The notes: generated from the letters alone by a model not told the origin. DNA of 59,505 nt from a virus (IMGVR_UViG_3300025141_000095:1-59505); one strand, 5' to 3'; positions 1 through 59,505 are shown, counted from the first letter of the stretch. Numbers and translations: made by a program.

Positions 1-360
1 TCTATTGAGCAGAACGAATCCCTCGTTCATATCGTCATCAAAGCCGGAGATCTCGACCAGAGACCCCGGAGTCGACGTGCCAATCCCTACTCGGCCGGAA
101 CCGGTTACAAAAAGAACCGTTCCGCTCACCGCGCCGTCGACCTGCAGAAGCGCTTCGTCGCCCGAAGAGGAAACGTGCAAGCTTGCGCTTGGGAACTGAG
201 TACCAATGCCGACTCTATTTGTGCCGCCGTTGACAAAAAGCATGTTTGGCTCACCGCTAGATTCAACACGGAAATCGTGATCCTTGCCGCCTTCATTGGA
301 TATAAAGCTGCCATAGCCGGTAAAGCTGTTGGCCGATCCGGTAGCATTAATAGGCATTAG
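1..360 (-). CDS. Tail fibre-like protein, N-terminal part (runs off the window)
   Basis: This reading frame starts with ATG at 360, overlapping the stop of the upstream fibre gene (TAATG), and stays open to base 1, so the gene is truncated by the window edge. The 120 visible residues begin MPINATGSANSFTGYG and contain two copies of the VGIGT motif that is common in phage tail-fibre shafts and tips, plus the segment LFVTGSGRVGIGTSTPGS. It is a paralogue of the C-terminal third of the upstream 1430-residue fibre: the block from SSSGDEALLQVDG to RVGIGT is nearly the same in both, at protein and DNA level. The role is inferred to be a second fibre or fibre tip recognising the host surface. The receptor-binding end is not visible. 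Confidence 0.75.
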
Positions 361-3300
361 TCTTCTATCTCCTCCATCAAAAGTTTAAATCGCTTTCCGG
401 TTTTGTTGTTCTTTATAGTTAGATAGTCTTCTTCCTCAACAACAGTCCAATCTCCGCGTTCATTAGCCAAGTGTAAGTCGCCAGTATAAACATTTGCCCA
501 TCGCATTGCGGATGAGCCTAGGTCGTGTGAATTATCTGCTCCGGGCAAAATGCTTCCCGTAACGTGAAGGGCACCATTAACTGCTAATTGAGCCGTGGGC
601 GTTGCCGTACCGATGCCGATTCTATCATCGCCGGGGGTAAGGCTACTAGAAACATAGAGCGCTGTTCTACCCAACGAGTTCTTGAACTCATATCCAACAA
701 AATTGGTCTGATTGCCCCGAAATTCTAAAAAGCCGGCGCTATTGCGACCCATTTTGTAGTAGTTAACTCCACCATGTCCCAATCGTAGCTGATCGCCTAG
801 GGTATCTCCGAGAATGTCTAAGGTGGTGGCCGGCGTTACCGTACCTATACCAACTCGGCCGGATCCGGTTACAAAAAGAACCGTTCCGTTCGTCGCGCCG
901 TCGACCTGCAGAAGCGCTGCGTCGCCCGAAGATGAAACATGCAAGCTTGCGCCTGGCGCCTGAGTACCAATGCCGACATTGCCCGTGGACTGCTCAAAGT
1001 AATAGCCGACTCCCCCCAAGGCGCCAGAAATCTGGAAATCGAGGCTTGAGACGAGTTGAATTTGGTGTTTGCTCGAGTAGGTCCCATAGATCTGGTGGGA
1101 GTATGTAGTCCCTGGTGTGCCGAACCTGAGCGCCGGGCCGCTGGCGGGATATAACTCTATAGCTGCCGCATCTGATGCTACAAGAATACTGGCGTCGGAC
1201 ACGGACCCCGAAACATGTAACTTCTTCGAAGGCGCGCCGGTACCAATGCCGACAGATCCAGATCGGAAAAGAGCAGCGTAATTCGTATCTGCGCCGGCAA
1301 CACTTACATCCAAACCAATATTTGATACTGTTCCGCCGCTTAGGGCGGAAATAACATCGAGATCCATTCCCGTCATCGTTGATGTACCAACATTGGTGGC
1401 AGCATCATCCATATCAAGGTCTAGGCCAATGAAAGTGGATGTTTGACCAGAGGCAACGATTCCAGTCTTATCAAAATCTACATGCACAATAGGGCCAGCA
1501 GTGGTTGAAGTTGTTGTTGCATTGCCGGCATCAATAAACAACGCTTTTCCAGTAGTTAGCGCTGTTGCTGCTACGTCAATAACATTTGCCGTCGTTTGGG
1601 ATGCATCAATATCAACAGCTATCTGATCAACATCCGCTGCGGTGACCAATAAAGCTGGAAGACCACTGGGGCCATGACCGTTCACATACTGATTTATTTC
1701 AAGTACGCCGCCCGGGGCCCCTGAGCTAGCTCCGATCTGAACCGCTTCGGTACCAGCATCAACAAAAAGCGCATTCGACATATTGGCTGTTTCAACCCTG
1801 AAATCGCAGTCGATTCCGGCATCATTGACAACTACTTCGCATGCGGTGCCGTTTGTTACATCCTCGCCACCGATTGATAAGAGATTTGTAGCTCCCGCCG
1901 TTCCAGCGGTACCACCAGCAAATACATTAAACGTTAGTTTGCCGCCTTCGTCGGTCGCTGTTACGTCGCTAGCAATTGCATCCAGAGATACGTATGAAGT
2001 TGCTTGACCGCCGTCACCAACCCCATCAAATCTAATGGTACCAATAGACATGTCATCTGCTTCGGCAGTCGCGTCCGACCTATTCAATGATAAGATAACG
2101 GGCTTATCAGTTGCAGGGTTGGAATTCTTCAACTCAAGAAGCGGGTTTGTTTCTGCAGCTGTGGTTTCTATTACTGCGGTATTACTTCCCGCTATGGCAT
2201 CGTTTAGAACATGGAGTACGGTAGTTGCGACAGCTGACGCATTATCATTGTGAATGAGTGCCAAAGTGTTTGCATCTGTATTAGATGAGTCAGACACAAG
2301 ATTAAGAATCTTGCCGGTTGTTAATCCATCTGCGGTAACATCAATCACGTTAGCGGTTGTTACAGCATCAGCCACGATATCAATAACATCAGCATCAATA
2401 TTGGCAGCATCAATATGAAGCGCCATTTTGTCCGTATCATTGCTATCGAGAATAAGGAGCGGGACGCCACCATCGCTAGCGTTAGCGATTTCTAGCGTAG
2501 CAGCCGGAGCATCTGTTGAGTCGCCAATGCTTACTCGATTGGAAGAGCCTTCAACAAAAATCATGTGAGTCTCATCTACTGATTCAACACGGAAATCAAC
2601 ATCCAGGCCGCCTTCGTTGAATACTGCTTCGTCGCCCGCTTTTGCTTCTACAACTATCTTTCCATCGGCATCCAATGTAAGATCGGCGTCGTCATTTGAG
2701 TCGTCATCCACAGTAGCAAGCGTGGTGGCGCCATGAGTGGTGGTCGTAATCGAGAAAAAGTCCCCAGTATCAACAGAACTTACAGCCTTAAAGTCCGTAC
2801 CTCCGTCAGCACAGTTGATAATTAAGCCGTTATTGGTGTCTGCGCCGGTGGTCGTGAGTTCCATACCGGTGGCTGTACTAGTGCCGTCTGTGTGGCCAGT
2901 GACGGTGACGTCGTGGCCCACCACAGTGGATGTACCTCGGCTTCGCGAAGTGACATCCAGATGAATGCCGATATCGTTGTGCGCGGCGGAACCAGAAGCC
3001 GCAACGGTTCTGACAAAGTCAATGTATAATCCTGTTGCATCTTGTGCTGCCACGCCGGATGCGTTTTTGTCAAGAAACATACCGGTATTTCCGCCATCAG
3101 ACTGAACTGTCAAAGCAGTAGCGCCAGTGGCAGAAGCGTGAGCTTGTACAATCTCAACACTATTTCTTGTGGTGGCATTGGCTGAATTGTCGCCTATATA
3201 TACCGCTTTGCCGTCGGTGAGGGCGGATGTTGATACATCTAATGCTACGCCAGCTGTGAGCGCATTGCCATCAATTTCTGCAACGATGCCTGTCGTTTGT

Positions 3301-4649
3301 TCTGAGTCAATCCGGAGTGCGCGGCCGGCGGTACCATCAGTGCCATCAAAGTCTATATCTAAGCCGACAATTGCGTTTGAGTCAGAGAGGTTGGCTGCAT
3401 CTTTTACAATCTTGGCAACCGAATAAGCATCTGTAGAGGTTCCAGAAGCATTAGCATAAAGTAGATTAGCTCCAATTAAACCATTGCTTGTACTTGTTAC
3501 TCCAATTCCTTTTCCTGACGTAAGCGCATCAGCAGAAAGGTCAACACCTGTTCCTGTAGTAAGAGCATCGCCATTAATCTCGGCAACTACGCCGGTTGTC
3601 TGCTCGGAGTCGATTCTGAATGCGCGGCCGGCGGTACCATCAGTGCCATCAAAGTCTATATCTAAGCCGACAATTGCGTTTGAGTCAGAGAGGTTGGCTG
3701 CATCTTTTACAATCTTGGCAACCGAATAAGCATCTGTAGAGGTTCCAGAAGCATTAGCATAAAGTAGATTAGCTCCAATTAAACCATTGCTTGTACTTGT
3801 TACTCCAATTCCTTTTCCTGACGTAAGCGCATCAGCAGAAAGGTCAACACCTGTTCCTGATGTTAGTATATCTCCATTAATCTCGGCCACAATGCCTGTC
3901 GTTTGTTCTGAGTCGATTCTGAATGCCCGGGCATTAGCGGCCGCTCCTGTGTCAAAGTCGATGTCTAAGCCAATACTGGCAGCATCACCGGCCCTGTCGC
4001 CTGATTGGGCAATCTTTACTAAGGCACCAGCGGAGTTATTTGTTGCGGTTGTTGAAATGTTTAACGCGGGACCGGTTGTTAAAGCATTTGCGGTTATATC
4101 GAGTACGGCCGCTGTAGTATTGCTAGCATCAATATCAATACCAATTTCCGTCGTGTTTGCAAGATTAATATCAACACCAACGACGTCGTCGTCATCATGA
4201 TCTATAAGCAACGTTGGGACGGAGGTAGCTGAGCCCCCCTGGACTTGAAGTGTAGCTAATGCACCTATCGTTCCGATACCTACATATGGGATTGCTCCGT
4301 TAGCGCTGGCCGTCGCCCAAAAAACCGGTGTTGAAAGAGTGCTTGCGCGGAGAGAGCCGGTTCTTGCATGTACATCGTCATTGGTGTTTCCAAAGAATGT
4401 TGATCCCGTAGCATCAATAACCGAAATATTTTCATATTTGATCACGCTGGCACTAAGCGAGCCAGTTATCACCATGTTGCCTGATAATACTAAAGTGTTC
4501 GCAGCGCCGTGATATACCGAAGCGGTATGAAACATAAAATGTTGGCTACCATTGATCGAAGTACCGTGTGAATGAAACTGTACGGAACCAGTCGGGCCGC
4601 TGCCCGTGGCAAAATCAGCGCAACCTACATATGCCCAGCCGCTAGCCAT
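357..4649 (-). CDS. Long repeat-built tail fibre protein (1430 aa)
   Basis: A very long, low-complexity fibre protein rich in D, A, T, G and S. The middle (about residues 130-1050) is built of degenerate repeats of the type ALTTGTGVDLSADALTSGKG, including two nearly identical 101-residue units. The last third carries several VGIGT...P..LHVSGS elements, as in many phage fibre tips. The C-terminus (LHLANERGDWTVVEEEDYL, then NNKTGKRFKLLMEEIED) resembles the conserved end of tail fibres in T4-like aquatic phages. The start ATG at 4649 follows the preceding gene by 6 bases. I infer a trimeric fibre whose length changes by repeat gain or loss. No peptidase S74-type chaperone motif was seen. The exact attachment point on the virion is unknown. 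Confidence 0.85.
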   Translation of the reverse strand: MASGWAYVGCADFATGSGPTGSVQFHSHGTSINGSQHFMFHTASVYHGAANTLVLSGNMVITGSLSASVIKYENISVIDATGSTFFGNTNDDVHARTGSLRASTLSTPVFWATASANGAIPYVGIGTIGALATLQVQGGSATSVPTLLIDHDDDDVVGVDINLANTTEIGIDIDASNTTAAVLDITANALTTGPALNISTTATNNSAGALVKIAQSGDRAGDAASIGLDIDFDTGAAANARAFRIDSEQTTGIVAEINGDILTSGTGVDLSADALTSGKGIGVTSTSNGLIGANLLYANASGTSTDAYSVAKIVKDAANLSDSNAIVGLDIDFDGTDGTAGRAFRIDSEQTTGVVAEINGDALTTGTGVDLSADALTSGKGIGVTSTSNGLIGANLLYANASGTSTDAYSVAKIVKDAANLSDSNAIVGLDIDFDGTDGTAGRALRIDSEQTTGIVAEIDGNALTAGVALDVSTSALTDGKAVYIGDNSANATTRNSVEIVQAHASATGATALTVQSDGGNTGMFLDKNASGVAAQDATGLYIDFVRTVAASGSAAHNDIGIHLDVTSRSRGTSTVVGHDVTVTGHTDGTSTATGMELTTTGADTNNGLIINCADGGTDFKAVSSVDTGDFFSITTTTHGATTLATVDDDSNDDADLTLDADGKIVVEAKAGDEAVFNEGGLDVDFRVESVDETHMIFVEGSSNRVSIGDSTDAPAATLEIANASDGGVPLLILDSNDTDKMALHIDAANIDADVIDIVADAVTTANVIDVTADGLTTGKILNLVSDSSNTDANTLALIHNDNASAVATTVLHVLNDAIAGSNTAVIETTAAETNPLLELKNSNPATDKPVILSLNRSDATAEADDMSIGTIRFDGVGDGGQATSYVSLDAIASDVTATDEGGKLTFNVFAGGTAGTAGATNLLSIGGEDVTNGTACEVVVNDAGIDCDFRVETANMSNALFVDAGTEAVQIGASSGAPGGVLEINQYVNGHGPSGLPALLVTAADVDQIAVDIDASQTTANVIDVAATALTTGKALFIDAGNATTTSTTAGPIVHVDFDKTGIVASGQTSTFIGLDLDMDDAATNVGTSTMTGMDLDVISALSGGTVSNIGLDVSVAGADTNYAALFRSGSVGIGTGAPSKKLHVSGSVSDASILVASDAAAIELYPASGPALRFGTPGTTYSHQIYGTYSSKHQIQLVSSLDFQISGALGGVGYYFEQSTGNVGIGTQAPGASLHVSSSGDAALLQVDGATNGTVLFVTGSGRVGIGTVTPATTLDILGDTLGDQLRLGHGGVNYYKMGRNSAGFLEFRGNQTNFVGYEFKNSLGRTALYVSSSLTPGDDRIGIGTATPTAQLAVNGALHVTGSILPGADNSHDLGSSAMRWANVYTGDLHLANERGDWTVVEEEDYLTIKNNKTGKRFKLLMEEIED
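3318..3859 (-). repeat. Tandem 303-bp repeat inside the tail fibre gene
   Basis: Bases 3318-3556 recur without a visible mismatch at 3621-3859, so the unit is 303 bp (101 codons) and the identical core is 239 bp. It encodes the block starting AGRAFRIDSEQTTG and running through ASGTSTDAYSVAKIVKDAA. More diverged copies flank it. The reading frame is preserved, which suggests recent duplication by recombination in a fibre shaft. Confidence 0.9.
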
Positions 4650-4655
4650 AGTGGA

Positions 4656-5078
4656 TTAAACTCCTGCGGCGCCGGACCAGTTTGTACCGTTGGGGGAGAT
4701 GCCAGAGTTATTAATAGCATCAGTGCCAATAAATGTCAAGCCCGCCATAACAGAACAATTAGCAGATCCACTGAGCCAAATCTCTGATACTTTTAATTCC
4801 AAACGAGGGGTTGTAACGCCCCCTGAAACCTCTAAAAAGGAATTATTATCGTTACCGGTAACACCATTTTCTGAAAAACCAACGCGGAGGTGGAACTGAG
4901 CGTCGACACTGGTATCGCTATTAGTTACAACAACCCACGACGTTACACTTGGAAATTTTACCTGTACAGGATGACGATCGTCATCGAGACAATCAATACT
5001 TCCCGTTGCAAATGGCTTGCCCGACACCTGGTAGGAGCCTACATTGTGCAATCCTGCTTTATATTGAAAATTGGCCAT
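4656..5078 (-). CDS. Small virion-type protein, function unknown (140 aa)
   Basis: The protein begins MANFQYKAGLHNVGSYQVSG and is rich in S, G, T, N and V, with alternating hydrophobic residues expected of a beta-sandwich. There is no signal peptide or membrane segment. The ATG has a good Shine-Dalgarno (GGAG, eight bases upstream). The VGSYQVSG...FATGSI style resembles short proteins that accompany fibre genes in large aquatic phages, but I cannot assign a fold. Its place directly upstream of the long fibre gene, six bases apart, suggests a fibre adaptor, a decoration protein or another surface-exposed virion component. This is inference from position and composition only. Confidence 0.6.
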   Translation of the reverse strand: MANFQYKAGLHNVGSYQVSGKPFATGSIDCLDDDRHPVQVKFPSVTSWVVVTNSDTSVDAQFHLRVGFSENGVTGNDNNSFLEVSGGVTTPRLELKVSEIWLSGSANCSVMAGLTFIGTDAINNSGISPNGTNWSGAAGV

Positions 5079-5100
5079 ACTAAATTCTCCGAACTACTTT

Positions 5101-5125
5101 AAATAGTCTTCTATAATAACTATTT
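5101..5125 (-). other. AT-rich stem-loop at the end of the bS21-like gene
   Basis: AAATAGT at 5101-5107 and ACTATTT at 5119-5125 are complementary, forming a 7-bp stem with an 11-base loop that overlaps the bS21 stop codon. It has no G/C-rich stem and only a weak T run, so it is a poor intrinsic terminator. It could be an RNA-stability or attenuation element, or chance. Confidence 0.2.
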
Positions 5126-5335
5126 CCTTTTAAAGCGTTTTCTTTCTAAACGTTCTTTTTCTCTCCGTGCTTTTTTTGATTTGATCTTCCTTTTAACAGA
5201 GGGTTTTATGTAATAAGCGGTCTTGCCGCGATATGTTTCTAGAATGCCCTCTTTCTTAACTTTTTTGATAAACCTTCTGATTAATCTTTCTGAGCTTTCA
5301 TTTGGTCTTCTCGTCACTATTACATTGTCTGCCAC
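5120..5335 (-). CDS. rpsU: Phage-encoded ribosomal protein bS21 homologue
   Basis: This 71-residue, strongly basic protein has the layout of bS21, the small-subunit protein near the anti-Shine-Dalgarno end of 16S rRNA that helps initiate translation. An N-terminal strand leads into RRPNESSERLIRRFIKKVKK, corresponding to the E.F..ALRRFKR..EKAG part of cellular bS21. It is followed by EGILETYR, an aromatic YYIKPSVKRKIK (cellular form: FYEKPTxxRKR), and a Lys/Arg-rich helical tail. Phage-borne bS21 is known from aquatic phages, including T4-like ones; it is thought to exchange into host ribosomes and favour viral mRNAs. The gene lies alone between the 150-residue protein and a virion protein, in the late-gene direction. 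The length matches the family. The functional effect is inferred. Confidence 0.9.
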   Translation of the reverse strand: MADNVIVTRRPNESSERLIRRFIKKVKKEGILETYRGKTAYYIKPSVKRKIKSKKARREKERLERKRFKRK

Positions 5336-5344
5336 AGAGCACCT

Positions 5345-5797
5345 CTATTTTCCTGCATCGATATGAGCTTTCCAGTTCTTACCAACGCTGCCGAGCAATC
5401 CTGATATATCTACTCCGGGATCGCTGGGCGCTACGCCGGACAGGGCGCCTTGCGCTGTCTGAGGTGCGCCAGGAGCAGCACCCGCGGAAGTTATCGGGGT
5501 CGTGCCCTCAAATAGATTTACGCCATTATATGCGTTCTCTCCCATGGCGCCCATAAGCTTCTTTCTATGCTCGTCTATCTTTTGTTTTTGTTCTTGCAAA
5601 GATTGCTGTCGCATCTCAGCAAAGTTGTTTTCTTCTGCTTTTGGCTCGGGCTGTTGAGCTTCAACAATTTGAACTCCACCCATTCCACGAGCGACCTCTG
5701 ATACAACTCCTGATAAAACGCCGTCCTCAAATATCACCTCCTTGATACATTCTTTTATCAGTGGCTTGAGCAGCTTCTTTAGTTCTGCCTTGTTCAT
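5345..5797 (-). CDS. Conserved phage protein, possible prohead-associated (150 aa)
   Basis: It overlaps the stop of the upstream 1048-residue gene by four bases (ATGA-type junction), so the two are likely translationally coupled. The N-terminus (MNKAELKKLLKPLIKECIKE) is a basic, amphipathic helix carrying I-K-E twice and then I-F-E at residues 14-24. The middle is a Gln/Glu/Lys-rich helix (QEQKQKIDEHRKKLMG) and the C-terminal half is a flexible Ala/Pro/Gly stretch. There is no enzymatic motif. Position behind the prohead protease, and (L/I)xE motifs of the kind T4 gp21 cleaves, suggest a head or scaffold-associated substrate. Small proteins with a similar KKLIKP..KECI start occur in T4-like cyanophages, as far as I recall. 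Function is unproven. Confidence 0.65.
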   Translation of the reverse strand: MNKAELKKLLKPLIKECIKEVIFEDGVLSGVVSEVARGMGGVQIVEAQQPEPKAEENNFAEMRQQSLQEQKQKIDEHRKKLMGAMGENAYNGVNLFEGTTPITSAGAAPGAPQTAQGALSGVAPSDPGVDISGLLGSVGKNWKAHIDAGK

Positions 5798-8700
5798 TTA
5801 ATCCCCGACAACACTTTCCAACGTTCTAGTTCTTTAGCCTCTTGCTGCTGTTGCTGTTGTTGTACCTCGGCGCCTTGCTCTTCAAGCTCACCATAAACAA
5901 AATCAGCGATTGCCTGTGCTAAGGTGGCGTTCCAGTCGCCTGCGGGCCACTCGTTGCCGGCAGAGCCGTAATAAGGATGTAGCGCTTGGTTGCCAGACAG
6001 CTGTCCGCGAAGGAAATTTCTCAAGCTTTTTCTTACGTAGTTGGCACCATTTTTATTAACAAAAAACAGTATCTTGCCATCGCGGACATCCCCTTTGGTT
6101 TGGGGTGTAAGCTTGGCGCCAGAGCGCTTAGCATCGCCCTTGGCGCGAGCCAGCGTTGTTTTTCCGGTTTCCGCTGGCGCTTTCCTTGTTGGATCTGCTG
6201 GATCCGCGAGCCTAAATGCCTTTGAGACACTCTTGGTCCCGACAGCGGGCGCGGTGTCGTGCGCGCTGGCGGCTTCTCTTAGCTCTGCAAGAGCCTCCAA
6301 AACTGCCTCTCTTAGATCTGCATCTCGCGATTGATCATTTCGTAAGGAAACGACCGGTCGGGGGTTGGGGGATGGCCATTTGCTAATGTCAACGTTTCGA
6401 GCCAGTCCGTAAGCGCGTGCATTTGTCCACTCCATCCATTGCTCAACCCTGCCTAAAAGATCTTCTAGGCCCTTCTCATCGACTTTCCAGCCGTTTTCGG
6501 CTGCAAGGTCACGAACTGTTTTTTCTACAGAAGGTATATCGGCGCCGTCCACCGTTATCTCATATTGTTCTGGTTCGACTTCGATGCCGCCGCCAGGTCG
6601 CGACCCTGGTTTTACGCATTTGCCATCATCATCACGAATCATATCCTCCGGACACGGCTCATCGAGAGGGTTCGTAATAGTAATAACCTTCTGATCAATA
6701 AGATATTGTCTTATTTGATTTATTTGAATTTGCGTAAGATCTACATCAGAATCAATGTCAATATTAAGTTCTGTTTTAATGTTCTGGATTTGTTGGTTAA
6801 ACTTACTTTGATCTCTCTGATCAATATTAATATTGTCACCTTGCTTGATAACTTTTGTAAAGTTGTTAGTAACATTGTTAACTACGGTTTTATCACCACT
6901 TAGCTGTTGTATCAGTTTCACCAGCACGTCGATATCAACATTGGTGGGGGTGGTGCCACCCGGTCGCGGCGGATAGACCGTAACACAATCATCGCCCATC
7001 TCAGTCAGGCCTGGAGGACAGACGCACTTCTTTAGCTCCGGATCCCATTCTTTTATGTCCGGGCACTTTCCTTCTTCTTCATCCTTGCACCAGCCTATTT
7101 CCTTCCAGTCATCCCAGTGTTCGTTTGGTACAAACTTCCCGGTATCGGGACATATGCATCCCGGCTTCTCCGGATCCTCGCTGTTACGAAGACCCATATA
7201 GCCGCAATCTTCAGCAATAATCATATCTTTAATACACTTGCCTTGGCCGCCATCATCGCGAGGTGCTATTTCTGAAAATACATAGCCTTCGGGGCAATCG
7301 CATTTCTTTTCCTCTTCATTCCAGTCCGTTTTGCCTTGCAGCTTTTCTTCATCAGTAGAAGGACACTTGCCCGGCGGTGGCGGTGGCGGCGGGGGCTTCT
7401 CTTCGCACGGCGGTTCAGAACCATCAGGGCACTTTTCTGTTTCGTCGCAAGGTACATCTTTCATTGTGTCGACTTTTTTCTTGAGATAGGAGATGCGCGA
7501 GCCCCAGGTAAGCGCTTTGCCTTCCTCGTCTTTAGCACCGCGTCTCCAGAACGCAGCTGTGCCGGCAGCCGCGGCCATAGAGGCTGCTAGGCCCAACAAA
7601 AATGGGGCCCCTACTGCTCCAACGGCTTTTAAGACTTGATTTTTAAGAGTTGCTGCCGGAACTTGCCCGGCAGCTTCGAATCCAGATTTGGCGGACTCCT
7701 GTACGGCTGCTTCGAAATTGCCGGGATTTAGCGCAAATACAGTACCTCCTTGGCCTGACATGGGGCCCTCTATAAATAACTTATGAGGATCTAGATTGTT
7801 GGTTATAGCCTGCCCTAGGGCTGCTGGGCCACCAGGGTCGGCCATGACGCCCTCATGAGCAAACAATTTTCTCATGGCTGGCGTCAATGCCCCCAGGCCT
7901 GGGCCGCCGGCGCGGCCAAAGTTGGCGAAGTCTTCGCCTCCCATCGCGCGAACCGTTTTTATAATGCCATCTCCTTTGGAAACATTACCTATACTCTGTT
8001 TAACCGCTTGCCTAACAGCTGTTCTGGCAGCTGCGGATCCGGGCGCTGCTTCCATATCGGTCATACCTATCAATAGGTTTTGGAAGAAATCTGAATTTAC
8101 AACGAAGCCGGCCACTGCAAAACCCGCGGCCCATTTAAGGAGGCCAAGCGGAAGTTCTTTGCTGTATGCTGCCTCGTAACCCTTTGCGGTTGCTCCCTGC
8201 TTGGCGCCAAGGTCTGTTTGTTCGCTAAAGCCCATCCTATAATAATACTGATCTTTCGTTCTATAGTCTTGAAAGTAAATTACTATATAACGCAGTACTG
8301 CTATACGAATATTGGCCGTTACACAATTGATCTTCTCGGCTTCAAAATCCTTTACAATCGCTTCGTATACCTGACTAAGACGCTCGCTCTCGGACTTAAA
8401 GTCGCTGGCAGTTGGCTCGTTTGGAAAACGTCGTTTATCCAGCTGGGTATAAACATTTTGCATGATTGCGGCGCCTTCGGGATCGATCTCTTTTAATTTC
8501 GTGAGTTGAGCCGCGACTTCTGCCTTTGCGTTGTCTTTCGCTTGCCTTCGCTCCTTAGAATGTAAAACCTCTTCGCCGCCAAGCAAGGTGCCTTCTGCGC
8601 CGCCCCATGCCCATTCCGGGGCAAGGATATCCCACACGCCCGGAAGATTAACATTGATATCAGTCCAGCCTTTCTTATCTGGTTCCCCGCCGAGATCTTT

Positions 8701-8940
8701 AAGTATTTGTTTTAGAGAGGTCTCATCATGATCTTTGAGTGTATCAAAAGAATAGATTTTATACTTATCAACCAGCTTATCACCATTGGGATCTAAGGTT
8801 TTAATTTGCTTAATAAGCTTTCTTTTATAGTTACCAAATAGCTCGTTAATCTCTTCTTCGGTAAGAACTATGCCTTTTACGGCAAACTCTTCTTTTATTA
8901 TTTGTTTAATCTGGCTTTCGGTCAGCGACTTTTTACTCAT
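5794..8940 (-). CDS. Large Cys-rich multi-domain protein of unknown function (1048 aa)
   Basis: I do not recognise a family for the whole protein. The N-terminus (MSKKSLTESQIKQIIKEEF) is an amphipathic helix with LTE and IKE motifs. Residues about 1-250 are helical and charged. Two hydrophobic stretches lie near residues 265-285 (LLKWAAGFAVAGFVV) and 440-462 (FLLGLAASMAAAAG). Residues about 493-660 hold some twenty cysteines in EGF-like spacing, for example CDCPEGYVF and KCVCPPGL, with an eight-proline run near 517. Residues about 660-760 are Asn/Asp/Gln-rich (NNVTNNFTKVI, QGDNINIDQRDQ). A further Cys pair and a helical C-terminal domain follow, ending in a glutamine run. It sits three bases after gp21, where T4 keeps scaffold genes. 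It could be an internal or ejected head protein or a large membrane-acting factor. The composition is unlike its neighbours. Confidence 0.7.
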   Translation of the reverse strand: MSKKSLTESQIKQIIKEEFAVKGIVLTEEEINELFGNYKRKLIKQIKTLDPNGDKLVDKYKIYSFDTLKDHDETSLKQILKDLGGEPDKKGWTDINVNLPGVWDILAPEWAWGGAEGTLLGGEEVLHSKERRQAKDNAKAEVAAQLTKLKEIDPEGAAIMQNVYTQLDKRRFPNEPTASDFKSESERLSQVYEAIVKDFEAEKINCVTANIRIAVLRYIVIYFQDYRTKDQYYYRMGFSEQTDLGAKQGATAKGYEAAYSKELPLGLLKWAAGFAVAGFVVNSDFFQNLLIGMTDMEAAPGSAAARTAVRQAVKQSIGNVSKGDGIIKTVRAMGGEDFANFGRAGGPGLGALTPAMRKLFAHEGVMADPGGPAALGQAITNNLDPHKLFIEGPMSGQGGTVFALNPGNFEAAVQESAKSGFEAAGQVPAATLKNQVLKAVGAVGAPFLLGLAASMAAAAGTAAFWRRGAKDEEGKALTWGSRISYLKKKVDTMKDVPCDETEKCPDGSEPPCEEKPPPPPPPPGKCPSTDEEKLQGKTDWNEEEKKCDCPEGYVFSEIAPRDDGGQGKCIKDMIIAEDCGYMGLRNSEDPEKPGCICPDTGKFVPNEHWDDWKEIGWCKDEEEGKCPDIKEWDPELKKCVCPPGLTEMGDDCVTVYPPRPGGTTPTNVDIDVLVKLIQQLSGDKTVVNNVTNNFTKVIKQGDNINIDQRDQSKFNQQIQNIKTELNIDIDSDVDLTQIQINQIRQYLIDQKVITITNPLDEPCPEDMIRDDDGKCVKPGSRPGGGIEVEPEQYEITVDGADIPSVEKTVRDLAAENGWKVDEKGLEDLLGRVEQWMEWTNARAYGLARNVDISKWPSPNPRPVVSLRNDQSRDADLREAVLEALAELREAASAHDTAPAVGTKSVSKAFRLADPADPTRKAPAETGKTTLARAKGDAKRSGAKLTPQTKGDVRDGKILFFVNKNGANYVRKSLRNFLRGQLSGNQALHPYYGSAGNEWPAGDWNATLAQAIADFVYGELEEQGAEVQQQQQQQEAKELERWKVLSGIK

Positions 8941-8942
8941 TT

Positions 8943-9545
8943 TTAATCCCTCAATACTTCATTCAAAGCACGGTTGATACGATCTGCTTTTGTAAATACT
9001 TCATTTATTCTATTCTTATTTTCTCGCATCATAAATGCACCAGGTGTTGAAGGTTCCGATACCATATCAAAACAGATTAGCTGAAAATCATCTTCAACTA
9101 TAGTTTGGCCGGAGCTCTCCGAGACGGATCCCAAGCCACGAGAAGAGATGCCGATAGAAACCCCAGAGTCTACTAAAGATCGGAGGATGCCTCCCGAAGG
9201 AGTATCAAGTACTTTCATCTTTCCCATCACCCTGTTATCGTCCATCCAAATATCAGTTATCTGATGAGAAACGTTTCGAAGATTAATGACTGACTCTTCG
9301 GGATGGTCTAGTTCTCCTAGTGCGCGGTTATCATCAACAAGCTTCTTGTAGTTTTTCACTTCTCGTTCTAAAATCTTTTGAGGATAGATGCGTCCATTGC
9401 CGTTTTGGGTTTCTGCCATCTGCATCATACCAGATAGCATCATACCGCCAGCAGTAACAAACTTCTTTTCAGCTTCTGTAAGGAGATCCTGACAGGCACC
9501 TCCATCACAAAGCTCATAATATTCTCGGAGAAGTACCTTAGTCAT
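8943..9545 (-). CDS. 21: Prohead core protease, T4 gp21-like
   Basis: A 200-residue serine protease of the T4 gp21 / herpesvirus assemblin type, which matures the T4-like prohead by cutting scaffold and capsid proteins after (L/I)xE. Visible signatures are QNGNGRIYP near 47-55, the catalytic histidine in GELDHPEE (His81) and the serine loop GVSIGISSRGLG (128-139), with the nucleophile in the SS pair. The segment DFQLICFDMVSEPSTPGA (about 152-170) is also typical. The length is close to T4 gp21 (212 aa). The start ATG at 9545 lies three bases after the upstream stop. L-R-E and L-T-E at residues 6-8 and 22-24 could be self-cleavage sites, as T4 gp21 processes itself. Confidence 0.93.
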   Translation of the reverse strand: MTKVLLREYYELCDGGACQDLLTEAEKKFVTAGGMMLSGMMQMAETQNGNGRIYPQKILEREVKNYKKLVDDNRALGELDHPEESVINLRNVSHQITDIWMDDNRVMGKMKVLDTPSGGILRSLVDSGVSIGISSRGLGSVSESSGQTIVEDDFQLICFDMVSEPSTPGAFMMRENKNRINEVFTKADRINRALNEVLRD

Positions 9546-9548
9546 AGT

Positions 9549-9848
9549 TTAATCCATGGCCGGCTCAGCAGCAAAGCCTCCCTCGGGCGGGGGCCCGTCA
9601 GGGCCTCCCATCGCCTGATCAATCGCGTCTCTTGCTGCTGCCATTCCCGCGGCAAATGCCTCTTCGGGGGATAGCTGGCTGATGTCGTCAACATGAACTT
9701 CCGTGCCGGGAGTGCTAATGTCGAGAGCTTCACCGCCTTCTTCGTGGGGACAACCTTCTTCCATAGCAGAGCCATCATCATTACGATTCACTGTCTCGTG
9801 CAAGAAATATCTTGGGTCGATTCTTTTTACATTTTTTCTGCGTGCCAT
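9549..9848 (-). CDS. Small conserved phage protein upstream of gp21 (99 aa)
   Basis: The N-terminus is strongly basic (MARRKNVKRIDPRYFLHETV) and is followed by an acidic, disordered stretch, a short helix (SPEEAFAAGMAAARDAIDQA) and a Gly/Pro-rich tail. There is no Cys, signal peptide or membrane segment. The ATG follows GGA with normal spacing. The NVKRIDPRYFL...T opening is a motif I associate with small proteins near the head genes of large phages, but I cannot name a function. The charge switch and the L-H-E at residues 16-18 would fit a prohead-core component like T4 gp67 or gp68, which also lie between gp20 and gp21. That is positional inference. Confidence 0.65.
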   Translation of the reverse strand: MARRKNVKRIDPRYFLHETVNRNDDGSAMEEGCPHEEGGEALDISTPGTEVHVDDISQLSPEEAFAAGMAAARDAIDQAMGGPDGPPPEGGFAAEPAMD

Positions 9849-9912
9849 TGTATTATTCCTTTAAAGTAGTCAACTGCCTTTGCAGCATCGTCGTACTGGT
9901 TGTAACATCCAT
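9849..9912 (-). other. 64-base gap with possible remnant or very small ORF
   Basis: Between the DUF1360-like gene and the 99-residue gene. A 19-codon frame directly follows the upstream stop (TAA then ATG at 9912, reading MDVTTSTTMLQRQLTTLKE, stop at 9853-9855). Another frame without an ATG reads CYNQYDDAAKAVDYFKG, then IIQWHAEKM, and has a protein-like composition. Either may be a gene remnant. The gap also holds the ribosome-binding site of the next gene. Confidence 0.25.
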
Positions 9913-10239
9913 TTAGTCATTTTTTACTCCTCCTCCTATTTGTATTCCATCATCACAGATAATCATATTTAGGGCATATGAAGTGCCCGAGCTTAAGCAT
10001 CCCAACAAAAACCCCGTAACAGGATTTAAGTTATCAAAAATAAATAGTTCCGTGTAACCATTAACGCCCCATAGAAATATTCCTACCCAAAATCCTATAC
10101 ACATAGGACAAGAAAAGAAATAATGTTTAGGCCTGATACGATCTAAAATCTTAGAAAAGCAAAGAAGCTGCGTGAGACCATACGCACACAAAATAAATAC
10201 TAGAAGGCTCTCTAGAACAGGCCACATTATGACTTGCAT
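9913..10239 (-). CDS. DUF1360-like small membrane protein
   Basis: A 108-residue integral membrane protein. Hydrophobic segments cover roughly residues 5-28, 46-60 and 68-92. Between them is the motif SCPMCIGFWVG (residues 43-53), the CxxC-x-GFW signature found in DUF1360-type proteins of phages and bacteria. The first ATG overlaps the upstream stop (TAATG at 10239); a second ATG four codons later (MWPVLE) is an alternative start. It is encoded among head genes but is more likely a host inner-membrane factor than a virion part. No activity is known to me for this family. The C-terminus (GIQIGGGVKND) is short and polar. Confidence 0.65.
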   Translation of the reverse strand: MQVIMWPVLESLLVFILCAYGLTQLLCFSKILDRIRPKHYFFSCPMCIGFWVGIFLWGVNGYTELFIFDNLNPVTGFLLGCLSSGTSYALNMIICDDGIQIGGGVKND

Positions 10240-10745
10240 TACATCTTGTAGCGAAGCGGGATATAATAATATCCTGGTACCATCGCACCCTTCTCAGCTT
10301 GCTGCGGCACCTCTCCAAGCTCTGTCGAATCCAGATCGGTGGGCTCAGTAAAGTAGTCTTCAAGATTCTTTTCGTATTCCTCGGCCCTCTTCAGAACGTC
10401 AGCTTCGACGGTAATAAACTCTGATATAACATATACTGCTGCCTGAAGGGCATTAGCCTTCTTACTTTCTGGTATTATGCCCTCTAGAGAACTAAAAATA
10501 TTGCCCCCCTGGACACTATCTCTCTCAACAACCCCCTTGTCGGCTAAAAAATCGAAAAGACGTGTTTGTGTTCCATAAGCATCCTCAACGGAGTGGCTCT
10601 TTGGAAATGCCACGACCTTGCTACTTTCTGGCAACAACACAATATCAATAATGTCGTGATCCATTATCAAAAGATTTCCATCTAATGTTTTACGAGCATG
10701 CAGTTCTACAGTTGCCTGCGGGCCGCCGACGTGGATCTTGATCAT
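10239..10745 (-). CDS. Conserved hypothetical protein between gp20 and gp21 (168 aa)
   Basis: A soluble protein of mixed alpha/beta character. The N-terminal half has alternating hydrophobic residues (LLIMDHDIIDIVLLPES), and the middle is helical (SKKANALQAAVYVISEFIT). The acidic C-terminal part contains EYEKNLEDYFTEPTDLDS and ends with the aromatic tail GYYYIPLRYKM. No motif of a known enzyme is visible. It overlaps the upstream 272-residue gene by one base and the DUF1360-like gene by one base, so it is part of the same tightly coupled head block. A similar gene order is seen around the portal and protease genes of T4-like cyanophages, so a head-assembly role is plausible. Function remains unknown. 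Confidence 0.6.
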   Translation of the reverse strand: MIKIHVGGPQATVELHARKTLDGNLLIMDHDIIDIVLLPESSKVVAFPKSHSVEDAYGTQTRLFDFLADKGVVERDSVQGGNIFSSLEGIIPESKKANALQAAVYVISEFITVEADVLKRAEEYEKNLEDYFTEPTDLDSTELGEVPQQAEKGAMVPGYYYIPLRYKM

Positions 10746-11563
10746 TACGAATTTATTTCCCTAACAAGTTCTTGAATGTTTAGAACTCTCGTAACAAGTT
10801 CTTGAGTTGGAGATGCATTCTTAAAGCCTTCTAAAATGTTCAGTACTTTTTTGGTCTTCTCAACCATTTCCTCATCAGTAAAAACTTCTTCCATTTTTAG
10901 TGAGGCTGCGACTGTCTTCTTAAGTCGCCCTATTTCTTCATTTAGATATAACTTTAACTCTAAACCATTGTCAGCAAAAGAAGCAATATATTTACCAAGC
11001 AAATCTTTCTGCTCTTTAAGAAGACCCGTATATCGCTCATTAAACTTCTTCACGAAAGAATGATAAACGATATTATCGATTGGTTCTAACTTGTTCTCTT
11101 CTAACTTTTCTGTAGAGTTCATCATTTTAACCAACAGATCTTCATGCAAAACTCTCTGCTTCACAGGTGTGCTGGTATTGAAAATGGTTGCTACGGTCGC
11201 GAGAGATTTAAAGTTAGGAACAAAAGTATTCCACGCGTCCTTGGAGAGTGTTTTATTAATCTTATTAATTATTCTAGTCTGCGTGTCAAAAATACTCTTG
11301 CCATCCAAAAGCGAGTGAGCCATCTTAGTTTCTTGCAAAAGTTTCTCAGCTAGATACAACTCAAGATCGGTTGTTTCTACTAGTGTTCTATAATACTCCA
11401 ACTCTTTTCCAAGAATTGTAGAGGATCCAAAAGTTTCTTTTATGAGGCCCGAAACAAAGTTCTTTCGCCTAGCGTCTTTATCGACTATGGCGTCAGTCAA
11501 CTCTTTTATCAGTACCTCATATAAAAATGCGGTATTTCTTTTTTTATTGTGTTTTAGTCTCAC
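10745..11563 (-). CDS. Conserved helical protein behind the portal gene (272 aa)
   Basis: An almost entirely alpha-helical, charged protein. Its opening, MRLKHNKKRNTAFLYEVLIK, matches my memory of a family (K..RN.g.l.E.L...) found next to gp20 in T4-like aquatic phages and annotated as hypothetical. It continues with long helices such as LGKELEYYRTLVETTDLEL, and ends in GFKNASPTQELVTRVLNIQE. The start ATG lies 20 bases inside the end of the portal gene, indicating translational coupling. In T4 this position holds the prohead core genes 67 and 68, which are much shorter, so a scaffold or core role is only suggested by location. L-Y-E and I-K-E motifs near residues 14-21 could be protease sites. 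Confidence 0.65.
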   Translation of the reverse strand: MRLKHNKKRNTAFLYEVLIKELTDAIVDKDARRKNFVSGLIKETFGSSTILGKELEYYRTLVETTDLELYLAEKLLQETKMAHSLLDGKSIFDTQTRIINKINKTLSKDAWNTFVPNFKSLATVATIFNTSTPVKQRVLHEDLLVKMMNSTEKLEENKLEPIDNIVYHSFVKKFNERYTGLLKEQKDLLGKYIASFADNGLELKLYLNEEIGRLKKTVAASLKMEEVFTDEEMVEKTKKVLNILEGFKNASPTQELVTRVLNIQELVREINS

Positions 11564-13550
11564 TTGTTATGATCTCCGCTTCTTTTTCTTCTAGTTCGGT
11601 AATTAGCTTTTGAATACCTCTAGTGTTCTCAAGTAATTTTGTTTCTTCATCATCTCTATAAATAGGCTCTAACTCTTCATAAAGTGCGTTGATGTTTAAA
11701 AGCTCGTGTCCTGGGAAGATATTTCTATGTGCTGTCTTGGCGCCGCCGCGGGCGAGGCTGCGCAACTTTCGTTTTGTCGGGCCTGATTTGTTAGTGCGGC
11801 TGCGTTTTGATTTTACAGGGTAATAAGGCTTCCCGTGTGATTTCGCCGCAAGACTATTTGCTGTCGGATTATCTTCTCGGCGTGCTGGGGCCGCCAAGAG
11901 CGCGCTCTCTTCGCCTTCTCCTGTGGCGCCACCGGCTCCAGGTTCGCCACCCAACTCGCCACCTAACTCGCCGGCAGGTTCGCCACCTAACTCGCCGCCA
12001 AGGTCGCCGCCAAGGTCGCCGCCAAGGTCGCCGCCAAGGTCGCCGCCAAGGCCGCCGCCAAGGCCGCCGCCGGCCATTTCTGCCGCGGCAGTCTCTGTAA
12101 TGGCGTCAAGAGCTGCTTGATATTTGCGATCGTAAAAAGCTTCGCGCTGGTTACGTAAGAACTCTTCATCAGTTAGATTGAGAATATTCTTAGCAATCCA
12201 GTGCTTACTAAACATGCCTTCAACAACGTTGTTGGCAAGATCAAACTTAGTTCGCAAATGTTCTATTTCCTGAAGCTCGGCGATCTTAGAGGGATTGTTC
12301 AAAACCAGTTTGAAGGAAATCAGATCAGGACCTCTATACCCCAAAGTGAATAAATGAACAACAGCAATCTTTTCAAGCTCTGACAAGAAGGCTCTCTGAA
12401 GTCTCTGAATCGTTCGTGCAAAACGAACATCTTTTTGAGCAAGCGTTGTCTTGTCTTCTTCGCCGCCTTCGGTCATTGACAAATATGAATGAGGAATCTT
12501 GATAGCAGAGAATAGCTTATCTCGAATATACTTTACATCATCAATATCGTTAAGCTGAGATGCGCCGGCGAGAGTACTGATATCTGAACCGACACCGCCG
12601 CGGATTGGAATAAAGTAATCCTCTTCAACAGATAAGGGATTATATCGCAAGTCAACGCGCCCAGTGGTGGCATCGACTAGGGAGTTTCTCTTCAATGAAG
12701 TCTTAACTTTCTCCATATATTGCTCAACATCTTGCGGCGGAATATTTCCCACATCAATCTTAAACATGCGACGCTCGGGGGCTCGCACGACGCGATAAGC
12801 CAGCATCGCGTCTTCAATCAAAACCAACTGGCGCCAAATGCGTCGAGCTGGATCTAAGACGGAGGTGCCATAGGGTGCATGCTTATCGTTTCCAAGAATG
12901 CGGAAGTGTGCCAACTGCCAGTTCTCAAATGTCATATTGGCTGAATTCCATTGATACTGAACGTAGTTGGGGTTTGTGGGATCTTGCCCCTCGAGTCTTT
13001 CCACTTCTCCGGACGGAAGACCGATAACACTCTTGACCCCGAGAACTTCATCGATGTCTAAATAAAGAAAAAAATCTCCATACTTACACATTGTTCTTGC
13101 CCAGCCAAAAGCGTTGAATTCGATATTGAGGGCATCATAATAAAGCGCCTCTAAGATACTTTTGATCTCTTCATTGCGACATTCAATCTTGATTAGCTTA
13201 TTAAACTCATTTGAGGTGGTCATCTCATCAGCATAAATATCCATTGCCGATGCTATCTCGGGCATAAACTCCATCTGATCGAAATCGATATATCGCTCGT
13301 TACGATTCTGGTTCCGCATTGCAGCGGAAGTAAGCATGTTATAGTTTCTGGAAAGGTTATCGGCTGAACGTTTGAACTGTTGGCCGCTGGCACTTTTAAA
13401 GCGATACTGATATTTATCCAGCGCTGAGCGTCGTTCTTCGCGAGTAAACTGGGCGCGATAGTTAATCAGAGGTCCCGAGAGGAGCCTGGTTAATCTCTTG
13501 AAAAGAGGTGACGCTGGGTTGCGTGGGTTGTTTTCGTCGTTGGCTGCCAT
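11544..13550 (-). CDS. 20: Portal vertex protein, T4 gp20-like
   Basis: This 668-residue protein resembles T4 gp20, the dodecameric portal at the unique head vertex through which DNA is packaged. Recognisable segments include ERYIDFDQMEFMPEIASAMD near residues 83-102, DIYADEMTTSNE, ALNIEFNAFGWARTMCKYGD, and SLSVEEDYFIPIRGG-like sequence in the stem region. T4 gp20 is 524 aa; the extra length is C-terminal. There, a Gly-rich linker of GGDL/GGEL/GGEP tetrads (about residues 490-545) leads to a basic tail (KSKRSRTNKSGPTKRKLRS) and a final Glu-rich helix. The start ATG at 13550 follows gp17 by four bases and is preceded by AAAGGA. The C-terminal extension is unusual for the family. Confidence 0.9.
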   Translation of the reverse strand: MAANDENNPRNPASPLFKRLTRLLSGPLINYRAQFTREERRSALDKYQYRFKSASGQQFKRSADNLSRNYNMLTSAAMRNQNRNERYIDFDQMEFMPEIASAMDIYADEMTTSNEFNKLIKIECRNEEIKSILEALYYDALNIEFNAFGWARTMCKYGDFFLYLDIDEVLGVKSVIGLPSGEVERLEGQDPTNPNYVQYQWNSANMTFENWQLAHFRILGNDKHAPYGTSVLDPARRIWRQLVLIEDAMLAYRVVRAPERRMFKIDVGNIPPQDVEQYMEKVKTSLKRNSLVDATTGRVDLRYNPLSVEEDYFIPIRGGVGSDISTLAGASQLNDIDDVKYIRDKLFSAIKIPHSYLSMTEGGEEDKTTLAQKDVRFARTIQRLQRAFLSELEKIAVVHLFTLGYRGPDLISFKLVLNNPSKIAELQEIEHLRTKFDLANNVVEGMFSKHWIAKNILNLTDEEFLRNQREAFYDRKYQAALDAITETAAAEMAGGGLGGGLGGDLGGDLGGDLGGDLGGELGGEPAGELGGELGGEPGAGGATGEGEESALLAAPARREDNPTANSLAAKSHGKPYYPVKSKRSRTNKSGPTKRKLRSLARGGAKTAHRNIFPGHELLNINALYEELEPIYRDDEETKLLENTRGIQKLITELEEKEAEIITSETKTQ
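11995..12075 (-). repeat. 20: 12-bp tandem repeats encoding the Gly-rich portal linker
   Basis: At least six successive near-perfect copies of the 12-base unit GCCGCCAAGGTC (plus strand) encode GGDL/GGGL tetrads in the portal protein; more diverged copies (GGEL, GGEP) continue up to about 11940. The array is in frame, so slippage would lengthen or shorten the linker without a frameshift. Confidence 0.9.
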
Positions 13551-13554
13551 CTAT

Positions 13555-15141
13555 TTATCCTTTAATAATTCCTAAATATTGCTCATTGAATGCTTTTGCT
13601 TCTTCTATCCGTTGTTCTTCGCTGTGCCTCTTATAGCCCAACATTCCCGGAATTGATGTATTCATTGTCCTAGTAGACGTCGACATTGATAAAAGAGCAT
13701 TCTTATTATATTCTACCATTCTTTGGTTCTCGACTAAAACTGTATCTCTCACCCAGCACCCAATAGCAAATGACATAACTAAATCATCATTATATGATCT
13801 CATCGCTTGCGCTCGGCCGTTGTGCCAAACAAATGTTTTCATCTCTGATAACAGGCGATTAGAGTTAATCTTAATTAGTTTGTTTCTCATAAACTCTTCC
13901 ATCTTTGCTATCACCAAAGGCCTCGTCTTAGAAGAGGTTGTAAACCCGGGAACGATATTCGACATCCACTGGGCTTGTATAGGGTCAACATAATCATGGG
14001 AAGACTTTGTAGAATGGTAAACATTATTATAGCCCTTATCTTTAAGTTTATTAAGTACAGCAAAGCCAATATTGTTATTCTCGGCTACTACCATGCACGT
14101 GCCATATTCGGTACCGGCATCAAATAACATATCAGCATAATCATCTGGATTTGGCTTGCCGATATATTCCGCGACTATCTCCATAGTCTCTAGCTTGAAG
14201 ATATGAAATGCCGAGTTATCCTGACCATCACCTCTTGCTATGTCTGCCGAGAGAAGATATGTGCTATCTGATTGATGTTCTTCCCAGATCCAATAGTTGC
14301 GATCAAAGCCGGTACGATATTTGGGCTCTTTAGTGTTTTCAAAATAATGAATAATGTCGTCTGGATGTATAACGGTTTCGCCTGAAACATTGAAGTTGCA
14401 CTCAAGTTCTTGTGCAATCTGGCGACGAGACATGTTCTTTGTCTCTTTTTCATACCACAATTGGTCCCGATCGGGATGCACATTCCACAGAAGCGTAGTC
14501 ATATGAAAAGCATTTGTACCCGCTTCTGCCTCGACACATGTTTTGTGGAACCAGTTGCCAACGCCATTGGGAGTAGAAAGAGCAATACAACGACCACCGG
14601 TTGATAGGGTGGGGTACAATGCGGTCCAAAGCTCTTCTAGTGCCTCAACATGTGCAGCCTCATCAACAACCAATAAAGATAACGCTTCCGAACGGCCGGC
14701 ATCCGAAGAGGTTGAAGATGCTTTAATCTGGGAACCATTAGTAAGTTCAAACGAAGTCCGGTTATCAATATGAATCTCCGAGATTCTCATCCAAGGAGGA
14801 AGCTGCTTCATGATCTTCTTTACTTTGCGAACCAGATTGGTTGCCGTTTGAAGCTTCGTAGCTACAACTAAAATGTTCTTGTCGCGATGAAACAGCATTA
14901 GCCACACAATATATGCTGCTGTGATGGTGGAAATACCAAGCTGGCGCGCTTTTAAAATAACATTAAAGCGGTAATCGTTAAAATCTCTTAGAAGATCGTC
15001 TTGAAAATCATAGGTCTTAAAAGGAATAAGACCTTTCTGTGGGTGGGATATCTTACAATAGTTCGTGATGAAGTGTATCGGGTCTTTGCCTGATTTTACT
15101 ACTTCTTTCAGAATCTCTTGCTTAGTAAGCTGATATCCCAT
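13555..15141 (-). CDS. 17: Terminase large subunit, T4 gp17-like
   Basis: A 528-residue DNA-packaging motor with ATPase and nuclease domains. The ATPase has a Walker-A-like loop KARQLGIS (64-71), Walker B LLVVDEA (156-162) and coupling motif ALSTPNG (187-193). The C-terminal RNase H-like nuclease shows SADIARGDGQDNS with the first acidic residue at Asp300, VVAENNNIG with Glu354, and a late NDDLVMSFA Asp. The length is close to the T4 protein (610 aa) but lacks some N-terminal sequence. It docks on the portal, whose gene follows four bases downstream. The start ATG at 15141 gives MGYQLTKQEIL. No intein or intron is seen. Confidence 0.95.
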   Translation of the reverse strand: MGYQLTKQEILKEVVKSGKDPIHFITNYCKISHPQKGLIPFKTYDFQDDLLRDFNDYRFNVILKARQLGISTITAAYIVWLMLFHRDKNILVVATKLQTATNLVRKVKKIMKQLPPWMRISEIHIDNRTSFELTNGSQIKASSTSSDAGRSEALSLLVVDEAAHVEALEELWTALYPTLSTGGRCIALSTPNGVGNWFHKTCVEAEAGTNAFHMTTLLWNVHPDRDQLWYEKETKNMSRRQIAQELECNFNVSGETVIHPDDIIHYFENTKEPKYRTGFDRNYWIWEEHQSDSTYLLSADIARGDGQDNSAFHIFKLETMEIVAEYIGKPNPDDYADMLFDAGTEYGTCMVVAENNNIGFAVLNKLKDKGYNNVYHSTKSSHDYVDPIQAQWMSNIVPGFTTSSKTRPLVIAKMEEFMRNKLIKINSNRLLSEMKTFVWHNGRAQAMRSYNDDLVMSFAIGCWVRDTVLVENQRMVEYNKNALLSMSTSTRTMNTSIPGMLGYKRHSEEQRIEEAKAFNEQYLGIIKG

Positions 15142-15150
15142 AGCACGTCG

Positions 15151-15726
15151 CTAGCTACCTTTGCGCGTGTCGTTCTTAGGGCGCGTTTTGCCAGACGTTC
15201 CACCGGCATACGTGGCCTCTTTGCGCCCAAGCGACAGCCAATCTCTGACTGCTTTATCTAGCCGTTCTTCTGATGTGCCCTTGACTTCCTCAACCTCGTT
15301 AAGGCCGCCGATTTTATAATCGCACGTGGCGCAAACATCGGTTCTGTAGTTTGAAAGCTTTTGTACAAGAATTGATGGCTCGCCTATCTTAGTAAGCGTT
15401 AGGCTGTTTCCGGTAATCGCCTTATACTCTTTCTTGAGAAAGGTTGCAATCTTGCCTATCATTCCAGAAATCTCATTTTCAAATCCGTTTTGTGCTACTT
15501 CCTTCAAGCGAGTTTCAGATTGATAAAGGATAGTCAGGTTGGGTCCGCTAAAGCGTACTTTGAATCCATCAGATACGCGTCTATCATTAATAATGTGCCC
15601 TTCTTCTCGTTTTAGACCCACCTTACGCGCGCGCCCGTCTGAGTTTAAAGACTCTTCATGAGAGCCGTCCCAGGCGTTTGCTGCTGCTTGGTTAATTCCT
15701 TGAATGATTTCTAGTACTGTTGCCAT
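15151..15726 (-). CDS. Conserved hypothetical protein upstream of gp17 (191 aa)
   Basis: A soluble alpha/beta protein that I do not recognise by name. It has a helical start (VLEIIQGINQAAANAWDGSH), a central beta region with GFKVRFSGPNLTILYQSE, a helix with EISGMIGKIATFLKKEYKAI, and a C-terminal part with a single CxxC (VCATCDYKI, about residues 132-140). The tail is basic and Gly/Thr-rich (AGGTSGKTRPKNDTRKGS). It lies ten bases upstream of the terminase gene. Three genes sit in the position of T4 gene 16 (small terminase), and this is one of the candidates, but there is no clear helix-turn-helix. A packaging or head-completion role is guesswork from position. Confidence 0.55.
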   Translation of the reverse strand: MATVLEIIQGINQAAANAWDGSHEESLNSDGRARKVGLKREEGHIINDRRVSDGFKVRFSGPNLTILYQSETRLKEVAQNGFENEISGMIGKIATFLKKEYKAITGNSLTLTKIGEPSILVQKLSNYRTDVCATCDYKIGGLNEVEEVKGTSEERLDKAVRDWLSLGRKEATYAGGTSGKTRPKNDTRKGS

Positions 15727-15727
15727 A

Positions 15728-16249
15728 TTATTCTCCTGTTCCGGGGTGTTCCATCTCGGGGTTAAGTCCTATCATGTATACATCGGCTCCGGCGTGACCT
15801 ACGGGCTTTACTATATAAGGCGAATCTCCTTCGCCTGGTCGGCTGCCATAACCGCTGGCATCCGGATCTACGTCATGAAGCAGATAATCTTTTACCATGT
15901 TATGGACTTCATCGGCCTGGCGTTCGGCACCTCTCACATAGTGACCCCATCTGTTTCCCGTGTCTATTATGTTGTTCGTGAGATTTTTCTGAATATCAAT
16001 TTTTTGTTCTCCAGAGGGAACGTTCAGCCGACGGAGAAGACCATCGACGGCATCTTTGACTTGGTCGCGAAGCGGAAGATCAAACCTGGTTTGATAACGT
16101 GTCGGATCCTTAGCGGCAAGGCGGGCTCCGCCGCGCGCTCCGCGGGGCATCCCCGGTTCGCCTCCCCCTAGGGGCTCCGCCTCATTCAAAAACCGTCGCC
16201 AGCCTTCATGTAGCTGTTGCTGTTCTTTATAACTGGACCACCTACTCAT
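15728..16249 (-). CDS. Hypothetical protein with possible capsid-targeting N-terminus (173 aa)
   Basis: The N-terminus is an amphipathic helix, YKEQQQLHEGWRRFLNE, ending at residue 23 in L-N-E and followed by the turn-forming AEPLGGGEPG. T4 internal head proteins carry a short N-terminal capsid-targeting helix (MKTYQEFIAE) removed by gp21 after (L/I)xE, so this looks analogous. The rest has a basic Arg-rich part (RGARGGARLAAKDPTR), a helical domain (RDQVKDAVDGLLRRLNVPSG) and a beta-rich end (DSPYIVKPVGHAGADVYMIG). There is no known enzymatic motif. It overlaps the upstream zinc-ribbon gene by eight bases. It may be an internal head protein packaged with DNA, or simply a head-assembly factor. 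Confidence 0.55.
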   Translation of the reverse strand: MSRWSSYKEQQQLHEGWRRFLNEAEPLGGGEPGMPRGARGGARLAAKDPTRYQTRFDLPLRDQVKDAVDGLLRRLNVPSGEQKIDIQKNLTNNIIDTGNRWGHYVRGAERQADEVHNMVKDYLLHDVDPDASGYGSRPGEGDSPYIVKPVGHAGADVYMIGLNPEMEHPGTGE

Positions 16250-16637
16250 GTTGCTTCTCCTTGCCGGGCCGCCATCCAGACAACCATCGTTCTTCTCTGT
16301 CTTCTATCCATTTAATGTAACATTTCCAACAACATTCAAACTTATTCATGTACAAGTTGTTGCGTACGTCAAACGAATATTTGTCACAAACAGGGCAAAC
16401 CCTATTCGTATCCTTATTAAGTAGTTTTTTGTTTACTAAAAATCCGTCTGTTTCCACTTTCTCAAGTTGGGCTTCGTTTTTCTCAAGCTTCTCGGCAAAA
16501 AGTTTAGATTGCCGAATGTATTCTTGCTCTTTGTCCTCGTCCCAAAACTTGCGAGGGTTGTCGACCGCTTCAGCGCCGTACTTCTGTGCGATAGCCTTCT
16601 CTAGTTTGGGGATGTAGTTGGGATCTTTTTTTGTCAT
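16242..16637 (-). CDS. Zinc-ribbon protein conserved near terminase (131 aa)
   Basis: The N-terminal 70 residues are a charged helix pair (YIPKLEKAIAQKYGAEAV, then DEDKEQEYIRQSKLFAEKLE). The C-terminal part is a zinc ribbon with CPVCDKY at 81-87 and CCWKCYIKW at 102-110, the aromatic spacing typical of a treble-clef or ribbon site. A similar small protein (KYG.E....P...WDE.KE.EY) is common beside the terminase genes of T4-like aquatic phages. The length is near that of T4 gp16 (164 aa), and the helix-plus-zinc layout could serve DNA recognition for packaging. No direct evidence of that role is visible. It overlaps the next gene by eight bases. Confidence 0.6.
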   Translation of the reverse strand: MTKKDPNYIPKLEKAIAQKYGAEAVDNPRKFWDEDKEQEYIRQSKLFAEKLEKNEAQLEKVETDGFLVNKKLLNKDTNRVCPVCDKYSFDVRNNLYMNKFECCWKCYIKWIEDREERWLSGWRPGKEKQHE

Positions 16638-16643
16638 ATGGCA

Positions 16644-17402
16644 TTAAGCTGTTGTATAAGAGCCATCGGGATCAAACCATATCACCCTTTCGTGGTTGGT
16701 GGCATTTCCAGAAAGGCAAAAACCCATCACCCTTATTACACTACCGCTTGCTGTGGGTATTGTGTCGGACATAGTTCCATCTGCCCCTGTTTTGTCCGAT
16801 ATATAAACAGGAACACCGGGATTCCACGGAGACCCATGAGAATAGGTACCAACACGTGCATATCCTTTTAAAAGCATTCCGTGGACATCTGGATCGGTTC
16901 CCATGGCGAATGCCACAAGAGCGGTGCCCGAGGTTGCGACAGAGCCGTCGGTTAGTGCCCAATTGCCGGAAGTGTTTAAATGATAGATCTTACCAGCTAC
17001 CGTAGTACCACCGCCCCACTTCAATATTATTCCACATGCCGCATCAGGATTGCCGGTGATGTCGGCCTCGAAATATTTAAACTCTGTCGTTGCGAAGTCT
17101 TCTACCCAATTAAAATGACCCGGGATGATGCCTGCGGGACTAATAGTCGAAACTTCGTCTGATACATTACGATCAATATTTAATTGAGATTCATTATTGC
17201 CAGTTCCCTGAAGCCACACATTGACAGATCTGGAAAGGCGGTTGGCACTGTGATCAATAATTATTGCGCCTCTCTCTGCTGCGCCAGAAAGACCAAGAAG
17301 ATTGTTAATATTTTCTTTTACAAACTCCAGTATCTGATTTCTTCCGCGGAGCAGATCTGGAAGATAATGATATCCCCTTGAGCGCCAACGAGGTATTTTC
17401 AT
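16644..17402 (-). CDS. Probable virion or fibre-associated protein (252 aa)
   Basis: The first 60 residues are helical (LRGRNQILEFVKENINNLLG). The rest is beta-rich with many G, T, S and aromatic residues. Its C-terminal half reads GKIYHLNTSGNWALTDGSVA, then ALVAFAMGT, LLKGYARVGT, PGVPVYISD and SVIRVMGFCLS. This succession occurs in small beta-sandwich domains of phage fibres and capsid-associated proteins in aquatic phages. The ATG at 17402 overlaps the upstream stop (TAATG). It sits between the putative lysis genes and the packaging block, away from the other structural genes. Its location in the particle cannot be told from the sequence. Confidence 0.6.
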   Translation of the reverse strand: MKIPRWRSRGYHYLPDLLRGRNQILEFVKENINNLLGLSGAAERGAIIIDHSANRLSRSVNVWLQGTGNNESQLNIDRNVSDEVSTISPAGIIPGHFNWVEDFATTEFKYFEADITGNPDAACGIILKWGGGTTVAGKIYHLNTSGNWALTDGSVATSGTALVAFAMGTDPDVHGMLLKGYARVGTYSHGSPWNPGVPVYISDKTGADGTMSDTIPTASGSVIRVMGFCLSGNATNHERVIWFDPDGSYTTA

Positions 17403-17866
17403 TATTTAACGATCTCGGTTGATAATGCAAAAATCCCTAACGATGCCATCGTTCCAATGCCAAAACCTAGAGCGACCAACCACGGTGCCGTGGAGGGCTT
17501 CTGCTTCATTACTAGGTCATAAAGCCTATCATTCTCTGTCGTTTTTAGAATCATCATCTGTTCATGCCGCGATTCCCAGGACTTTATCTCTATATCCTTG
17601 TAGCTTAACTGTAATTCATAGCGCTGTTCTTGCAGATGAAGTTCGTATCCTATGCGCAAATCGCATTCGGCACCTTCGAACTTCTTATCTACTGCAACCT
17701 TTGCTGCAGCGTCCAGCGATAAAAGCACTCCAGCAAACGGCGCGGGATCGCCAGCCTCCAAGGAAACAATATCATATTGAGGGGGAGGTGTTTCTTCATC
17801 TGCAAAAGCATAAGAGGGAAAGACGAGATTAAAAATGATTAATAAAGATAATAGTTTTTTAGCCAT
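17402..17866 (-). CDS. Exported coiled-coil protein with C-terminal membrane anchor, possible lysis factor
   Basis: I chose the ATG at 17866 rather than the upstream one, because it gives a clear signal peptide: MAKKLLSLLIIFNLVFPSYA followed by FADEE. The mature part opens with the motif AGDPAPFAGVLLSLDAAAKV, then a coiled coil of about 60 residues, and ends with a hydrophobic segment (APWLVALGFGIGTMASLGIFAL) before STEIVK. I recall short exported proteins with a P.PF.G.LLS..A motif from many aquatic phages, often near lysis genes, with no assigned function. The start overlaps the upstream membrane coiled-coil gene by eight bases. A spanin-like or signal-type lysis role is inferred. It has no lipobox cysteine. 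Confidence 0.6.
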   Translation of the reverse strand: MAKKLLSLLIIFNLVFPSYAFADEETPPPQYDIVSLEAGDPAPFAGVLLSLDAAAKVAVDKKFEGAECDLRIGYELHLQEQRYELQLSYKDIEIKSWESRHEQMMILKTTENDRLYDLVMKQKPSTAPWLVALGFGIGTMASLGIFALSTEIVK

Positions 17867-18275
17867 GTTCAAGTCCGTAAAGTTTAGCAAGCTCTCTTGA
17901 AAGCTTCTCTGGATCATTATAACCCTCATCGATAAGTTTTTTAAGTTCCCTCTTCTTGGCCGAGTTTAGAGTTTCATTTCGCTTAGCATATTCTTCTTCG
18001 AGAGCTTTTAGGTTTTCATTATAAACCTCTAGGGCTTTGGCTTTCTCTTCGGCTTCTTTCTTGTGGGTGTTATTAAGTATCTCTATTTCTTTCTTATAGC
18101 TCTCGCGCTGCCCCTCAAAAGCATCCATCACTGCGCTTATAAAAGCTGAATTTTTTGTCAATGCCCACAACAGTAGGCCAACCAGTGCCAGCAATACCAT
18201 TACTGGTACATACCAATACGCTTTAGCCCAAGCGCGGGCCTTCTTTAAAGAAGTCTTAAGAGCTAACCATTTCAT
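17859..18275 (-). CDS. Membrane-anchored coiled-coil protein, i-spanin-like
   Basis: A basic N-terminal stretch (MKWLALKTSLKKARAWAKAY) precedes one membrane segment, VPVMVLLALVGLLLWALT at about residues 24-41. A long charged coiled coil (about 50-120) follows, with runs such as NTHKKEAEEKAKALEVYNEN and ALEEEYAKRNETLNSAKKRE. This N-in topology with a periplasmic coiled coil matches Rz-type inner-membrane spanins, which join an outer-membrane partner to disrupt the envelope at lysis. The length (138 aa) fits. It overlaps the holin-like gene by one base and the exported protein by eight. A scaffold-like membrane protein of another kind is possible; sequence alone does not prove spanin function. 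Confidence 0.55.
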   Translation of the reverse strand: MKWLALKTSLKKARAWAKAYWYVPVMVLLALVGLLLWALTKNSAFISAVMDAFEGQRESYKKEIEILNNTHKKEAEEKAKALEVYNENLKALEEEYAKRNETLNSAKKRELKKLIDEGYNDPEKLSRELAKLYGLEHG

Positions 18276-18460
18276 TATTTAACCCCTTTTAATCTTGCTA
18301 CAGTATCAACAACGCCCTGTGTTCCAATATAAACTACGGTGATCATAGTCCAGTCGGCCGATGCAAGATCGGCAAACCCCAATAAAAAACACGCCGTCAC
18401 CCAAGCTAGTAGCTTGCGAGAAACGACCTTGTTTAATCCTTTATCTAGTAGATGTTTCAT
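18275..18460 (-). CDS. Small two-segment membrane protein, holin candidate
   Basis: The start is set at the ATG at 18460, giving MKHLLDKGLNKVVSRK, because a strong Shine-Dalgarno (AAGGAG, six bases before the ATG) precedes it; an upstream in-frame ATG at 18496 lacks one. The 61-residue product has a short amphipathic N-terminus, SRKLLAW, then two hydrophobic stretches (LLAWVTACFLLGFADLA and MITVVYIGTQGVVDTVA). The SRK.W...YI.GQ..VD pattern is widespread in short phage membrane proteins often labelled holins. It is the first gene of a three-gene membrane cassette. It is small for a holin, and no endolysin gene lies beside it, so the call is tentative. Confidence 0.5.
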   Translation of the reverse strand: MKHLLDKGLNKVVSRKLLAWVTACFLLGFADLASADWTMITVVYIGTQGVVDTVARLKGVK

Positions 18461-18505
18461 GATGTTCTCCTTTGTATAATTAGTAAAGGAAAACAAAGAT
18501 TACAT

Positions 18506-21500
18506 TTAGATTTCAACGTGGGCGTAGTTGCCCTTTTTATCTATTATTATCTGGGTGTCTACGCAATCTTTTAAACTATCGAGATGAGAAATCAAAATAA
18601 CTGTCTTAAAATAAGACTTGATTATTTCTAGAATACGGACAAACCCTTCCATATTATCAGCGTCCAGAGCGGTTCCTGGCTCATCAAGAATAAATATGTC
18701 GCCCTTGGGGAGATTAGATACGCTCAACAACGCCAGCCGAATAGCCATTGCAGCTATTGTCTTCTCTGCGCCGGAACCCATTTCTAGCGGCCGAGGTTCG
18801 TGTTTGGGGTGTTTAATGAAAATATTAAGACGCTTTCCGTCGTCTTCGAAGAAAGCTTCAAAAGAAACTATATTGGCCAGCACCTTTGCAATCTCATCAT
18901 TAATCGCCGGCAGCTGTTTCTTGATGATATCATATGCAATACCATTGGAATGCATACAGCGCATATAAAGATCATAAGCGGCATATTCTTGCTGAATATC
19001 CTTCATCTCTTTTTGCTGTTCCGTTAGATTGTGTTGCTTTTGTTCGAGGGAGCCCTTTAACTTGTAATATTCCAAAACCATATTCTGACATTCTTTGTCG
19101 CGCTTAACTAGTGTTTCAATCGCATTCAAAACATTCTGACGTTCTGTTGCGAAATGCTCAAAGTTTTCTATGGTCTCACGATTATCTTTGTATTCTTCAA
19201 TCTTTGCGTTGAGAGACAAAAGTTCGCCATGATATGATATAATGTTGTTTTTCTCTCGTGCGTACAGCAATTGTCGATCTTTAAGCCTGTATTCCTCTTC
19301 CGAACGAGAAGTAACAAGCTCATCATATCTTTGTCGATCAGATGAAATGCTTACAGGATCTAAATCTTTTAGAAAACCTTTAAGTTCCTTGGCGGTTGTT
19401 AAGCTCTCAAAAATCTTGTCTTTTAGGCGCGGTACCGCTTCCTTGGCTTTGTAGGCATCATGAATAAACTTGCAATGTGAATATTCACTTCCGCAAGGCA
19501 CTTCGTCTAGCAGTTTGAGTTTTGTGCTTTTAGTGTTATAATCTTTTTGTAGTAGTCTCACCTCATTAACAATCGTGTCTAGTTCATTTTGTTTTGAACT
19601 AATCTCTTCTTGCTTCTGATCTAGATCGTCGATGTCGAACTCATCAATAAACTTATTCAAATTTTCTATATGTGTCTTAAGTTTTTGTATAGACTCTCCG
19701 CGCTTCTTATTGGCTTCCTCGGCTGTAGATAGTTTAGATTTGAGTTCAATTTTCTTTTGCTCGGCTTCTATGATATCAACAACCTCCGCGGGGATGGAAT
19801 CCATTAAATCGTCAATCTCGTTTAGCTGAGCGTTCTTCGTGCTGATCTCTTCTTTTAGTCTCTCGCATCCCGCCTCTTGTTCTGCGAGTTGTTCGTTCGT
19901 CTTTTTGATTTCTTCTCTGGCTGCGCTTATATCCTCTTCAAAGTTGCGATCTCCAATCCTGCGCAGGACACCCTTCAAATCGGCGCTGTCTTCCTTTGCA
20001 AGCTTATATTTCTTCTCGAACACCTCCAGGTCCAAGAACTTGGCTAGAATCTCTTTACGGCGCGTAGAGCCCTCTTTAATGAAGGATAGTGAATCCAGCT
20101 GAGACGCCATCGATGTCAAGAGAAAATCCTCTATCGTACCGAAATGTTTACGAATAGCAGCATCGGTTTTCATTCTAGTGGTGTCATTGAGGCTATTATT
20201 TTCGCTCATAATAGGATCAAAATAATCAAAATCCAAATCCGTCTTGGCCTCGTCTGTAACTTCGCCCTTTAACTTCTTAACATACTTCTCCGACCGTCGA
20301 TCGATTGTGTATACTTTATCACCTATTTGAAGTTCAACCTTGGCGGCACACTTAGATTTGTGTTGATTGATTACGTTTAGATTCTTGCGTTCATTCTTAG
20401 ACGTGGTATTAAACATAGCATAAAGAAGGCCGTCGATAATACTAGACTTTCCAGAATAGTTCTTTCCAAATATTCCAACGATACCATTCAGCTTTTCGAA
20501 ATCAATTCGATTATTCTTGCCGTAGTTAAATAAGTTATCCCACTCAAAGTTGTTTAACTTCCAATTGATATTTCTTGCTACATCTTCGGTGGCCTCTGCC
20601 ATCTTATTATATTTCTGATTTAGATTATTAACCCGCTCCATCATCTCGTCAGTTGCTTCATAATCTTTAAGATACTCTTTCATCAATCTTTCTTGCACGG
20701 AAATATCTCGAAGGTTCTCTTTGAAGAAGCCGTTGCCGTTTACATTGATGCTTCCCCTCTGCCCTGCCGCTCTATTCAAGAAAGTGGTGCTTTCTGGCTT
20801 AAAGCGGTGCTTGGCAACCTCTACAGCCCTCTTCATAACGTTCAATGGAAGGTTGTTGTTACTTACAAGCCGTATACGGGCGCCTGGCGGGATTGTGATG
20901 CCTCGGGGCATCCTGCCCTTCGGAGTCAGTTCTATGGTCACAAAAGGCTTTGGGTTAAGCAATTTTATGTGCTTGACAGTGAAATCATCCTTGTTTTTGA
21001 TATCCCATATCAAAAAGCCCTTATCGTTCGTTTCTCCGTGGTTTTGTTGTACAATAGAGCCGCAATAGCGTACACGGCCTTCGGTATCGAGTATTTGATT
21101 GGTCTTGTGAATATCGCCAAGCAAAGCATAATCGTGATTGGCAAAAATAGAAACATCATGATCGCCATGTTCCATCACCCAGCCAATATCGGTTTGCACT
21201 CCGGCAATCGATCCATGATAAACCGCAATATTGATCTTATTTGGATCGGATGGTTCTACCCAGTTATCCTCGTCAAATATAGAAAGGACATTCATCGTTA
21301 AATCCGAGTTCATTTTAACTTCGCCCGAGTTCTTTAATAGATGAAGGCGGGGATGCTGCAGCGCTTCTACGATTGGAGTGATAGCATCCTGTCGCGACGA
21401 GTTGCGCAGGTTGCCATCGTGATTTCCCAGAATCAAATAAGTCGGCGCTATGTCTGCGAGGGTTGATAAAAACCTCGAACACATATCGACAAACTCTGGT

Positions 21501-21661
21501 GATATCTGTGTTTTAGTGTGGGCGATATCTCCGCCAATATAAATGAAATCTACTTCTTCTTCTCGAAGCGCTTCATACATTTGCTTAAATACCTCGCGAT
21601 ATTCATAATGATATTTTAGGTTCTTAATGTGGACGTCTGCGCAGTGCGCAATTTTATACAT
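18506..21661 (-). CDS. 47-46: Fused recombination nuclease-ATPase (gp47-gp46 / Mre11-Rad50 in one chain)
   Basis: One uninterrupted 1051-residue frame. Residues 1-330 are the Mre11/SbcD/gp47 phosphoesterase: CADVHI (Asp9, His11), GGDIAH (43-48), GNHDGN (79-84), VYHGSI (148-152) and LGDIHK (181-186). Residues about 365-1051 are the Rad50/SbcC/gp46 ATPase: Walker A GIFGKNYSGKSS (396-407), two long coiled-coil arms (about 550-715 and 740-900), an ABC signature region near GSGAEKTIAAMAIRLAL, and Walker B FILDEPGTALD (from 990). The apex holds CGSEYSHC (723-730) instead of the usual CxxC zinc hook. In T4 these are two genes acting together in recombination-dependent replication and host DNA breakdown. 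The next gene is the primase, upstream by 11 bases. Confidence 0.92.
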   Translation of the reverse strand: MYKIAHCADVHIKNLKYHYEYREVFKQMYEALREEEVDFIYIGGDIAHTKTQISPEFVDMCSRFLSTLADIAPTYLILGNHDGNLRNSSRQDAITPIVEALQHPRLHLLKNSGEVKMNSDLTMNVLSIFDEDNWVEPSDPNKINIAVYHGSIAGVQTDIGWVMEHGDHDVSIFANHDYALLGDIHKTNQILDTEGRVRYCGSIVQQNHGETNDKGFLIWDIKNKDDFTVKHIKLLNPKPFVTIELTPKGRMPRGITIPPGARIRLVSNNNLPLNVMKRAVEVAKHRFKPESTTFLNRAAGQRGSINVNGNGFFKENLRDISVQERLMKEYLKDYEATDEMMERVNNLNQKYNKMAEATEDVARNINWKLNNFEWDNLFNYGKNNRIDFEKLNGIVGIFGKNYSGKSSIIDGLLYAMFNTTSKNERKNLNVINQHKSKCAAKVELQIGDKVYTIDRRSEKYVKKLKGEVTDEAKTDLDFDYFDPIMSENNSLNDTTRMKTDAAIRKHFGTIEDFLLTSMASQLDSLSFIKEGSTRRKEILAKFLDLEVFEKKYKLAKEDSADLKGVLRRIGDRNFEEDISAAREEIKKTNEQLAEQEAGCERLKEEISTKNAQLNEIDDLMDSIPAEVVDIIEAEQKKIELKSKLSTAEEANKKRGESIQKLKTHIENLNKFIDEFDIDDLDQKQEEISSKQNELDTIVNEVRLLQKDYNTKSTKLKLLDEVPCGSEYSHCKFIHDAYKAKEAVPRLKDKIFESLTTAKELKGFLKDLDPVSISSDRQRYDELVTSRSEEEYRLKDRQLLYAREKNNIISYHGELLSLNAKIEEYKDNRETIENFEHFATERQNVLNAIETLVKRDKECQNMVLEYYKLKGSLEQKQHNLTEQQKEMKDIQQEYAAYDLYMRCMHSNGIAYDIIKKQLPAINDEIAKVLANIVSFEAFFEDDGKRLNIFIKHPKHEPRPLEMGSGAEKTIAAMAIRLALLSVSNLPKGDIFILDEPGTALDADNMEGFVRILEIIKSYFKTVILISHLDSLKDCVDTQIIIDKKGNYAHVEI

Positions 21662-21672
21662 GCATGGGTTCC

Positions 21673-22614
21673 TTAAGCCAGTATAGTTCGTTGGAGTAGT
21701 TCTTCGAAATTCATTCGAGTTGCACTATTTTTTCTAATCTCGAACTCTTCTTTCGGCATCTCTCCAAGATCTTCATACGGATCTATATCTATCTTATACA
21801 ATTCTGCATCATATGTCAAGAGATTTCTGATGATTTCAAGTGCTTTTCTTTCTGCGTCTGGGTCGAGCGCAATATATACCGCGGCGTCTTTCTGTATAAT
21901 CTTTCGGAAGAGATGTGAATCCACACGCAGAGTAGACCCCAACAAAGGAATACTATTGCGACCAGCCACAATGGCATCAAATACACCCTCCACCAAGACT
22001 ATGTCTGCGGTCCAATCGATAGAAAGATCATTAAAGATAACATCTCGATCGACAGGTGGGTTTTTATATTTTGGATAGCCTCCATTGTACGCACGAGAAA
22101 TAAAGTAATCAACGTTTCCATTTTCATTGAACGAAGGAATGATGATTCGATTTTCGTACTCTCCTGATGAACAGTATCCTATCTTCCACCAAATAATGTC
22201 TCTCTTCGTTACACCTCTCTCTTTTAAATACTTCCTCGCTGGAAAACCCGTAGGTGGCATATCTTTATTTGCAAGAGAAATATATTCTTCTGGGAGAGGG
22301 ATAATCTGTTCTGGTTTTTTCTTCTTCTCAAAATGCTGCAGTAAGTCCCAACGATCTAAATCGTTGTAATCTATTTCATTATCAACTCGCAACCAGTTTT
22401 GGCGATGTCTATATTCTCCATATTTCCTGATAACATGATAGATATTGCGACCTCTAGTATCGCATACCCAACATTTATATACATTTTTTGTTAGATTAAC
22501 TGAGAACTTTGGCTTGTGATGACCACAGTAGGGACAGTTAAAAAGATATTCCCCATTAGTTCTGCGACACGCACCAAGAATTTCTCTTAGAATGAAGAGT
22601 TTTTGTTCTTCCAC
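21673..22614 (-). CDS. 61: DNA primase, DnaG/T4 gp61-like
   Basis: A 313-residue primase making RNA primers for lagging-strand synthesis. It has an N-terminal zinc ribbon (NCPYCGHHKP at 26-35 and KCWVCDTRG at 47-55), then a Toprim core with IVLVEGVFDAIVAG (Glu209) and AVYIALDPDAERKA (Asp251, Asp253). The region RIIIPSFNENG (156-166) fits the RNA polymerase domain preceding Toprim. The length is near T4 gp61 (342 aa); the partner helicase gp41 is not in the window. The start is a GTG at 22614, overlapping the RuvC-like gene by 28 bases, with GGGA nine bases upstream. No helicase domain is fused. Confidence 0.88.
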   Translation of the reverse strand: MEEQKLFILREILGACRRTNGEYLFNCPYCGHHKPKFSVNLTKNVYKCWVCDTRGRNIYHVIRKYGEYRHRQNWLRVDNEIDYNDLDRWDLLQHFEKKKKPEQIIPLPEEYISLANKDMPPTGFPARKYLKERGVTKRDIIWWKIGYCSSGEYENRIIIPSFNENGNVDYFISRAYNGGYPKYKNPPVDRDVIFNDLSIDWTADIVLVEGVFDAIVAGRNSIPLLGSTLRVDSHLFRKIIQKDAAVYIALDPDAERKALEIIRNLLTYDAELYKIDIDPYEDLGEMPKEEFEIRKNSATRMNFEELLQRTILA

Positions 22615-23120
22615 AAAGTATGTCCCGCGCGGGCTATAACTACGCTATCAGCCCTATCATAATAACCCGGCTTTGGATTACCATGCTTTGTATATTCTAC
22701 CTTAAAAGCAGGCATCTTGTCAAGTAAAAACTTTAAAACTTCTTCTTTCGCCTTTGTTCCGCGTGGGATTTTAATCTCATTGAGCTTTCTTGCTTGTGTG
22801 GCACCCACGTATTGAGGATCCATATGAAAAGCATCTCGGATAGCCACCGAGGCCATCCCATTAAATCTCTGTAAAATAGCCATAGTTTTTCCGCTGGAGC
22901 CTCCGCTGTTGAAAAATACAAACGGCTCTTCTATCCAAATTTCTCGGACTACTGTTTGCAGATAACGAATGTCTGCTAAAAACTTTCTAAACACATCTAT
23001 TTTTTCAAAAAGCGTTTTATGCTTTCGAAGATCACAGTGTTCGCAAAATATTATTTCTCCATGCTTGTCGACGCAGGTAACACCAATGATGCTTGTACTA
23101 ATATCAAATCCGAGAAACAC
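22587..23120 (-). CDS. RuvC-like Holliday junction resolvase
   Basis: A 177-residue protein of the RNase H fold. It opens with FLGFDISTSIIGVTCVD, the first RuvC motif with catalytic Asp6. It continues with IWIEEPF (Glu64 or Glu65), a loop with Gly and Ser, GMASVAIRDAF, and ends with YYDRADSVVIARAGH, whose acidic residues (Asp155, Asp158) complete the metal site. Such proteins cut four-way junctions; T4 uses the unrelated endonuclease VII, so this is a replacement. It lies with the primase and the gp47-gp46 fusion in a replication and recombination cassette. The role in clearing branched DNA before packaging is inferred. The length fits RuvC (about 170 aa). Confidence 0.85.
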   Translation of the reverse strand: MFLGFDISTSIIGVTCVDKHGEIIFCEHCDLRKHKTLFEKIDVFRKFLADIRYLQTVVREIWIEEPFVFFNSGGSSGKTMAILQRFNGMASVAIRDAFHMDPQYVGATQARKLNEIKIPRGTKAKEEVLKFLLDKMPAFKVEYTKHGNPKPGYYDRADSVVIARAGHTLWKNKNSSF

Positions 23121-24517
23121 TAAATATCCAATTTAAGTTTGAAAGTAAAATCTCTATCCTCTGTCTTTTTAACCGGCGTGGCCACTTTGGCAATTGCGAT
23201 TAAATTTTTATTTCTATCATATATTCCGATTTTTGAAATATATGTTGTCTTCTTGAAACTTCCTGTAGGATCATTATACGACGAACTGACAATATTTTTA
23301 ATACCTTTTATATTAAGTTCTTTATAGCCGGCCGCGGACGCCGAGGCCGACGCAATAAGAGTGCCATAGGTCAAGTATGATGGATTATTCGAATGATTTA
23401 GTTCGCTCTTTTTGGCATCTGCCAATAAAGTTATAGTCTGGGTTTTATTGGTTCCTGACATGTGCATAGCAAAAGAAGAAGAGTGGGCCGTTATCGAACC
23501 AGATATTGACTGACCGAAGTAGATCCATCTTGGATTATCGGGCGAGCCACCCGTATAGGCTTCTGTATGAGCGCCAAGCGTCCAAGAGCCAGTTAGCACA
23601 ATGAAGCCCTCATTATACATAACGACACCGGCTATCTGGCCATCGTGGTCGGCGGCGTGGGGTGCAGCGCCCAATGATTGTACTAAAACACCATTCTTAT
23701 ATGTATCTCGCAGTTCGGCTATCAAGTTTCCTGTAACATAATACTGCAGCCTTACAGAGCCCTTTTTAATTCCTGAACCATAAAAAATTGATGGTATCGA
23801 AATCAGCCCAACATCTATTGCGCCCGGGCCATAACCATCGGCCGTTGAAGCAGTTAAATTGCGGCCGCTGGACCAAGTAGCAAGCCCTTGGTTCTGGTGT
23901 GCGCCATGATAAGAAGAAGAAACAGAATAATGAGGATTCAAATAGCGATAACCCTCCATTACGTTCTTGAGAGCATAGAGATGCGAAACAGAAGACGAAA
24001 TACGTATATCATTTGGATAGTCGCCGTAATCGGTATTCGTTGTGTCCGCTTCGATCTGTGCTTCTCTGTGGCGCCGATCGCTAGCGGCGTAAAACTCCTT
24101 CGATATAGTAGCCTTCATGGGATATGATCCCGAGAGCACATCGCCTACTTTTAATTCGCTAGTATACCGTAGATTTGTAACAGTTTTGAAAGCTATTCTG
24201 GTGCCATCTTTGGCAATCCATGGATAGATTAGACCTGAACTACTTACATATTGGCCGCCATCATCGCTGGTGGTGTACGTTGGCATTCCGGCCGGAATAC
24301 TGCCAAAAGCCCCAGTAGGTCGATCTATGTTGTATTCGTAAAGACTTAGATAGCCCGGCTGAATATGTTTAACCAATGTATTGGCATTGAAATTTCCGGA
24401 AAGACTTATCTGTTGATTATAATAAGCACTGCCACTGTATATTATAAATTCTATCGAGGGATGTGTTACAACAGTGTTGATGAATTTATCTGTCGAGGCA
24501 AAACGATAAAATGGCAT
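23120..24517 (-). CDS. Virion structural protein, paralogue of the next gene upstream (465 aa)
   Basis: A beta-rich protein of S, G, Y, T and N with no signal or membrane segment. It starts MPFYRFASTDKFINTVVTHP. The second half follows the same order as the 366-residue protein upstream: an IKKGS segment, GVVMYNEGFIVLTGSW, SELNHSNNPSYLTYG, and a closing ISKIGIYDRNKNLIAIAKVA with FKLKLDI at the end. It ends one base from the RuvC-like start. The shared C-terminal domain suggests both are subunits or adaptors of the same tail or baseplate appendage. I cannot match the N-terminal domain to a known fold. Confidence 0.7.
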   Translation of the reverse strand: MPFYRFASTDKFINTVVTHPSIEFIIYSGSAYYNQQISLSGNFNANTLVKHIQPGYLSLYEYNIDRPTGAFGSIPAGMPTYTTSDDGGQYVSSSGLIYPWIAKDGTRIAFKTVTNLRYTSELKVGDVLSGSYPMKATISKEFYAASDRRHREAQIEADTTNTDYGDYPNDIRISSSVSHLYALKNVMEGYRYLNPHYSVSSSYHGAHQNQGLATWSSGRNLTASTADGYGPGAIDVGLISIPSIFYGSGIKKGSVRLQYYVTGNLIAELRDTYKNGVLVQSLGAAPHAADHDGQIAGVVMYNEGFIVLTGSWTLGAHTEAYTGGSPDNPRWIYFGQSISGSITAHSSSFAMHMSGTNKTQTITLLADAKKSELNHSNNPSYLTYGTLIASASASAAGYKELNIKGIKNIVSSSYNDPTGSFKKTTYISKIGIYDRNKNLIAIAKVATPVKKTEDRDFTFKLKLDI

Positions 24518-24526
24518 TTCATTCCT

Positions 24527-25627
24527 TTAGTAATCCAATCTGACGCGTATTGTAAATTCATTGTTGCTATCTTTGCGTAGCGGCTCTGACAAGCACGCTG
24601 TTGCAACAAGTTCATTGGCCTCCGAATATAAACCGACTCTGGTCACATAAGAAACTGGAATATCTGCGGCCGTGTTCTTAACGCGAATAATGCTTTCGCT
24701 CAAATATGTTGCATTAGAACTATAGTTAAACTCGTTATGGTTTACTCGGCAGAAATATATGGTAGAGTTCAGTTCGGTTGTGTTGTTAAACTGGATATTC
24801 TTTAATCTATTTCTGAATCCGCCGGCAATAGTATCAATAGTTGAGCCACTGAAAGCGCCGGAAACGCTCATCGATGACAACGACGAAGCCCCGACAGCGC
24901 CGGAAACGGTTCCAAAATAATTCCCGCGTCTGCGGGTAGTCCCGTTCGTCTCCGGGGCCTGAAACCCTCTGCTGAAAACCGAAGCGGTAAGTACAGCAAT
25001 GCCGGCCTGATAATAAAGAAGGCCAACAGGAATATCACTTGTATTGTCACCGCCGGTAGAAGATGTATGCAGCAAGGTATATTCTCCAGCTGGGGAGTTG
25101 GTCAAATATTTATTAACATTAGCATCCTGAATTGTTAGCTCGAAGCCCGGGTTGTCGATCGTGCTTCCTGTATATACCGTCATTTGGAAAGAGCCTTTTT
25201 TAATCTCATCCTTTGTTAACAGTCTAGTAAAGTTAATAAAGAAAGCATCATCAATCTTAGTTCCGTTAGATAAATTACCATCTTGATCGAATCTGCGTAC
25301 AGATCCGGTTTCATCAAACCCAACCAAGATCTGAGCCATTTGATTATAAATATTAACTTTTTTCGAAGTCTGAACGGTGCTAGACGCCGATAAGGAAGAG
25401 GCCCTGGTTGAAAATCCCGCTGTTATATCAAAAATATGATTTGCCGAAGAACTTAAATAGGGATAGTCATATACTGACTGGAACATCCCGTGAGCAAAAG
25501 TTTTAATATTATTATCTGAGTATGTCCCAGAAACAATTGTTCCCGTTACCGGAATGGCTTCGTGCAACATTGTTCGAGTTGAAGCGATGTCGTCTGGATT
25601 GAGTGCTTTAAAAGTGGATGTTGGCAT
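24527..25627 (-). CDS. Virion structural protein with shared C-terminal domain (366 aa)
   Basis: It starts MPTSTFKALNPDDIASTRTM. The N-terminal part contains VTGTIVSGTYSDNNIKTFAH and a Ser-rich segment. Then come TRLLTKDEIKKGSFQMTVYT, GLLYYQAGIAVLTASVF, NEFNYSSNATYLSES, and the end YVTRVGLYSEANELVATACL with FTIRVRLDY. These last four blocks align in order with the 465-residue neighbour, so the two are duplicates with different N-termini. The gene lies in a run of structural genes and is probably a component of the tail or baseplate periphery. It has no enzymatic motif or cysteine cluster. Spacing to the next gene is nine bases. Confidence 0.7.
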   Translation of the reverse strand: MPTSTFKALNPDDIASTRTMLHEAIPVTGTIVSGTYSDNNIKTFAHGMFQSVYDYPYLSSSANHIFDITAGFSTRASSLSASSTVQTSKKVNIYNQMAQILVGFDETGSVRRFDQDGNLSNGTKIDDAFFINFTRLLTKDEIKKGSFQMTVYTGSTIDNPGFELTIQDANVNKYLTNSPAGEYTLLHTSSTGGDNTSDIPVGLLYYQAGIAVLTASVFSRGFQAPETNGTTRRRGNYFGTVSGAVGASSLSSMSVSGAFSGSTIDTIAGGFRNRLKNIQFNNTTELNSTIYFCRVNHNEFNYSSNATYLSESIIRVKNTAADIPVSYVTRVGLYSEANELVATACLSEPLRKDSNNEFTIRVRLDY

Positions 25628-25641
25628 TGTTTATTCTCTTC

Positions 25642-26628
25642 CTAGTACTTTCTCACGTATCTGATTGGGATATCAATTCTATAGCCCGTATTGACCCCAG
25701 TAAGTCGCACTGTGCTATCAATATACCAATAAGTCTGTAAGGTTTGGGCGCCGCCGTTAATCGGAGCTTCGCCAGATGCAACTTGGGTGCCGATTCTTTG
25801 AAATAAAGAGTCGCTATCTGCCAGCTCTGGGCCGGCTTTTATTGTAAACCACACCCTAGTGCCGCGGACGCCGGCAATGGGCCCTGCAGCGGTGGTGTTT
25901 TCAATGTTCGCAACATACAGCGCTTTGTTGAGCTCGGCAGCCTGTGCCGCCGCGGGCGGCATGCTTAAAAAGTAACTAGCTATCTGATCATCATCAAGAT
26001 AACTATAGGTACCTCCAGAGGCTCCATTTGCTAAACGTGGAGAGCCCAAGCGATTATCCATTTGCAAAAAATAAGCCGTTTCGGTCAAATATCCGGGCAA
26101 ACCACCTGGCGTCGTTGGTGGTCGATCATTATTATCAATGCCCTGATCGGCACGAATTCCATCGCCTCTAACTGCGGTGGCGGGATCAAAGCCATTTAGA
26201 ATTCCAGTTTGCAGATGCGCGACCGAGATGCCGGGAGTGTTGGCTCCTATACAGAAATTAGCTGTCTCCTCGTTGACTACTACCACGAAGTTGTTAGTTA
26301 CGGTATGCATAGCATATGCACCCTCGTTGTGAAGCCTAATAACTGGCAAGAAATACTCATTAGGACTAGACATCGTAATAAGTTTAGAGTTCATCGCAGA
26401 GGTGTTATTAGTAAAAGCCTCCAATACTGGAGTCTGTAAAATCTCTAAATCATAGTATTGACTGCCACTGGGATGGGCTTTATTATATAAACCATAATCT
26501 ATCTCATCGTCTCCCAATGCAAACTTCTTGATATTGAAAGAGCAGTCCCCTCTAGCTAGCCGTGCGCGACCAGCATCTGTCAAAACGGCGTCTAAAATAA
26601 TATCGCCGGAGTTGTCTAAAAAGCCCAT
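25642..26628 (-). CDS. Virion structural protein with DUF-like N-terminal module (328 aa)
   Basis: The first 50 residues (MGFLDNSGDIILDAVLTDAG, then RARLARGDCSFNIKKFALGD and DEIDYGLY) form a conserved module seen in structural proteins of large phages. The same pattern (LT..G...L..G.....AF.DD.I.Y) opens the 377-residue protein at 33474-34607. The remainder is beta-rich and ends with a hydrophobic strand region YRIDIPIRYVRKY. I infer a tail or baseplate adaptor; the shared start may be the docking part. The ATG at 26628 follows AAGGAGAGG with good spacing. No cysteine-based site or membrane segment is present. Confidence 0.7.
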   Translation of the reverse strand: MGFLDNSGDIILDAVLTDAGRARLARGDCSFNIKKFALGDDEIDYGLYNKAHPSGSQYYDLEILQTPVLEAFTNNTSAMNSKLITMSSPNEYFLPVIRLHNEGAYAMHTVTNNFVVVVNEETANFCIGANTPGISVAHLQTGILNGFDPATAVRGDGIRADQGIDNNDRPPTTPGGLPGYLTETAYFLQMDNRLGSPRLANGASGGTYSYLDDDQIASYFLSMPPAAAQAAELNKALYVANIENTTAAGPIAGVRGTRVWFTIKAGPELADSDSLFQRIGTQVASGEAPINGGAQTLQTYWYIDSTVRLTGVNTGYRIDIPIRYVRKY

Positions 26629-26693
26629 AAATTAATCCTCTCCTTATAAATAGTAAACAAATCAATAACTTTCTCTAAGGTTCTATTATACAT
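26616..26693 (-). CDS. Possible 25-residue ORF in the gap
   Basis: This short frame reads MYNRTLEKVIDLFTIYKERI followed by NLWAF, and ends inside the start of the next structural gene. Its amphipathic composition is protein-like, but the ATG has no clear Shine-Dalgarno and it partly covers the ribosome-binding site of the downstream gene. It may be a leader ORF or chance. Confidence 0.2.
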   Translation of the reverse strand: MYNRTLEKVIDLFTIYKERINLWAF

Positions 26694-26711
26694 GTACTTA
26701 AGGTTCTATTA
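26676..26711 (-). repeat. 13-bp direct repeat at the gene end
   Basis: TAAGGTTCTATTA (plus strand) occurs at 26676-26688 and again at 26699-26711, 23 bases apart. The second copy includes the last codons and stop of the 410-residue gene; the first lies in the gap. It looks like a small slippage or recombination duplication. Confidence 0.6.
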
Positions 26712-27930
26712 CACCTGTGTTTTTAAATATTAAATTAAGGTCGACTTTTCTGCCTGTTTTCTTACTGGTTATCCTTACTTTAAATATGTTGTTCCAAACT
26801 TTATCTACGTCTAAAGCGCCTAAAAGATCATTTGGGGGCGCCTGGCCTTCGATCAAATTTGACCAATCACTGTTTTGTGAGGCGCCTAGATTTGTAGCCG
26901 GATCTGCATTTAAGGCAGTTTGTCTTGTGGAGGGCGCAATATAAATAAATCGTTTGCCTGCTTTAGTATAGGATTGTCCTGATACATCAGCGCATTTTTG
27001 ATACATCTCTATTACCGGATATATTTGCCCATTATTATCCACCATCTCAAACTGATATACTGCCGAGGGATTAGAAATATTTCCATGTATGTCCATCGCC
27101 CTAAAACAATAATAGTATTTTGTATTTGGTATTATTGTATCATCCTCATAAGGAAGCAAGGGTACCTCCCTACCGGCATATGTGTCTTGAGAATATTCTG
27201 TCAACAACTTGCCTTGAAAATCATTATATGTCATTGGAGGCGAAGTTGTTCTAAATATTTGATAAGCCGTAACCGGATCGTCGCTCCTGAACTCCACATA
27301 AGGGAAGTTTGCAGGATCCTGTGAGGCATATATACTTGCAAATTTGTCGGCATCTCCTGGTTCAATAACAATCGGCACATCCCAACGGTTCCCCGATTGT
27401 CCGCTTATTAAAAGCAGAATTCTGTTATTAACGCCCCTAAAGGGAATAAACTCCACATCTGGTATCATAGGCGGCTTATCTTGAACCGCTACAACAGTAC
27501 TGTAATAGGAAGGGAATACTGCCACCGCCGGATAGGGATCGTTTTTTATGGTGGCCGCGGCGTGGATCTGACCGGTCGGCGGTACTACAACTTGGTTAGT
27601 TGGCCCAGTATCAAAGTTAATTTGAAACTTTTTAGAATCGTCTGTTACGCCGCCGGCGCCGTGTGTACATATAATACGATAGTTAATTATTATCTCGTCT
27701 GGTTCAGGATCGGCGTCGGAAGAGGGAGAAGGTACCTCGGCCTCGGCCGTGACGTCCACATCATATCCTCGTTCCGTAACGGCATTGTTAAGCGCGCTTT
27801 GGAGGTAAGTGCGGATGTTATAGACGTTTTCTTCTCCATCGTCCAAGTTAATAGGCGCAGTAAAGGTATTAAATACAGTACCATCATCATTATATTCAGT
27901 AATGTCCAATTTCCAGTTTAGAGATGACAT
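26698..27930 (-). CDS. Structural protein with fibronectin type III-like segment (410 aa)
   Basis: It starts MSSLNWKLDITEYNDDGTVF. After a beta-rich N-terminal domain comes a fibronectin type III-like segment: VTAYQIFRTTSPPMTYNDF, then NTKYYYCFRAMDIHGNISNP and SAVYQFEMVD (about residues 220-295). The end (FKVRITSKKTGRKVDLNLIF) is a basic beta strand pair. Such Ig-like folds are common in phage tail surface proteins. The gene follows the 871-residue structural gene with a 62-base gap and starts at TGATG with a short leader frame. It probably belongs to the same appendage as its two upstream neighbours. No enzymatic site is seen. Confidence 0.7.
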   Translation of the reverse strand: MSSLNWKLDITEYNDDGTVFNTFTAPINLDDGEENVYNIRTYLQSALNNAVTERGYDVDVTAEAEVPSPSSDADPEPDEIIINYRIICTHGAGGVTDDSKKFQINFDTGPTNQVVVPPTGQIHAAATIKNDPYPAVAVFPSYYSTVVAVQDKPPMIPDVEFIPFRGVNNRILLLISGQSGNRWDVPIVIEPGDADKFASIYASQDPANFPYVEFRSDDPVTAYQIFRTTSPPMTYNDFQGKLLTEYSQDTYAGREVPLLPYEDDTIIPNTKYYYCFRAMDIHGNISNPSAVYQFEMVDNNGQIYPVIEMYQKCADVSGQSYTKAGKRFIYIAPSTRQTALNADPATNLGASQNSDWSNLIEGQAPPNDLLGALDVDKVWNNIFKVRITSKKTGRKVDLNLIFKNTGVIEP

Positions 27931-27983
27931 CAGAGGGCCCCTCGCGGTGTTGGATTTGCTTCAGATTTGTACATATTAATCAT
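27930..27983 (-). CDS. Possible 17-residue leader ORF coupled to the next gene
   Basis: The frame reads MINMYKSEANPTPRGAL and its TGA overlaps the ATG of the 410-residue gene (TGATG). The Shine-Dalgarno for that gene (GAGGGG) lies inside it. Such coupling could set the level of the downstream protein. It has no homologue I know of and may be incidental. Confidence 0.25.
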   Translation of the reverse strand: MINMYKSEANPTPRGAL

Positions 27984-27992
27984 GGTTTAAAA

Positions 27993-30569
27993 TCACCCCG
28001 TATACGTCCACGGAGCAGGGCCAGGACTGGTGCAGGTGCCTTTATAAATGTCAATAAAAATCCGTTTTGCTTCGCTTATGTCAACAGAGCCAATCCATTG
28101 TTGCATTATCGGCGCGGTGAGAATATCTTCCGCAGTAATGTTGTTGCTGGTCAATCTACTCGAATAGTTAGAAGGGGCCCCGGAATTCGTCCAGCCGATG
28201 GCGGGCGCGGGCCATCCGGCATCCTCCTGGCCGTGCACCCACGTCTCAAAGCTTCCATTTGAGCACATCGGCAGTGCGCCGTGCGTGAGTAGGGCGCTGC
28301 CGAAGGTCATGGCGCCCCCAATCGTCTGCGTCCCGGCACATTGCTGCGCCTCGGTGAGTGTAAGTTCTATACGATTGGCTACGGCGCCGCCGTCCACATT
28401 GTTAGTTACGCCATCGCCCAGGCCGAGGTCTAAAACAATTCGGTCCAGGTACATCGACGGCGTGACACCGGAGAGGCCGTACGCGGCCGCGGCTGCTTCG
28501 AGGCCGGGGATGCACATAAATCTGCGACGGGCGTTGGGATCTTTAAATATAAACCTCCCATTTTGCTGTACAGCAATACCCGTATCGGCGCCGGCGTCTG
28601 CCAAATACGTCGTCAACAAAGGCCCGTAAACACTGCCGGGAGCAGTGTCCGCATAAAAACCCAGCGCATTTCCTAGCGCATGGCCTGTGCCGGCAACGTC
28701 GTGCTCCGGTAGTGGCAACACCATCAAATTTGTATATTGATATTGGTTTCCAACAACTGCCCTTATTGGCATTATATCATATTGATATCGTACCCCATAA
28801 AGAACTTGTGAATCAATATAACGGAAGCCTCCATCAACATTGGGCATATAAAACGTTTGTACTAGGTTGCCCGTATCGGCGTTCCTTTTCTCAATCTTAT
28901 AAACTAACGTTTCAGAATGGGCTGGCGCTCCGTCCAAAAGTTGTTGAAAAGATCTGATCACAGCTGCCAATTGGTTATCGACATTGTTCTGGTTGCTGGG
29001 AGCCTGATTCAAATACGCTGCTATATTATTCAAATCAACGTTTTCGCCCGGATCCGTCGTAACGTCCGACGCGGTGCCGCCGGTTACTGCACCAAAATTT
29101 CTGGCGATTTCTGGAGCGACCAAATAAGTTCCCTTTGACGATTTCATCCCCGTACTAAGAGAGGGCGCGGTGCCCGTGGGGCCCCAGGTCCAAGATCCCT
29201 GTATTTGAAATACCGGCCGGAAATGCGTACCCACTCCCGGATCCCCCCAAATATGTGCATAATCACTCAATAGAGGACTGGCCGGACTCAATATATCGGT
29301 CAAAAGACACATCAAATCTATACTAACGGCCCCATTGTCCGCAGAAACGTACGTACCAGACACCAGAGATTGGTCGTGGTAAGGCATTCCTTGATCGCGC
29401 TCTATAATAAAACTCACAACAGCATCAAATAAGTTCGTCTGCTGTAAACCATATCGTATCCAAGGAAAAGCAGCCTGACTGTGTCCCGGATTGGGGATCG
29501 GTTCTGTGGGGGTTTCGGAGCCATCAGCTGGATTGCCGTTGAGATCAACATAAACCGTAGGAGATCTAAAATTTAGATCAATATAATATGGCAGCAATCT
29601 TAACCTATCCTCATCATTACTTAAATCGTCAATCCCGGCTTTGCTTTGAGGGCGAACCGCTATCACCTTATATCGCTCCATATCACTGTTGACAGCCGCG
29701 GCCTGATCGCCGGCGATAATATTCTGCAAGCCTTTTTCGTATTCCAAAAAGTAATCTGTTGGCTTGTCGGCCGGGATCCCTCCACCCGAGAAAGAGGGGG
29801 CGGAGCCGCCTTCATTAATCGGACCATGGGTCCAATCAACTCTCTGGGTGAGGTTTATTTGTTCTTTATAAAACATTGGCATCTGTATTGTATTAACTTC
29901 TGCGCGCGGACTAAAATAGGTCAACATATAATAGTTTGGAATTGCTGTTTCGTTTAAACCAGTATCGGGAAATGTCTCTTCAAGGGCAGCGTTATAGCCA
30001 TTATACACTGGCTTAATATTGACAGTAAAGGCCGGGGAGTTGATTGTGCTGACGAAGCCCGGATCCGGCGACGGAACTTCGGTTGTAAGATCGATAAAAC
30101 TTGTTGTGCTGGTAGTATCTACGATTCCAGGAACGGCGGCGTTAACGATATCACCTGATTCAAAATCGTCTTTAATAAGTTTTCCGAAATAGGGATCACC
30201 AGAAACATGTTTCTCAAGCAGGCTCTCGAACTCTTGTGGCGATGGCCAGTTCAGACCATCTCTATAAGACGCGCGATGAGCATCATACGCATCATTATCG
30301 AGGCGCACGTATATACTTTGGTCCGCGTCTGCAGCGGTCTCGACGAGCACCAACACAAGACCATTGCTGTCCTTCCAAGCCTGGCCAGTGCTTATTCCCG
30401 CAGACCCCGTAGCCCAAGTGCGACCTGTCGCGGCTCGAAGTGAATCTTCGGACTTCCAATCGGCCCGAATAAGCGGATGACCACCTTGAGGCGACTCAGA
30501 AGAATCATCATATTCTTCCTGTGTGGGGCCCATGGCGCGCGCATCAATATATTTATTTGTCTTAAACAT
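27993..30569 (-). CDS. Large virion structural protein with Ig-like segment (858 aa)
   Basis: I set the start at ATG 30569 (MFKTNKYIDARAMGPTQEEY), because it follows the upstream stop by one base and has AGGG seven bases before it; an earlier in-frame ATG (30608) would overlap the neighbour. The protein is rich in P, G, T, Y and N. It includes an Ig/FN3-like part: LVYKIEKRNADTGNLVQTFY, then FRYIDSQVLYGVRYQYDIMP. Near the end are YLDRIVLDLGLGDGV and PAIGWTNSG. It lies between two other structural genes of similar composition and is most likely a part of the baseplate periphery or a fibre. No catalytic motif is visible. Confidence 0.7.
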   Translation of the reverse strand: MFKTNKYIDARAMGPTQEEYDDSSESPQGGHPLIRADWKSEDSLRAATGRTWATGSAGISTGQAWKDSNGLVLVLVETAADADQSIYVRLDNDAYDAHRASYRDGLNWPSPQEFESLLEKHVSGDPYFGKLIKDDFESGDIVNAAVPGIVDTTSTTSFIDLTTEVPSPDPGFVSTINSPAFTVNIKPVYNGYNAALEETFPDTGLNETAIPNYYMLTYFSPRAEVNTIQMPMFYKEQINLTQRVDWTHGPINEGGSAPSFSGGGIPADKPTDYFLEYEKGLQNIIAGDQAAAVNSDMERYKVIAVRPQSKAGIDDLSNDEDRLRLLPYYIDLNFRSPTVYVDLNGNPADGSETPTEPIPNPGHSQAAFPWIRYGLQQTNLFDAVVSFIIERDQGMPYHDQSLVSGTYVSADNGAVSIDLMCLLTDILSPASPLLSDYAHIWGDPGVGTHFRPVFQIQGSWTWGPTGTAPSLSTGMKSSKGTYLVAPEIARNFGAVTGGTASDVTTDPGENVDLNNIAAYLNQAPSNQNNVDNQLAAVIRSFQQLLDGAPAHSETLVYKIEKRNADTGNLVQTFYMPNVDGGFRYIDSQVLYGVRYQYDIMPIRAVVGNQYQYTNLMVLPLPEHDVAGTGHALGNALGFYADTAPGSVYGPLLTTYLADAGADTGIAVQQNGRFIFKDPNARRRFMCIPGLEAAAAAYGLSGVTPSMYLDRIVLDLGLGDGVTNNVDGGAVANRIELTLTEAQQCAGTQTIGGAMTFGSALLTHGALPMCSNGSFETWVHGQEDAGWPAPAIGWTNSGAPSNYSSRLTSNNITAEDILTAPIMQQWIGSVDISEAKRIFIDIYKGTCTSPGPAPWTYTG

Positions 30570-30570
30570 G

Positions 30571-33474
30571 TTAATACCCTGAACTTCCGCCGCCGCTGCG
30601 GTTTCCACCAGTATTAAAGCGACGCGTCATAGCGGTGGTGGTGAAGCCGCCCTGCGTATGGTCGTGCCCGGCGCCAAAGGGAGTCTGGCCCGGGTCGGTA
30701 CCGAAACCGGAGGTGCCAAATGCGGTTCGCGACTTCCAATATTCAACTGGCAAGTCTGTATATCCTTGATTATTCAGAGGATCGGCCGGTATAGTCATGG
30801 CGGCGGTACCGAAGCCGGAGGTGCCAAAGCCACCTTTCTGTGACGGTTCGTCCCCTATAATAAATACATCATTATAAGTTGGCATATGTTGAATATAAGT
30901 ATTTGTTTTACCGGTAATAGAGCCATTGGAGTTTAAGCGACACACCAAAAAGCCACCAGAAGACAGGTCACTTATATTATCTCCTGTTACTTTATTCCAA
31001 ATAGGATCTGCCACGTGGCCATTATTAAAGCCAGATAAATATTCTATTGTTTGGGTGGCGTTGGAGTTCAACTCAAAATCAAAACTATTCTTTCCCATAG
31101 CTTTCTTGATATTTTTCGCCGCTAAAGAATCTGATATCTGAGATACATTAATAGCCTGAGAGGTACCAAAGTCTGCCGACATGCGCTGAATAAATCTATC
31201 AACAAAGCCGGCTTTCGCCACTTCTTCTTCGGGGTCGTTAACGCCTTTTAACTTTGCTTTATCTTTCTCATCTTCGGGTTCTAAAATAAATCGAGAACCT
31301 TTTCCTAAAACCTCCTCTGCAGCAATTAATGATTGACATGATCGGTTAGAAGAAACAAACCCTTTGGTACCTTGCGGGAATGATTGAAAAGAAATCCCGC
31401 TCAATCCCAATAGGCTTCTTTTGTTATTAAGATGATCTGTACTAGTACTCGCATTCGTTCCTCCGCCGCGGCCGGTGGGATCAAAATAGGATAATAAAAC
31501 TTTTACTGCATCGGTACCGAACGACATACCAGATGTAACTCGAACATTACTATCGCCAGACAACACTATGACACGCGGAGATAAATAACCATTAACATTT
31601 GCTGTCGTTGGGCCTCGCGAACCGTAACGGCGGCGCTCATAATCTACTCTCTTCTTCCACGACCCCAAATCGTATCTAGGCAAAGTGCGGCTGCGGACTA
31701 TATCTGGCATATAATCTAGTCCAATGTTTATACTGTTTTTAGCTTCATAGGTGGACATAAACGTACGTTCAACTTTTATAAAGGCCGCCTCGGGGGAAAC
31801 ATTGCTTATTGTAGATCTATAGCTTACAGCTTCCGAGTTACCAACAACGCTAGTGGCATTCCGTATCGAGTCTAGCTTTCCTAATAATGCAGTAGCCAGT
31901 TTTTGCATCAATAGTAAAGTATCTAAAGTTGCCGATCGGGGATCTGTTAAGCTTAATAAGGCTTTTTGCCAATAGCTTACATTAAAAGACGGCGCTACTT
32001 CGCTTCCTCCCAGTGTAATCAGGGTAGACAAGTATGTATCTACTATCTTCTTCCAAGATTCTTTCTCGCGAGCATATAGTTCTTTTATACGCTTTTCATT
32101 AAGTGAATACGAGTTACAATTATAGCCCCCAGAACTAGTGGCGGCAAAAACAAATTTATCATAATCTCCCAAAACATTCTTGAAGTCTGTTATCAGGTCA
32201 GAAAACTTCTTTGGAGAGCTATCAAAAAATTCTATTTTTGCTTTATATTGATAGAATCCATCATTATAGGCGCCCACCTCTTCATCTTGCCCCACAAAGC
32301 TTTGTTTCGAAATATCCTTTGTTGCTGTAAAGATTTGAAGCGTATTGTCTACCAAACTACAAACTGGCTTTTCTTCTCTTTGGCCAAAAACTCCTGGGGC
32401 TTCCGGAATACCGGTTAGACTATTATTAAGCGCTGCCCGGCGGACACGTTTACGCGAAAGGCTCATGTTTCTGATGGTTAAAGCACTGCTTAAATCTGCG
32501 GCCGTATTATATAAAAAGGGAAATTTCAAAGAATTTTGAGCTAATTTCCCCACATCAACATTGAAAAATAGTCGAAGTGAGTTATCTCTTTGGTGCGAGA
32601 ACAATAAATCAGAAAAATAATTTCTACTTTTTATGCTCCTTAAGACCTCCAAGTTGCTCGTCGTCTTACCAATAATGGCTTCCAAGCGATCGCTTAGTTC
32701 ACTCAGATCATTCTTGGCTAGTTGCATCTCGACACGGCGATCTATAACTTTTTTATTGGCCAGTCTCTTGGGAACCAATCCCGGGTGGGCGCCGCGAAGG
32801 TGACTTGGGCCGGCCATGGGATTGTTCTTTGGACCTGTGTGCAGACTCCCAACCCAATATTGATCTTCAGAGCCGTAATTTGGCATCGAAGAACCTAGTT
32901 TATACGCTAATCGTACTGCAGTTGCCTTGTTTCCTATTAACAAATCTTCTATACAATAATCCCCCATCGTGAATTCGGAACCATCTGCATTGAGGCCAGT
33001 AATGCTTTCGTTTTGCGGATCTGTATAATACGGCACGATCAAGCAACCTAAATATTCATACGCCTCATCTGTTAAAGAAAAATCAACGCTATACCTATAG
33101 TTATTAACATATGAGCCGTCTTTAGTATTGATAATCTCCCTATTGTTATTTGTGTCATCACAAGCGCACGGGCACCAAGACTCAAAACTAATATACTGCT
33201 TCATCATTTTGTCATTGCCCTGTGGGCTTCGTATGTTATTTCGCATATATTTTGGATATTTTAACATTGTATTCAATAAATCTAAATCGGTTATTAAACA
33301 AACCGCCATTTGAAGTCGATTTCGAAGATGATCTGTCGAAGCCCCGTTCAGGACTTTTAACATAAAATTAATATCGACTGTAAACGTTCTATTTTTGGCC
33401 GGACTGAGCACTGCTGACCGTACAAAAACATTTGGTATCATAGAATTAAAAGAATGTTTGCTTATGTTGGGCAT
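30571..33474 (-). CDS. Large virion structural protein with Gly-rich tail (967 aa)
   Basis: It starts MPNISKHSFNSMIPNVFVRS. The N-terminal part has strands around FTVDINFMLKVLNGAS and a cysteine pair region CPCACDD. The middle is helical in places (DLSELSDRLEAIIGKTTSNL; YAREKESWKKIVDTYLSTLI). The C-terminal 100 residues are Gly/Phe/Thr-rich, with the repeated GFGTSGFGTAAMT and FGTSGFGTDPGQTPFGAGHD, and end GGNRSGGGSSGY. It starts where the 377-residue protein's stop lies (overlap of one base) and ends one base before the next gene. I cannot name it. Position and composition point to an external tail component. Confidence 0.7.
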   Translation of the reverse strand: MPNISKHSFNSMIPNVFVRSAVLSPAKNRTFTVDINFMLKVLNGASTDHLRNRLQMAVCLITDLDLLNTMLKYPKYMRNNIRSPQGNDKMMKQYISFESWCPCACDDTNNNREIINTKDGSYVNNYRYSVDFSLTDEAYEYLGCLIVPYYTDPQNESITGLNADGSEFTMGDYCIEDLLIGNKATAVRLAYKLGSSMPNYGSEDQYWVGSLHTGPKNNPMAGPSHLRGAHPGLVPKRLANKKVIDRRVEMQLAKNDLSELSDRLEAIIGKTTSNLEVLRSIKSRNYFSDLLFSHQRDNSLRLFFNVDVGKLAQNSLKFPFLYNTAADLSSALTIRNMSLSRKRVRRAALNNSLTGIPEAPGVFGQREEKPVCSLVDNTLQIFTATKDISKQSFVGQDEEVGAYNDGFYQYKAKIEFFDSSPKKFSDLITDFKNVLGDYDKFVFAATSSGGYNCNSYSLNEKRIKELYAREKESWKKIVDTYLSTLITLGGSEVAPSFNVSYWQKALLSLTDPRSATLDTLLLMQKLATALLGKLDSIRNATSVVGNSEAVSYRSTISNVSPEAAFIKVERTFMSTYEAKNSINIGLDYMPDIVRSRTLPRYDLGSWKKRVDYERRRYGSRGPTTANVNGYLSPRVIVLSGDSNVRVTSGMSFGTDAVKVLLSYFDPTGRGGGTNASTSTDHLNNKRSLLGLSGISFQSFPQGTKGFVSSNRSCQSLIAAEEVLGKGSRFILEPEDEKDKAKLKGVNDPEEEVAKAGFVDRFIQRMSADFGTSQAINVSQISDSLAAKNIKKAMGKNSFDFELNSNATQTIEYLSGFNNGHVADPIWNKVTGDNISDLSSGGFLVCRLNSNGSITGKTNTYIQHMPTYNDVFIIGDEPSQKGGFGTSGFGTAAMTIPADPLNNQGYTDLPVEYWKSRTAFGTSGFGTDPGQTPFGAGHDHTQGGFTTTAMTRRFNTGGNRSGGGSSGY

Positions 33475-34607
33475 TAGTCGCAGGGATCCTCGTTTTCGGT
33501 TGTGTACAAATCGCGAGTAAGTCGTAATCTGGTAGACGCCTGGGAAACAGCACCATCCAAGACGCCAGCATAGGACAAAATTGAATCAGGTATCTCTTTA
33601 TCTGTTAATACATCCATATAATATTCCACATTCGGAACTTGACCATCATTCATGTTTTGAGGTGTTGCTATACTGCTGTCTTCCAAAAAGGCTAAAGAAG
33701 TCAGGGCCGGTGCGTCGGGAGGACCTGGCTGCAGTGGTGATATTATACGACCATTGGAATCAAATGTCGCGGACCCAGAATGGAATACTTCAATTTCAAA
33801 GTTCTCTTTCAAATAATCTGTATTTTCTTCCAAAATATCTATCAAGAAATACCCCGGGCGCATAGCCAAAAACACGCTACCATTAAGCTCCGGACTAATT
33901 GCTTCGACTGTATAGTTTCCTGATTTGGTAAACGTTTTATAATCAATTTCGATATTAAGTTGTGGGATCTCATGCACGGGGCCTGGTACGCGGGCGATGG
34001 CTTGTCCGTCCGTGCCGGCGGGAGTGCTTGGAGGGACATTATAAGAAGCATTTCTAACCGTAATAGAGTTAGCACTTGAAGAAATCTCGCCTATGGCTGC
34101 CTCTATCGACCACGAAGGAGCGTAACTCTTAGCCAAGCTGCTGTTTCCAAGAGGATCAATATTGGATAATGGTGTTCTGCGAAACGGCTGCTGATCAAAA
34201 GCCAGCGGATCTGCCAAAATGCCGCTCCATCCTGCATAGGTACTCTCGTCATTTGTATATGCCAAAACACCAGCCTCGGTGATTTCGCCGCGGGCGAGGG
34301 CCTCGGCGAGTTCGGCCTGCAGTCGCGCCCTGCGATAACTTTCAACATTACCAACAAACTGATTTACTCTCGTCTCGGCACTCGTAATTTGTGGAACGAT
34401 CTTAAGAGAAGGAGTCTCGTCTTTAATTCTTCCTTCTGTACTGTTTTGATGCTCTGTAAACCCGCCAGATTCTGGATCGTATAAAATATCATCATCAAAA
34501 AAAGCATAGTACTCAGGACGAAGTCTTCCCAAAGATAACAAATACTTCCCGTATTCTGTTAGCTGAAGGTCTATCACTTCTTCCTTTTTGTTAAAAAATT
34601 CTACCAT
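33474..34607 (-). CDS. Structural protein with conserved N-terminal module (377 aa)
   Basis: The start (MVEFFNKKEEVIDLQLTEYG, then KYLLSLGRLRPEYYAFFDDD and ILYDPESGG) is a distinct module, also present in altered form at the start of the 328-residue protein (25642-26628). A helical linker with SAETRVNQFVGNVESYRRAR follows, then beta-rich sequence with VHEIPQLNIEIDYKTFTKSG and a final acidic region ending ENEDPCD. I associate this opening with structural genes of large aquatic phages. It lies three bases after the 3360-residue giant and overlaps the next gene by one base. The likely role is in the outer baseplate or fibre attachment. No enzyme motif is seen. Confidence 0.7.
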   Translation of the reverse strand: MVEFFNKKEEVIDLQLTEYGKYLLSLGRLRPEYYAFFDDDILYDPESGGFTEHQNSTEGRIKDETPSLKIVPQITSAETRVNQFVGNVESYRRARLQAELAEALARGEITEAGVLAYTNDESTYAGWSGILADPLAFDQQPFRRTPLSNIDPLGNSSLAKSYAPSWSIEAAIGEISSSANSITVRNASYNVPPSTPAGTDGQAIARVPGPVHEIPQLNIEIDYKTFTKSGNYTVEAISPELNGSVFLAMRPGYFLIDILEENTDYLKENFEIEVFHSGSATFDSNGRIISPLQPGPPDAPALTSLAFLEDSSIATPQNMNDGQVPNVEYYMDVLTDKEIPDSILSYAGVLDGAVSQASTRLRLTRDLYTTENEDPCD

Positions 34608-34610
34608 GGC

Positions 34611-37600
34611 TTAGCTCTCGTATCCCCCTTTCTTTCCTGGTTGCGAAAAAACCCTATCTACATCTATCACATTCTCTCTAGTGCCAAAATCAACCGCTGA
34701 AGCCCGGGGTCTCAGATTGGTGCCGAATGTAGGTATCGTCGTATCAAAGACCATTTTAGGATCTCCTGGCTGCGGGTCAATCACTGTGCCTTCCAGCACT
34801 GTTGGTTCTGGCGTCTCTTCTCCGATAATTCTTTGTGCCACAGCACCCCTAAATAGTTTCTCAGTAGAAGTTTCTTGAGGACCTTGCTGAGAAAACAACG
34901 TTTCAGCATCTATTGTGGAATATCGCGCTGTCGCATCTATTTTTATCAACTCCACCAAGGAAAAATAATCATATGGCCAGTTATAAGTCGGTGTCCTGGG
35001 TCTCTTAAGGTGCTTCTTAGCTAATATGGCCTGAGAATCTATACCTTCGCGACGTAGTAGATCATAATTCCTCTTAGCGCGGCGCTTAACTTTAAACACA
35101 AGCCATTTTAACTCATCAATGCAGCCATAGATCTGATTAATCAGTTTTTCATCTTCTATGCAGCAAGAACAAACCTGGCTGCTTTTTTTCTCGCATGCTC
35201 CCTCAACTTCTTTAAAATCAGAATCAAACATCACATTTTGATACAACTTAGTCAGGTCATCTCTATCTAAATCATAATCAAACTCAAAGGCAAAGAACAG
35301 AGGTAGCTCCGTTTCAAATTTTGGTGGGAAAACATATTTCTGCATATTTTGTGCCATCCTGGCTAGCGCGCCTGCATCACCTGATGCATCAAAAAACTTT
35401 CTGCGGTTCTTATCTACCGTAAATGGAACCGCTATAACCGCCTCTTCTAAGACTTGCTTGTGTGCTATAACACCTACAGGCACCGGTTTTCCTATAGTAT
35501 CATCTAAACCAACTAGTTCTGCCAAAGATTTGCAGTTATCTCCTCGATATTTTACACCATCGATCGTAACCGATTCTGGATTTGTAATACTTATAGTTAT
35601 TCCCTTGGACGTATCGGTCGGTACAGAGCCGCTTTGACACCACATACCTACTGTTGATATCAGGTCGCTTGCTCCCGGATCAGCAAACGAGTTTGCCGTA
35701 GGTGTGGCGAGGTTTAGGGAACGGCCGGGGCCCGGGGCAAAGTTTAGCACCGGGGTCTCGAACTTGCTTTGGAGCATATAATATACGCCATCATCTGTGG
35801 TTGCCTTATCAAAGAAATCAATACTTTGATCAATCTGTTGTGCAAACCAATATCCCGGCGATTCTGTGGTATACTGATCTTCGCCGGGGGTACCCTCTGT
35901 CTTGTTTTCCAAGTCTCTGGTATAGTCGAAAGATAAGCTGGTTTGGATATCATCAAAATTGTATTTACCGGTCCAGTCGGCCACAAAGCCCATAGTAACA
36001 CTGCAACCACCATTAAAATAGCCAGGAGTTACATGAGCAAAGCTGGCCGATACCGACGCTGAAGTCGCTGTGGGGTCTTGATTTAGAGCAACCGGATATC
36101 CGAAGCCGCTTCCCCTATTAAACATACTAAACGTTGCTAAATCTGGATCTCCGGTCCTCGGGTTCACAGGCCTTCTCATGTGTACTGTCATGGCATATGC
36201 TTTGTCTTCCTCAACAGGCTCCCACTCAGACTCTTCCTTAACGCCCCTTAAGGTCGTCAAGCCAAAAGGTCTTTCCTTTTCGCCTTTCTTCAAAAAGAAG
36301 TTAACAGTTTCACAAAGAAAATTGTCTATGGCCATGCCATACAATTCTTTCCCTGAGCCATCCCAAGAGCAGCGATGACTATGAGAGCCCGGGTGTTCAC
36401 TGTCGGTTGCCGACAAAGACGCCGAGCCTAGGCCGCTATCAAAGATATGCGACCCGCTGATATAGCCCTCCGACAGGCGACGAGATCCCACGGTTATTCC
36501 GGTGTTCAAATAATTTTGAGGATGCAAGATTGCCTCAAACGGTATACGTTGTAACCCATACTTATTGACAGGCCTGGGCGTTGAAGCACTTAAAATGCTC
36601 CCGGGGCCAAAATCGACTATAGCTGCGGTAGTACCGTCATATTCACCTTGCAGGGTGGTTAGAGAACTTGAAAGCGCTTGGCCGAAACCCATGTGAGAGC
36701 CCGTAATATCATCCCCTTCGGCGGTGGTCCAGTCGGGATTAACTACAACATAGTTGCCAACTGCAATACCGGATTTAATAGTATTATACAAAATACCCGG
36801 CGCGAACAGGGGTTCAAGAAGGGCGCGGTAAGCAGCTGGAGTACTGGAAGAAACATGCTCTCCATATGAACGAGAGAATAGCGTGGCAAGCTCTAGCGTT
36901 CTTTCAACAGGATAAAAACCCTTATAAAACAAAGGTTTGACCAAGGCAGAGCATTCCAATATTAGCTTCTTCTTGAGGGGCCGGCCGTTAGACACAACTT
37001 TTCCATTTAAGTCGCTATCTATAACCTTAAAATACTTCCAGAAATCTGCACCGTAAACCTTATAAAAATCGTCAGTATCGGCAACATCGCAAATTTTACT
37101 TCCTAAATCGTAACTATTATTTATGGCCGCGCCGGTTATATCGAACATGCCTGGAGAACTGCCATCAAGATCAGCTAGCCAGTTCGAACCATTATCTTCA
37201 ACTAGTGTCCCTATGTGCTCGCTAATTCTAAACTCTGGTACAATAGAATGATCCTTTCCAATCAAACGTATATATTGCATGTGCTCCTCATAAGAACGAT
37301 ATGGCTCTTGACCCGTTTGGGAAGCCACTTCGAATTTGGCGCCACCATAATATACTGACGATCCTTGCGCGGAAGCGCTTCCGATCGGAACTAGTGGGGC
37401 ATAATGAGCCGCAGGTTTAATAGTGCCGCTTAAGTAGCCACCAAACCTACAGTAGTTATTAAAAAGCTCTCCTGAAAGATCATTAGTGGCCAAACCATAG
37501 TTGGTACCGGCGTTAGAGGGGGTCGACCCGGTCGTGGCAGCGCGTCCAGAATCATTGGCAGGGCCGTCCAAGGGCCAGCAGCTGGCATTTAATATGGCAT

Positions 37601-40600
37601 TTCCTTGGCTATTGACTGTTACGGTGGTGTTCTCGAAGCCTTTCGGCGAAGCCAGCGCCGAGGAAGAGACCGAACGAATACTTCTAGAGCTGTTCCAGAT
37701 TTGTGGACGTCCAGTATGTTTGCTAGCGAGGCCCATTTGTTCAGTATATTTTGTTCTTGATCTAAACCTGTTTTGATATACACTAGTTTCGCGAGGATAA
37801 ATTCGTTCTGTGTACTCTATTGTCGGAGCGTTTGAGTTCAACACTTCAGCGGTGGCAAGCCGGTATGGAGTATTTAAAGTGGCATCCTTGGCTATATCCA
37901 GTCGATTATTAAGTTTCTCATTAGAAAAATAATCTAGATTGTTTGCCCACGAAAGTCTCATTAGCGCGGTCACCTGATTCGATGTATCTTCCATCACAAA
38001 AGATATTGGCTTATGTCTGCTACTTAGTGGTTGTTCAATATAGCGAGTAACAGTATTGCTCTTAATACCGTGCACGGTCGTCTGCCATCCATCTCCATAG
38101 TAAATAAATTGAGATTCATAATCACGCTGAGATATTATATTAGTATACCTCTGGGATCTCACAACCGGGTGTTCGCTGCCTCTTATCTGTTTCCATGTGG
38201 GATGCCCCCATGGCCCATTGCGGTGTAGCATAAGCGCATTAAAGGCCGGGACTCCTCCGGTGGAATACGATCCAACGAGGCCGCCCAGAATTCCGGCTGC
38301 AGGGAGTACGGCTGGGGCCTCTGTGCCCTCGTTGCCGATGTTGATATAATGTATAAGATTCTTAAGATCCGTTGTATCAGTACCCCCGTCTTTATACCCC
38401 TCAAAAAAACCTAAAAAGTTGTATCTGCAGGTTACTGGTTCGCGAACGTTTGTGTTCATGCCGTTAAAGGGCGTTCCCAAAGCGTCCCTGGTGGATGTCC
38501 CAGAATCCGCTCCGAAAACGCGGGGGCCGGCGAGGGGCTGGTCGCCAAGCTGGCCAGAGCCGGTGCTGGCAAAATCACTAGATGAAATAACTGGCAGGCT
38601 TGTCACAAAGCTTCCACTTAATATTGTATAAGTAAAATAATCACTTCCGGACGGCAAACTTTCTGCTATCCACCGATAGCCGCGGGCAGCTCTTGGTATG
38701 GGATGTTGTACCCACCAGTTATCATACTGAGAGCCAGTCAGTATCAGCGCATGCGCGGCGTAAGGGTCCGAATCCCCACTAGCTTCAAATCTATATCTCC
38801 TGTTTCTGTTAACCTTGTGGTATGAGGGGACAGTATTGTATGCGCTCGATGATACACTACCATATTGAGCATCCGTACCAAAGGGGCCGGCATGCAAAGT
38901 GAGCAGTGTTCTCAAGCCGCGGGGATATTCGAGGTGACCGTGAACATGTATTGATCCAGATTCACCGCTTCCAGAGCCTCTGACCGTTAGATTGCGGAAC
39001 GGCAATGCGTTATAAACCGACTTTTCTTCGTGCGCTGGGTCCATATAGCCCCTAGAGAGCACTTCATACGAACCAGGCGATGAAAACCGATTGACTATTA
39101 CTGTTTTATTGGACGTCGAACCGGTTCTGCCAGGTAATTCATATCTCAACTGTCCTCCTGGGTTAACTGTGGCGTTAACGGGTGGGGTATTGGGACGCGA
39201 GGCTACTGTGCCAGCGGTACCAGGGCTAAGATTGCGGCCACCAATGCTATCCAAGATGATATTCGGCTCCGCAAGAGGCCAGTAAGAAAGTATTCCGCTG
39301 CGAGCTACACTAACAGGATCGATCCGCGTACCGCCATTATATAGTTTACTCACCTCGGAGGCGGACAGTTTTCGGTCCCACACCACAACATCACACATAT
39401 ATCCGGCATAGTTGCTATTGTTTGCGGCATAGCATCCAATAGTAGAGTTTTCTCCCGTAATGGTATCTGGAGCCGCGGTGTTCTCGGCGGTAGAATCATC
39501 GGCTCCGTTAAGATATATTTTAAAATCCCCAGCGGAATGGGAGCCGCCGGCATATGTAACAACAATATGATACCATGTATCAGCCGCTAGTGCTGTTGTG
39601 GATTGGACTCTTGATGTCGCGCCGGTATTGTTTGCCGCTTTCAGCTTGGAGTGGGCCCCAAGAGCGCTATGGTTAATCATGAGCGACCGGTCGGCAGTCC
39701 CGAAAGAAATCAAACGAGGATAAGTATCATCCATGGCACTTGGATTTACCCAGAGGGAATAACTATAAGCCTTGGCAGCGGCCCCGGCGCCACCAATAAG
39801 CGCTTCCCATGTAGCACCAGAGTCAGTATCCATCTGTAGGAACCCCGTAGATCCGCCAAACAGTGCAGAACCAATGCCGCCGGCTGGGCGCGCCATGGGT
39901 GTGCGGCCGCGAGTTGCCAAAGTCTCCGGATTCAATGCAAAATTGAATGACTGATCTTGGAAAAACGGATCATTGATACTTCTTCCGGCTGTTTGAATAA
40001 CCTGATAGTTCTTCGAATAGTTGCCCAACCTGGTTGAACTAGTGGTGGACAAAATATTTCTAATATTTACTGGCCGCTTAGTTATGAGGTCTCTCGCCAT
40101 ATTAGCCTTTGGTCTATCAAACAAGTAAGGAGGACTAACCGATGGAGAGTCCGGATCCGGATATTGAGGATCAACAATTCCCAAAGCCCCGGCAGGATGC
40201 GAATGCGCTCCGATCGATGGGCGCCCCAAAAGCAGCTTAAATCCTTCGGGCCGATCATCGGGAGAATCTAGGTTGTTAGGGCCTGCTTTCAGGGAGTCTT
40301 CTCGATTAATGTCGACATGCCTATATTCACGGCCGCCGACCCAGGTTTCAGTAAACAGTCCCTGAAGAGGTATTTCTGCTACGGGCCCATAACCATCATT
40401 ATGTAAGTTGGTGATTTCAACGCCTGGGGCATACTTGTCTGTTACTAGTGCATTATGTTCTGTAGTTACCGACGAACTATAAAGACTGAAAGGGGCTGTA
40501 ATATTGCCGTCTGCAGTTAAGTAATCGTCATCTCCTGGCTTGTTGATCACTGAATCTAACTTAAAGCCAAGACGCTGCCTAAAGTGAGGGTAGACCTCGT

Positions 40601-43600
40601 CTTGAATATCCATCAGCTGTTCGCGATCTTCAGCTAAGCCTAACGCCACATTTATCGGAAGGTTGGGGGCGCGTAGCGCGCCGGCGGGACGCGTAGTGCC
40701 AAATACAATTCCTGAACGCTTATTCTGATGGTAGTTATCATAACATCTATAAACTGGCTCTATAGTCATGCTGAACCTATACGCCGGGGCTTGGTTGCGA
40801 GGTACTACCTCAAGACATTTTCCCTTAACATAGTTGTAGAACCGATCTGATTTGCATGCTTTTTGTTCTATTTTGTTAAACAGTGCTTGTCTGGATTTAT
40901 TAAATTCCGTCGCGCCACCATAAGTCCATTCAGTCTTTTCAGCATTGCCTTTCCACCAATCTTTGTTTTTACTTTCCGGGGGAGGAGATAAGGGAAGCGG
41001 CGCGTGATTAAAGCGCCAGCCACCGAAAAGACGGTCTCCGGAAGAGCCTATCTGCCGCATAGTGGGGGCGCCCGAAGCTAAAATATCTCCACTGCTACCA
41101 CCGCCCTGCTGAGGATGTGGTGGCAACGTCGAGGCCAAGGTTGTTTCCATCAGGCCAGAGCCCGGGCCCCCTAGGGGATCTTTAAAATCAGCAGTTGGGA
41201 ATTTTGTTTGATACTTGTTGCGTTCGAGAACATGACTTTCTATCATCATGCGAATATTTTCTGCCACATCGGCAGAAGCCGGCACAAGTTGCATTAATAT
41301 TATTGATAGAGAACTATCAAACCACTTATAATACTCATAAAACTTATCAAAATCTATTGTTTCATTTTGAACCTTTGCGAAGAAAGCCTGACGAGCTTTC
41401 CCCATCATCTTATAGTTCATACGATATCGATTAACCGGTTCGCCAATTAGGTTATGCAAATCTCGTATGGTGGCAAAATAACGCAACATCTCCTCGGAAA
41501 TGATTTGATACATGCTCTTTTCAAATGCGTATGAAAAGTTAGTTGGTCGAATGTTTTTAAAAAACATATCTCGTTCTGCAGAATCGTAAACCTCTATCAT
41601 ATCTTGTGAGCTTAGATTCTCAGGCAAATTTTGTCTAACAGCGGTAATGTAATCTTTATCAATAGCTTTGGTATCGTTAGAGGCGAACCCGTATCCCTGA
41701 CCGGAGTTTGATCCAGTTAAAATGGTACCAAGCCAGCTTCCAGATGCGATCCCAGGTGTCCAGGGGGGTAATGCCGATGAACCAGAAGAATAATCGCGAA
41801 CAGTAAACTCTCCAGATGCATTAGAGCTTGTGATCTGATTAAAGTCCCAGTTAAGCACCAAGGTGTCAAGAGACGTTAACTCTCCAAAAGAAGCATAAAG
41901 TCCGTTGAGACGCGTAGCGCCTGACATATCAGAAAGCAAAAACGGATATGGATATCTAGTTGCATGAAGGGTACCAAAATTTTCAATATCTTTAGCGTGG
42001 GCCAACAAGGTCGCATCTTCCAAATAATTGAGCCAATGTCGAACTGAGCCGACTTTAACATCGGAGTATTCACGGATTGAACCAGTAAAGTTTGTTCTAT
42101 GGGCGCCGGCGTATAAGCGACGATTGCCGGTTACAAAGGCTGGAACTGTCCCATGAGCAGCAGTGTAACTACCAGAAATGTTAAATTCATTTAAAAGTGC
42201 CCCATCTTGTACATTAATACCGTGAAGTTCAACAATATAGTTGCCGAATCCCGCGGAACCAGTAGTTGGATCATAATTGATCAACCCGGCATAAGGATAT
42301 TTTTCTGGCTTTATGCGTACCGCTAAAGTCCAATTAGTGTTGTCATAAACGTCTTCATACAAATCCGACGTCAACTCTGGCACAAAGCCGCCAGTTGTGC
42401 CAGTTAGCCTAAATCTCACGCTTGTAGAATCTATCTCATCGCGAAGAGCATAAACCTGGAAATTGACTTCATCAGTCGCGCCAGCCACCCCGTGTGGCGC
42501 CCAAGTGGTTGAGTTTGGATCGCCATAGTAAGGCAAAGTTTTGTGGAGACCAAAGATTGAAGAGGTCAAAAACTCATTACTAATAAAATTAGTATCAGAT
42601 CTTTTCGCCTTAATAGGAAAGGTAACATTTGCTTCAGTTGTGAAAGCAAAGCCGCCGGTTAAATAAGTACTTCCTGCTATAGCGCTACCAGTTTGATATA
42701 CAGTGGCTCCTATAGAGGCTGATGTATTGAAGTCAACAAATCTTTTCGCCAAAACATGACTTGTGACATTGTCTTGTAACTCATATTCGATATTGTTGGC
42801 ATACAAGTTGAATTTTATCAACTCATCATCAATGCCATAACAGCGAATTAAGTTTCTAAAAGACTTTTCTGTCCCCTTAGATTTATAAATGAACGATAAG
42901 TTGTTATAAATGTTTTGATATATCGTATTTTTGATGTCCGTTAGGGTCTTCTCGTAAAGTCTTTTTTCTGAACGATCAGCTAGCTTTTCTAAAATATCAG
43001 CATCCAAAAACATTTCTGGTGCTATGAGACCATTGGACTCTAAAAGACGATTGGCAAATACTAATGGCTTGTTACTTCCCGAAGGATATGTCTTATCTTT
43101 TAACTTGCTTAACGCTTCGATTTGCAAATGCAGAGTATCCAAATAACTACCCATAATCTGAGTTAGATATTTGAGATCTTTAGACCCTAGCTCGTCTTCT
43201 TCCGAAACCCAGCCCGGCATTGCCCCATAAAGAGATGCGTTGTTATTGGTATCGTGCCATGAGCCGGAGCCGGCTAGTTCGCTTTCTAGTGAGGTCACCG
43301 AAGGGTGGGTTGGATATATGATTGGATCTTTGAACTCTTTTGTCGCCGCTGAAGCGCTGACTATCGCAGAACCAAGATTTCTAGAGTTTGAAGTATAACC
43401 TGTCCATGTACCGTTGGTTACACGGCCGGAATAATCCAACACCGTATTGTCGGTTGAAGTAATGCCGGTAATACCCTCATTAAATTTATAATAGACGCCA
43501 AGATTGGTATTAACGAGATTTATTGCTGTAATGCCGGGCTCTGGATCACTATTGGTGCCACCGCCAACTTGCGTAAACCAGTATTTTCCAATGTCCTTAG

Positions 43601-44693
43601 AAGTTCTTTGGGTTTTCCAATAGCGGAACTCATCTAAAGATCCAGATAGCTTGCCTGCTCCAGCAGCTGCCGATGAGTCAGCAGGAGACGCTACAAGCGC
43701 TCCGATATAAGCTTGCATGGCCCCGGTAACTTCATTAATCCCGCTGGCTGCAGCGCCATTGAGAGAGCCCGTGGTCCACAGTATACTTTCTTTGTCTAAG
43801 GCGCCATCAATATAAAATCTGGTTGTAACGCCGGCCGAAGCAGATTTAAGAGTGACCGCATAGTGGTGCCAATTTCCGTCTGCCACTGAGGCTGTTGTGA
43901 CTGTGCTCGACGCTATAGAGGATCTTATGAACCCTATGGGCGATGTAGGCTCGTGACTAGAGCCGCCGGACAGGGCCGTCAACAAGAAGGGGTCTACGCC
44001 TAGGGCCGAAGCTCCAGATAACTCGAGCCTCAATCGCCCATAAGTATCCCCACTCCCAGAGTTCCAAAGATCAAATATTACTTCTTTTTCGGTACTGTCT
44101 ACGGCCCAGCCATCCTTCTTCAGCCAAAATTCTATCGAAACGCCTTTGTTGGCTAAATCGAATTTTAAGTTAGACTCACGATTGCTTGCAGTATGATAAT
44201 AGTTTGAACCTGTAAACTGAACTGAATAAGGTGACATTCCATCAGGATTAGTGTTGGGGCCGCCTTTAAAATAAATATATTCTTTCGTCGTTGGAAGACC
44301 ATAGCCATTAGTCGACGTAGGATCTGAGCCTGCCTGATTGGCGTCGGCGCAGAATATAGCATATCCATTAGTGCGAGGATACCGATTATCAAAAATATAG
44401 AGATCTATATAAGAAGATTCATTTTCCCACTCCAGCTTTTCTTTAAGAGAGCCGTCGTATGGATAGGTGTTGTATATTCTTTTTATAGATTGTTCATAAT
44501 ATTCTTCTGCAGAGCCATACCTGGCAAAGTTAGCTGGATTAGAAAAATCTATTTGCGGAATAAACCGCTCATCTTTAATAACGTCTTGGTCGTGATATCC
44601 GACCGATTCTACCTCTAAGGCGACTTCCTCGGCCGTCACATTAGAGAGGCTTTTAAGCTCTTGCGCTTTCTTAAAATATCTTCGTAGTGTCAT
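34611..44693 (-). CDS. Giant LamG-containing virion protein (3360 aa)
   Basis: One unbroken 10-kb frame. The N-terminus (MTLRRYFKKAQELKSLSNVT) is helical. A concanavalin/LamG-like domain spans about residues 160-390 (GVSIEFWLKKDGW; NWHHYAVTLKSASAGVTTRF; FYIDGALD). A helical region follows to about 1150 (EKLADRSEKRLYEKTLTDIK; YRMNYKMMGKARQAFFAKVQ). A second LamG-like domain lies at about 1640-1785 (SYSLWVNPSAMDDTYPRLIS; DTWYHIVVTYAGG; SEVSKLYNGG). The remainder is Tyr/Pro/Gly/Ser-rich, with a cysteine cluster (CSCCIED) near 3170. It lies in the slot of T4 gp7 (after gp6 and one gene), so a giant baseplate-periphery protein that binds surface glycans is plausible. Identity with gp7 cannot be shown by eye. 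Confidence 0.75.
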   Translation of the reverse strand: MTLRRYFKKAQELKSLSNVTAEEVALEVESVGYHDQDVIKDERFIPQIDFSNPANFARYGSAEEYYEQSIKRIYNTYPYDGSLKEKLEWENESSYIDLYIFDNRYPRTNGYAIFCADANQAGSDPTSTNGYGLPTTKEYIYFKGGPNTNPDGMSPYSVQFTGSNYYHTASNRESNLKFDLANKGVSIEFWLKKDGWAVDSTEKEVIFDLWNSGSGDTYGRLRLELSGASALGVDPFLLTALSGGSSHEPTSPIGFIRSSIASSTVTTASVADGNWHHYAVTLKSASAGVTTRFYIDGALDKESILWTTGSLNGAAASGINEVTGAMQAYIGALVASPADSSAAAGAGKLSGSLDEFRYWKTQRTSKDIGKYWFTQVGGGTNSDPEPGITAINLVNTNLGVYYKFNEGITGITSTDNTVLDYSGRVTNGTWTGYTSNSRNLGSAIVSASAATKEFKDPIIYPTHPSVTSLESELAGSGSWHDTNNNASLYGAMPGWVSEEDELGSKDLKYLTQIMGSYLDTLHLQIEALSKLKDKTYPSGSNKPLVFANRLLESNGLIAPEMFLDADILEKLADRSEKRLYEKTLTDIKNTIYQNIYNNLSFIYKSKGTEKSFRNLIRCYGIDDELIKFNLYANNIEYELQDNVTSHVLAKRFVDFNTSASIGATVYQTGSAIAGSTYLTGGFAFTTEANVTFPIKAKRSDTNFISNEFLTSSIFGLHKTLPYYGDPNSTTWAPHGVAGATDEVNFQVYALRDEIDSTSVRFRLTGTTGGFVPELTSDLYEDVYDNTNWTLAVRIKPEKYPYAGLINYDPTTGSAGFGNYIVELHGINVQDGALLNEFNISGSYTAAHGTVPAFVTGNRRLYAGAHRTNFTGSIREYSDVKVGSVRHWLNYLEDATLLAHAKDIENFGTLHATRYPYPFLLSDMSGATRLNGLYASFGELTSLDTLVLNWDFNQITSSNASGEFTVRDYSSGSSALPPWTPGIASGSWLGTILTGSNSGQGYGFASNDTKAIDKDYITAVRQNLPENLSSQDMIEVYDSAERDMFFKNIRPTNFSYAFEKSMYQIISEEMLRYFATIRDLHNLIGEPVNRYRMNYKMMGKARQAFFAKVQNETIDFDKFYEYYKWFDSSLSIILMQLVPASADVAENIRMMIESHVLERNKYQTKFPTADFKDPLGGPGSGLMETTLASTLPPHPQQGGGSSGDILASGAPTMRQIGSSGDRLFGGWRFNHAPLPLSPPPESKNKDWWKGNAEKTEWTYGGATEFNKSRQALFNKIEQKACKSDRFYNYVKGKCLEVVPRNQAPAYRFSMTIEPVYRCYDNYHQNKRSGIVFGTTRPAGALRAPNLPINVALGLAEDREQLMDIQDEVYPHFRQRLGFKLDSVINKPGDDDYLTADGNITAPFSLYSSSVTTEHNALVTDKYAPGVEITNLHNDGYGPVAEIPLQGLFTETWVGGREYRHVDINREDSLKAGPNNLDSPDDRPEGFKLLLGRPSIGAHSHPAGALGIVDPQYPDPDSPSVSPPYLFDRPKANMARDLITKRPVNIRNILSTTSSTRLGNYSKNYQVIQTAGRSINDPFFQDQSFNFALNPETLATRGRTPMARPAGGIGSALFGGSTGFLQMDTDSGATWEALIGGAGAAAKAYSYSLWVNPSAMDDTYPRLISFGTADRSLMINHSALGAHSKLKAANNTGATSRVQSTTALAADTWYHIVVTYAGGSHSAGDFKIYLNGADDSTAENTAAPDTITGENSTIGCYAANNSNYAGYMCDVVVWDRKLSASEVSKLYNGGTRIDPVSVARSGILSYWPLAEPNIILDSIGGRNLSPGTAGTVASRPNTPPVNATVNPGGQLRYELPGRTGSTSNKTVIVNRFSSPGSYEVLSRGYMDPAHEEKSVYNALPFRNLTVRGSGSGESGSIHVHGHLEYPRGLRTLLTLHAGPFGTDAQYGSVSSSAYNTVPSYHKVNRNRRYRFEASGDSDPYAAHALILTGSQYDNWWVQHPIPRAARGYRWIAESLPSGSDYFTYTILSGSFVTSLPVISSSDFASTGSGQLGDQPLAGPRVFGADSGTSTRDALGTPFNGMNTNVREPVTCRYNFLGFFEGYKDGGTDTTDLKNLIHYINIGNEGTEAPAVLPAAGILGGLVGSYSTGGVPAFNALMLHRNGPWGHPTWKQIRGSEHPVVRSQRYTNIISQRDYESQFIYYGDGWQTTVHGIKSNTVTRYIEQPLSSRHKPISFVMEDTSNQVTALMRLSWANNLDYFSNEKLNNRLDIAKDATLNTPYRLATAEVLNSNAPTIEYTERIYPRETSVYQNRFRSRTKYTEQMGLASKHTGRPQIWNSSRSIRSVSSSALASPKGFENTTVTVNSQGNAILNASCWPLDGPANDSGRAATTGSTPSNAGTNYGLATNDLSGELFNNYCRFGGYLSGTIKPAAHYAPLVPIGSASAQGSSVYYGGAKFEVASQTGQEPYRSYEEHMQYIRLIGKDHSIVPEFRISEHIGTLVEDNGSNWLADLDGSSPGMFDITGAAINNSYDLGSKICDVADTDDFYKVYGADFWKYFKVIDSDLNGKVVSNGRPLKKKLILECSALVKPLFYKGFYPVERTLELATLFSRSYGEHVSSSTPAAYRALLEPLFAPGILYNTIKSGIAVGNYVVVNPDWTTAEGDDITGSHMGFGQALSSSLTTLQGEYDGTTAAIVDFGPGSILSASTPRPVNKYGLQRIPFEAILHPQNYLNTGITVGSRRLSEGYISGSHIFDSGLGSASLSATDSEHPGSHSHRCSWDGSGKELYGMAIDNFLCETVNFFLKKGEKERPFGLTTLRGVKEESEWEPVEEDKAYAMTVHMRRPVNPRTGDPDLATFSMFNRGSGFGYPVALNQDPTATSASVSASFAHVTPGYFNGGCSVTMGFVADWTGKYNFDDIQTSLSFDYTRDLENKTEGTPGEDQYTTESPGYWFAQQIDQSIDFFDKATTDDGVYYMLQSKFETPVLNFAPGPGRSLNLATPTANSFADPGASDLISTVGMWCQSGSVPTDTSKGITISITNPESVTIDGVKYRGDNCKSLAELVGLDDTIGKPVPVGVIAHKQVLEEAVIAVPFTVDKNRRKFFDASGDAGALARMAQNMQKYVFPPKFETELPLFFAFEFDYDLDRDDLTKLYQNVMFDSDFKEVEGACEKKSSQVCSCCIEDEKLINQIYGCIDELKWLVFKVKRRAKRNYDLLRREGIDSQAILAKKHLKRPRTPTYNWPYDYFSLVELIKIDATARYSTIDAETLFSQQGPQETSTEKLFRGAVAQRIIGEETPEPTVLEGTVIDPQPGDPKMVFDTTIPTFGTNLRPRASAVDFGTRENVIDVDRVFSQPGKKGGYES

Positions 44694-46174
44694 TATTCTT
44701 CTACTCTAAATTTAAATGTCTCCGGCTGCTCGACCCAAGACTTGATCGAGTGGTTGTAATAACTAAACTTAACACCATATGCATAACCTGCCTCTAGCAA
44801 GTTCACATCTAGATCAAAATAATTGCCCGATATATCATAAGACAAATAAGTGTGTTTATCACTACCCGTTCCGTATGTTATTACATCTAAATCATCTGTC
44901 ATCCTTGCTATCTTATATGATGCACTCACAATTGTTTTATTTGGTACCGTGCTGGTTGCAACGCTATAGATGTTAGGATTCCAATCTTTTTCTCTCACAA
45001 AAAGTCTTAATCGGGCATCCTCTTGGCGGGAATATTCTGATTTCAAATTTGTAATTGCCGTAACATATTCAAAAGTTGGTGCATGATTATAAGCAGTCAA
45101 AATCAAAGGCGCCAACGAACTAGTAACATATTGAGTCGAGCCGCTGTGCCAGACATCAAAAAGTCTTGTTAAAGGCGGTGATGAGGCCGTTATGCCCACA
45201 GAAGCTGAATAAATACCCGTACTTACGTAGCCGCCAGTAATATTAGTTTTACTATTATACAAAGTTAATTTTGAGCCCGCGGGTGACGACGATCCAGAAT
45301 ACAAAGAAACCAGGATTCTTCCGGCTCCAACGCCTGGCACATTCACCAGTCGACCACGAACATAATTATAAAAATATAAAGTATTGAGATTCTCGGGGCC
45401 CGGCGCTAATGAACTGCTATAATAAAAGTTACCACGATCATCTTTGGTTCGCGAATCCCAACGAGCTTCTATTACTGGCCGCTTAAAGAAAAACTCTGTT
45501 GTGCGAGCAAAAAACTTTTTTGTATAATAAGGCTGTCCGGACGTCTCTTGGCTAGAGGTCAGCCGAATTCCTAGCCCATAGTTTTCATACTTGCCACCAG
45601 AAGATCCTATAATCCAATCTTCAACAATAGCAGATATATCAAGCTCCAAGTCTTCCCAGCCGGACGGAAATGAGGCCGTTAGCAAGTTGCGCTGCGCGGT
45701 TAAATAATCGCCGCCCGCAGTTGCCCAGGTGCCGATTCCAAGCGACGAAGAACCGCTGGCATTAATCCAGTTAGATCCCGTACTATCATATGTAATGTCT
45801 TTATATTCTTCCATATCGAGACCGTGACCCTCTTCCCACGAAGAAGATACTGGAGATACAAGCAGCTTAAAGTCGCGAGCTAATGTAAATGGGTGCTCAG
45901 CGTTATACATTTTAAGATAAAAGCTAACAGATCCGCTAGCCGGAATAGTTGATGCTGCCCGGTCTACTATAATGTTGTTTACTGGAAACTTGACTAGCAT
46001 TCGCGAGAGTTCGCTGGTTAGCCCAGAAGAGGCCGAGGACTGGCCATATATAGAAAAGACCTCTAGGCTGTCGGCCGCGCCCATATTAGAGCCCGTGCCG
46101 CGGGTAGTTAGATCAGACTCAAATGCATTCGTTATAGTATTGTCTGCATCAGCAACATATCTTCTAATGGCCAT
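44693..46174 (-). CDS. Baseplate-associated structural protein (493 aa)
   Basis: A beta-rich protein with no signal or membrane segment. The start MAIRRYVADADNTITNAFES leads to a DNRLRE/disaggregatase-like beta-sandwich: LVKFPVN, VSFYLKMYNAEHPFTLARDF and PVSSSWEEGHGLDMEEYKDI. It ends with a domain containing EYSRQEDARLRLFVREKDWN, YLSYDISGNYFDLDVNLLEA and KFRVEE, a C-terminal pattern I associate with structural proteins of T4-like aquatic phages. The start overlaps the gp6 stop (TAATG) and its own stop overlaps the start of the 3360-residue gene. I infer a baseplate wedge-periphery component located near gp6. No T4 gene name can be given with confidence. Confidence 0.7.
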   Translation of the reverse strand: MAIRRYVADADNTITNAFESDLTTRGTGSNMGAADSLEVFSIYGQSSASSGLTSELSRMLVKFPVNNIIVDRAASTIPASGSVSFYLKMYNAEHPFTLARDFKLLVSPVSSSWEEGHGLDMEEYKDITYDSTGSNWINASGSSSLGIGTWATAGGDYLTAQRNLLTASFPSGWEDLELDISAIVEDWIIGSSGGKYENYGLGIRLTSSQETSGQPYYTKKFFARTTEFFFKRPVIEARWDSRTKDDRGNFYYSSSLAPGPENLNTLYFYNYVRGRLVNVPGVGAGRILVSLYSGSSSPAGSKLTLYNSKTNITGGYVSTGIYSASVGITASSPPLTRLFDVWHSGSTQYVTSSLAPLILTAYNHAPTFEYVTAITNLKSEYSRQEDARLRLFVREKDWNPNIYSVATSTVPNKTIVSASYKIARMTDDLDVITYGTGSDKHTYLSYDISGNYFDLDVNLLEAGYAYGVKFSYYNHSIKSWVEQPETFKFRVEE

Positions 46175-47973
46175 TATCTAACGGATCCTTTAATATCTGT
46201 ATTTGGGTATTTTAACTCAAAAACAACGTCTCGACCGGCACTAATCTGGCGGCCATCGGCGGACATGGCATCATCAAAATTGTATGCCATGGAAGAATAT
46301 ATCCCTCCTGATTTTCCCCCAATTTCAACCGACATCACATCAACTATGCCTGGTACTTCTTGGAGTTTTTTATAAATATCTGTTATATAAATCGGCTCTC
46401 CAATGTCTTTCGGCTCACTAAACAAGCTTCTTAATGCGGCGGTGGCTTTATTTAAAGCAGTATAACGATTTGTTTCATAATCTGTTACTATAATATACTC
46501 CACACCAAAATTTACTATTCTTGCATTAAAAATGTCTATTGTGTCGTTGATCATTTTGTATTGCGCCATCCAGGTTTTTAAATTGTTTTTAAGCGTAGCG
46601 TTTGCCAATGTTAACCTAGTTGTTTCGGGATCTTCAGAAACTATGTATAAATTCAAATTACGTTTAAACTCGCTAAAATCACGCGATATGCTACAACGTT
46701 TAATGGAACCAAATTTGGCAGGCATCGAATAAACCATTGCCTGATAATCTTCTAACGTAACTGCCCGATGCTGTGTTGCAAAATATGATATTACGCGTTG
46801 GCGGATTTCATCCGAGGAGGGTAATGATATATCTCCTACTACCGGACTTTCATTAATGAGCTCCAAAGAATTTCTTACGGTACCGCGAGTTGATGTGTCC
46901 AGGGCGCCGGCATTTTTAAACTTAAAATTTGTAGTACCAATTTCGGTAATAGTATCGACAGCGGCATTGACATCTCTCGTGGTATTTATCCGATAAGCAA
47001 TCGTCAAAGTAGTATTAGCGGGAGCAATTCCAAATTTATCGGTACTGATTAATTTAGTAGGATCAAATTCTCTATCCGTTATATAGTTTCTTCCATACAA
47101 ATCCATAATAACATCAGACGGGTTAATCACTGATTCAGAAAGTAACTCCGAATCCGAGCCATATCCAAACTGCAAGAAAACTTCTTCTCCACTATATTCT
47201 AAAACAAACCGGCGCGCCACAGGGACGGCCTTTAAAATAGATGGTGTTAAACCTCTATCGTCATTGTTGTTTTGGATAGCTTTGTAAATTATGTTTTGTG
47301 AAAGATTATCAACCTCATAATAAACGTGCCCTTCCGAATCTGTTACAGATAATACTTCGGCTACCGTGTTGGTTGCTAAAATAATTCGCAAAAATCTTTG
47401 AAACTCACCTATGGTTCTTGTTTCAACGTTCATTCGACCAGATACTATTCGACCTTGGGCACGAACAACATAGCTTGTTGGTTGTCCAGTAGAGCTATTA
47501 ACTACGCCGGCAGTTACCAAGTTAGACGGCCTCGAAAAATCAACATCTTCCAATAAAGTATAAGTACCACCGCCTGTTGAAGAAAACTGAGAACCAGCCT
47601 TCAAAACCGGAGCATAAGAAGCGTCAGGCGTTCCTCCGCCCCCGGACGTTGCCGGGATCTCTATATAAAAAGTAAGGACGCCATATGAAGATGGACTGCT
47701 ACTAAGCTTGAATCCCATTTGGCGCGCCAAGCGAATTACATTATTATATTCTATGGCGCTATCTAAAAAGCTCTCGTTTGTTTGGTAATCCAAATAAAAA
47801 GATAATATGTCACCCATATATGCGACAGTATCGAGCATTAGAGAGCCAAAGCTGGCCTCATTAAAATCTTTATAAGTATTGGGATAATATCTTTTTGCGT
47901 AGCTTTCTAAATCTCTACGAATGCTATCAAAGTCACGACTAGTATATTTAATGGGCTGTAATTTTTTAGGCAT
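46174..47973 (-). CDS. 6: Baseplate wedge protein, T4 gp6 / baseplate J-like
   Basis: This 599-residue protein carries the gp6/J-family core. The start has KLQPIKYTSRDFDSIRRDLE, followed by NEASFGSLMLDTVAYMGDIL and DYQTNESFLDSAIEYNNVIR, and then the helix LARQMGFKLSSS. C-terminal signatures include HRAVTLEDYQAMVYSMPAKF and IYITDIYKKLQEVPGIVDVM. gp6 makes the iris-like ring around the baseplate hub and, with gp25 and gp53, forms the wedge core. The length is close to the T4 protein (660 aa). The gp25 gene lies 28 bases upstream, a typical arrangement for contractile systems. No signal or metal site is present. Confidence 0.93.
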   Translation of the reverse strand: MPKKLQPIKYTSRDFDSIRRDLESYAKRYYPNTYKDFNEASFGSLMLDTVAYMGDILSFYLDYQTNESFLDSAIEYNNVIRLARQMGFKLSSSPSSYGVLTFYIEIPATSGGGGTPDASYAPVLKAGSQFSSTGGGTYTLLEDVDFSRPSNLVTAGVVNSSTGQPTSYVVRAQGRIVSGRMNVETRTIGEFQRFLRIILATNTVAEVLSVTDSEGHVYYEVDNLSQNIIYKAIQNNNDDRGLTPSILKAVPVARRFVLEYSGEEVFLQFGYGSDSELLSESVINPSDVIMDLYGRNYITDREFDPTKLISTDKFGIAPANTTLTIAYRINTTRDVNAAVDTITEIGTTNFKFKNAGALDTSTRGTVRNSLELINESPVVGDISLPSSDEIRQRVISYFATQHRAVTLEDYQAMVYSMPAKFGSIKRCSISRDFSEFKRNLNLYIVSEDPETTRLTLANATLKNNLKTWMAQYKMINDTIDIFNARIVNFGVEYIIVTDYETNRYTALNKATAALRSLFSEPKDIGEPIYITDIYKKLQEVPGIVDVMSVEIGGKSGGIYSSMAYNFDDAMSADGRQISAGRDVVFELKYPNTDIKGSVR

Positions 47974-48001
47974 TTATTGAATTTCCAATTAACATATTTA
48001 A

Positions 48002-48406
48002 CTAGCCTTCATTAGTACTTATTTGCAAAAATGTCGATACTTGAAGGGGCAAAATCGTAAAAAAGACTGTTATTCCCATGAAGTTGGGATCCATATCGCC
48101 AGAAGCCTCAGAAGTAGAAAAATGGATTCGATCTACTCCTATATACGGGAGGTACTTCGCAGACTGCTTTTTAATATCTTTTTCGATGTCGCCAAAAGTA
48201 AGAGGCGAGTTTTGTTCGAATAAATAAGATCGCAGCCCAACCCCAAAATTTGGATGCATTATTCTTTCGCCAGGATTTGTAAGTAAAAGCATTTTAAGAT
48301 TTTGTATGGCTAAATCCTCGTATGTTGTGTTTAAACCATAAGGCCCAAAAGTCGGATCGATTGTTAAAGGAAGAGCCACCGATAAACCTTCATTGTTGGT
48401 AGGCAT
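48002..48406 (-). CDS. 25: Baseplate wedge protein, gp25/GPW family
   Basis: A 134-residue gp25-type protein. The gp25 signature is present: YEDLAIQNLKMLLLTNPGER followed by IMHPNFGVGLRSYLFEQNSP, and then a helix (IEKDIKKQSAKYLPYIGVDR) and strands (MGITVFFTILPLQ). In T4 and in type VI systems this protein joins the wedge core to the tube-sheath start. The gene lies directly before gp6 (28 bases). The length matches the family (about 130 aa). The start ATG at 48406 is preceded by AAAGGAG. It is one of the clearest T4 markers in the window. Confidence 0.94.
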   Translation of the reverse strand: MPTNNEGLSVALPLTIDPTFGPYGLNTTYEDLAIQNLKMLLLTNPGERIMHPNFGVGLRSYLFEQNSPLTFGDIEKDIKKQSAKYLPYIGVDRIHFSTSEASGDMDPNFMGITVFFTILPLQVSTFLQISTNEG

Positions 48407-48424
48407 ATATAATCATACTCCTTT

Positions 48425-48449
48425 TTCTAGAATAAATAGAATTCTATTT
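48425..48449. repeat. Pair of palindromes in the gap before gp25
   Basis: The 57-base gap (48407-48463) holds TTCTAGAA (48425-48432) and the perfect 16-base palindrome AAATAGAATTCTATTT (48434-48449). It may be an operator, weak terminator or promoter element between the 2164-residue gene and gp25. A CTATTTAT element on the minus strand here also appears before the gene at 26628. Confidence 0.4.
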
Positions 48450-48463
48450 GCTTTGTTCTATTA

Positions 48464-51400
48464 TTAACAAGAAGAATTCTCTGGCGCTCCTGGTCTAGCG
48501 GGGGGTTCTAGGTTGATTGACTCAAGAATCGCCCGAATTATGAGATATGCGATTCCGAATGGTCCGGGCGGCGCCATAAATATACCAGGAATTGTGCCAG
48601 CAAGGTTAATCCCCTTCAAAGTAAAAGTGGGAAAGGGGCTTATCTCATTAAATGGATCCGAGAAAGACATGTCGCCAAACTCAAGGCATTGATCCGGCAT
48701 ATTGTCATCTGAGTGTGGCCGCATGGCCTTATTTAGCTCACAAAACGCTAGCTGTACGAAGGCCTCGGGATTTACCTCCAGCGCCTTAAGAATGGTGGCT
48801 ATGGGTTGCGGTGCAGTCTCTTCTGCTATAGTGATACCCATCTCCATAGCATCAATAGATTGATTAATGACTTGTCCTGAGATATCTTTGATTATCTTTG
48901 TTATGATCGCGTGGGGATCCAGCATTTCGCACACAGCCTTCAGAACATGGAGAGGCATTTCACGCAATGCTTTTAGAATGAAGCTGCGTACATTAATATA
49001 TGACGGCGAGCCGCCTGCGGGTTCTTGAACACCCGGAAGACCAACTGCCCGATCGGGAGCAATACCAGATTCTCTGGCGCCTATTTCTAGAGTGGTCATA
49101 AATAATCCGGCGGCGCCCACTATAGTATCAGAAAACAAATCTTCCATTCCAGTGGAGAACTTAAGCTCTGTTTGGCAGAAGTTGTTCATCAATAGCGCTA
49201 CAAATGCCGAGTCCTTGTTTATGATCTTTGAAAAGAAGTATTCAAACTTGGGGTAATCAGGTGAGTTTAAGAATGCGCTATAATGACTACGAAGGCTGTG
49301 AGGATCTCCAATGTCGCCCGTGTTTTTGGCAAGGCCGGCCTGTTCGAACACATAGGGCTCTCCAAAGATAAGATCTCCTAGTTGCTCGCTTTCAAATGTC
49401 ATTATTGGTATGCTAGTGGTTATATAATTAGAATCTTTCTCGAGCCAGACCTCGGTCTCGGTAGTGGTCTCCAGCCAATCATCTAGAGGCTCCGCCACCC
49501 AGTGGCCGATTTGCGTGGCCTGCGCATCGGCGACGCTGATGAGTTCGTCGTGCATGCCGTCACTGGTGAACGTCTGCAGGATATCTGGGATGCCATCGCC
49601 TCTCGCAGACGGCTGCAGCGCGGGACCGCCGAGTGCCTGGGGGTCACTCCCGCCGGGTGAGAAAAGCCCGCCGCCGCCAGGGTCGGTCATGTCGCCTCTT
49701 CTGTCTTCAAGATATACATTAGGATCACCATGGAGATCATTTTTCCAACTCCAGACAGCCTCAAGTTGAATGGTCTCTTCAACTGCTCCGCCCGGCTCAT
49801 TAGGATCTGCTTCGGGATCTACAACTTCGATAATTGGAGCCTCCAATGGCGGCGGCGTCGCTACGCAGAACCCCGGGTACCATGCCGCTGCTGAAGCTCC
49901 CGGTGCTTGCAGGTTCGGCCCGAATTGGCCGGTATCGGGATCGTACTCCCAGTCCTCGGAGGCCATGCCGGCGATACACCCATCGCGGATCCAGTCCGGG
50001 GATTGGAGATTTGGAAAAGTTGGTAGATGCCATGGCGTACCGATGCCTCCATGGGTCATATGGGTGTTGGTGGTGGTGGTTGTGGTTGAGCTCATGGTGT
50101 TGCCTAGGCTAATCGGCATAAAAGCTTTCTCTTTGTTTAATGCGGCGTCGCGGCCCTGGTCGGCGGCCGGCCATGGATCTGCTGCTGCGTCGGCGGGGAG
50201 AAGACCGGTATCAAATATTTTCCCTAATGTGTTTAATTTGTCGTTAGTTTCAGAAACGCTTTCAAGGGGAGGATAATATACTAAACGATATTCTGTTTTA
50301 GCTTCCTGTAGTGTCAGGCCCGCCAGGGCGATGTGGAACAAAGTAGCTTCCGTTTGGGCGGCTAGGCTGCTGGCGCCGGTCTGGGAGAGGGCCTCTCTAT
50401 GGGCTTTTATTAAAGTTCGAAGCGGCGCGCTTCCGGGAACGTTCGGGGTGATGATTATTTTCTCTCCGGGATCCTCAGATACTTCAAGTTCTATATCTTC
50501 CTCATCGTTCGACGTAGCATTTTCCCAAGTTATCCATGGTTCAATCTTGAAACAACCATAACCCAAAAGATTTTCAATATTTTTTAGGCTTTGGTTTAAA
50601 TAAAGTGCCCACAGCGGCCTGTTGCTGGGAGTGCTCGCCATTGCCGTGGTCACCGACGGCGACTCGGTATGTCGTGTGAATGGATCAGAAAACCCTATCA
50701 CATCTTTTACAAAAACGTTTTCTATAGATCGAGCACTTGGATTAGCAATCACATTTGCCAGTGGTGCAGCGCACCTCTTCATTCGCCACGCTATCATATA
50801 TTTAATTGCATTATTATTATTAAGCAGTTGCGCGTCAAGATCTGCCGCAGTAGGATCAATTTCTAGTGCCCTAAGAACATCTTCTTCTAGTGCTGTACCG
50901 CGGGCAAGCTTGCGAGCCATCCAATTGTTGGCTTCTTGACCGAAAAGATTTGAAAACGCACCCATGGAGTTTTCAAGCGCGGGGTTGGCTTTCTTTAAAA
51001 AGCGGCTAACGAAACCAAACGTTGTAGTGGTAATAAAGTCCCTAACAACATTTAATCCCATGATTTCCTCTAACTTAAAGGCTGAAAGTATACTAACGTT
51101 TTGTAAATAAAACTTAGTTATCGATATCTGAAGAAACAATAACATTGTGCCAAACAATATACATTTGTTTACTGTTTCTTCCATAGACATATTGTCATTA
51201 CAAGAAGATTCATTATATTCGTCCTGGACATCTTTAATAATACCGATCATGTCCATCAGATCGCCTACCTGGCTTGGATCATTGGGATCGCAATTGCTGT
51301 TGTCTGGCCTAAGCAACATTCCCCCTATAGTATCGGTTGTCCATCTGCCGTTTGCCATGGCATAGTCTATAAAACGCTTAGTAAGGCCCATGTGAGCCGA

Positions 51401-54400
51401 AGGATGATAAAAATCCTTCAAGTGTTCAAAATATTCATCCCAATGTACGTCAGCGACTGTTCCAGGGAAGGGCTCTAAAAAGTTTTTAAATGGCTCGGTA
51501 ACCATGCTGGCAAAAGCTGTTTGGGCCGGGCTAGCATCGCTATGCAGCTCAACATTGTTTAGTGTTTCGGCCCCCAAATTAGCTGACAAATCATCAGCAT
51601 TGTACGCCGGCGCTAACCCGAAACCATAACTACCAGTTAGTACCCTAGGGCCCGTTAACTCGTTCCAGAAGATATCTTTATTGGTGCGCGATTCTATCTC
51701 GTCCAGTGATAAATATTTAATAAAATTTTCTTCGTGGCCGAGAACGGGCGTATATAGGTTTGCGGCCGAGTCATATTGCCAGCTAGCAATACCAGAATTT
51801 CTTATAAAACGATATCTGAGTATGGATGGGAAAGGTGATATCAATGCGTGACTTTGGGCTCTGCCATTCTCGACCTCTGTTCGAGGGGCAGCATGATCGC
51901 GATACCCGAAGCTTGGCCAGCGATGATATAGCCACTCTCCATTTTCATCATGGGCATCCAGCGTCGTTACCAAATCCCGAACTTCCTCTTTAAAGGAGAC
52001 TGGGAAAACTCGTGACATTCCAAGTGGCAATTGGGTGCCGTTGCTGTCTGCGATTTCTTTAAGCTCTTCGCCCAGGTTCGAGGCGCCAGACCAATCTAGA
52101 TTCTGAAAGAGCTCGGCTATTACACTTATAACCGGCGCTAAATCGTCTATGCCGCCGAATATATCTTGAAGTTGTATGCCGCAGTCGGCTATCTCAGCAT
52201 TGACGTCATTAAGGTTACCATCCATTGCGTTGGCGAGCTTCGTTAGCTCGGCCGCGATGTCTCCCATAATTTCGGTGTCGATCTTGGCGTCGCCGCTTTT
52301 GGGCCTATCAGATTGGCCGGCGGCTTCAGCAAGGCATGCTCCGCCAGTCTGTCTAGTTGTCGGCATCAACAAAACAGTTTTAATACCATCCACTGAAAGA
52401 TAAAAAGAAACCCCCAGTATTTCAGCCATGGCCTTCATTAACTGCGGAATCGATCGATCTACTAACGGATTTGGCATGTATCCCGGCTTCGTTGGGCAAG
52501 TTAGATTAATCTCTGGAACTTCAACCACTACCCCGTTTTCTAGCATATCTAATAGATTATTTAGATTGAATGTATCAACCGCGGACAATACCTGCTCTTC
52601 GGTGATGCACAGATCGTCGACGGCCGGGATCATTTCTTCTACCAAAGTTTGACATATGGAATTTATGTCGACCATATCTCCTAAGCAACCAAAAAATGAA
52701 ATAATATCGCTTGAAAGATTTAAGTTATCTGGTATCGGCGGCTCTTCATAAAGAAGATTAAACTCCAAAACAGCTTGAACAGCTTCGTCTGTCGGCGTGC
52801 CTCTCAAAAGTTGACAAATTTCAGTAGGTGTTAAAATTTCAGAAACATCTGCTAAATATTTCATTCCAACAGCGTCGGGTATATTATATGTGCCAAAGCA
52901 TGCATTTAGCCCGTGAGGTTCCCCTAGTAACGGGGGCGCCAGATCTTCTTTATTCCGGGCTGGATCGGTTTCAAACATCTCGCTTAGATCTAGAACCCCG
53001 TGGTTGTCGTCCTCATCAGCGGCCGCTTTGCAGGCTTCTCTAATCATTTCCATCAAAGCCTCTACTAGCGCTGCGGCCGCGCCTAAGAGGGCCTCCAGGA
53101 TTATTTTTTTAATTGCATCTTGCAAGTTTCCGGTTACTGAAAATACCGGGATGTCAACAGTTATTTCTGGAAAGTTAAACTGCATTGGTCGCTTGCGGCC
53201 GGCAAAAAGTTCGCTAGTGGTAGAAACAAGATCTCGTATATCCGACAGCATCCCGCTTGGGTTAAAAGATGAGTTAAGAGTTAGACACCTAATTGCCTCT
53301 ATGATTAATCTATCAATACCTACCTTATGCAGTACGTCTTTGATAATCGTCATTTCTTCGGAATTTTTTATCTCCCGCAGCTTATTCATCACAGTTTTTA
53401 CGACATCTTCGGCTTTCTCTTCATCTTTCGCGGCCTGGTCATTTAACATAAGCCTTCTGTTAGAGATATCTTGTAACGTTCTATTTTGAATGTCTAGGCC
53501 GGGGAAGCTTAGATGCAGTCGATCATCATCTGGGCTCATATAGCCGTGCTTTTTAACTAATTGCCCCACCGGGCCTGGGCCAAAGATTAATAGATCATTC
53601 GCTGCTTCTATCTCGGAGCGAGCCTGGGGGCTGTGAGCAGGGCCGCAGTAATTAATCTCATATGTTCTCAAATGAGAGTTGGCATAATCCTCTATAAAAT
53701 TTATAAATACCTCGTACTGTCTTCCGGGGGGCTTAGCAACAAGTCTTAAAAGCTCATTCCATCGGGTCAAATAGACAATCGATTGAAAATCCGAAAACGG
53801 TTCCACAATGCTATAAGGGAGATACCCCACCTTAACCGGCTGCATGTTGAGGCTTTCGTCGGGCTGCAAATAACCTATAGCTGTAATTTGATAGTCCGCG
53901 TTAACCCAAATTGTAACCTCATCCTCTGGCTTGCCGGGCATGACGTAGCCGTTTAATTTTAAAAGCTCGCCAATGCGCCCAACAAGATCTGCCAATGTGC
54001 GGAATTGAGCTTCAAAATCGATACCAGGAACCACTTGTCCATCAAAAAAGCGCGCTTGATTATGATATTTTGTAAAAAGAGTTTTAATTATCTGCAACTG
54101 TTGGTTGACTTTGGACCAGGAAAAAGTAAGAGCGCGATTGCCCGTGGAGTTCATCAAAATATTTTGTTGTATGTTCCAAAAATCTATTACCTCTGGAAAA
54201 AAAGGAATATCTGATTTAGCCAGGGGCCTCACTGGCTCTTCGTCATACTGGATTGGTATACAGCGATCGGATGCCCAGGTGGGTACGGCATCGCGAACGC
54301 GGCGCAACTGCTCAGCAAAGCCCGGGTCGTCAGGGCACCGTACTAAATTCCTAAGTATGATTTCATCATTAGATATCTGAGGCCAATCAGTCCAAATCGA

Positions 54401-54958
54401 CGAGTACGGTACCGGCGTCGGTGGAATACCAAACTCCGTAACTGCTCCAACACTACTGCGCGCTTCGAATTTGTTCTTATCGATTATCACCAACACGCGA
54501 AGGCGAGACCCTGGTCGATTAGGCATCTTCCAGTCTTCTATTACAAGAGGCCTGGAGCCGGTGCTCCAGCCGCCGGTAAGAGTACTTCGTAATGTTGAAT
54601 TCAAACTCCGGGCCCACTCAGCCGGAGTTGCCGGATACCAGGAAGGCAGATGAGTGCCGGTGTTCATCGTAGGATTGTTTTCCAAATACCGGTCTGGGTT
54701 ATTGATTATATACCACCTTGTGGGGTAGTAATATTTCATGAATCCATTAAAAGCCAGATCTATTATTTGATTTTCTTGTTCGGTGGTCAATGTCGGCGGG
54801 TTATCCGCCCACGGCGCAACTATTACTATGCCACTGACACTCTCGGTCTCTAGGGGCGTTACGGGATTCCCTTCAGAATCCAATACGGGCCTCACAAAAT
54901 CAAAAGGAATGTTTGGGGGTTTATTGATCCAGTCAGTAATAAGTGTTGTATTGCCCAT
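48464..54958 (-). CDS. Giant virion protein of unknown function (2164 aa)
   Basis: A single long frame, beginning MGNTTLITDWINKPPNIPFD and ending RPGAPENSSC. It is mixed: the N-terminal 500 residues are rich in P, W, Y and D; a helical stretch follows near 500-700 with the hydrophobic AIKKIILEALLGAAAALVEA; then come more helical and Pro-rich parts. The C-terminal 300 residues have helices (LKAVCEMLDPHAIITKIIKD; ISGQVINQSIDAMEMGITIA) and a hydrophobic end (GIFMAPPGPFGIAYLIIRAI). There is no recognised domain. It sits between the lysozyme/hub block and gp25, so it is likely a central baseplate, hub or tail component. A tape-measure role is possible but the composition is not the usual one (too many Pro and Trp). 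Confidence 0.7.
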   Translation of the reverse strand: MGNTTLITDWINKPPNIPFDFVRPVLDSEGNPVTPLETESVSGIVIVAPWADNPPTLTTEQENQIIDLAFNGFMKYYYPTRWYIINNPDRYLENNPTMNTGTHLPSWYPATPAEWARSLNSTLRSTLTGGWSTGSRPLVIEDWKMPNRPGSRLRVLVIIDKNKFEARSSVGAVTEFGIPPTPVPYSSIWTDWPQISNDEIILRNLVRCPDDPGFAEQLRRVRDAVPTWASDRCIPIQYDEEPVRPLAKSDIPFFPEVIDFWNIQQNILMNSTGNRALTFSWSKVNQQLQIIKTLFTKYHNQARFFDGQVVPGIDFEAQFRTLADLVGRIGELLKLNGYVMPGKPEDEVTIWVNADYQITAIGYLQPDESLNMQPVKVGYLPYSIVEPFSDFQSIVYLTRWNELLRLVAKPPGRQYEVFINFIEDYANSHLRTYEINYCGPAHSPQARSEIEAANDLLIFGPGPVGQLVKKHGYMSPDDDRLHLSFPGLDIQNRTLQDISNRRLMLNDQAAKDEEKAEDVVKTVMNKLREIKNSEEMTIIKDVLHKVGIDRLIIEAIRCLTLNSSFNPSGMLSDIRDLVSTTSELFAGRKRPMQFNFPEITVDIPVFSVTGNLQDAIKKIILEALLGAAAALVEALMEMIREACKAAADEDDNHGVLDLSEMFETDPARNKEDLAPPLLGEPHGLNACFGTYNIPDAVGMKYLADVSEILTPTEICQLLRGTPTDEAVQAVLEFNLLYEEPPIPDNLNLSSDIISFFGCLGDMVDINSICQTLVEEMIPAVDDLCITEEQVLSAVDTFNLNNLLDMLENGVVVEVPEINLTCPTKPGYMPNPLVDRSIPQLMKAMAEILGVSFYLSVDGIKTVLLMPTTRQTGGACLAEAAGQSDRPKSGDAKIDTEIMGDIAAELTKLANAMDGNLNDVNAEIADCGIQLQDIFGGIDDLAPVISVIAELFQNLDWSGASNLGEELKEIADSNGTQLPLGMSRVFPVSFKEEVRDLVTTLDAHDENGEWLYHRWPSFGYRDHAAPRTEVENGRAQSHALISPFPSILRYRFIRNSGIASWQYDSAANLYTPVLGHEENFIKYLSLDEIESRTNKDIFWNELTGPRVLTGSYGFGLAPAYNADDLSANLGAETLNNVELHSDASPAQTAFASMVTEPFKNFLEPFPGTVADVHWDEYFEHLKDFYHPSAHMGLTKRFIDYAMANGRWTTDTIGGMLLRPDNSNCDPNDPSQVGDLMDMIGIIKDVQDEYNESSCNDNMSMEETVNKCILFGTMLLFLQISITKFYLQNVSILSAFKLEEIMGLNVVRDFITTTTFGFVSRFLKKANPALENSMGAFSNLFGQEANNWMARKLARGTALEEDVLRALEIDPTAADLDAQLLNNNNAIKYMIAWRMKRCAAPLANVIANPSARSIENVFVKDVIGFSDPFTRHTESPSVTTAMASTPSNRPLWALYLNQSLKNIENLLGYGCFKIEPWITWENATSNDEEDIELEVSEDPGEKIIITPNVPGSAPLRTLIKAHREALSQTGASSLAAQTEATLFHIALAGLTLQEAKTEYRLVYYPPLESVSETNDKLNTLGKIFDTGLLPADAAADPWPAADQGRDAALNKEKAFMPISLGNTMSSTTTTTTNTHMTHGGIGTPWHLPTFPNLQSPDWIRDGCIAGMASEDWEYDPDTGQFGPNLQAPGASAAAWYPGFCVATPPPLEAPIIEVVDPEADPNEPGGAVEETIQLEAVWSWKNDLHGDPNVYLEDRRGDMTDPGGGGLFSPGGSDPQALGGPALQPSARGDGIPDILQTFTSDGMHDELISVADAQATQIGHWVAEPLDDWLETTTETEVWLEKDSNYITTSIPIMTFESEQLGDLIFGEPYVFEQAGLAKNTGDIGDPHSLRSHYSAFLNSPDYPKFEYFFSKIINKDSAFVALLMNNFCQTELKFSTGMEDLFSDTIVGAAGLFMTTLEIGARESGIAPDRAVGLPGVQEPAGGSPSYINVRSFILKALREMPLHVLKAVCEMLDPHAIITKIIKDISGQVINQSIDAMEMGITIAEETAPQPIATILKALEVNPEAFVQLAFCELNKAMRPHSDDNMPDQCLEFGDMSFSDPFNEISPFPTFTLKGINLAGTIPGIFMAPPGPFGIAYLIIRAILESINLEPPARPGAPENSSC

Positions 54959-54964
54959 AATATT

Positions 54965-56068
54965 CTAGTTGGTTTTGTTCAGCGGACTCAAAATAAACTT
55001 TGCACCGCCGGCGATCAGTTCGTCGACTTTTTGAGTTTCATCAGCTTGCATTTGCCCATAAAGCTGAGTTTCAGCCTGTGTTACCAATTTTATCAGATTC
55101 TCTATTCCCGCCTTGGCAGCAGTTGGAGATAGGGATGTCCATCCAATAACTGGTCCAAAATGTGAATGATGGAGAAGTTCTCGATTAAAGTCTTTTTGAT
55201 GAAGTAGAAAAGTGTGAAGTATCTCCCTGTTGTTTTTTATTTGTGTGTATACTTTTTGCAACGCTTCTACAAGGTAATCACCCAACACCATGGGTTGCAG
55301 ATTCTCAGGATCGTTTTGTGCAACAAGATGTATGCCGTAGTTAATGTCCGTGGTGCCACCTTGGGCGTTTTCCCTGTCTGTGCCCGTTACCAGCTTAATA
55401 TCTTCGCGACTTACAAGTCGAATCACATCAGCTTTAACTGCTACACACGAAGCCGGACGCGTCCAAGTGGTCGAGCATATTCCCTCATCTAGCTTCAAAT
55501 AATGATCAATATCAGATTTTTGTGAGATATAAACCCTAGCCGCATCCAAAGTAAAGCTGGGGTTTACATAAATAACCTCATTCTTTTTATCTTTTTTGGC
55601 CGCTCTCGCTCCCATGCGGCCGGCTACCAAGTCGATAGCATAAGAGTGTGTATCTCCGGCCCCTCCAGCGCCGGTTCCAATATTGCCCGGGCGGTCACCC
55701 CCTAAAACGATCCAGGCATTTCCATTCTGTATAACATCTTCTGATTCACATGCTATAAAGTTCGGTACATCAGTGGGGGGGCGCTTTGTTCCGCCGCCGC
55801 CGAAAGTATCTAGGGGGTCTAATGAATCCAGCCACTCCTGGGTTTCTGGGGATGCCGGCCGGGTGATTGGGCTTTTTTGATTACCGGCCGAGCGATCCGT
55901 GGGGCGTTTCTTCTTGCCAAAAACACCTGATTCGGTTTCCATCTTTGCTGCTTTGGCATAATCTTCTTCGGCCTGCTGGGCCTGGCGGGCCCGGGCTCGG
56001 CTCTCCTTGCCGGCTAAGTCGCGACCCATTTGTTGTTGCGGGTCGTAGGGGTCTGTAGGATCAGCCAT
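54965..56068 (-). CDS. Possible hub or baseplate protein, function unknown (367 aa)
   Basis: The start is taken at ATG 56068 (MADPTDPYDPQQQMGRDLAG), with GGAGG nine bases upstream; an in-frame ATG 11 codons earlier lacks a good site. The first 100 residues are charged and probably disordered (AKAAKMETESGVFGKKKRP). A beta-rich centre follows: IVLGGDRPGNIGTGAGGAGD, AIDLVAGRMGARA, and CVAVKADVIRLVSREDIKLV. The C-terminal third is helical (DYLVEALQKVYTQIKNNREI). It overlaps the lysozyme gene by eight bases. The HSYAIDLVAGRMG-type core resembles proteins beside tail-hub genes in other large phages, but no domain is certain. It may associate with the tail lysozyme. Confidence 0.6.
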   Translation of the reverse strand: MADPTDPYDPQQQMGRDLAGKESRARARQAQQAEEDYAKAAKMETESGVFGKKKRPTDRSAGNQKSPITRPASPETQEWLDSLDPLDTFGGGGTKRPPTDVPNFIACESEDVIQNGNAWIVLGGDRPGNIGTGAGGAGDTHSYAIDLVAGRMGARAAKKDKKNEVIYVNPSFTLDAARVYISQKSDIDHYLKLDEGICSTTWTRPASCVAVKADVIRLVSREDIKLVTGTDRENAQGGTTDINYGIHLVAQNDPENLQPMVLGDYLVEALQKVYTQIKNNREILHTFLLHQKDFNRELLHHSHFGPVIGWTSLSPTAAKAGIENLIKLVTQAETQLYGQMQADETQKVDELIAGGAKFILSPLNKTN

Positions 56069-57269
56069 ATGGACTATCCTCCGCAGAAGTTGTCTCGGCA
56101 ACAGACGCGTCCTCGTCAGGGTTCCAGGAGGTTACGAGGTCGTGTATTTTCTCTGCCAAATCGCCCCTCTCGATTGTTGAAGAGTCGCCGGCGCCGCAGT
56201 GTTTACATCTTTCAAACTTTATAGCTATTTGTTCGCCCCAATTTTTCGCGGTGCCGCCGCTGCTCACACCACTGCCAAATAGTCTTTTCATTTCGCCGGC
56301 TATCCAAGCAAATTGTTTGTTTTCATCGGTGATCGCTTCATAAAGCTCTTCTTTTTGATCGGTACCGTAAAGATTAAAAGCCTTGGCGAATGAGCCGCCG
56401 CCGCCGGTCTCTGAACAAACGTTTAACTGCCAATATCCAAACGAACAAGTCCATTCTCCGCCCACGAGCATCGCATGATTCTTTGGATCTGGCGCCTTAC
56501 GTGTATCGCCGGCGGCCGAAACATCGTATCCGGATTCTTTCTTTGCATTAGCGGCCAAGCCGGCGAGGAATTCTTCAGAAAAGCCGGAGAAATGAGGGCT
56601 ATCCTGCAGTTTTGTAAAAAATGTTACATCGCCTGGTCTCGCTTTCTGCGGCTTTGGTTGGATTCCCATACCAAATCTTGGGGCCATGGCGTCTCTGAAG
56701 CTCCTATCGATTTTGCCGCCTGGTAATAAGATCTGTTTGTTGGTCACTTCTGCAAGAACTACACATCCGCTTTTGCTCGGATCGCCCTCAAAACGCACTA
56801 TTTGGCCATTGGGAGGCGCCACTGCTTCCAAGAAAGAGCCTGGTAGTGGAATCCCTTCCTTCATAAGCCCCGTACGGCCATGGTGCTTACCTTTGCGCTT
56901 GCTGACACTTTCGGGAGGTTCCATTGCCCCGTGATAGATGTCTATAAAAACCTTATATGTATAATATTTTTGGTCCCCGTCGGATGCATCCTGCGAATAG
57001 GCCGCTCTGACGGCCTCGGCATCATCACAACGAGAAGGATTTTTGTTGGCTTGTGAACTCAATATCATGCATAACTGAGGCCTTGGGCTGACAGTTCCCT
57101 TAGATATGTCGGGGCTGATCACCTCGCTAATAGCACGGCCTGTGAGAAGGAGCGGGTTAGACCGACGAGGGTCGGTCGCGCCGACAGCTTGGGCCTGGTC
57201 AACTGCGGCTTCGAGATAGCTGCTATTTATATCTCCAAATTTAATATCACTAACCTTTGTGTAAGCCAC
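56061..57269 (-). CDS. Baseplate hub or tail lysozyme (402 aa)
   Basis: Residues 1-200 are a beta-rich, possibly OB-like domain (YYTYKVFIDIYHGAMEPPES; PPNGQIVRFEGDPSKSGCVV). Residues about 225-385 form a lysozyme-like domain: FSEEFLAGLAANAKKESGYD with a catalytic candidate Glu245, then CSFGYWQLNVC (275-285), whose GYWQLN part is like the tail-lysozyme/transglycosylase core, and a helical end. T4 gp5 likewise joins an OB domain to lysozyme in the cell-puncturing device, although the fold is not the same. The gene begins the baseplate block. It likely cuts peptidoglycan during infection. The start ATG overlaps the upstream stop by one base. Confidence 0.75.
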   Translation of the reverse strand: MAYTKVSDIKFGDINSSYLEAAVDQAQAVGATDPRRSNPLLLTGRAISEVISPDISKGTVSPRPQLCMILSSQANKNPSRCDDAEAVRAAYSQDASDGDQKYYTYKVFIDIYHGAMEPPESVSKRKGKHHGRTGLMKEGIPLPGSFLEAVAPPNGQIVRFEGDPSKSGCVVLAEVTNKQILLPGGKIDRSFRDAMAPRFGMGIQPKPQKARPGDVTFFTKLQDSPHFSGFSEEFLAGLAANAKKESGYDVSAAGDTRKAPDPKNHAMLVGGEWTCSFGYWQLNVCSETGGGGSFAKAFNLYGTDQKEELYEAITDENKQFAWIAGEMKRLFGSGVSSGGTAKNWGEQIAIKFERCKHCGAGDSSTIERGDLAEKIHDLVTSWNPDEDASVAETTSAEDSPYG

Positions 57270-57565
57270 TAGCCTTCTTCCTTGTTGAGCATATCATAAA
57301 GGTCTTCTTTGTCCTCTTCTGATAAGCCAGCAACAGTGCCGTGCTGCTTTTGTAGCAACGCGGTTAACTTAACCATTTGTTCATTTGAGCGCTGCAGGTT
57401 TTCGACATATTTGGCCGCTATCGAGCCAAGTTCGCGTCTTGCGACGTCGCTGCCTTTCATATCTGTCATCGCATCCAAAAGAAGTGACTTGGCTAGCGCA
57501 CGATCTTCCTTGATGTTGCGCGTTGCCTCATCAATGTATTCTTCTATATTTCGCCGCTTTCCCAT
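57269..57565 (-). CDS. Small helical protein next to the late sigma factor (98 aa)
   Basis: An all-helical, charged protein: MGKRRNIEEYIDEATRNIKE, a middle with GSIAAKYVENLQRSNEQMVK, and the C-terminus LSEEDKEDLYDMLNKEEG. Short proteins with the phrase AKYVE.LQRSNEQ.VK occur near structural or sigma genes in T4-like aquatic phages, as I recall. The acidic, hydrophobic C-terminus (DLYDMLNKEE) could be a sliding-clamp-binding tail of the type T4 gp33 uses as the late-transcription co-activator, but this is a guess. The start lies 22 bases inside the sigma gene, so the two are translated together. There are no Cys or membrane segments. Confidence 0.55.
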   Translation of the reverse strand: MGKRRNIEEYIDEATRNIKEDRALAKSLLLDAMTDMKGSDVARRELGSIAAKYVENLQRSNEQMVKLTALLQKQHGTVAGLSEEDKEDLYDMLNKEEG

Positions 57566-58257
57566 TTGTTTTTAAATGCCTTATATTTTTTACGAAGCTT
57601 GTTCAAATTATTAACAACCTGTTTTGTGTTAAGGCCTGTAATCTCCCGTAAGTATAAGTAAATAGCTTTTTTATTAAAAATATCGATATCGTTTGATGAC
57701 TCAAATATAATTTTAACAGCCTCAAGAACTTTCTTTTCATTATCCTTGAGCATATCACCTTCCCAGCTGGCCAACTCAGCAAAAAAGCTATTCCAGAATT
57801 CTTGTTGTTCTCTTACTTCATCGTACTGTTTTTCTTTTGAAATCACCTCTTCATCGAGCTGATTAATCATGTCCTCAATAAAAATCTCTTTTTTATTGCG
57901 GCGCGCATTCTGTTTTACCTTGTGAATAAACCAGTTCTTTGTTACTACGCTGAAATAAGAGAAGGCCTTTGAGCCCTTGCTCGGATCGTATTTGTCTAAT
58001 ATAGTAGTGAGCCAAACCTTGCACTCCTGCCGCAAAGAATCTATATTGGGAAGCGTTGTAAATCGATAAGTAAATATTATCTTATTAACCATCTCATCAA
58101 AGGCCGGCCGGATAAACTCTATATATAATACAGTTCGTCTTTTATTACAAGTTATCTTGGCATATTCTATAATCGCATCTTCGTGTACTTGTGTGAAATA
58201 ATAATTTTTCTTTCTCTTACGCCTCTTGCGTTTCTTCTTCAACTGTACTTCTGTCAT
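57544..58257 (-). CDS. 55: Late-transcription sigma factor, T4 gp55-like
   Basis: A 237-residue protein resembling gp55, the phage sigma that directs host RNA polymerase to late promoters. The basic start (MTEVQLKKKRKRRKRKKNYY) is followed by FTQVHEDAIIEYAKI. A region-2-like helix set follows, including VNKIIFTYRFTTLPNIDSLR, ECKVWLTTILDKYDPSKGSK and AFSYFSVVTKNWFIHKVKQN. This YDPSKG.KAFSYFS..T..WF segment is a sigma-70 region-2-type signature in phage sigmas. The C-terminal helical part (about 150-237) is less conserved. The ATG at 58257 has AGGAGG nine bases upstream and lies 41 bases inside the preceding gene. It implies that late genes here use T4-style promoters, though I could not find a confident set. 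Confidence 0.82.
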   Translation of the reverse strand: MTEVQLKKKRKRRKRKKNYYFTQVHEDAIIEYAKITCNKRRTVLYIEFIRPAFDEMVNKIIFTYRFTTLPNIDSLRQECKVWLTTILDKYDPSKGSKAFSYFSVVTKNWFIHKVKQNARRNKKEIFIEDMINQLDEEVISKEKQYDEVREQQEFWNSFFAELASWEGDMLKDNEKKVLEAVKIIFESSNDIDIFNKKAIYLYLREITGLNTKQVVNNLNKLRKKYKAFKNKWESGEI

Positions 58258-58558
58258 ATTTCATTTCCTCCTCTAGCGGCTCTATGTCTGTCGTGAGAGA
58301 ATATATATCTTCAAATCTTTCTAGCTCCTCTATGACCAGCTTCGTTTTGGTTATTAGCTCTTCAATTATTGGTTCGCCATAAAACATTTGCATATCATAT
58401 AAAGAAGTAATAAAGTCTTCAAACATACGAAATGCAATATATAAATCTCCAATATTATCTGATGTATAAAGGAGTTTCGATAATACGTTGCTGATATACC
58501 AAACTAAAAGTATGTTCAGTATCACCGAGCCAGTAAGAGCGAGTATAATCCACATCAT
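58217..58558 (-). CDS. Small membrane-anchored protein, unknown (113 aa)
   Basis: One N-terminal membrane segment (IILALTGSVILNILLVWYIS, residues 4-23) and a cytosolic acidic helical domain (FGEPII-type region with EELITKTKLVIEELERFEDI). The end is very acidic (EPLEEEMKYDRSTVEEETQEA). There is no motif of a known enzyme. It starts in an ATGATG overlap with the FmdB-like gene and its end covers the Shine-Dalgarno of the sigma gene. Similar anchored helical small proteins are common in T4-like phages but have no known role. It might act at the host membrane. Confidence 0.6.
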   Translation of the reverse strand: MMWIILALTGSVILNILLVWYISNVLSKLLYTSDNIGDLYIAFRMFEDFITSLYDMQMFYGEPIIEELITKTKLVIEELERFEDIYSLTTDIEPLEEEMKYDRSTVEEETQEA

Positions 58559-58800
58559 CGTTGCTTGTCAAGTTCCTCTTGCTGCTTTTTTAGTTCTTCG
58601 CGAGCCTCTTTGATAAAATCTTCTGTAACTTGGCCTATCTTATGGATTGCCTGCCTTTTTCCATAAGACGGCCTAGTTAAAAGCTTAGTTAAAGTATCAG
58701 TACTGTCGCACTCTTTACACTCCTCCAGCACATCATCTGCGGAATGCATTGTCAAGAACTCAACGCCGCACGCACTACAACTGTAAGCATAACGTGGCAT
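58555..58800 (-). CDS. FmdB-family zinc-ribbon protein
   Basis: An 81-residue protein. The opening MPRYAYSCSACGVEFLTMHS has the FmdB/CxxC_CxxC_SSSS pattern: Cys8, Cys11, then Cys28 and Cys31 (EECKECDSTDT), a small zinc ribbon. The family is called a putative regulatory protein in bacteria, with unproven function, and is frequent in phages. The C-terminal half is a Lys/Glu-rich helix (KEAREELKKQQEELDKQR). It overlaps the next gene by four bases and starts where the upstream gene stops (58800). A role as a small RNA or DNA-binding or transcription-related protein is possible because it is encoded near the late sigma factor, but this is a guess. Confidence 0.8.
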   Translation of the reverse strand: MPRYAYSCSACGVEFLTMHSADDVLEECKECDSTDTLTKLLTRPSYGKRQAIHKIGQVTEDFIKEAREELKKQQEELDKQR

Positions 58801-59018
58801 TAGTTTTCTTCAGTCAACACTTCGTTAACAAAATCTGTTACATTATCCACTTCGGTATCCTCAAAACTAACCACGGGAGGGTTCGTCACGAATAAATTAC
58901 CATCACTATCAAGCTCCCATTCGGTTGCTTGTAAAAGTGGCACAATGTCTGTTTCCTCCATGAGACACTTCTGCAGTGTCATCATTAGTGCCCCTAGGGC
59001 TTGATTAGACAATTTCAT
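58800..59018 (-). CDS. Small conserved T4-like phage protein (72 aa)
   Basis: I place the start at ATG 59018 (MKLSNQALGALMMTLQKCLM) because GGAG lies just upstream with good spacing; an in-frame ATG at 59054 lacks one. The product has an N-terminal helix with the pattern MKLSN.ALGA.M..LQK.L.E.TDI, which I recall from short conserved proteins of T4-like cyanophages and other aquatic phages. It is followed by LLQATEWELDSDGNLFVTNP and an acidic tail ending VNEVLTEEN. The function is unknown. It is one base from the FmdB-like gene, so they may be cotranslated. Confidence 0.6.
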   Translation of the reverse strand: MKLSNQALGALMMTLQKCLMEETDIVPLLQATEWELDSDGNLFVTNPPVVSFEDTEVDNVTDFVNEVLTEEN

Positions 59019-59062
59019 TTTTTCTCTCCTTTCTAAAACATCCATCGATGCCATTAAATATT

Positions 59063-59505
59063 CTAGCCATTTTTATTCACCTCTTCTAAATCTGCATCAT
59101 ACATCATGCCGGCCAATTCCTCAAAATCAACTGTAGGCTCCCAATTTAATTGGCTTTTTACTTTCGAAGTATCGCCCAATAAATAGGGAACTTCATGAGG
59201 CCTAAAATATCTTGCATCTATCTTCACATATTTATCCGGATTACCAAGGCCGGCGCGGTCAAACACGCATCCTAAAAACTCTCTAACTGTATGAGATTCG
59301 CCGGTAGCAATAACATAATCATCTGGCTTTTCTTGTTGAAGCATTAACCACATAGCTTCCACGTAATCCCCGGCAAAACCCCAATCACGTCGAGCATCCA
59401 GGTTTCCAAGGTACAATTCTTTCTGTAATCCAAGTTTAATTCGTGCGGCGGCCATAGTAATCTTGCGCGTCACAAAGGTTTCGCCGCGGCGAGGGGATTC
59501 GTGGT
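59063..59505 (-). CDS. gmd: GDP-mannose 4,6-dehydratase, C-terminal part (start outside window)
   Basis: The frame is open to the window edge and reads [20 protein letters not shown], the GMD signature, followed by [53 protein letters not shown] and [23 protein letters not shown] is an SDR-family enzyme that turns GDP-mannose into GDP-4-keto-6-deoxymannose, the precursor of GDP-fucose and related deoxysugars. About 147 residues of the usual 370 are visible, and the NAD-binding and catalytic parts lie outside. Phages and giant viruses carry it, probably to change cell-surface glycans or supply sugars for virion glycosylation. Nothing suggests a frameshift in the visible part. Confidence 0.94.

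Follow-up and report, generated by a model that had tools for sequence, protein, structure and literature searches.

A 1048-residue protein with a scaffold-type C-terminal tail, encoded beside the prohead protease of a T4-like marine myovirus: a candidate internal head protein

The gene after the prohead protease

The window analysed here is a stretch of 59,505 nt from the virus IMGVR_UViG_3300025141_000095 (an IMG/VR record), and positions are counted from its first letter. It covers part of the genome of a T4-like marine myovirus, and in it genes for terminase, Portal_T4 (E 1.2e-79) and Peptidase_S77 (4.7e-31) precede a gene encoding a protein of 1048 residues. As the original prediction stated, this ORF follows the prohead protease gene; it has an ATG start and is separated from the protease gene by two bases. 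Because full-length homologues occur in the related loci L001 (84-88% identical) and L004 (41-49%), we regard the gene as real and not a chance reading frame. The genes, and the parts of the protein in order from its N-terminus, are as follows.

8943..9545, minus strand: prohead protease (gp21-like, Peptidase_S77, Pfam E 4.7e-31), upstream border of the slot defined below
5794..8940, minus strand: 1048-residue slot protein, proposed as an internal head (cargo) protein with a scaffold-type tail
5345..5797, minus strand: conserved 150-residue protein, downstream border of the slot, whose start overlaps the stop of the slot gene (ATGA)
8833..8940, minus strand: N-terminal amphipathic segment, residues 1-36, MSKKSLTESQIKQIIKEEFAVKGIVLTEEEINELFG, with [LI]xE sites, a proposed removable propeptide
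8236..8577, minus strand: helical bundle, residues 122-235, the sole confidently predicted fold
8098..8154, minus strand: hydrophobic segment 1, residues 263-281 (19 residues)
7561..7635, minus strand: hydrophobic segment 2, residues 436-460, with a basic stretch and a conserved SR-x(3-4)-LKK helix after it
6985..7449, minus strand: Cys-rich region, residues 498-652, with 15 Cys in CPxG...GKC modules
7372-7395, minus strand: run of eight prolines, residues 516-523
6670..6951, minus strand: Asn/Gln-rich stretch, residues 664-757, not present in the L004 homologue
5842..5862, minus strand: run of seven glutamines, residues 1027-1033, present in L001 and L004 too
5797..5823, minus strand: C-terminal tail RWKVLSGIK, residues 1040-1048, a proposed scaffold-type docking peptide

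Searches with the whole protein (Pfam, PHROGs and PDB sequences) and with its pieces (Pfam) returned no known domain. A tblastn search of 50,697 phage records gave no match, a scan of genome contigs gave no relative and PHROGs gave no likeness to tail proteins. The earlier view that this layout belongs to no family yet described stands up in Pfam, PHROGs, PDB sequence, INPHARED and fold searches. AlphaFold, run on the whole protein with 13 sequences, gave a mean pLDDT of 49.6 (56.6 for residues 100-500). The structure prediction that had been recommended yields a confident helical bundle around residues ~130-230; the remainder is poorly predicted, and fold searches against PDB and viral models returned nothing at E ≤ 0.001. 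The bundle contains a conserved FPN...AN region common to L004, L008, L035, L081, L016, L023, L039 and L055.

Most of the features first read from the sequence are present. The two hydrophobic segments, each counted as a 19-residue segment, suggest a membrane step; the octaproline run is there, and so is the Asn-rich region, as an Asn/Gln-rich stretch at about residues 660-760 (12 N and 13 Q per 100). The supposed poly-Gln tail is indeed a run of seven glutamines and not the C-terminus, since EAKELE-RWKVLSGIK comes after it. The array of about twenty cysteines also stands, with 18 in total, 15 of them within residues 498-652. Their spacing is EGF-like only loosely: they lie in short CPxG...GKC modules, and the Pfam EGF model had zero matches to the whole protein or its pieces. 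The L004 homologue has a partial CBM_14 match at residues 599-620. Most of the array is missing from the family members L035, L081 and L016, and we therefore rejected it as the family-defining feature. Compared across these sequences, the array is a variable insertion, and what defines the family is the tail, the clusters of cleavage sites at the ends and a body with two hydrophobic segments. Periplasmic disulfides are possible and draw no support from conservation, because the Cys-rich region varies within the family.

A hypervariable slot and a tail common to the scaffold

We define the slot as the interval between the S77 prohead protease gene and the conserved core-like gene (~140-150 aa). 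Eighty relatives of the protease were fetched, and 14 contigs end before the slot can be read, leaving 66 informative viral loci, with the slot filled in 31 and empty in 35. In empty slots the flanking genes often overlap by 13 bases; filled slots hold one or more extra genes in gaps of 508-3098 bases, with proteins that span 84 to 1048 residues. The slot of L223 holds a 40-residue ORF that is largely the tail alone. The body of the 1048-residue protein is shared in part with L004, L008, L035, L217 and L081, and, in parts, with L016, L023, L039, L055, L218 and L227. Members that share this body differ at the N-terminus (FSSF...W[KR]DYL in L035 and L217 versus LTESQIKQIIKEEF in the 1048-residue protein), which argues that ends and bodies are exchanged independently. 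The tailed proteins (n=29) fall into nine body families with no detectable mutual similarity at E 1e-3. Nine unrelated families, in a slot that is empty at 35/66 loci, make the body hypervariable in the manner of T4 internal proteins.

The original prediction placed the gene where T4 keeps its scaffold gene. The position is right; the probable scaffold lies further downstream. The window stops short of the scaffold and capsid genes, and the relative L001 runs further, in the order protease, homologue of the 1048-residue protein, 150-residue protein, fibre-like repeat genes, a 348-residue acidic protein and the major capsid protein (phrog_138 match, 5e-50). Because it adjoins the capsid gene, and from its acidity and coiled-coil-like sequence, the 348-residue protein is the probable scaffold. 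We rejected the 1048-residue gene for that role, since another protein precedes the capsid gene in L001 and the gene is optional. A gene for a gp22-type scaffold would directly precede the major capsid gene in all relatives and encode dense internal gp21 sites; the 1048-residue gene does neither. Profile comparison of the clade scaffolds with T4 and cyanophage gp22 gave no significant match, and a PHROGs search of the probable scaffold gave no homology.

The C-terminal residues of the 1048-residue protein closely match those of the probable scaffold (RMKKLAGIK, or RWQKLAGIIK in Flavobacterium phage immuto), and RWKVLSGIK follows the clade scaffold pattern R-x-x-x-[LI]-[AS]-G-[IL]. Two cultured phages illustrate this scaffold C-terminus: that of Flavobacterium phage immuto ends ISEVSEQVSRWQKLAGIIK (SRWQKLAGIIK) and that of Microcystis phage Mel-JY01 ends LNESNNVVERMKKLAGIVK (ERMKKLAGIVK). 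Twelve scaffolds, 24-70% identical to the first, all keep the tail's R, L, A and G. The C-terminus of the large slot proteins reads [R/H]W[KRHQ]x[LI][AS]G[IL]K, and the form [R/H]W[KQ]x[LI][AS]GI is found on nine unrelated slot-protein families. The tail is a property of the larger proteins: in the first set of loci it ends 12/12 complete slot proteins of at least 479 residues versus 2/19 shorter ones. Nearly all coding-strand ORFs with the tail in that set were slot proteins or the probable scaffold, and on the reverse strand, used as a control, it occurred in 1/1697 ORFs. Across the entire records G005 (195,690 bases) and G003 (170,861 bases), and in most of immuto, the scaffold alone carries it.

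Because the motif had been derived from the slot-survey loci, two collection-wide scans of IMG/VR were run as a check. The scan for WKx[LI][AS]GIK followed by a TAA or TAG stop returned 94 in-frame proteins, about three quarters of them scaffolds; a second large class accounted for 18, and one was clearly a chance match. Slot genes use TGA, because their stop overlaps the next ATG; in the TGA scan, 16/16 RWK-type loci that include the protease, five of which are contigs already met in the earlier set, have a tailed ORF directly after it.

N-terminal peptides and protease sites

T4 IPII and IPIII start MKTYQEFIAEA, and many slot proteins start with W-x-x-F-L-x-E (WREFLNE, WRKFLTE, WKSFLNE), like the T4 capsid-targeting sequence. 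One motif (W/Y-x-x-F-[LI]-x-E) covers both MKTYQEFIAE and the WR-x-F-L-x-E seen in many slot proteins, and 0.4-3% of background ORFs carry the N-terminal pattern, part of them being tagged proteins themselves. The N-terminus of the 1048-residue protein is of a second type, QIKQIIKEEF, which is also found on three small slot proteins of L079 and on three proteins of G005.

The cleavage consensus of T4 gp21 is [LI]xE. In T4 the prohead protease cleaves on the C-terminal side of Glu (PMC5694885), and we assumed this specificity for the protease of the clade. The 1048-residue protein has four putative sites in its first 35 residues (LTE, IKE, LTE and INE, middle residues 8-1, 17-1, 28-1 and 33-1), in keeping with T4 internal proteins, where [LI]xE closes the N-terminal peptide. 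A single site lies between residues 36 and 570, and the density in the body is 0.9 per 100 residues, against 2.9-5.3 in the scaffolds, 6.0 in T4 gp22 and 4.7 in the neighbouring 150-residue protein, whose high density suggests a degradable core protein. The same arrangement is seen across 43 slot proteins: the first 40 residues have 4.5 sites per 100, the bodies 1.0 and the segment preceding the tail 3.9. Where 77 sites are observed at the N-termini, 1000 composition-preserving shuffles gave 26 (maximum 39), and where 22 are observed ahead of the tail they gave 6 (maximum 16); the observed counts include related sequences. With the looser [LIV]xE, a site lies at most 24 residues upstream of 28/31 tails, versus 24% of body windows. 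The site beside the tail of the 1048-residue protein is degenerate (KELE-RWK), and the L004 homologue reads QLSE-SLQLNRWK. Because its body has [LI]xE at background level in comparison with the scaffolds, T4 gp22 and the 150-residue protein, the distribution of sites speaks for the body being kept and its neighbours being destroyed.

This distribution also helps to separate a cargo protein from an auxiliary scaffold or core protein that, like T4 gp22, gp67 and gp68, contributes to fixing the size or shape of the head before it is broken down. Such a protein could well carry a scaffold tail and be encoded in the head block beside the protease, and some relatives have a nearly empty slot product (the 40-residue ORF of L223). 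A body with background site density and a single site across more than 500 residues is however not what a degraded core protein should look like, and a slot that is empty in about half of the relatives and otherwise occupied by nine unrelated families fits cargo better. We consider the auxiliary scaffold unlikely.

A proposed internal head protein and its relation to known systems

The slot, its variability, the common tail and the positions of the [LI]xE sites are features of the sequences themselves. We judge it likely that this T4-like marine myovirus uses the 1048-residue protein as an accessory protein inside its head, docked by a tail that mimics the scaffold; it looks like head cargo because its last nine residues closely match those of the phage's own probable scaffold. 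An internal head protein had been one of the guesses made at the outset, and it is supported by the scaffold-type tail, by protease sites clustered near the two ends and by the hypervariability of the slot beside the protease. We found no virion proteomics or cleavage data in the literature for this clade, including the cultured phages immuto and Mel-JY01.

From these features we infer docking, cleavage and retention in the following form. The protein would be made late, within the head block, and RWKVLSGIK, as a copy of the scaffold tail, would let it join the prohead core at the place where the scaffold tail docks, probably the inner face of the capsid protein or the core itself, with an N-terminal targeting segment helping its entry. 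During maturation a gp21-type protease would clip the N-terminal segment at the four [LI]xE sites, and probably the C-terminal region too; it would destroy the scaffold, and the site-poor body would stay inside with the DNA. More speculatively, the body (helical bundle, two hydrophobic segments and Cys/Pro region) would be ejected with the genome and could lodge in the envelope or interfere with a defence of the host.

A different location in the virion (neck, tail or membrane conduit), with the nine residues acting as a general assembly peptide of late structural proteins, would suit the two hydrophobic segments and the Cys/Pro region. A separate class of proteins of 670-917 residues ends in DWKKLAGIK and adjoins tail-tube and head-closure genes in another phage group, so the peptide is possibly not exclusive to head-core proteins. 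Within the clade, however, it sits on the scaffold and on protease-adjacent proteins, and on the scaffold alone in three surveyed genomes; PHROGs gave no similarity to tail proteins and the fold searches had no significant match, which makes this location quite improbable. Least credible of all is that the protein resides in the cytoplasm or host membrane and plays no part in the virion, its gene position and tail being incidental, for example because the last codons, which at the ATGA overlap of stop and next start fall within the initiation region of the downstream gene, serve that gene as ribosome-binding context. We rejected the tail as such a by-product, since a ribosome-binding site leaves the W-K and L positions unexplained, scaffold genes encode this tail but stop with TAA or TAG and have a spacer downstream, and L071 and L076 carry extra residues beyond the tail.

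As a candidate internal head protein, the 1048-residue protein invites comparison with T4. The T4 internal proteins enter the core via a targeting sequence, are cleaved by gp21 and are ejected with the DNA (PMC3012670, PMC9958956). Like IPI, IPII, IPIII and Alt, the slot proteins are hypervariable, non-essential-looking and probably head-associated, and many have a short common N-terminal peptide followed by an [LI]xE site. Unlike them, they show no body similarity to T4 internal proteins, reach 1048 residues, are encoded beside the protease and, when large, add a scaffold-type C-terminal tail. Most simply, the 1048-residue protein would work like a T4 internal protein and is not assignable to that class, because its N-terminus is of another type and its packaging is deduced from sequence. 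With the clade scaffold (348-413 residues, encoded before the capsid gene) it has the same kind of tail in common, whereas it differs from a gp22-type scaffold in being optional and poor in internal protease sites. Other C-termini are found on gp22 of T4 and cyanophages (..YAKVASRF, ..YLSALDRWSK and ..YIKAVSRFSK).

The inner-head ejection proteins of phiKZ and SPN3US have removable propeptides cut after Glu, and paralogues with near-identical N-termini (PMC5694885). Their propeptides resemble the N-terminal segment proposed here in being removable; they are mostly at least 100 residues long and of other sequence, and we have not seen a scaffold-mimicking C-terminal tail described for these proteins. 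Encapsulins load unrelated proteins into their shell by short C-terminal cargo-loading peptides. The shell context is different here, the peptide of the slot proteins is common to the scaffold and its binding is proposed from sequence.

Selection of proteins for the T4 core was said in a 2023 review to "remain mysterious" (PMC9958956). In the literature that we searched (open-licence papers), we found no description of a scaffold tail on unrelated optional proteins. We lean, by a little, towards a two-ended loading code in this T4-like, uncultured clade, in which unrelated proteins of up to about 1050 residues would enter the prohead by mimicking the nine C-terminal residues of the scaffold, usually with an N-terminal targeting peptide as well, and the protease would trim both ends. 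A nine-residue tail on the scaffold and on nine unrelated families would answer the question for one large marine clade in a specific, testable way, and would be a simple sequence rule predicting which phage proteins lie inside the head and are perhaps delivered into the host. If the code holds, phages would exchange injected effectors at the slot next to the protease gene, and the peptides would make the head cargo of such phages readable from sequence alone. T4 IPI is a known delivered protein that defeats host defences. The N-terminal pattern also heads proteins encoded elsewhere in these genomes, among them a Nudix-domain protein (5.2e-18) and a 753-residue protein matching Peptidase_M23 (2.5e-6), and under the same code these tagged proteins would be further cargo.

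Tailed proteins within and beyond the slot

A variable site follows the prohead protease gene, and this slot can encode proteins ending in a scaffold-type C-terminal peptide (the tail). Tailed proteins also occur in other arrangements (L-numbers are fetched IMG/VR loci):

L168:4031-6739; L190:8717-11098; L154:2206-4548 (-); and similar loci: 670-917-aa class
L053:8941-9996; L057:8941-9996: 351-aa protein (ESRFDRWREIAGLLRS), tail at C-terminus
L223:4730-4852 (minus-strand coordinates): 40-aa ORF after the protease, largely tail (LREHRRLKRWKVLAGIK)

The 670-917-aa class (MDFKSLLSQLDQLNEA...) ends in NES-x(0-4)-DWKKLAGIK and has no known domain; in the loci checked, its genes adjoin tail-tube, head-closure and tail-sheath genes of another T4-like group. 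The 351-aa protein precedes the protease in both L053 and L057, where the slot after the protease is empty, as if cargo, the proteins proposed to be packaged in the prohead, could switch between two slots. The 40-aa ORF is a possible slot remnant.

Tagged proteins outside the slot

An N-terminal tag, WR-x-Y-L-N-E or similar, heads non-slot proteins, which are candidate head cargo:

L092:17193-17651 (-): Nudix-domain protein
L092:6993-7592 (-): protein carrying a HAD-like DFDDT motif (weak DUF2608 match)
L100:3264-5525 (-): 753-aa protein (Peptidase_M23 match, weak nucleotidyltransferase match)

Other genes of the window

18506-21661 (-): 1051-aa ORF, SbcD-like and SbcC-like (PHROG matches)
357-4649 (-): fibre-like units (..GLDIDFDGTDGTAGRAFRIDSEQTTG..) that recur within a 1430-aa protein
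5120-5335 (-): gene for a 71-aa protein resembling ribosomal protein bS21 (phrog_21469, E 1.3e-4)

Residues 1-366 of the 1051-aa ORF match the SbcD-like family phrog_100 and residues 210-1048 the SbcC-like family phrog_77, an apparent fusion of both recombination nuclease subunits, SbcD and SbcC. The gene for the fibre-like repeat protein, which has no PHROG match, lies between the protease and capsid genes rather than with the tail fibres. The bS21-like gene is located within the head block, and the cultured Microcystis phage Mel-JY01 carries a bS21 gene at the equivalent position.
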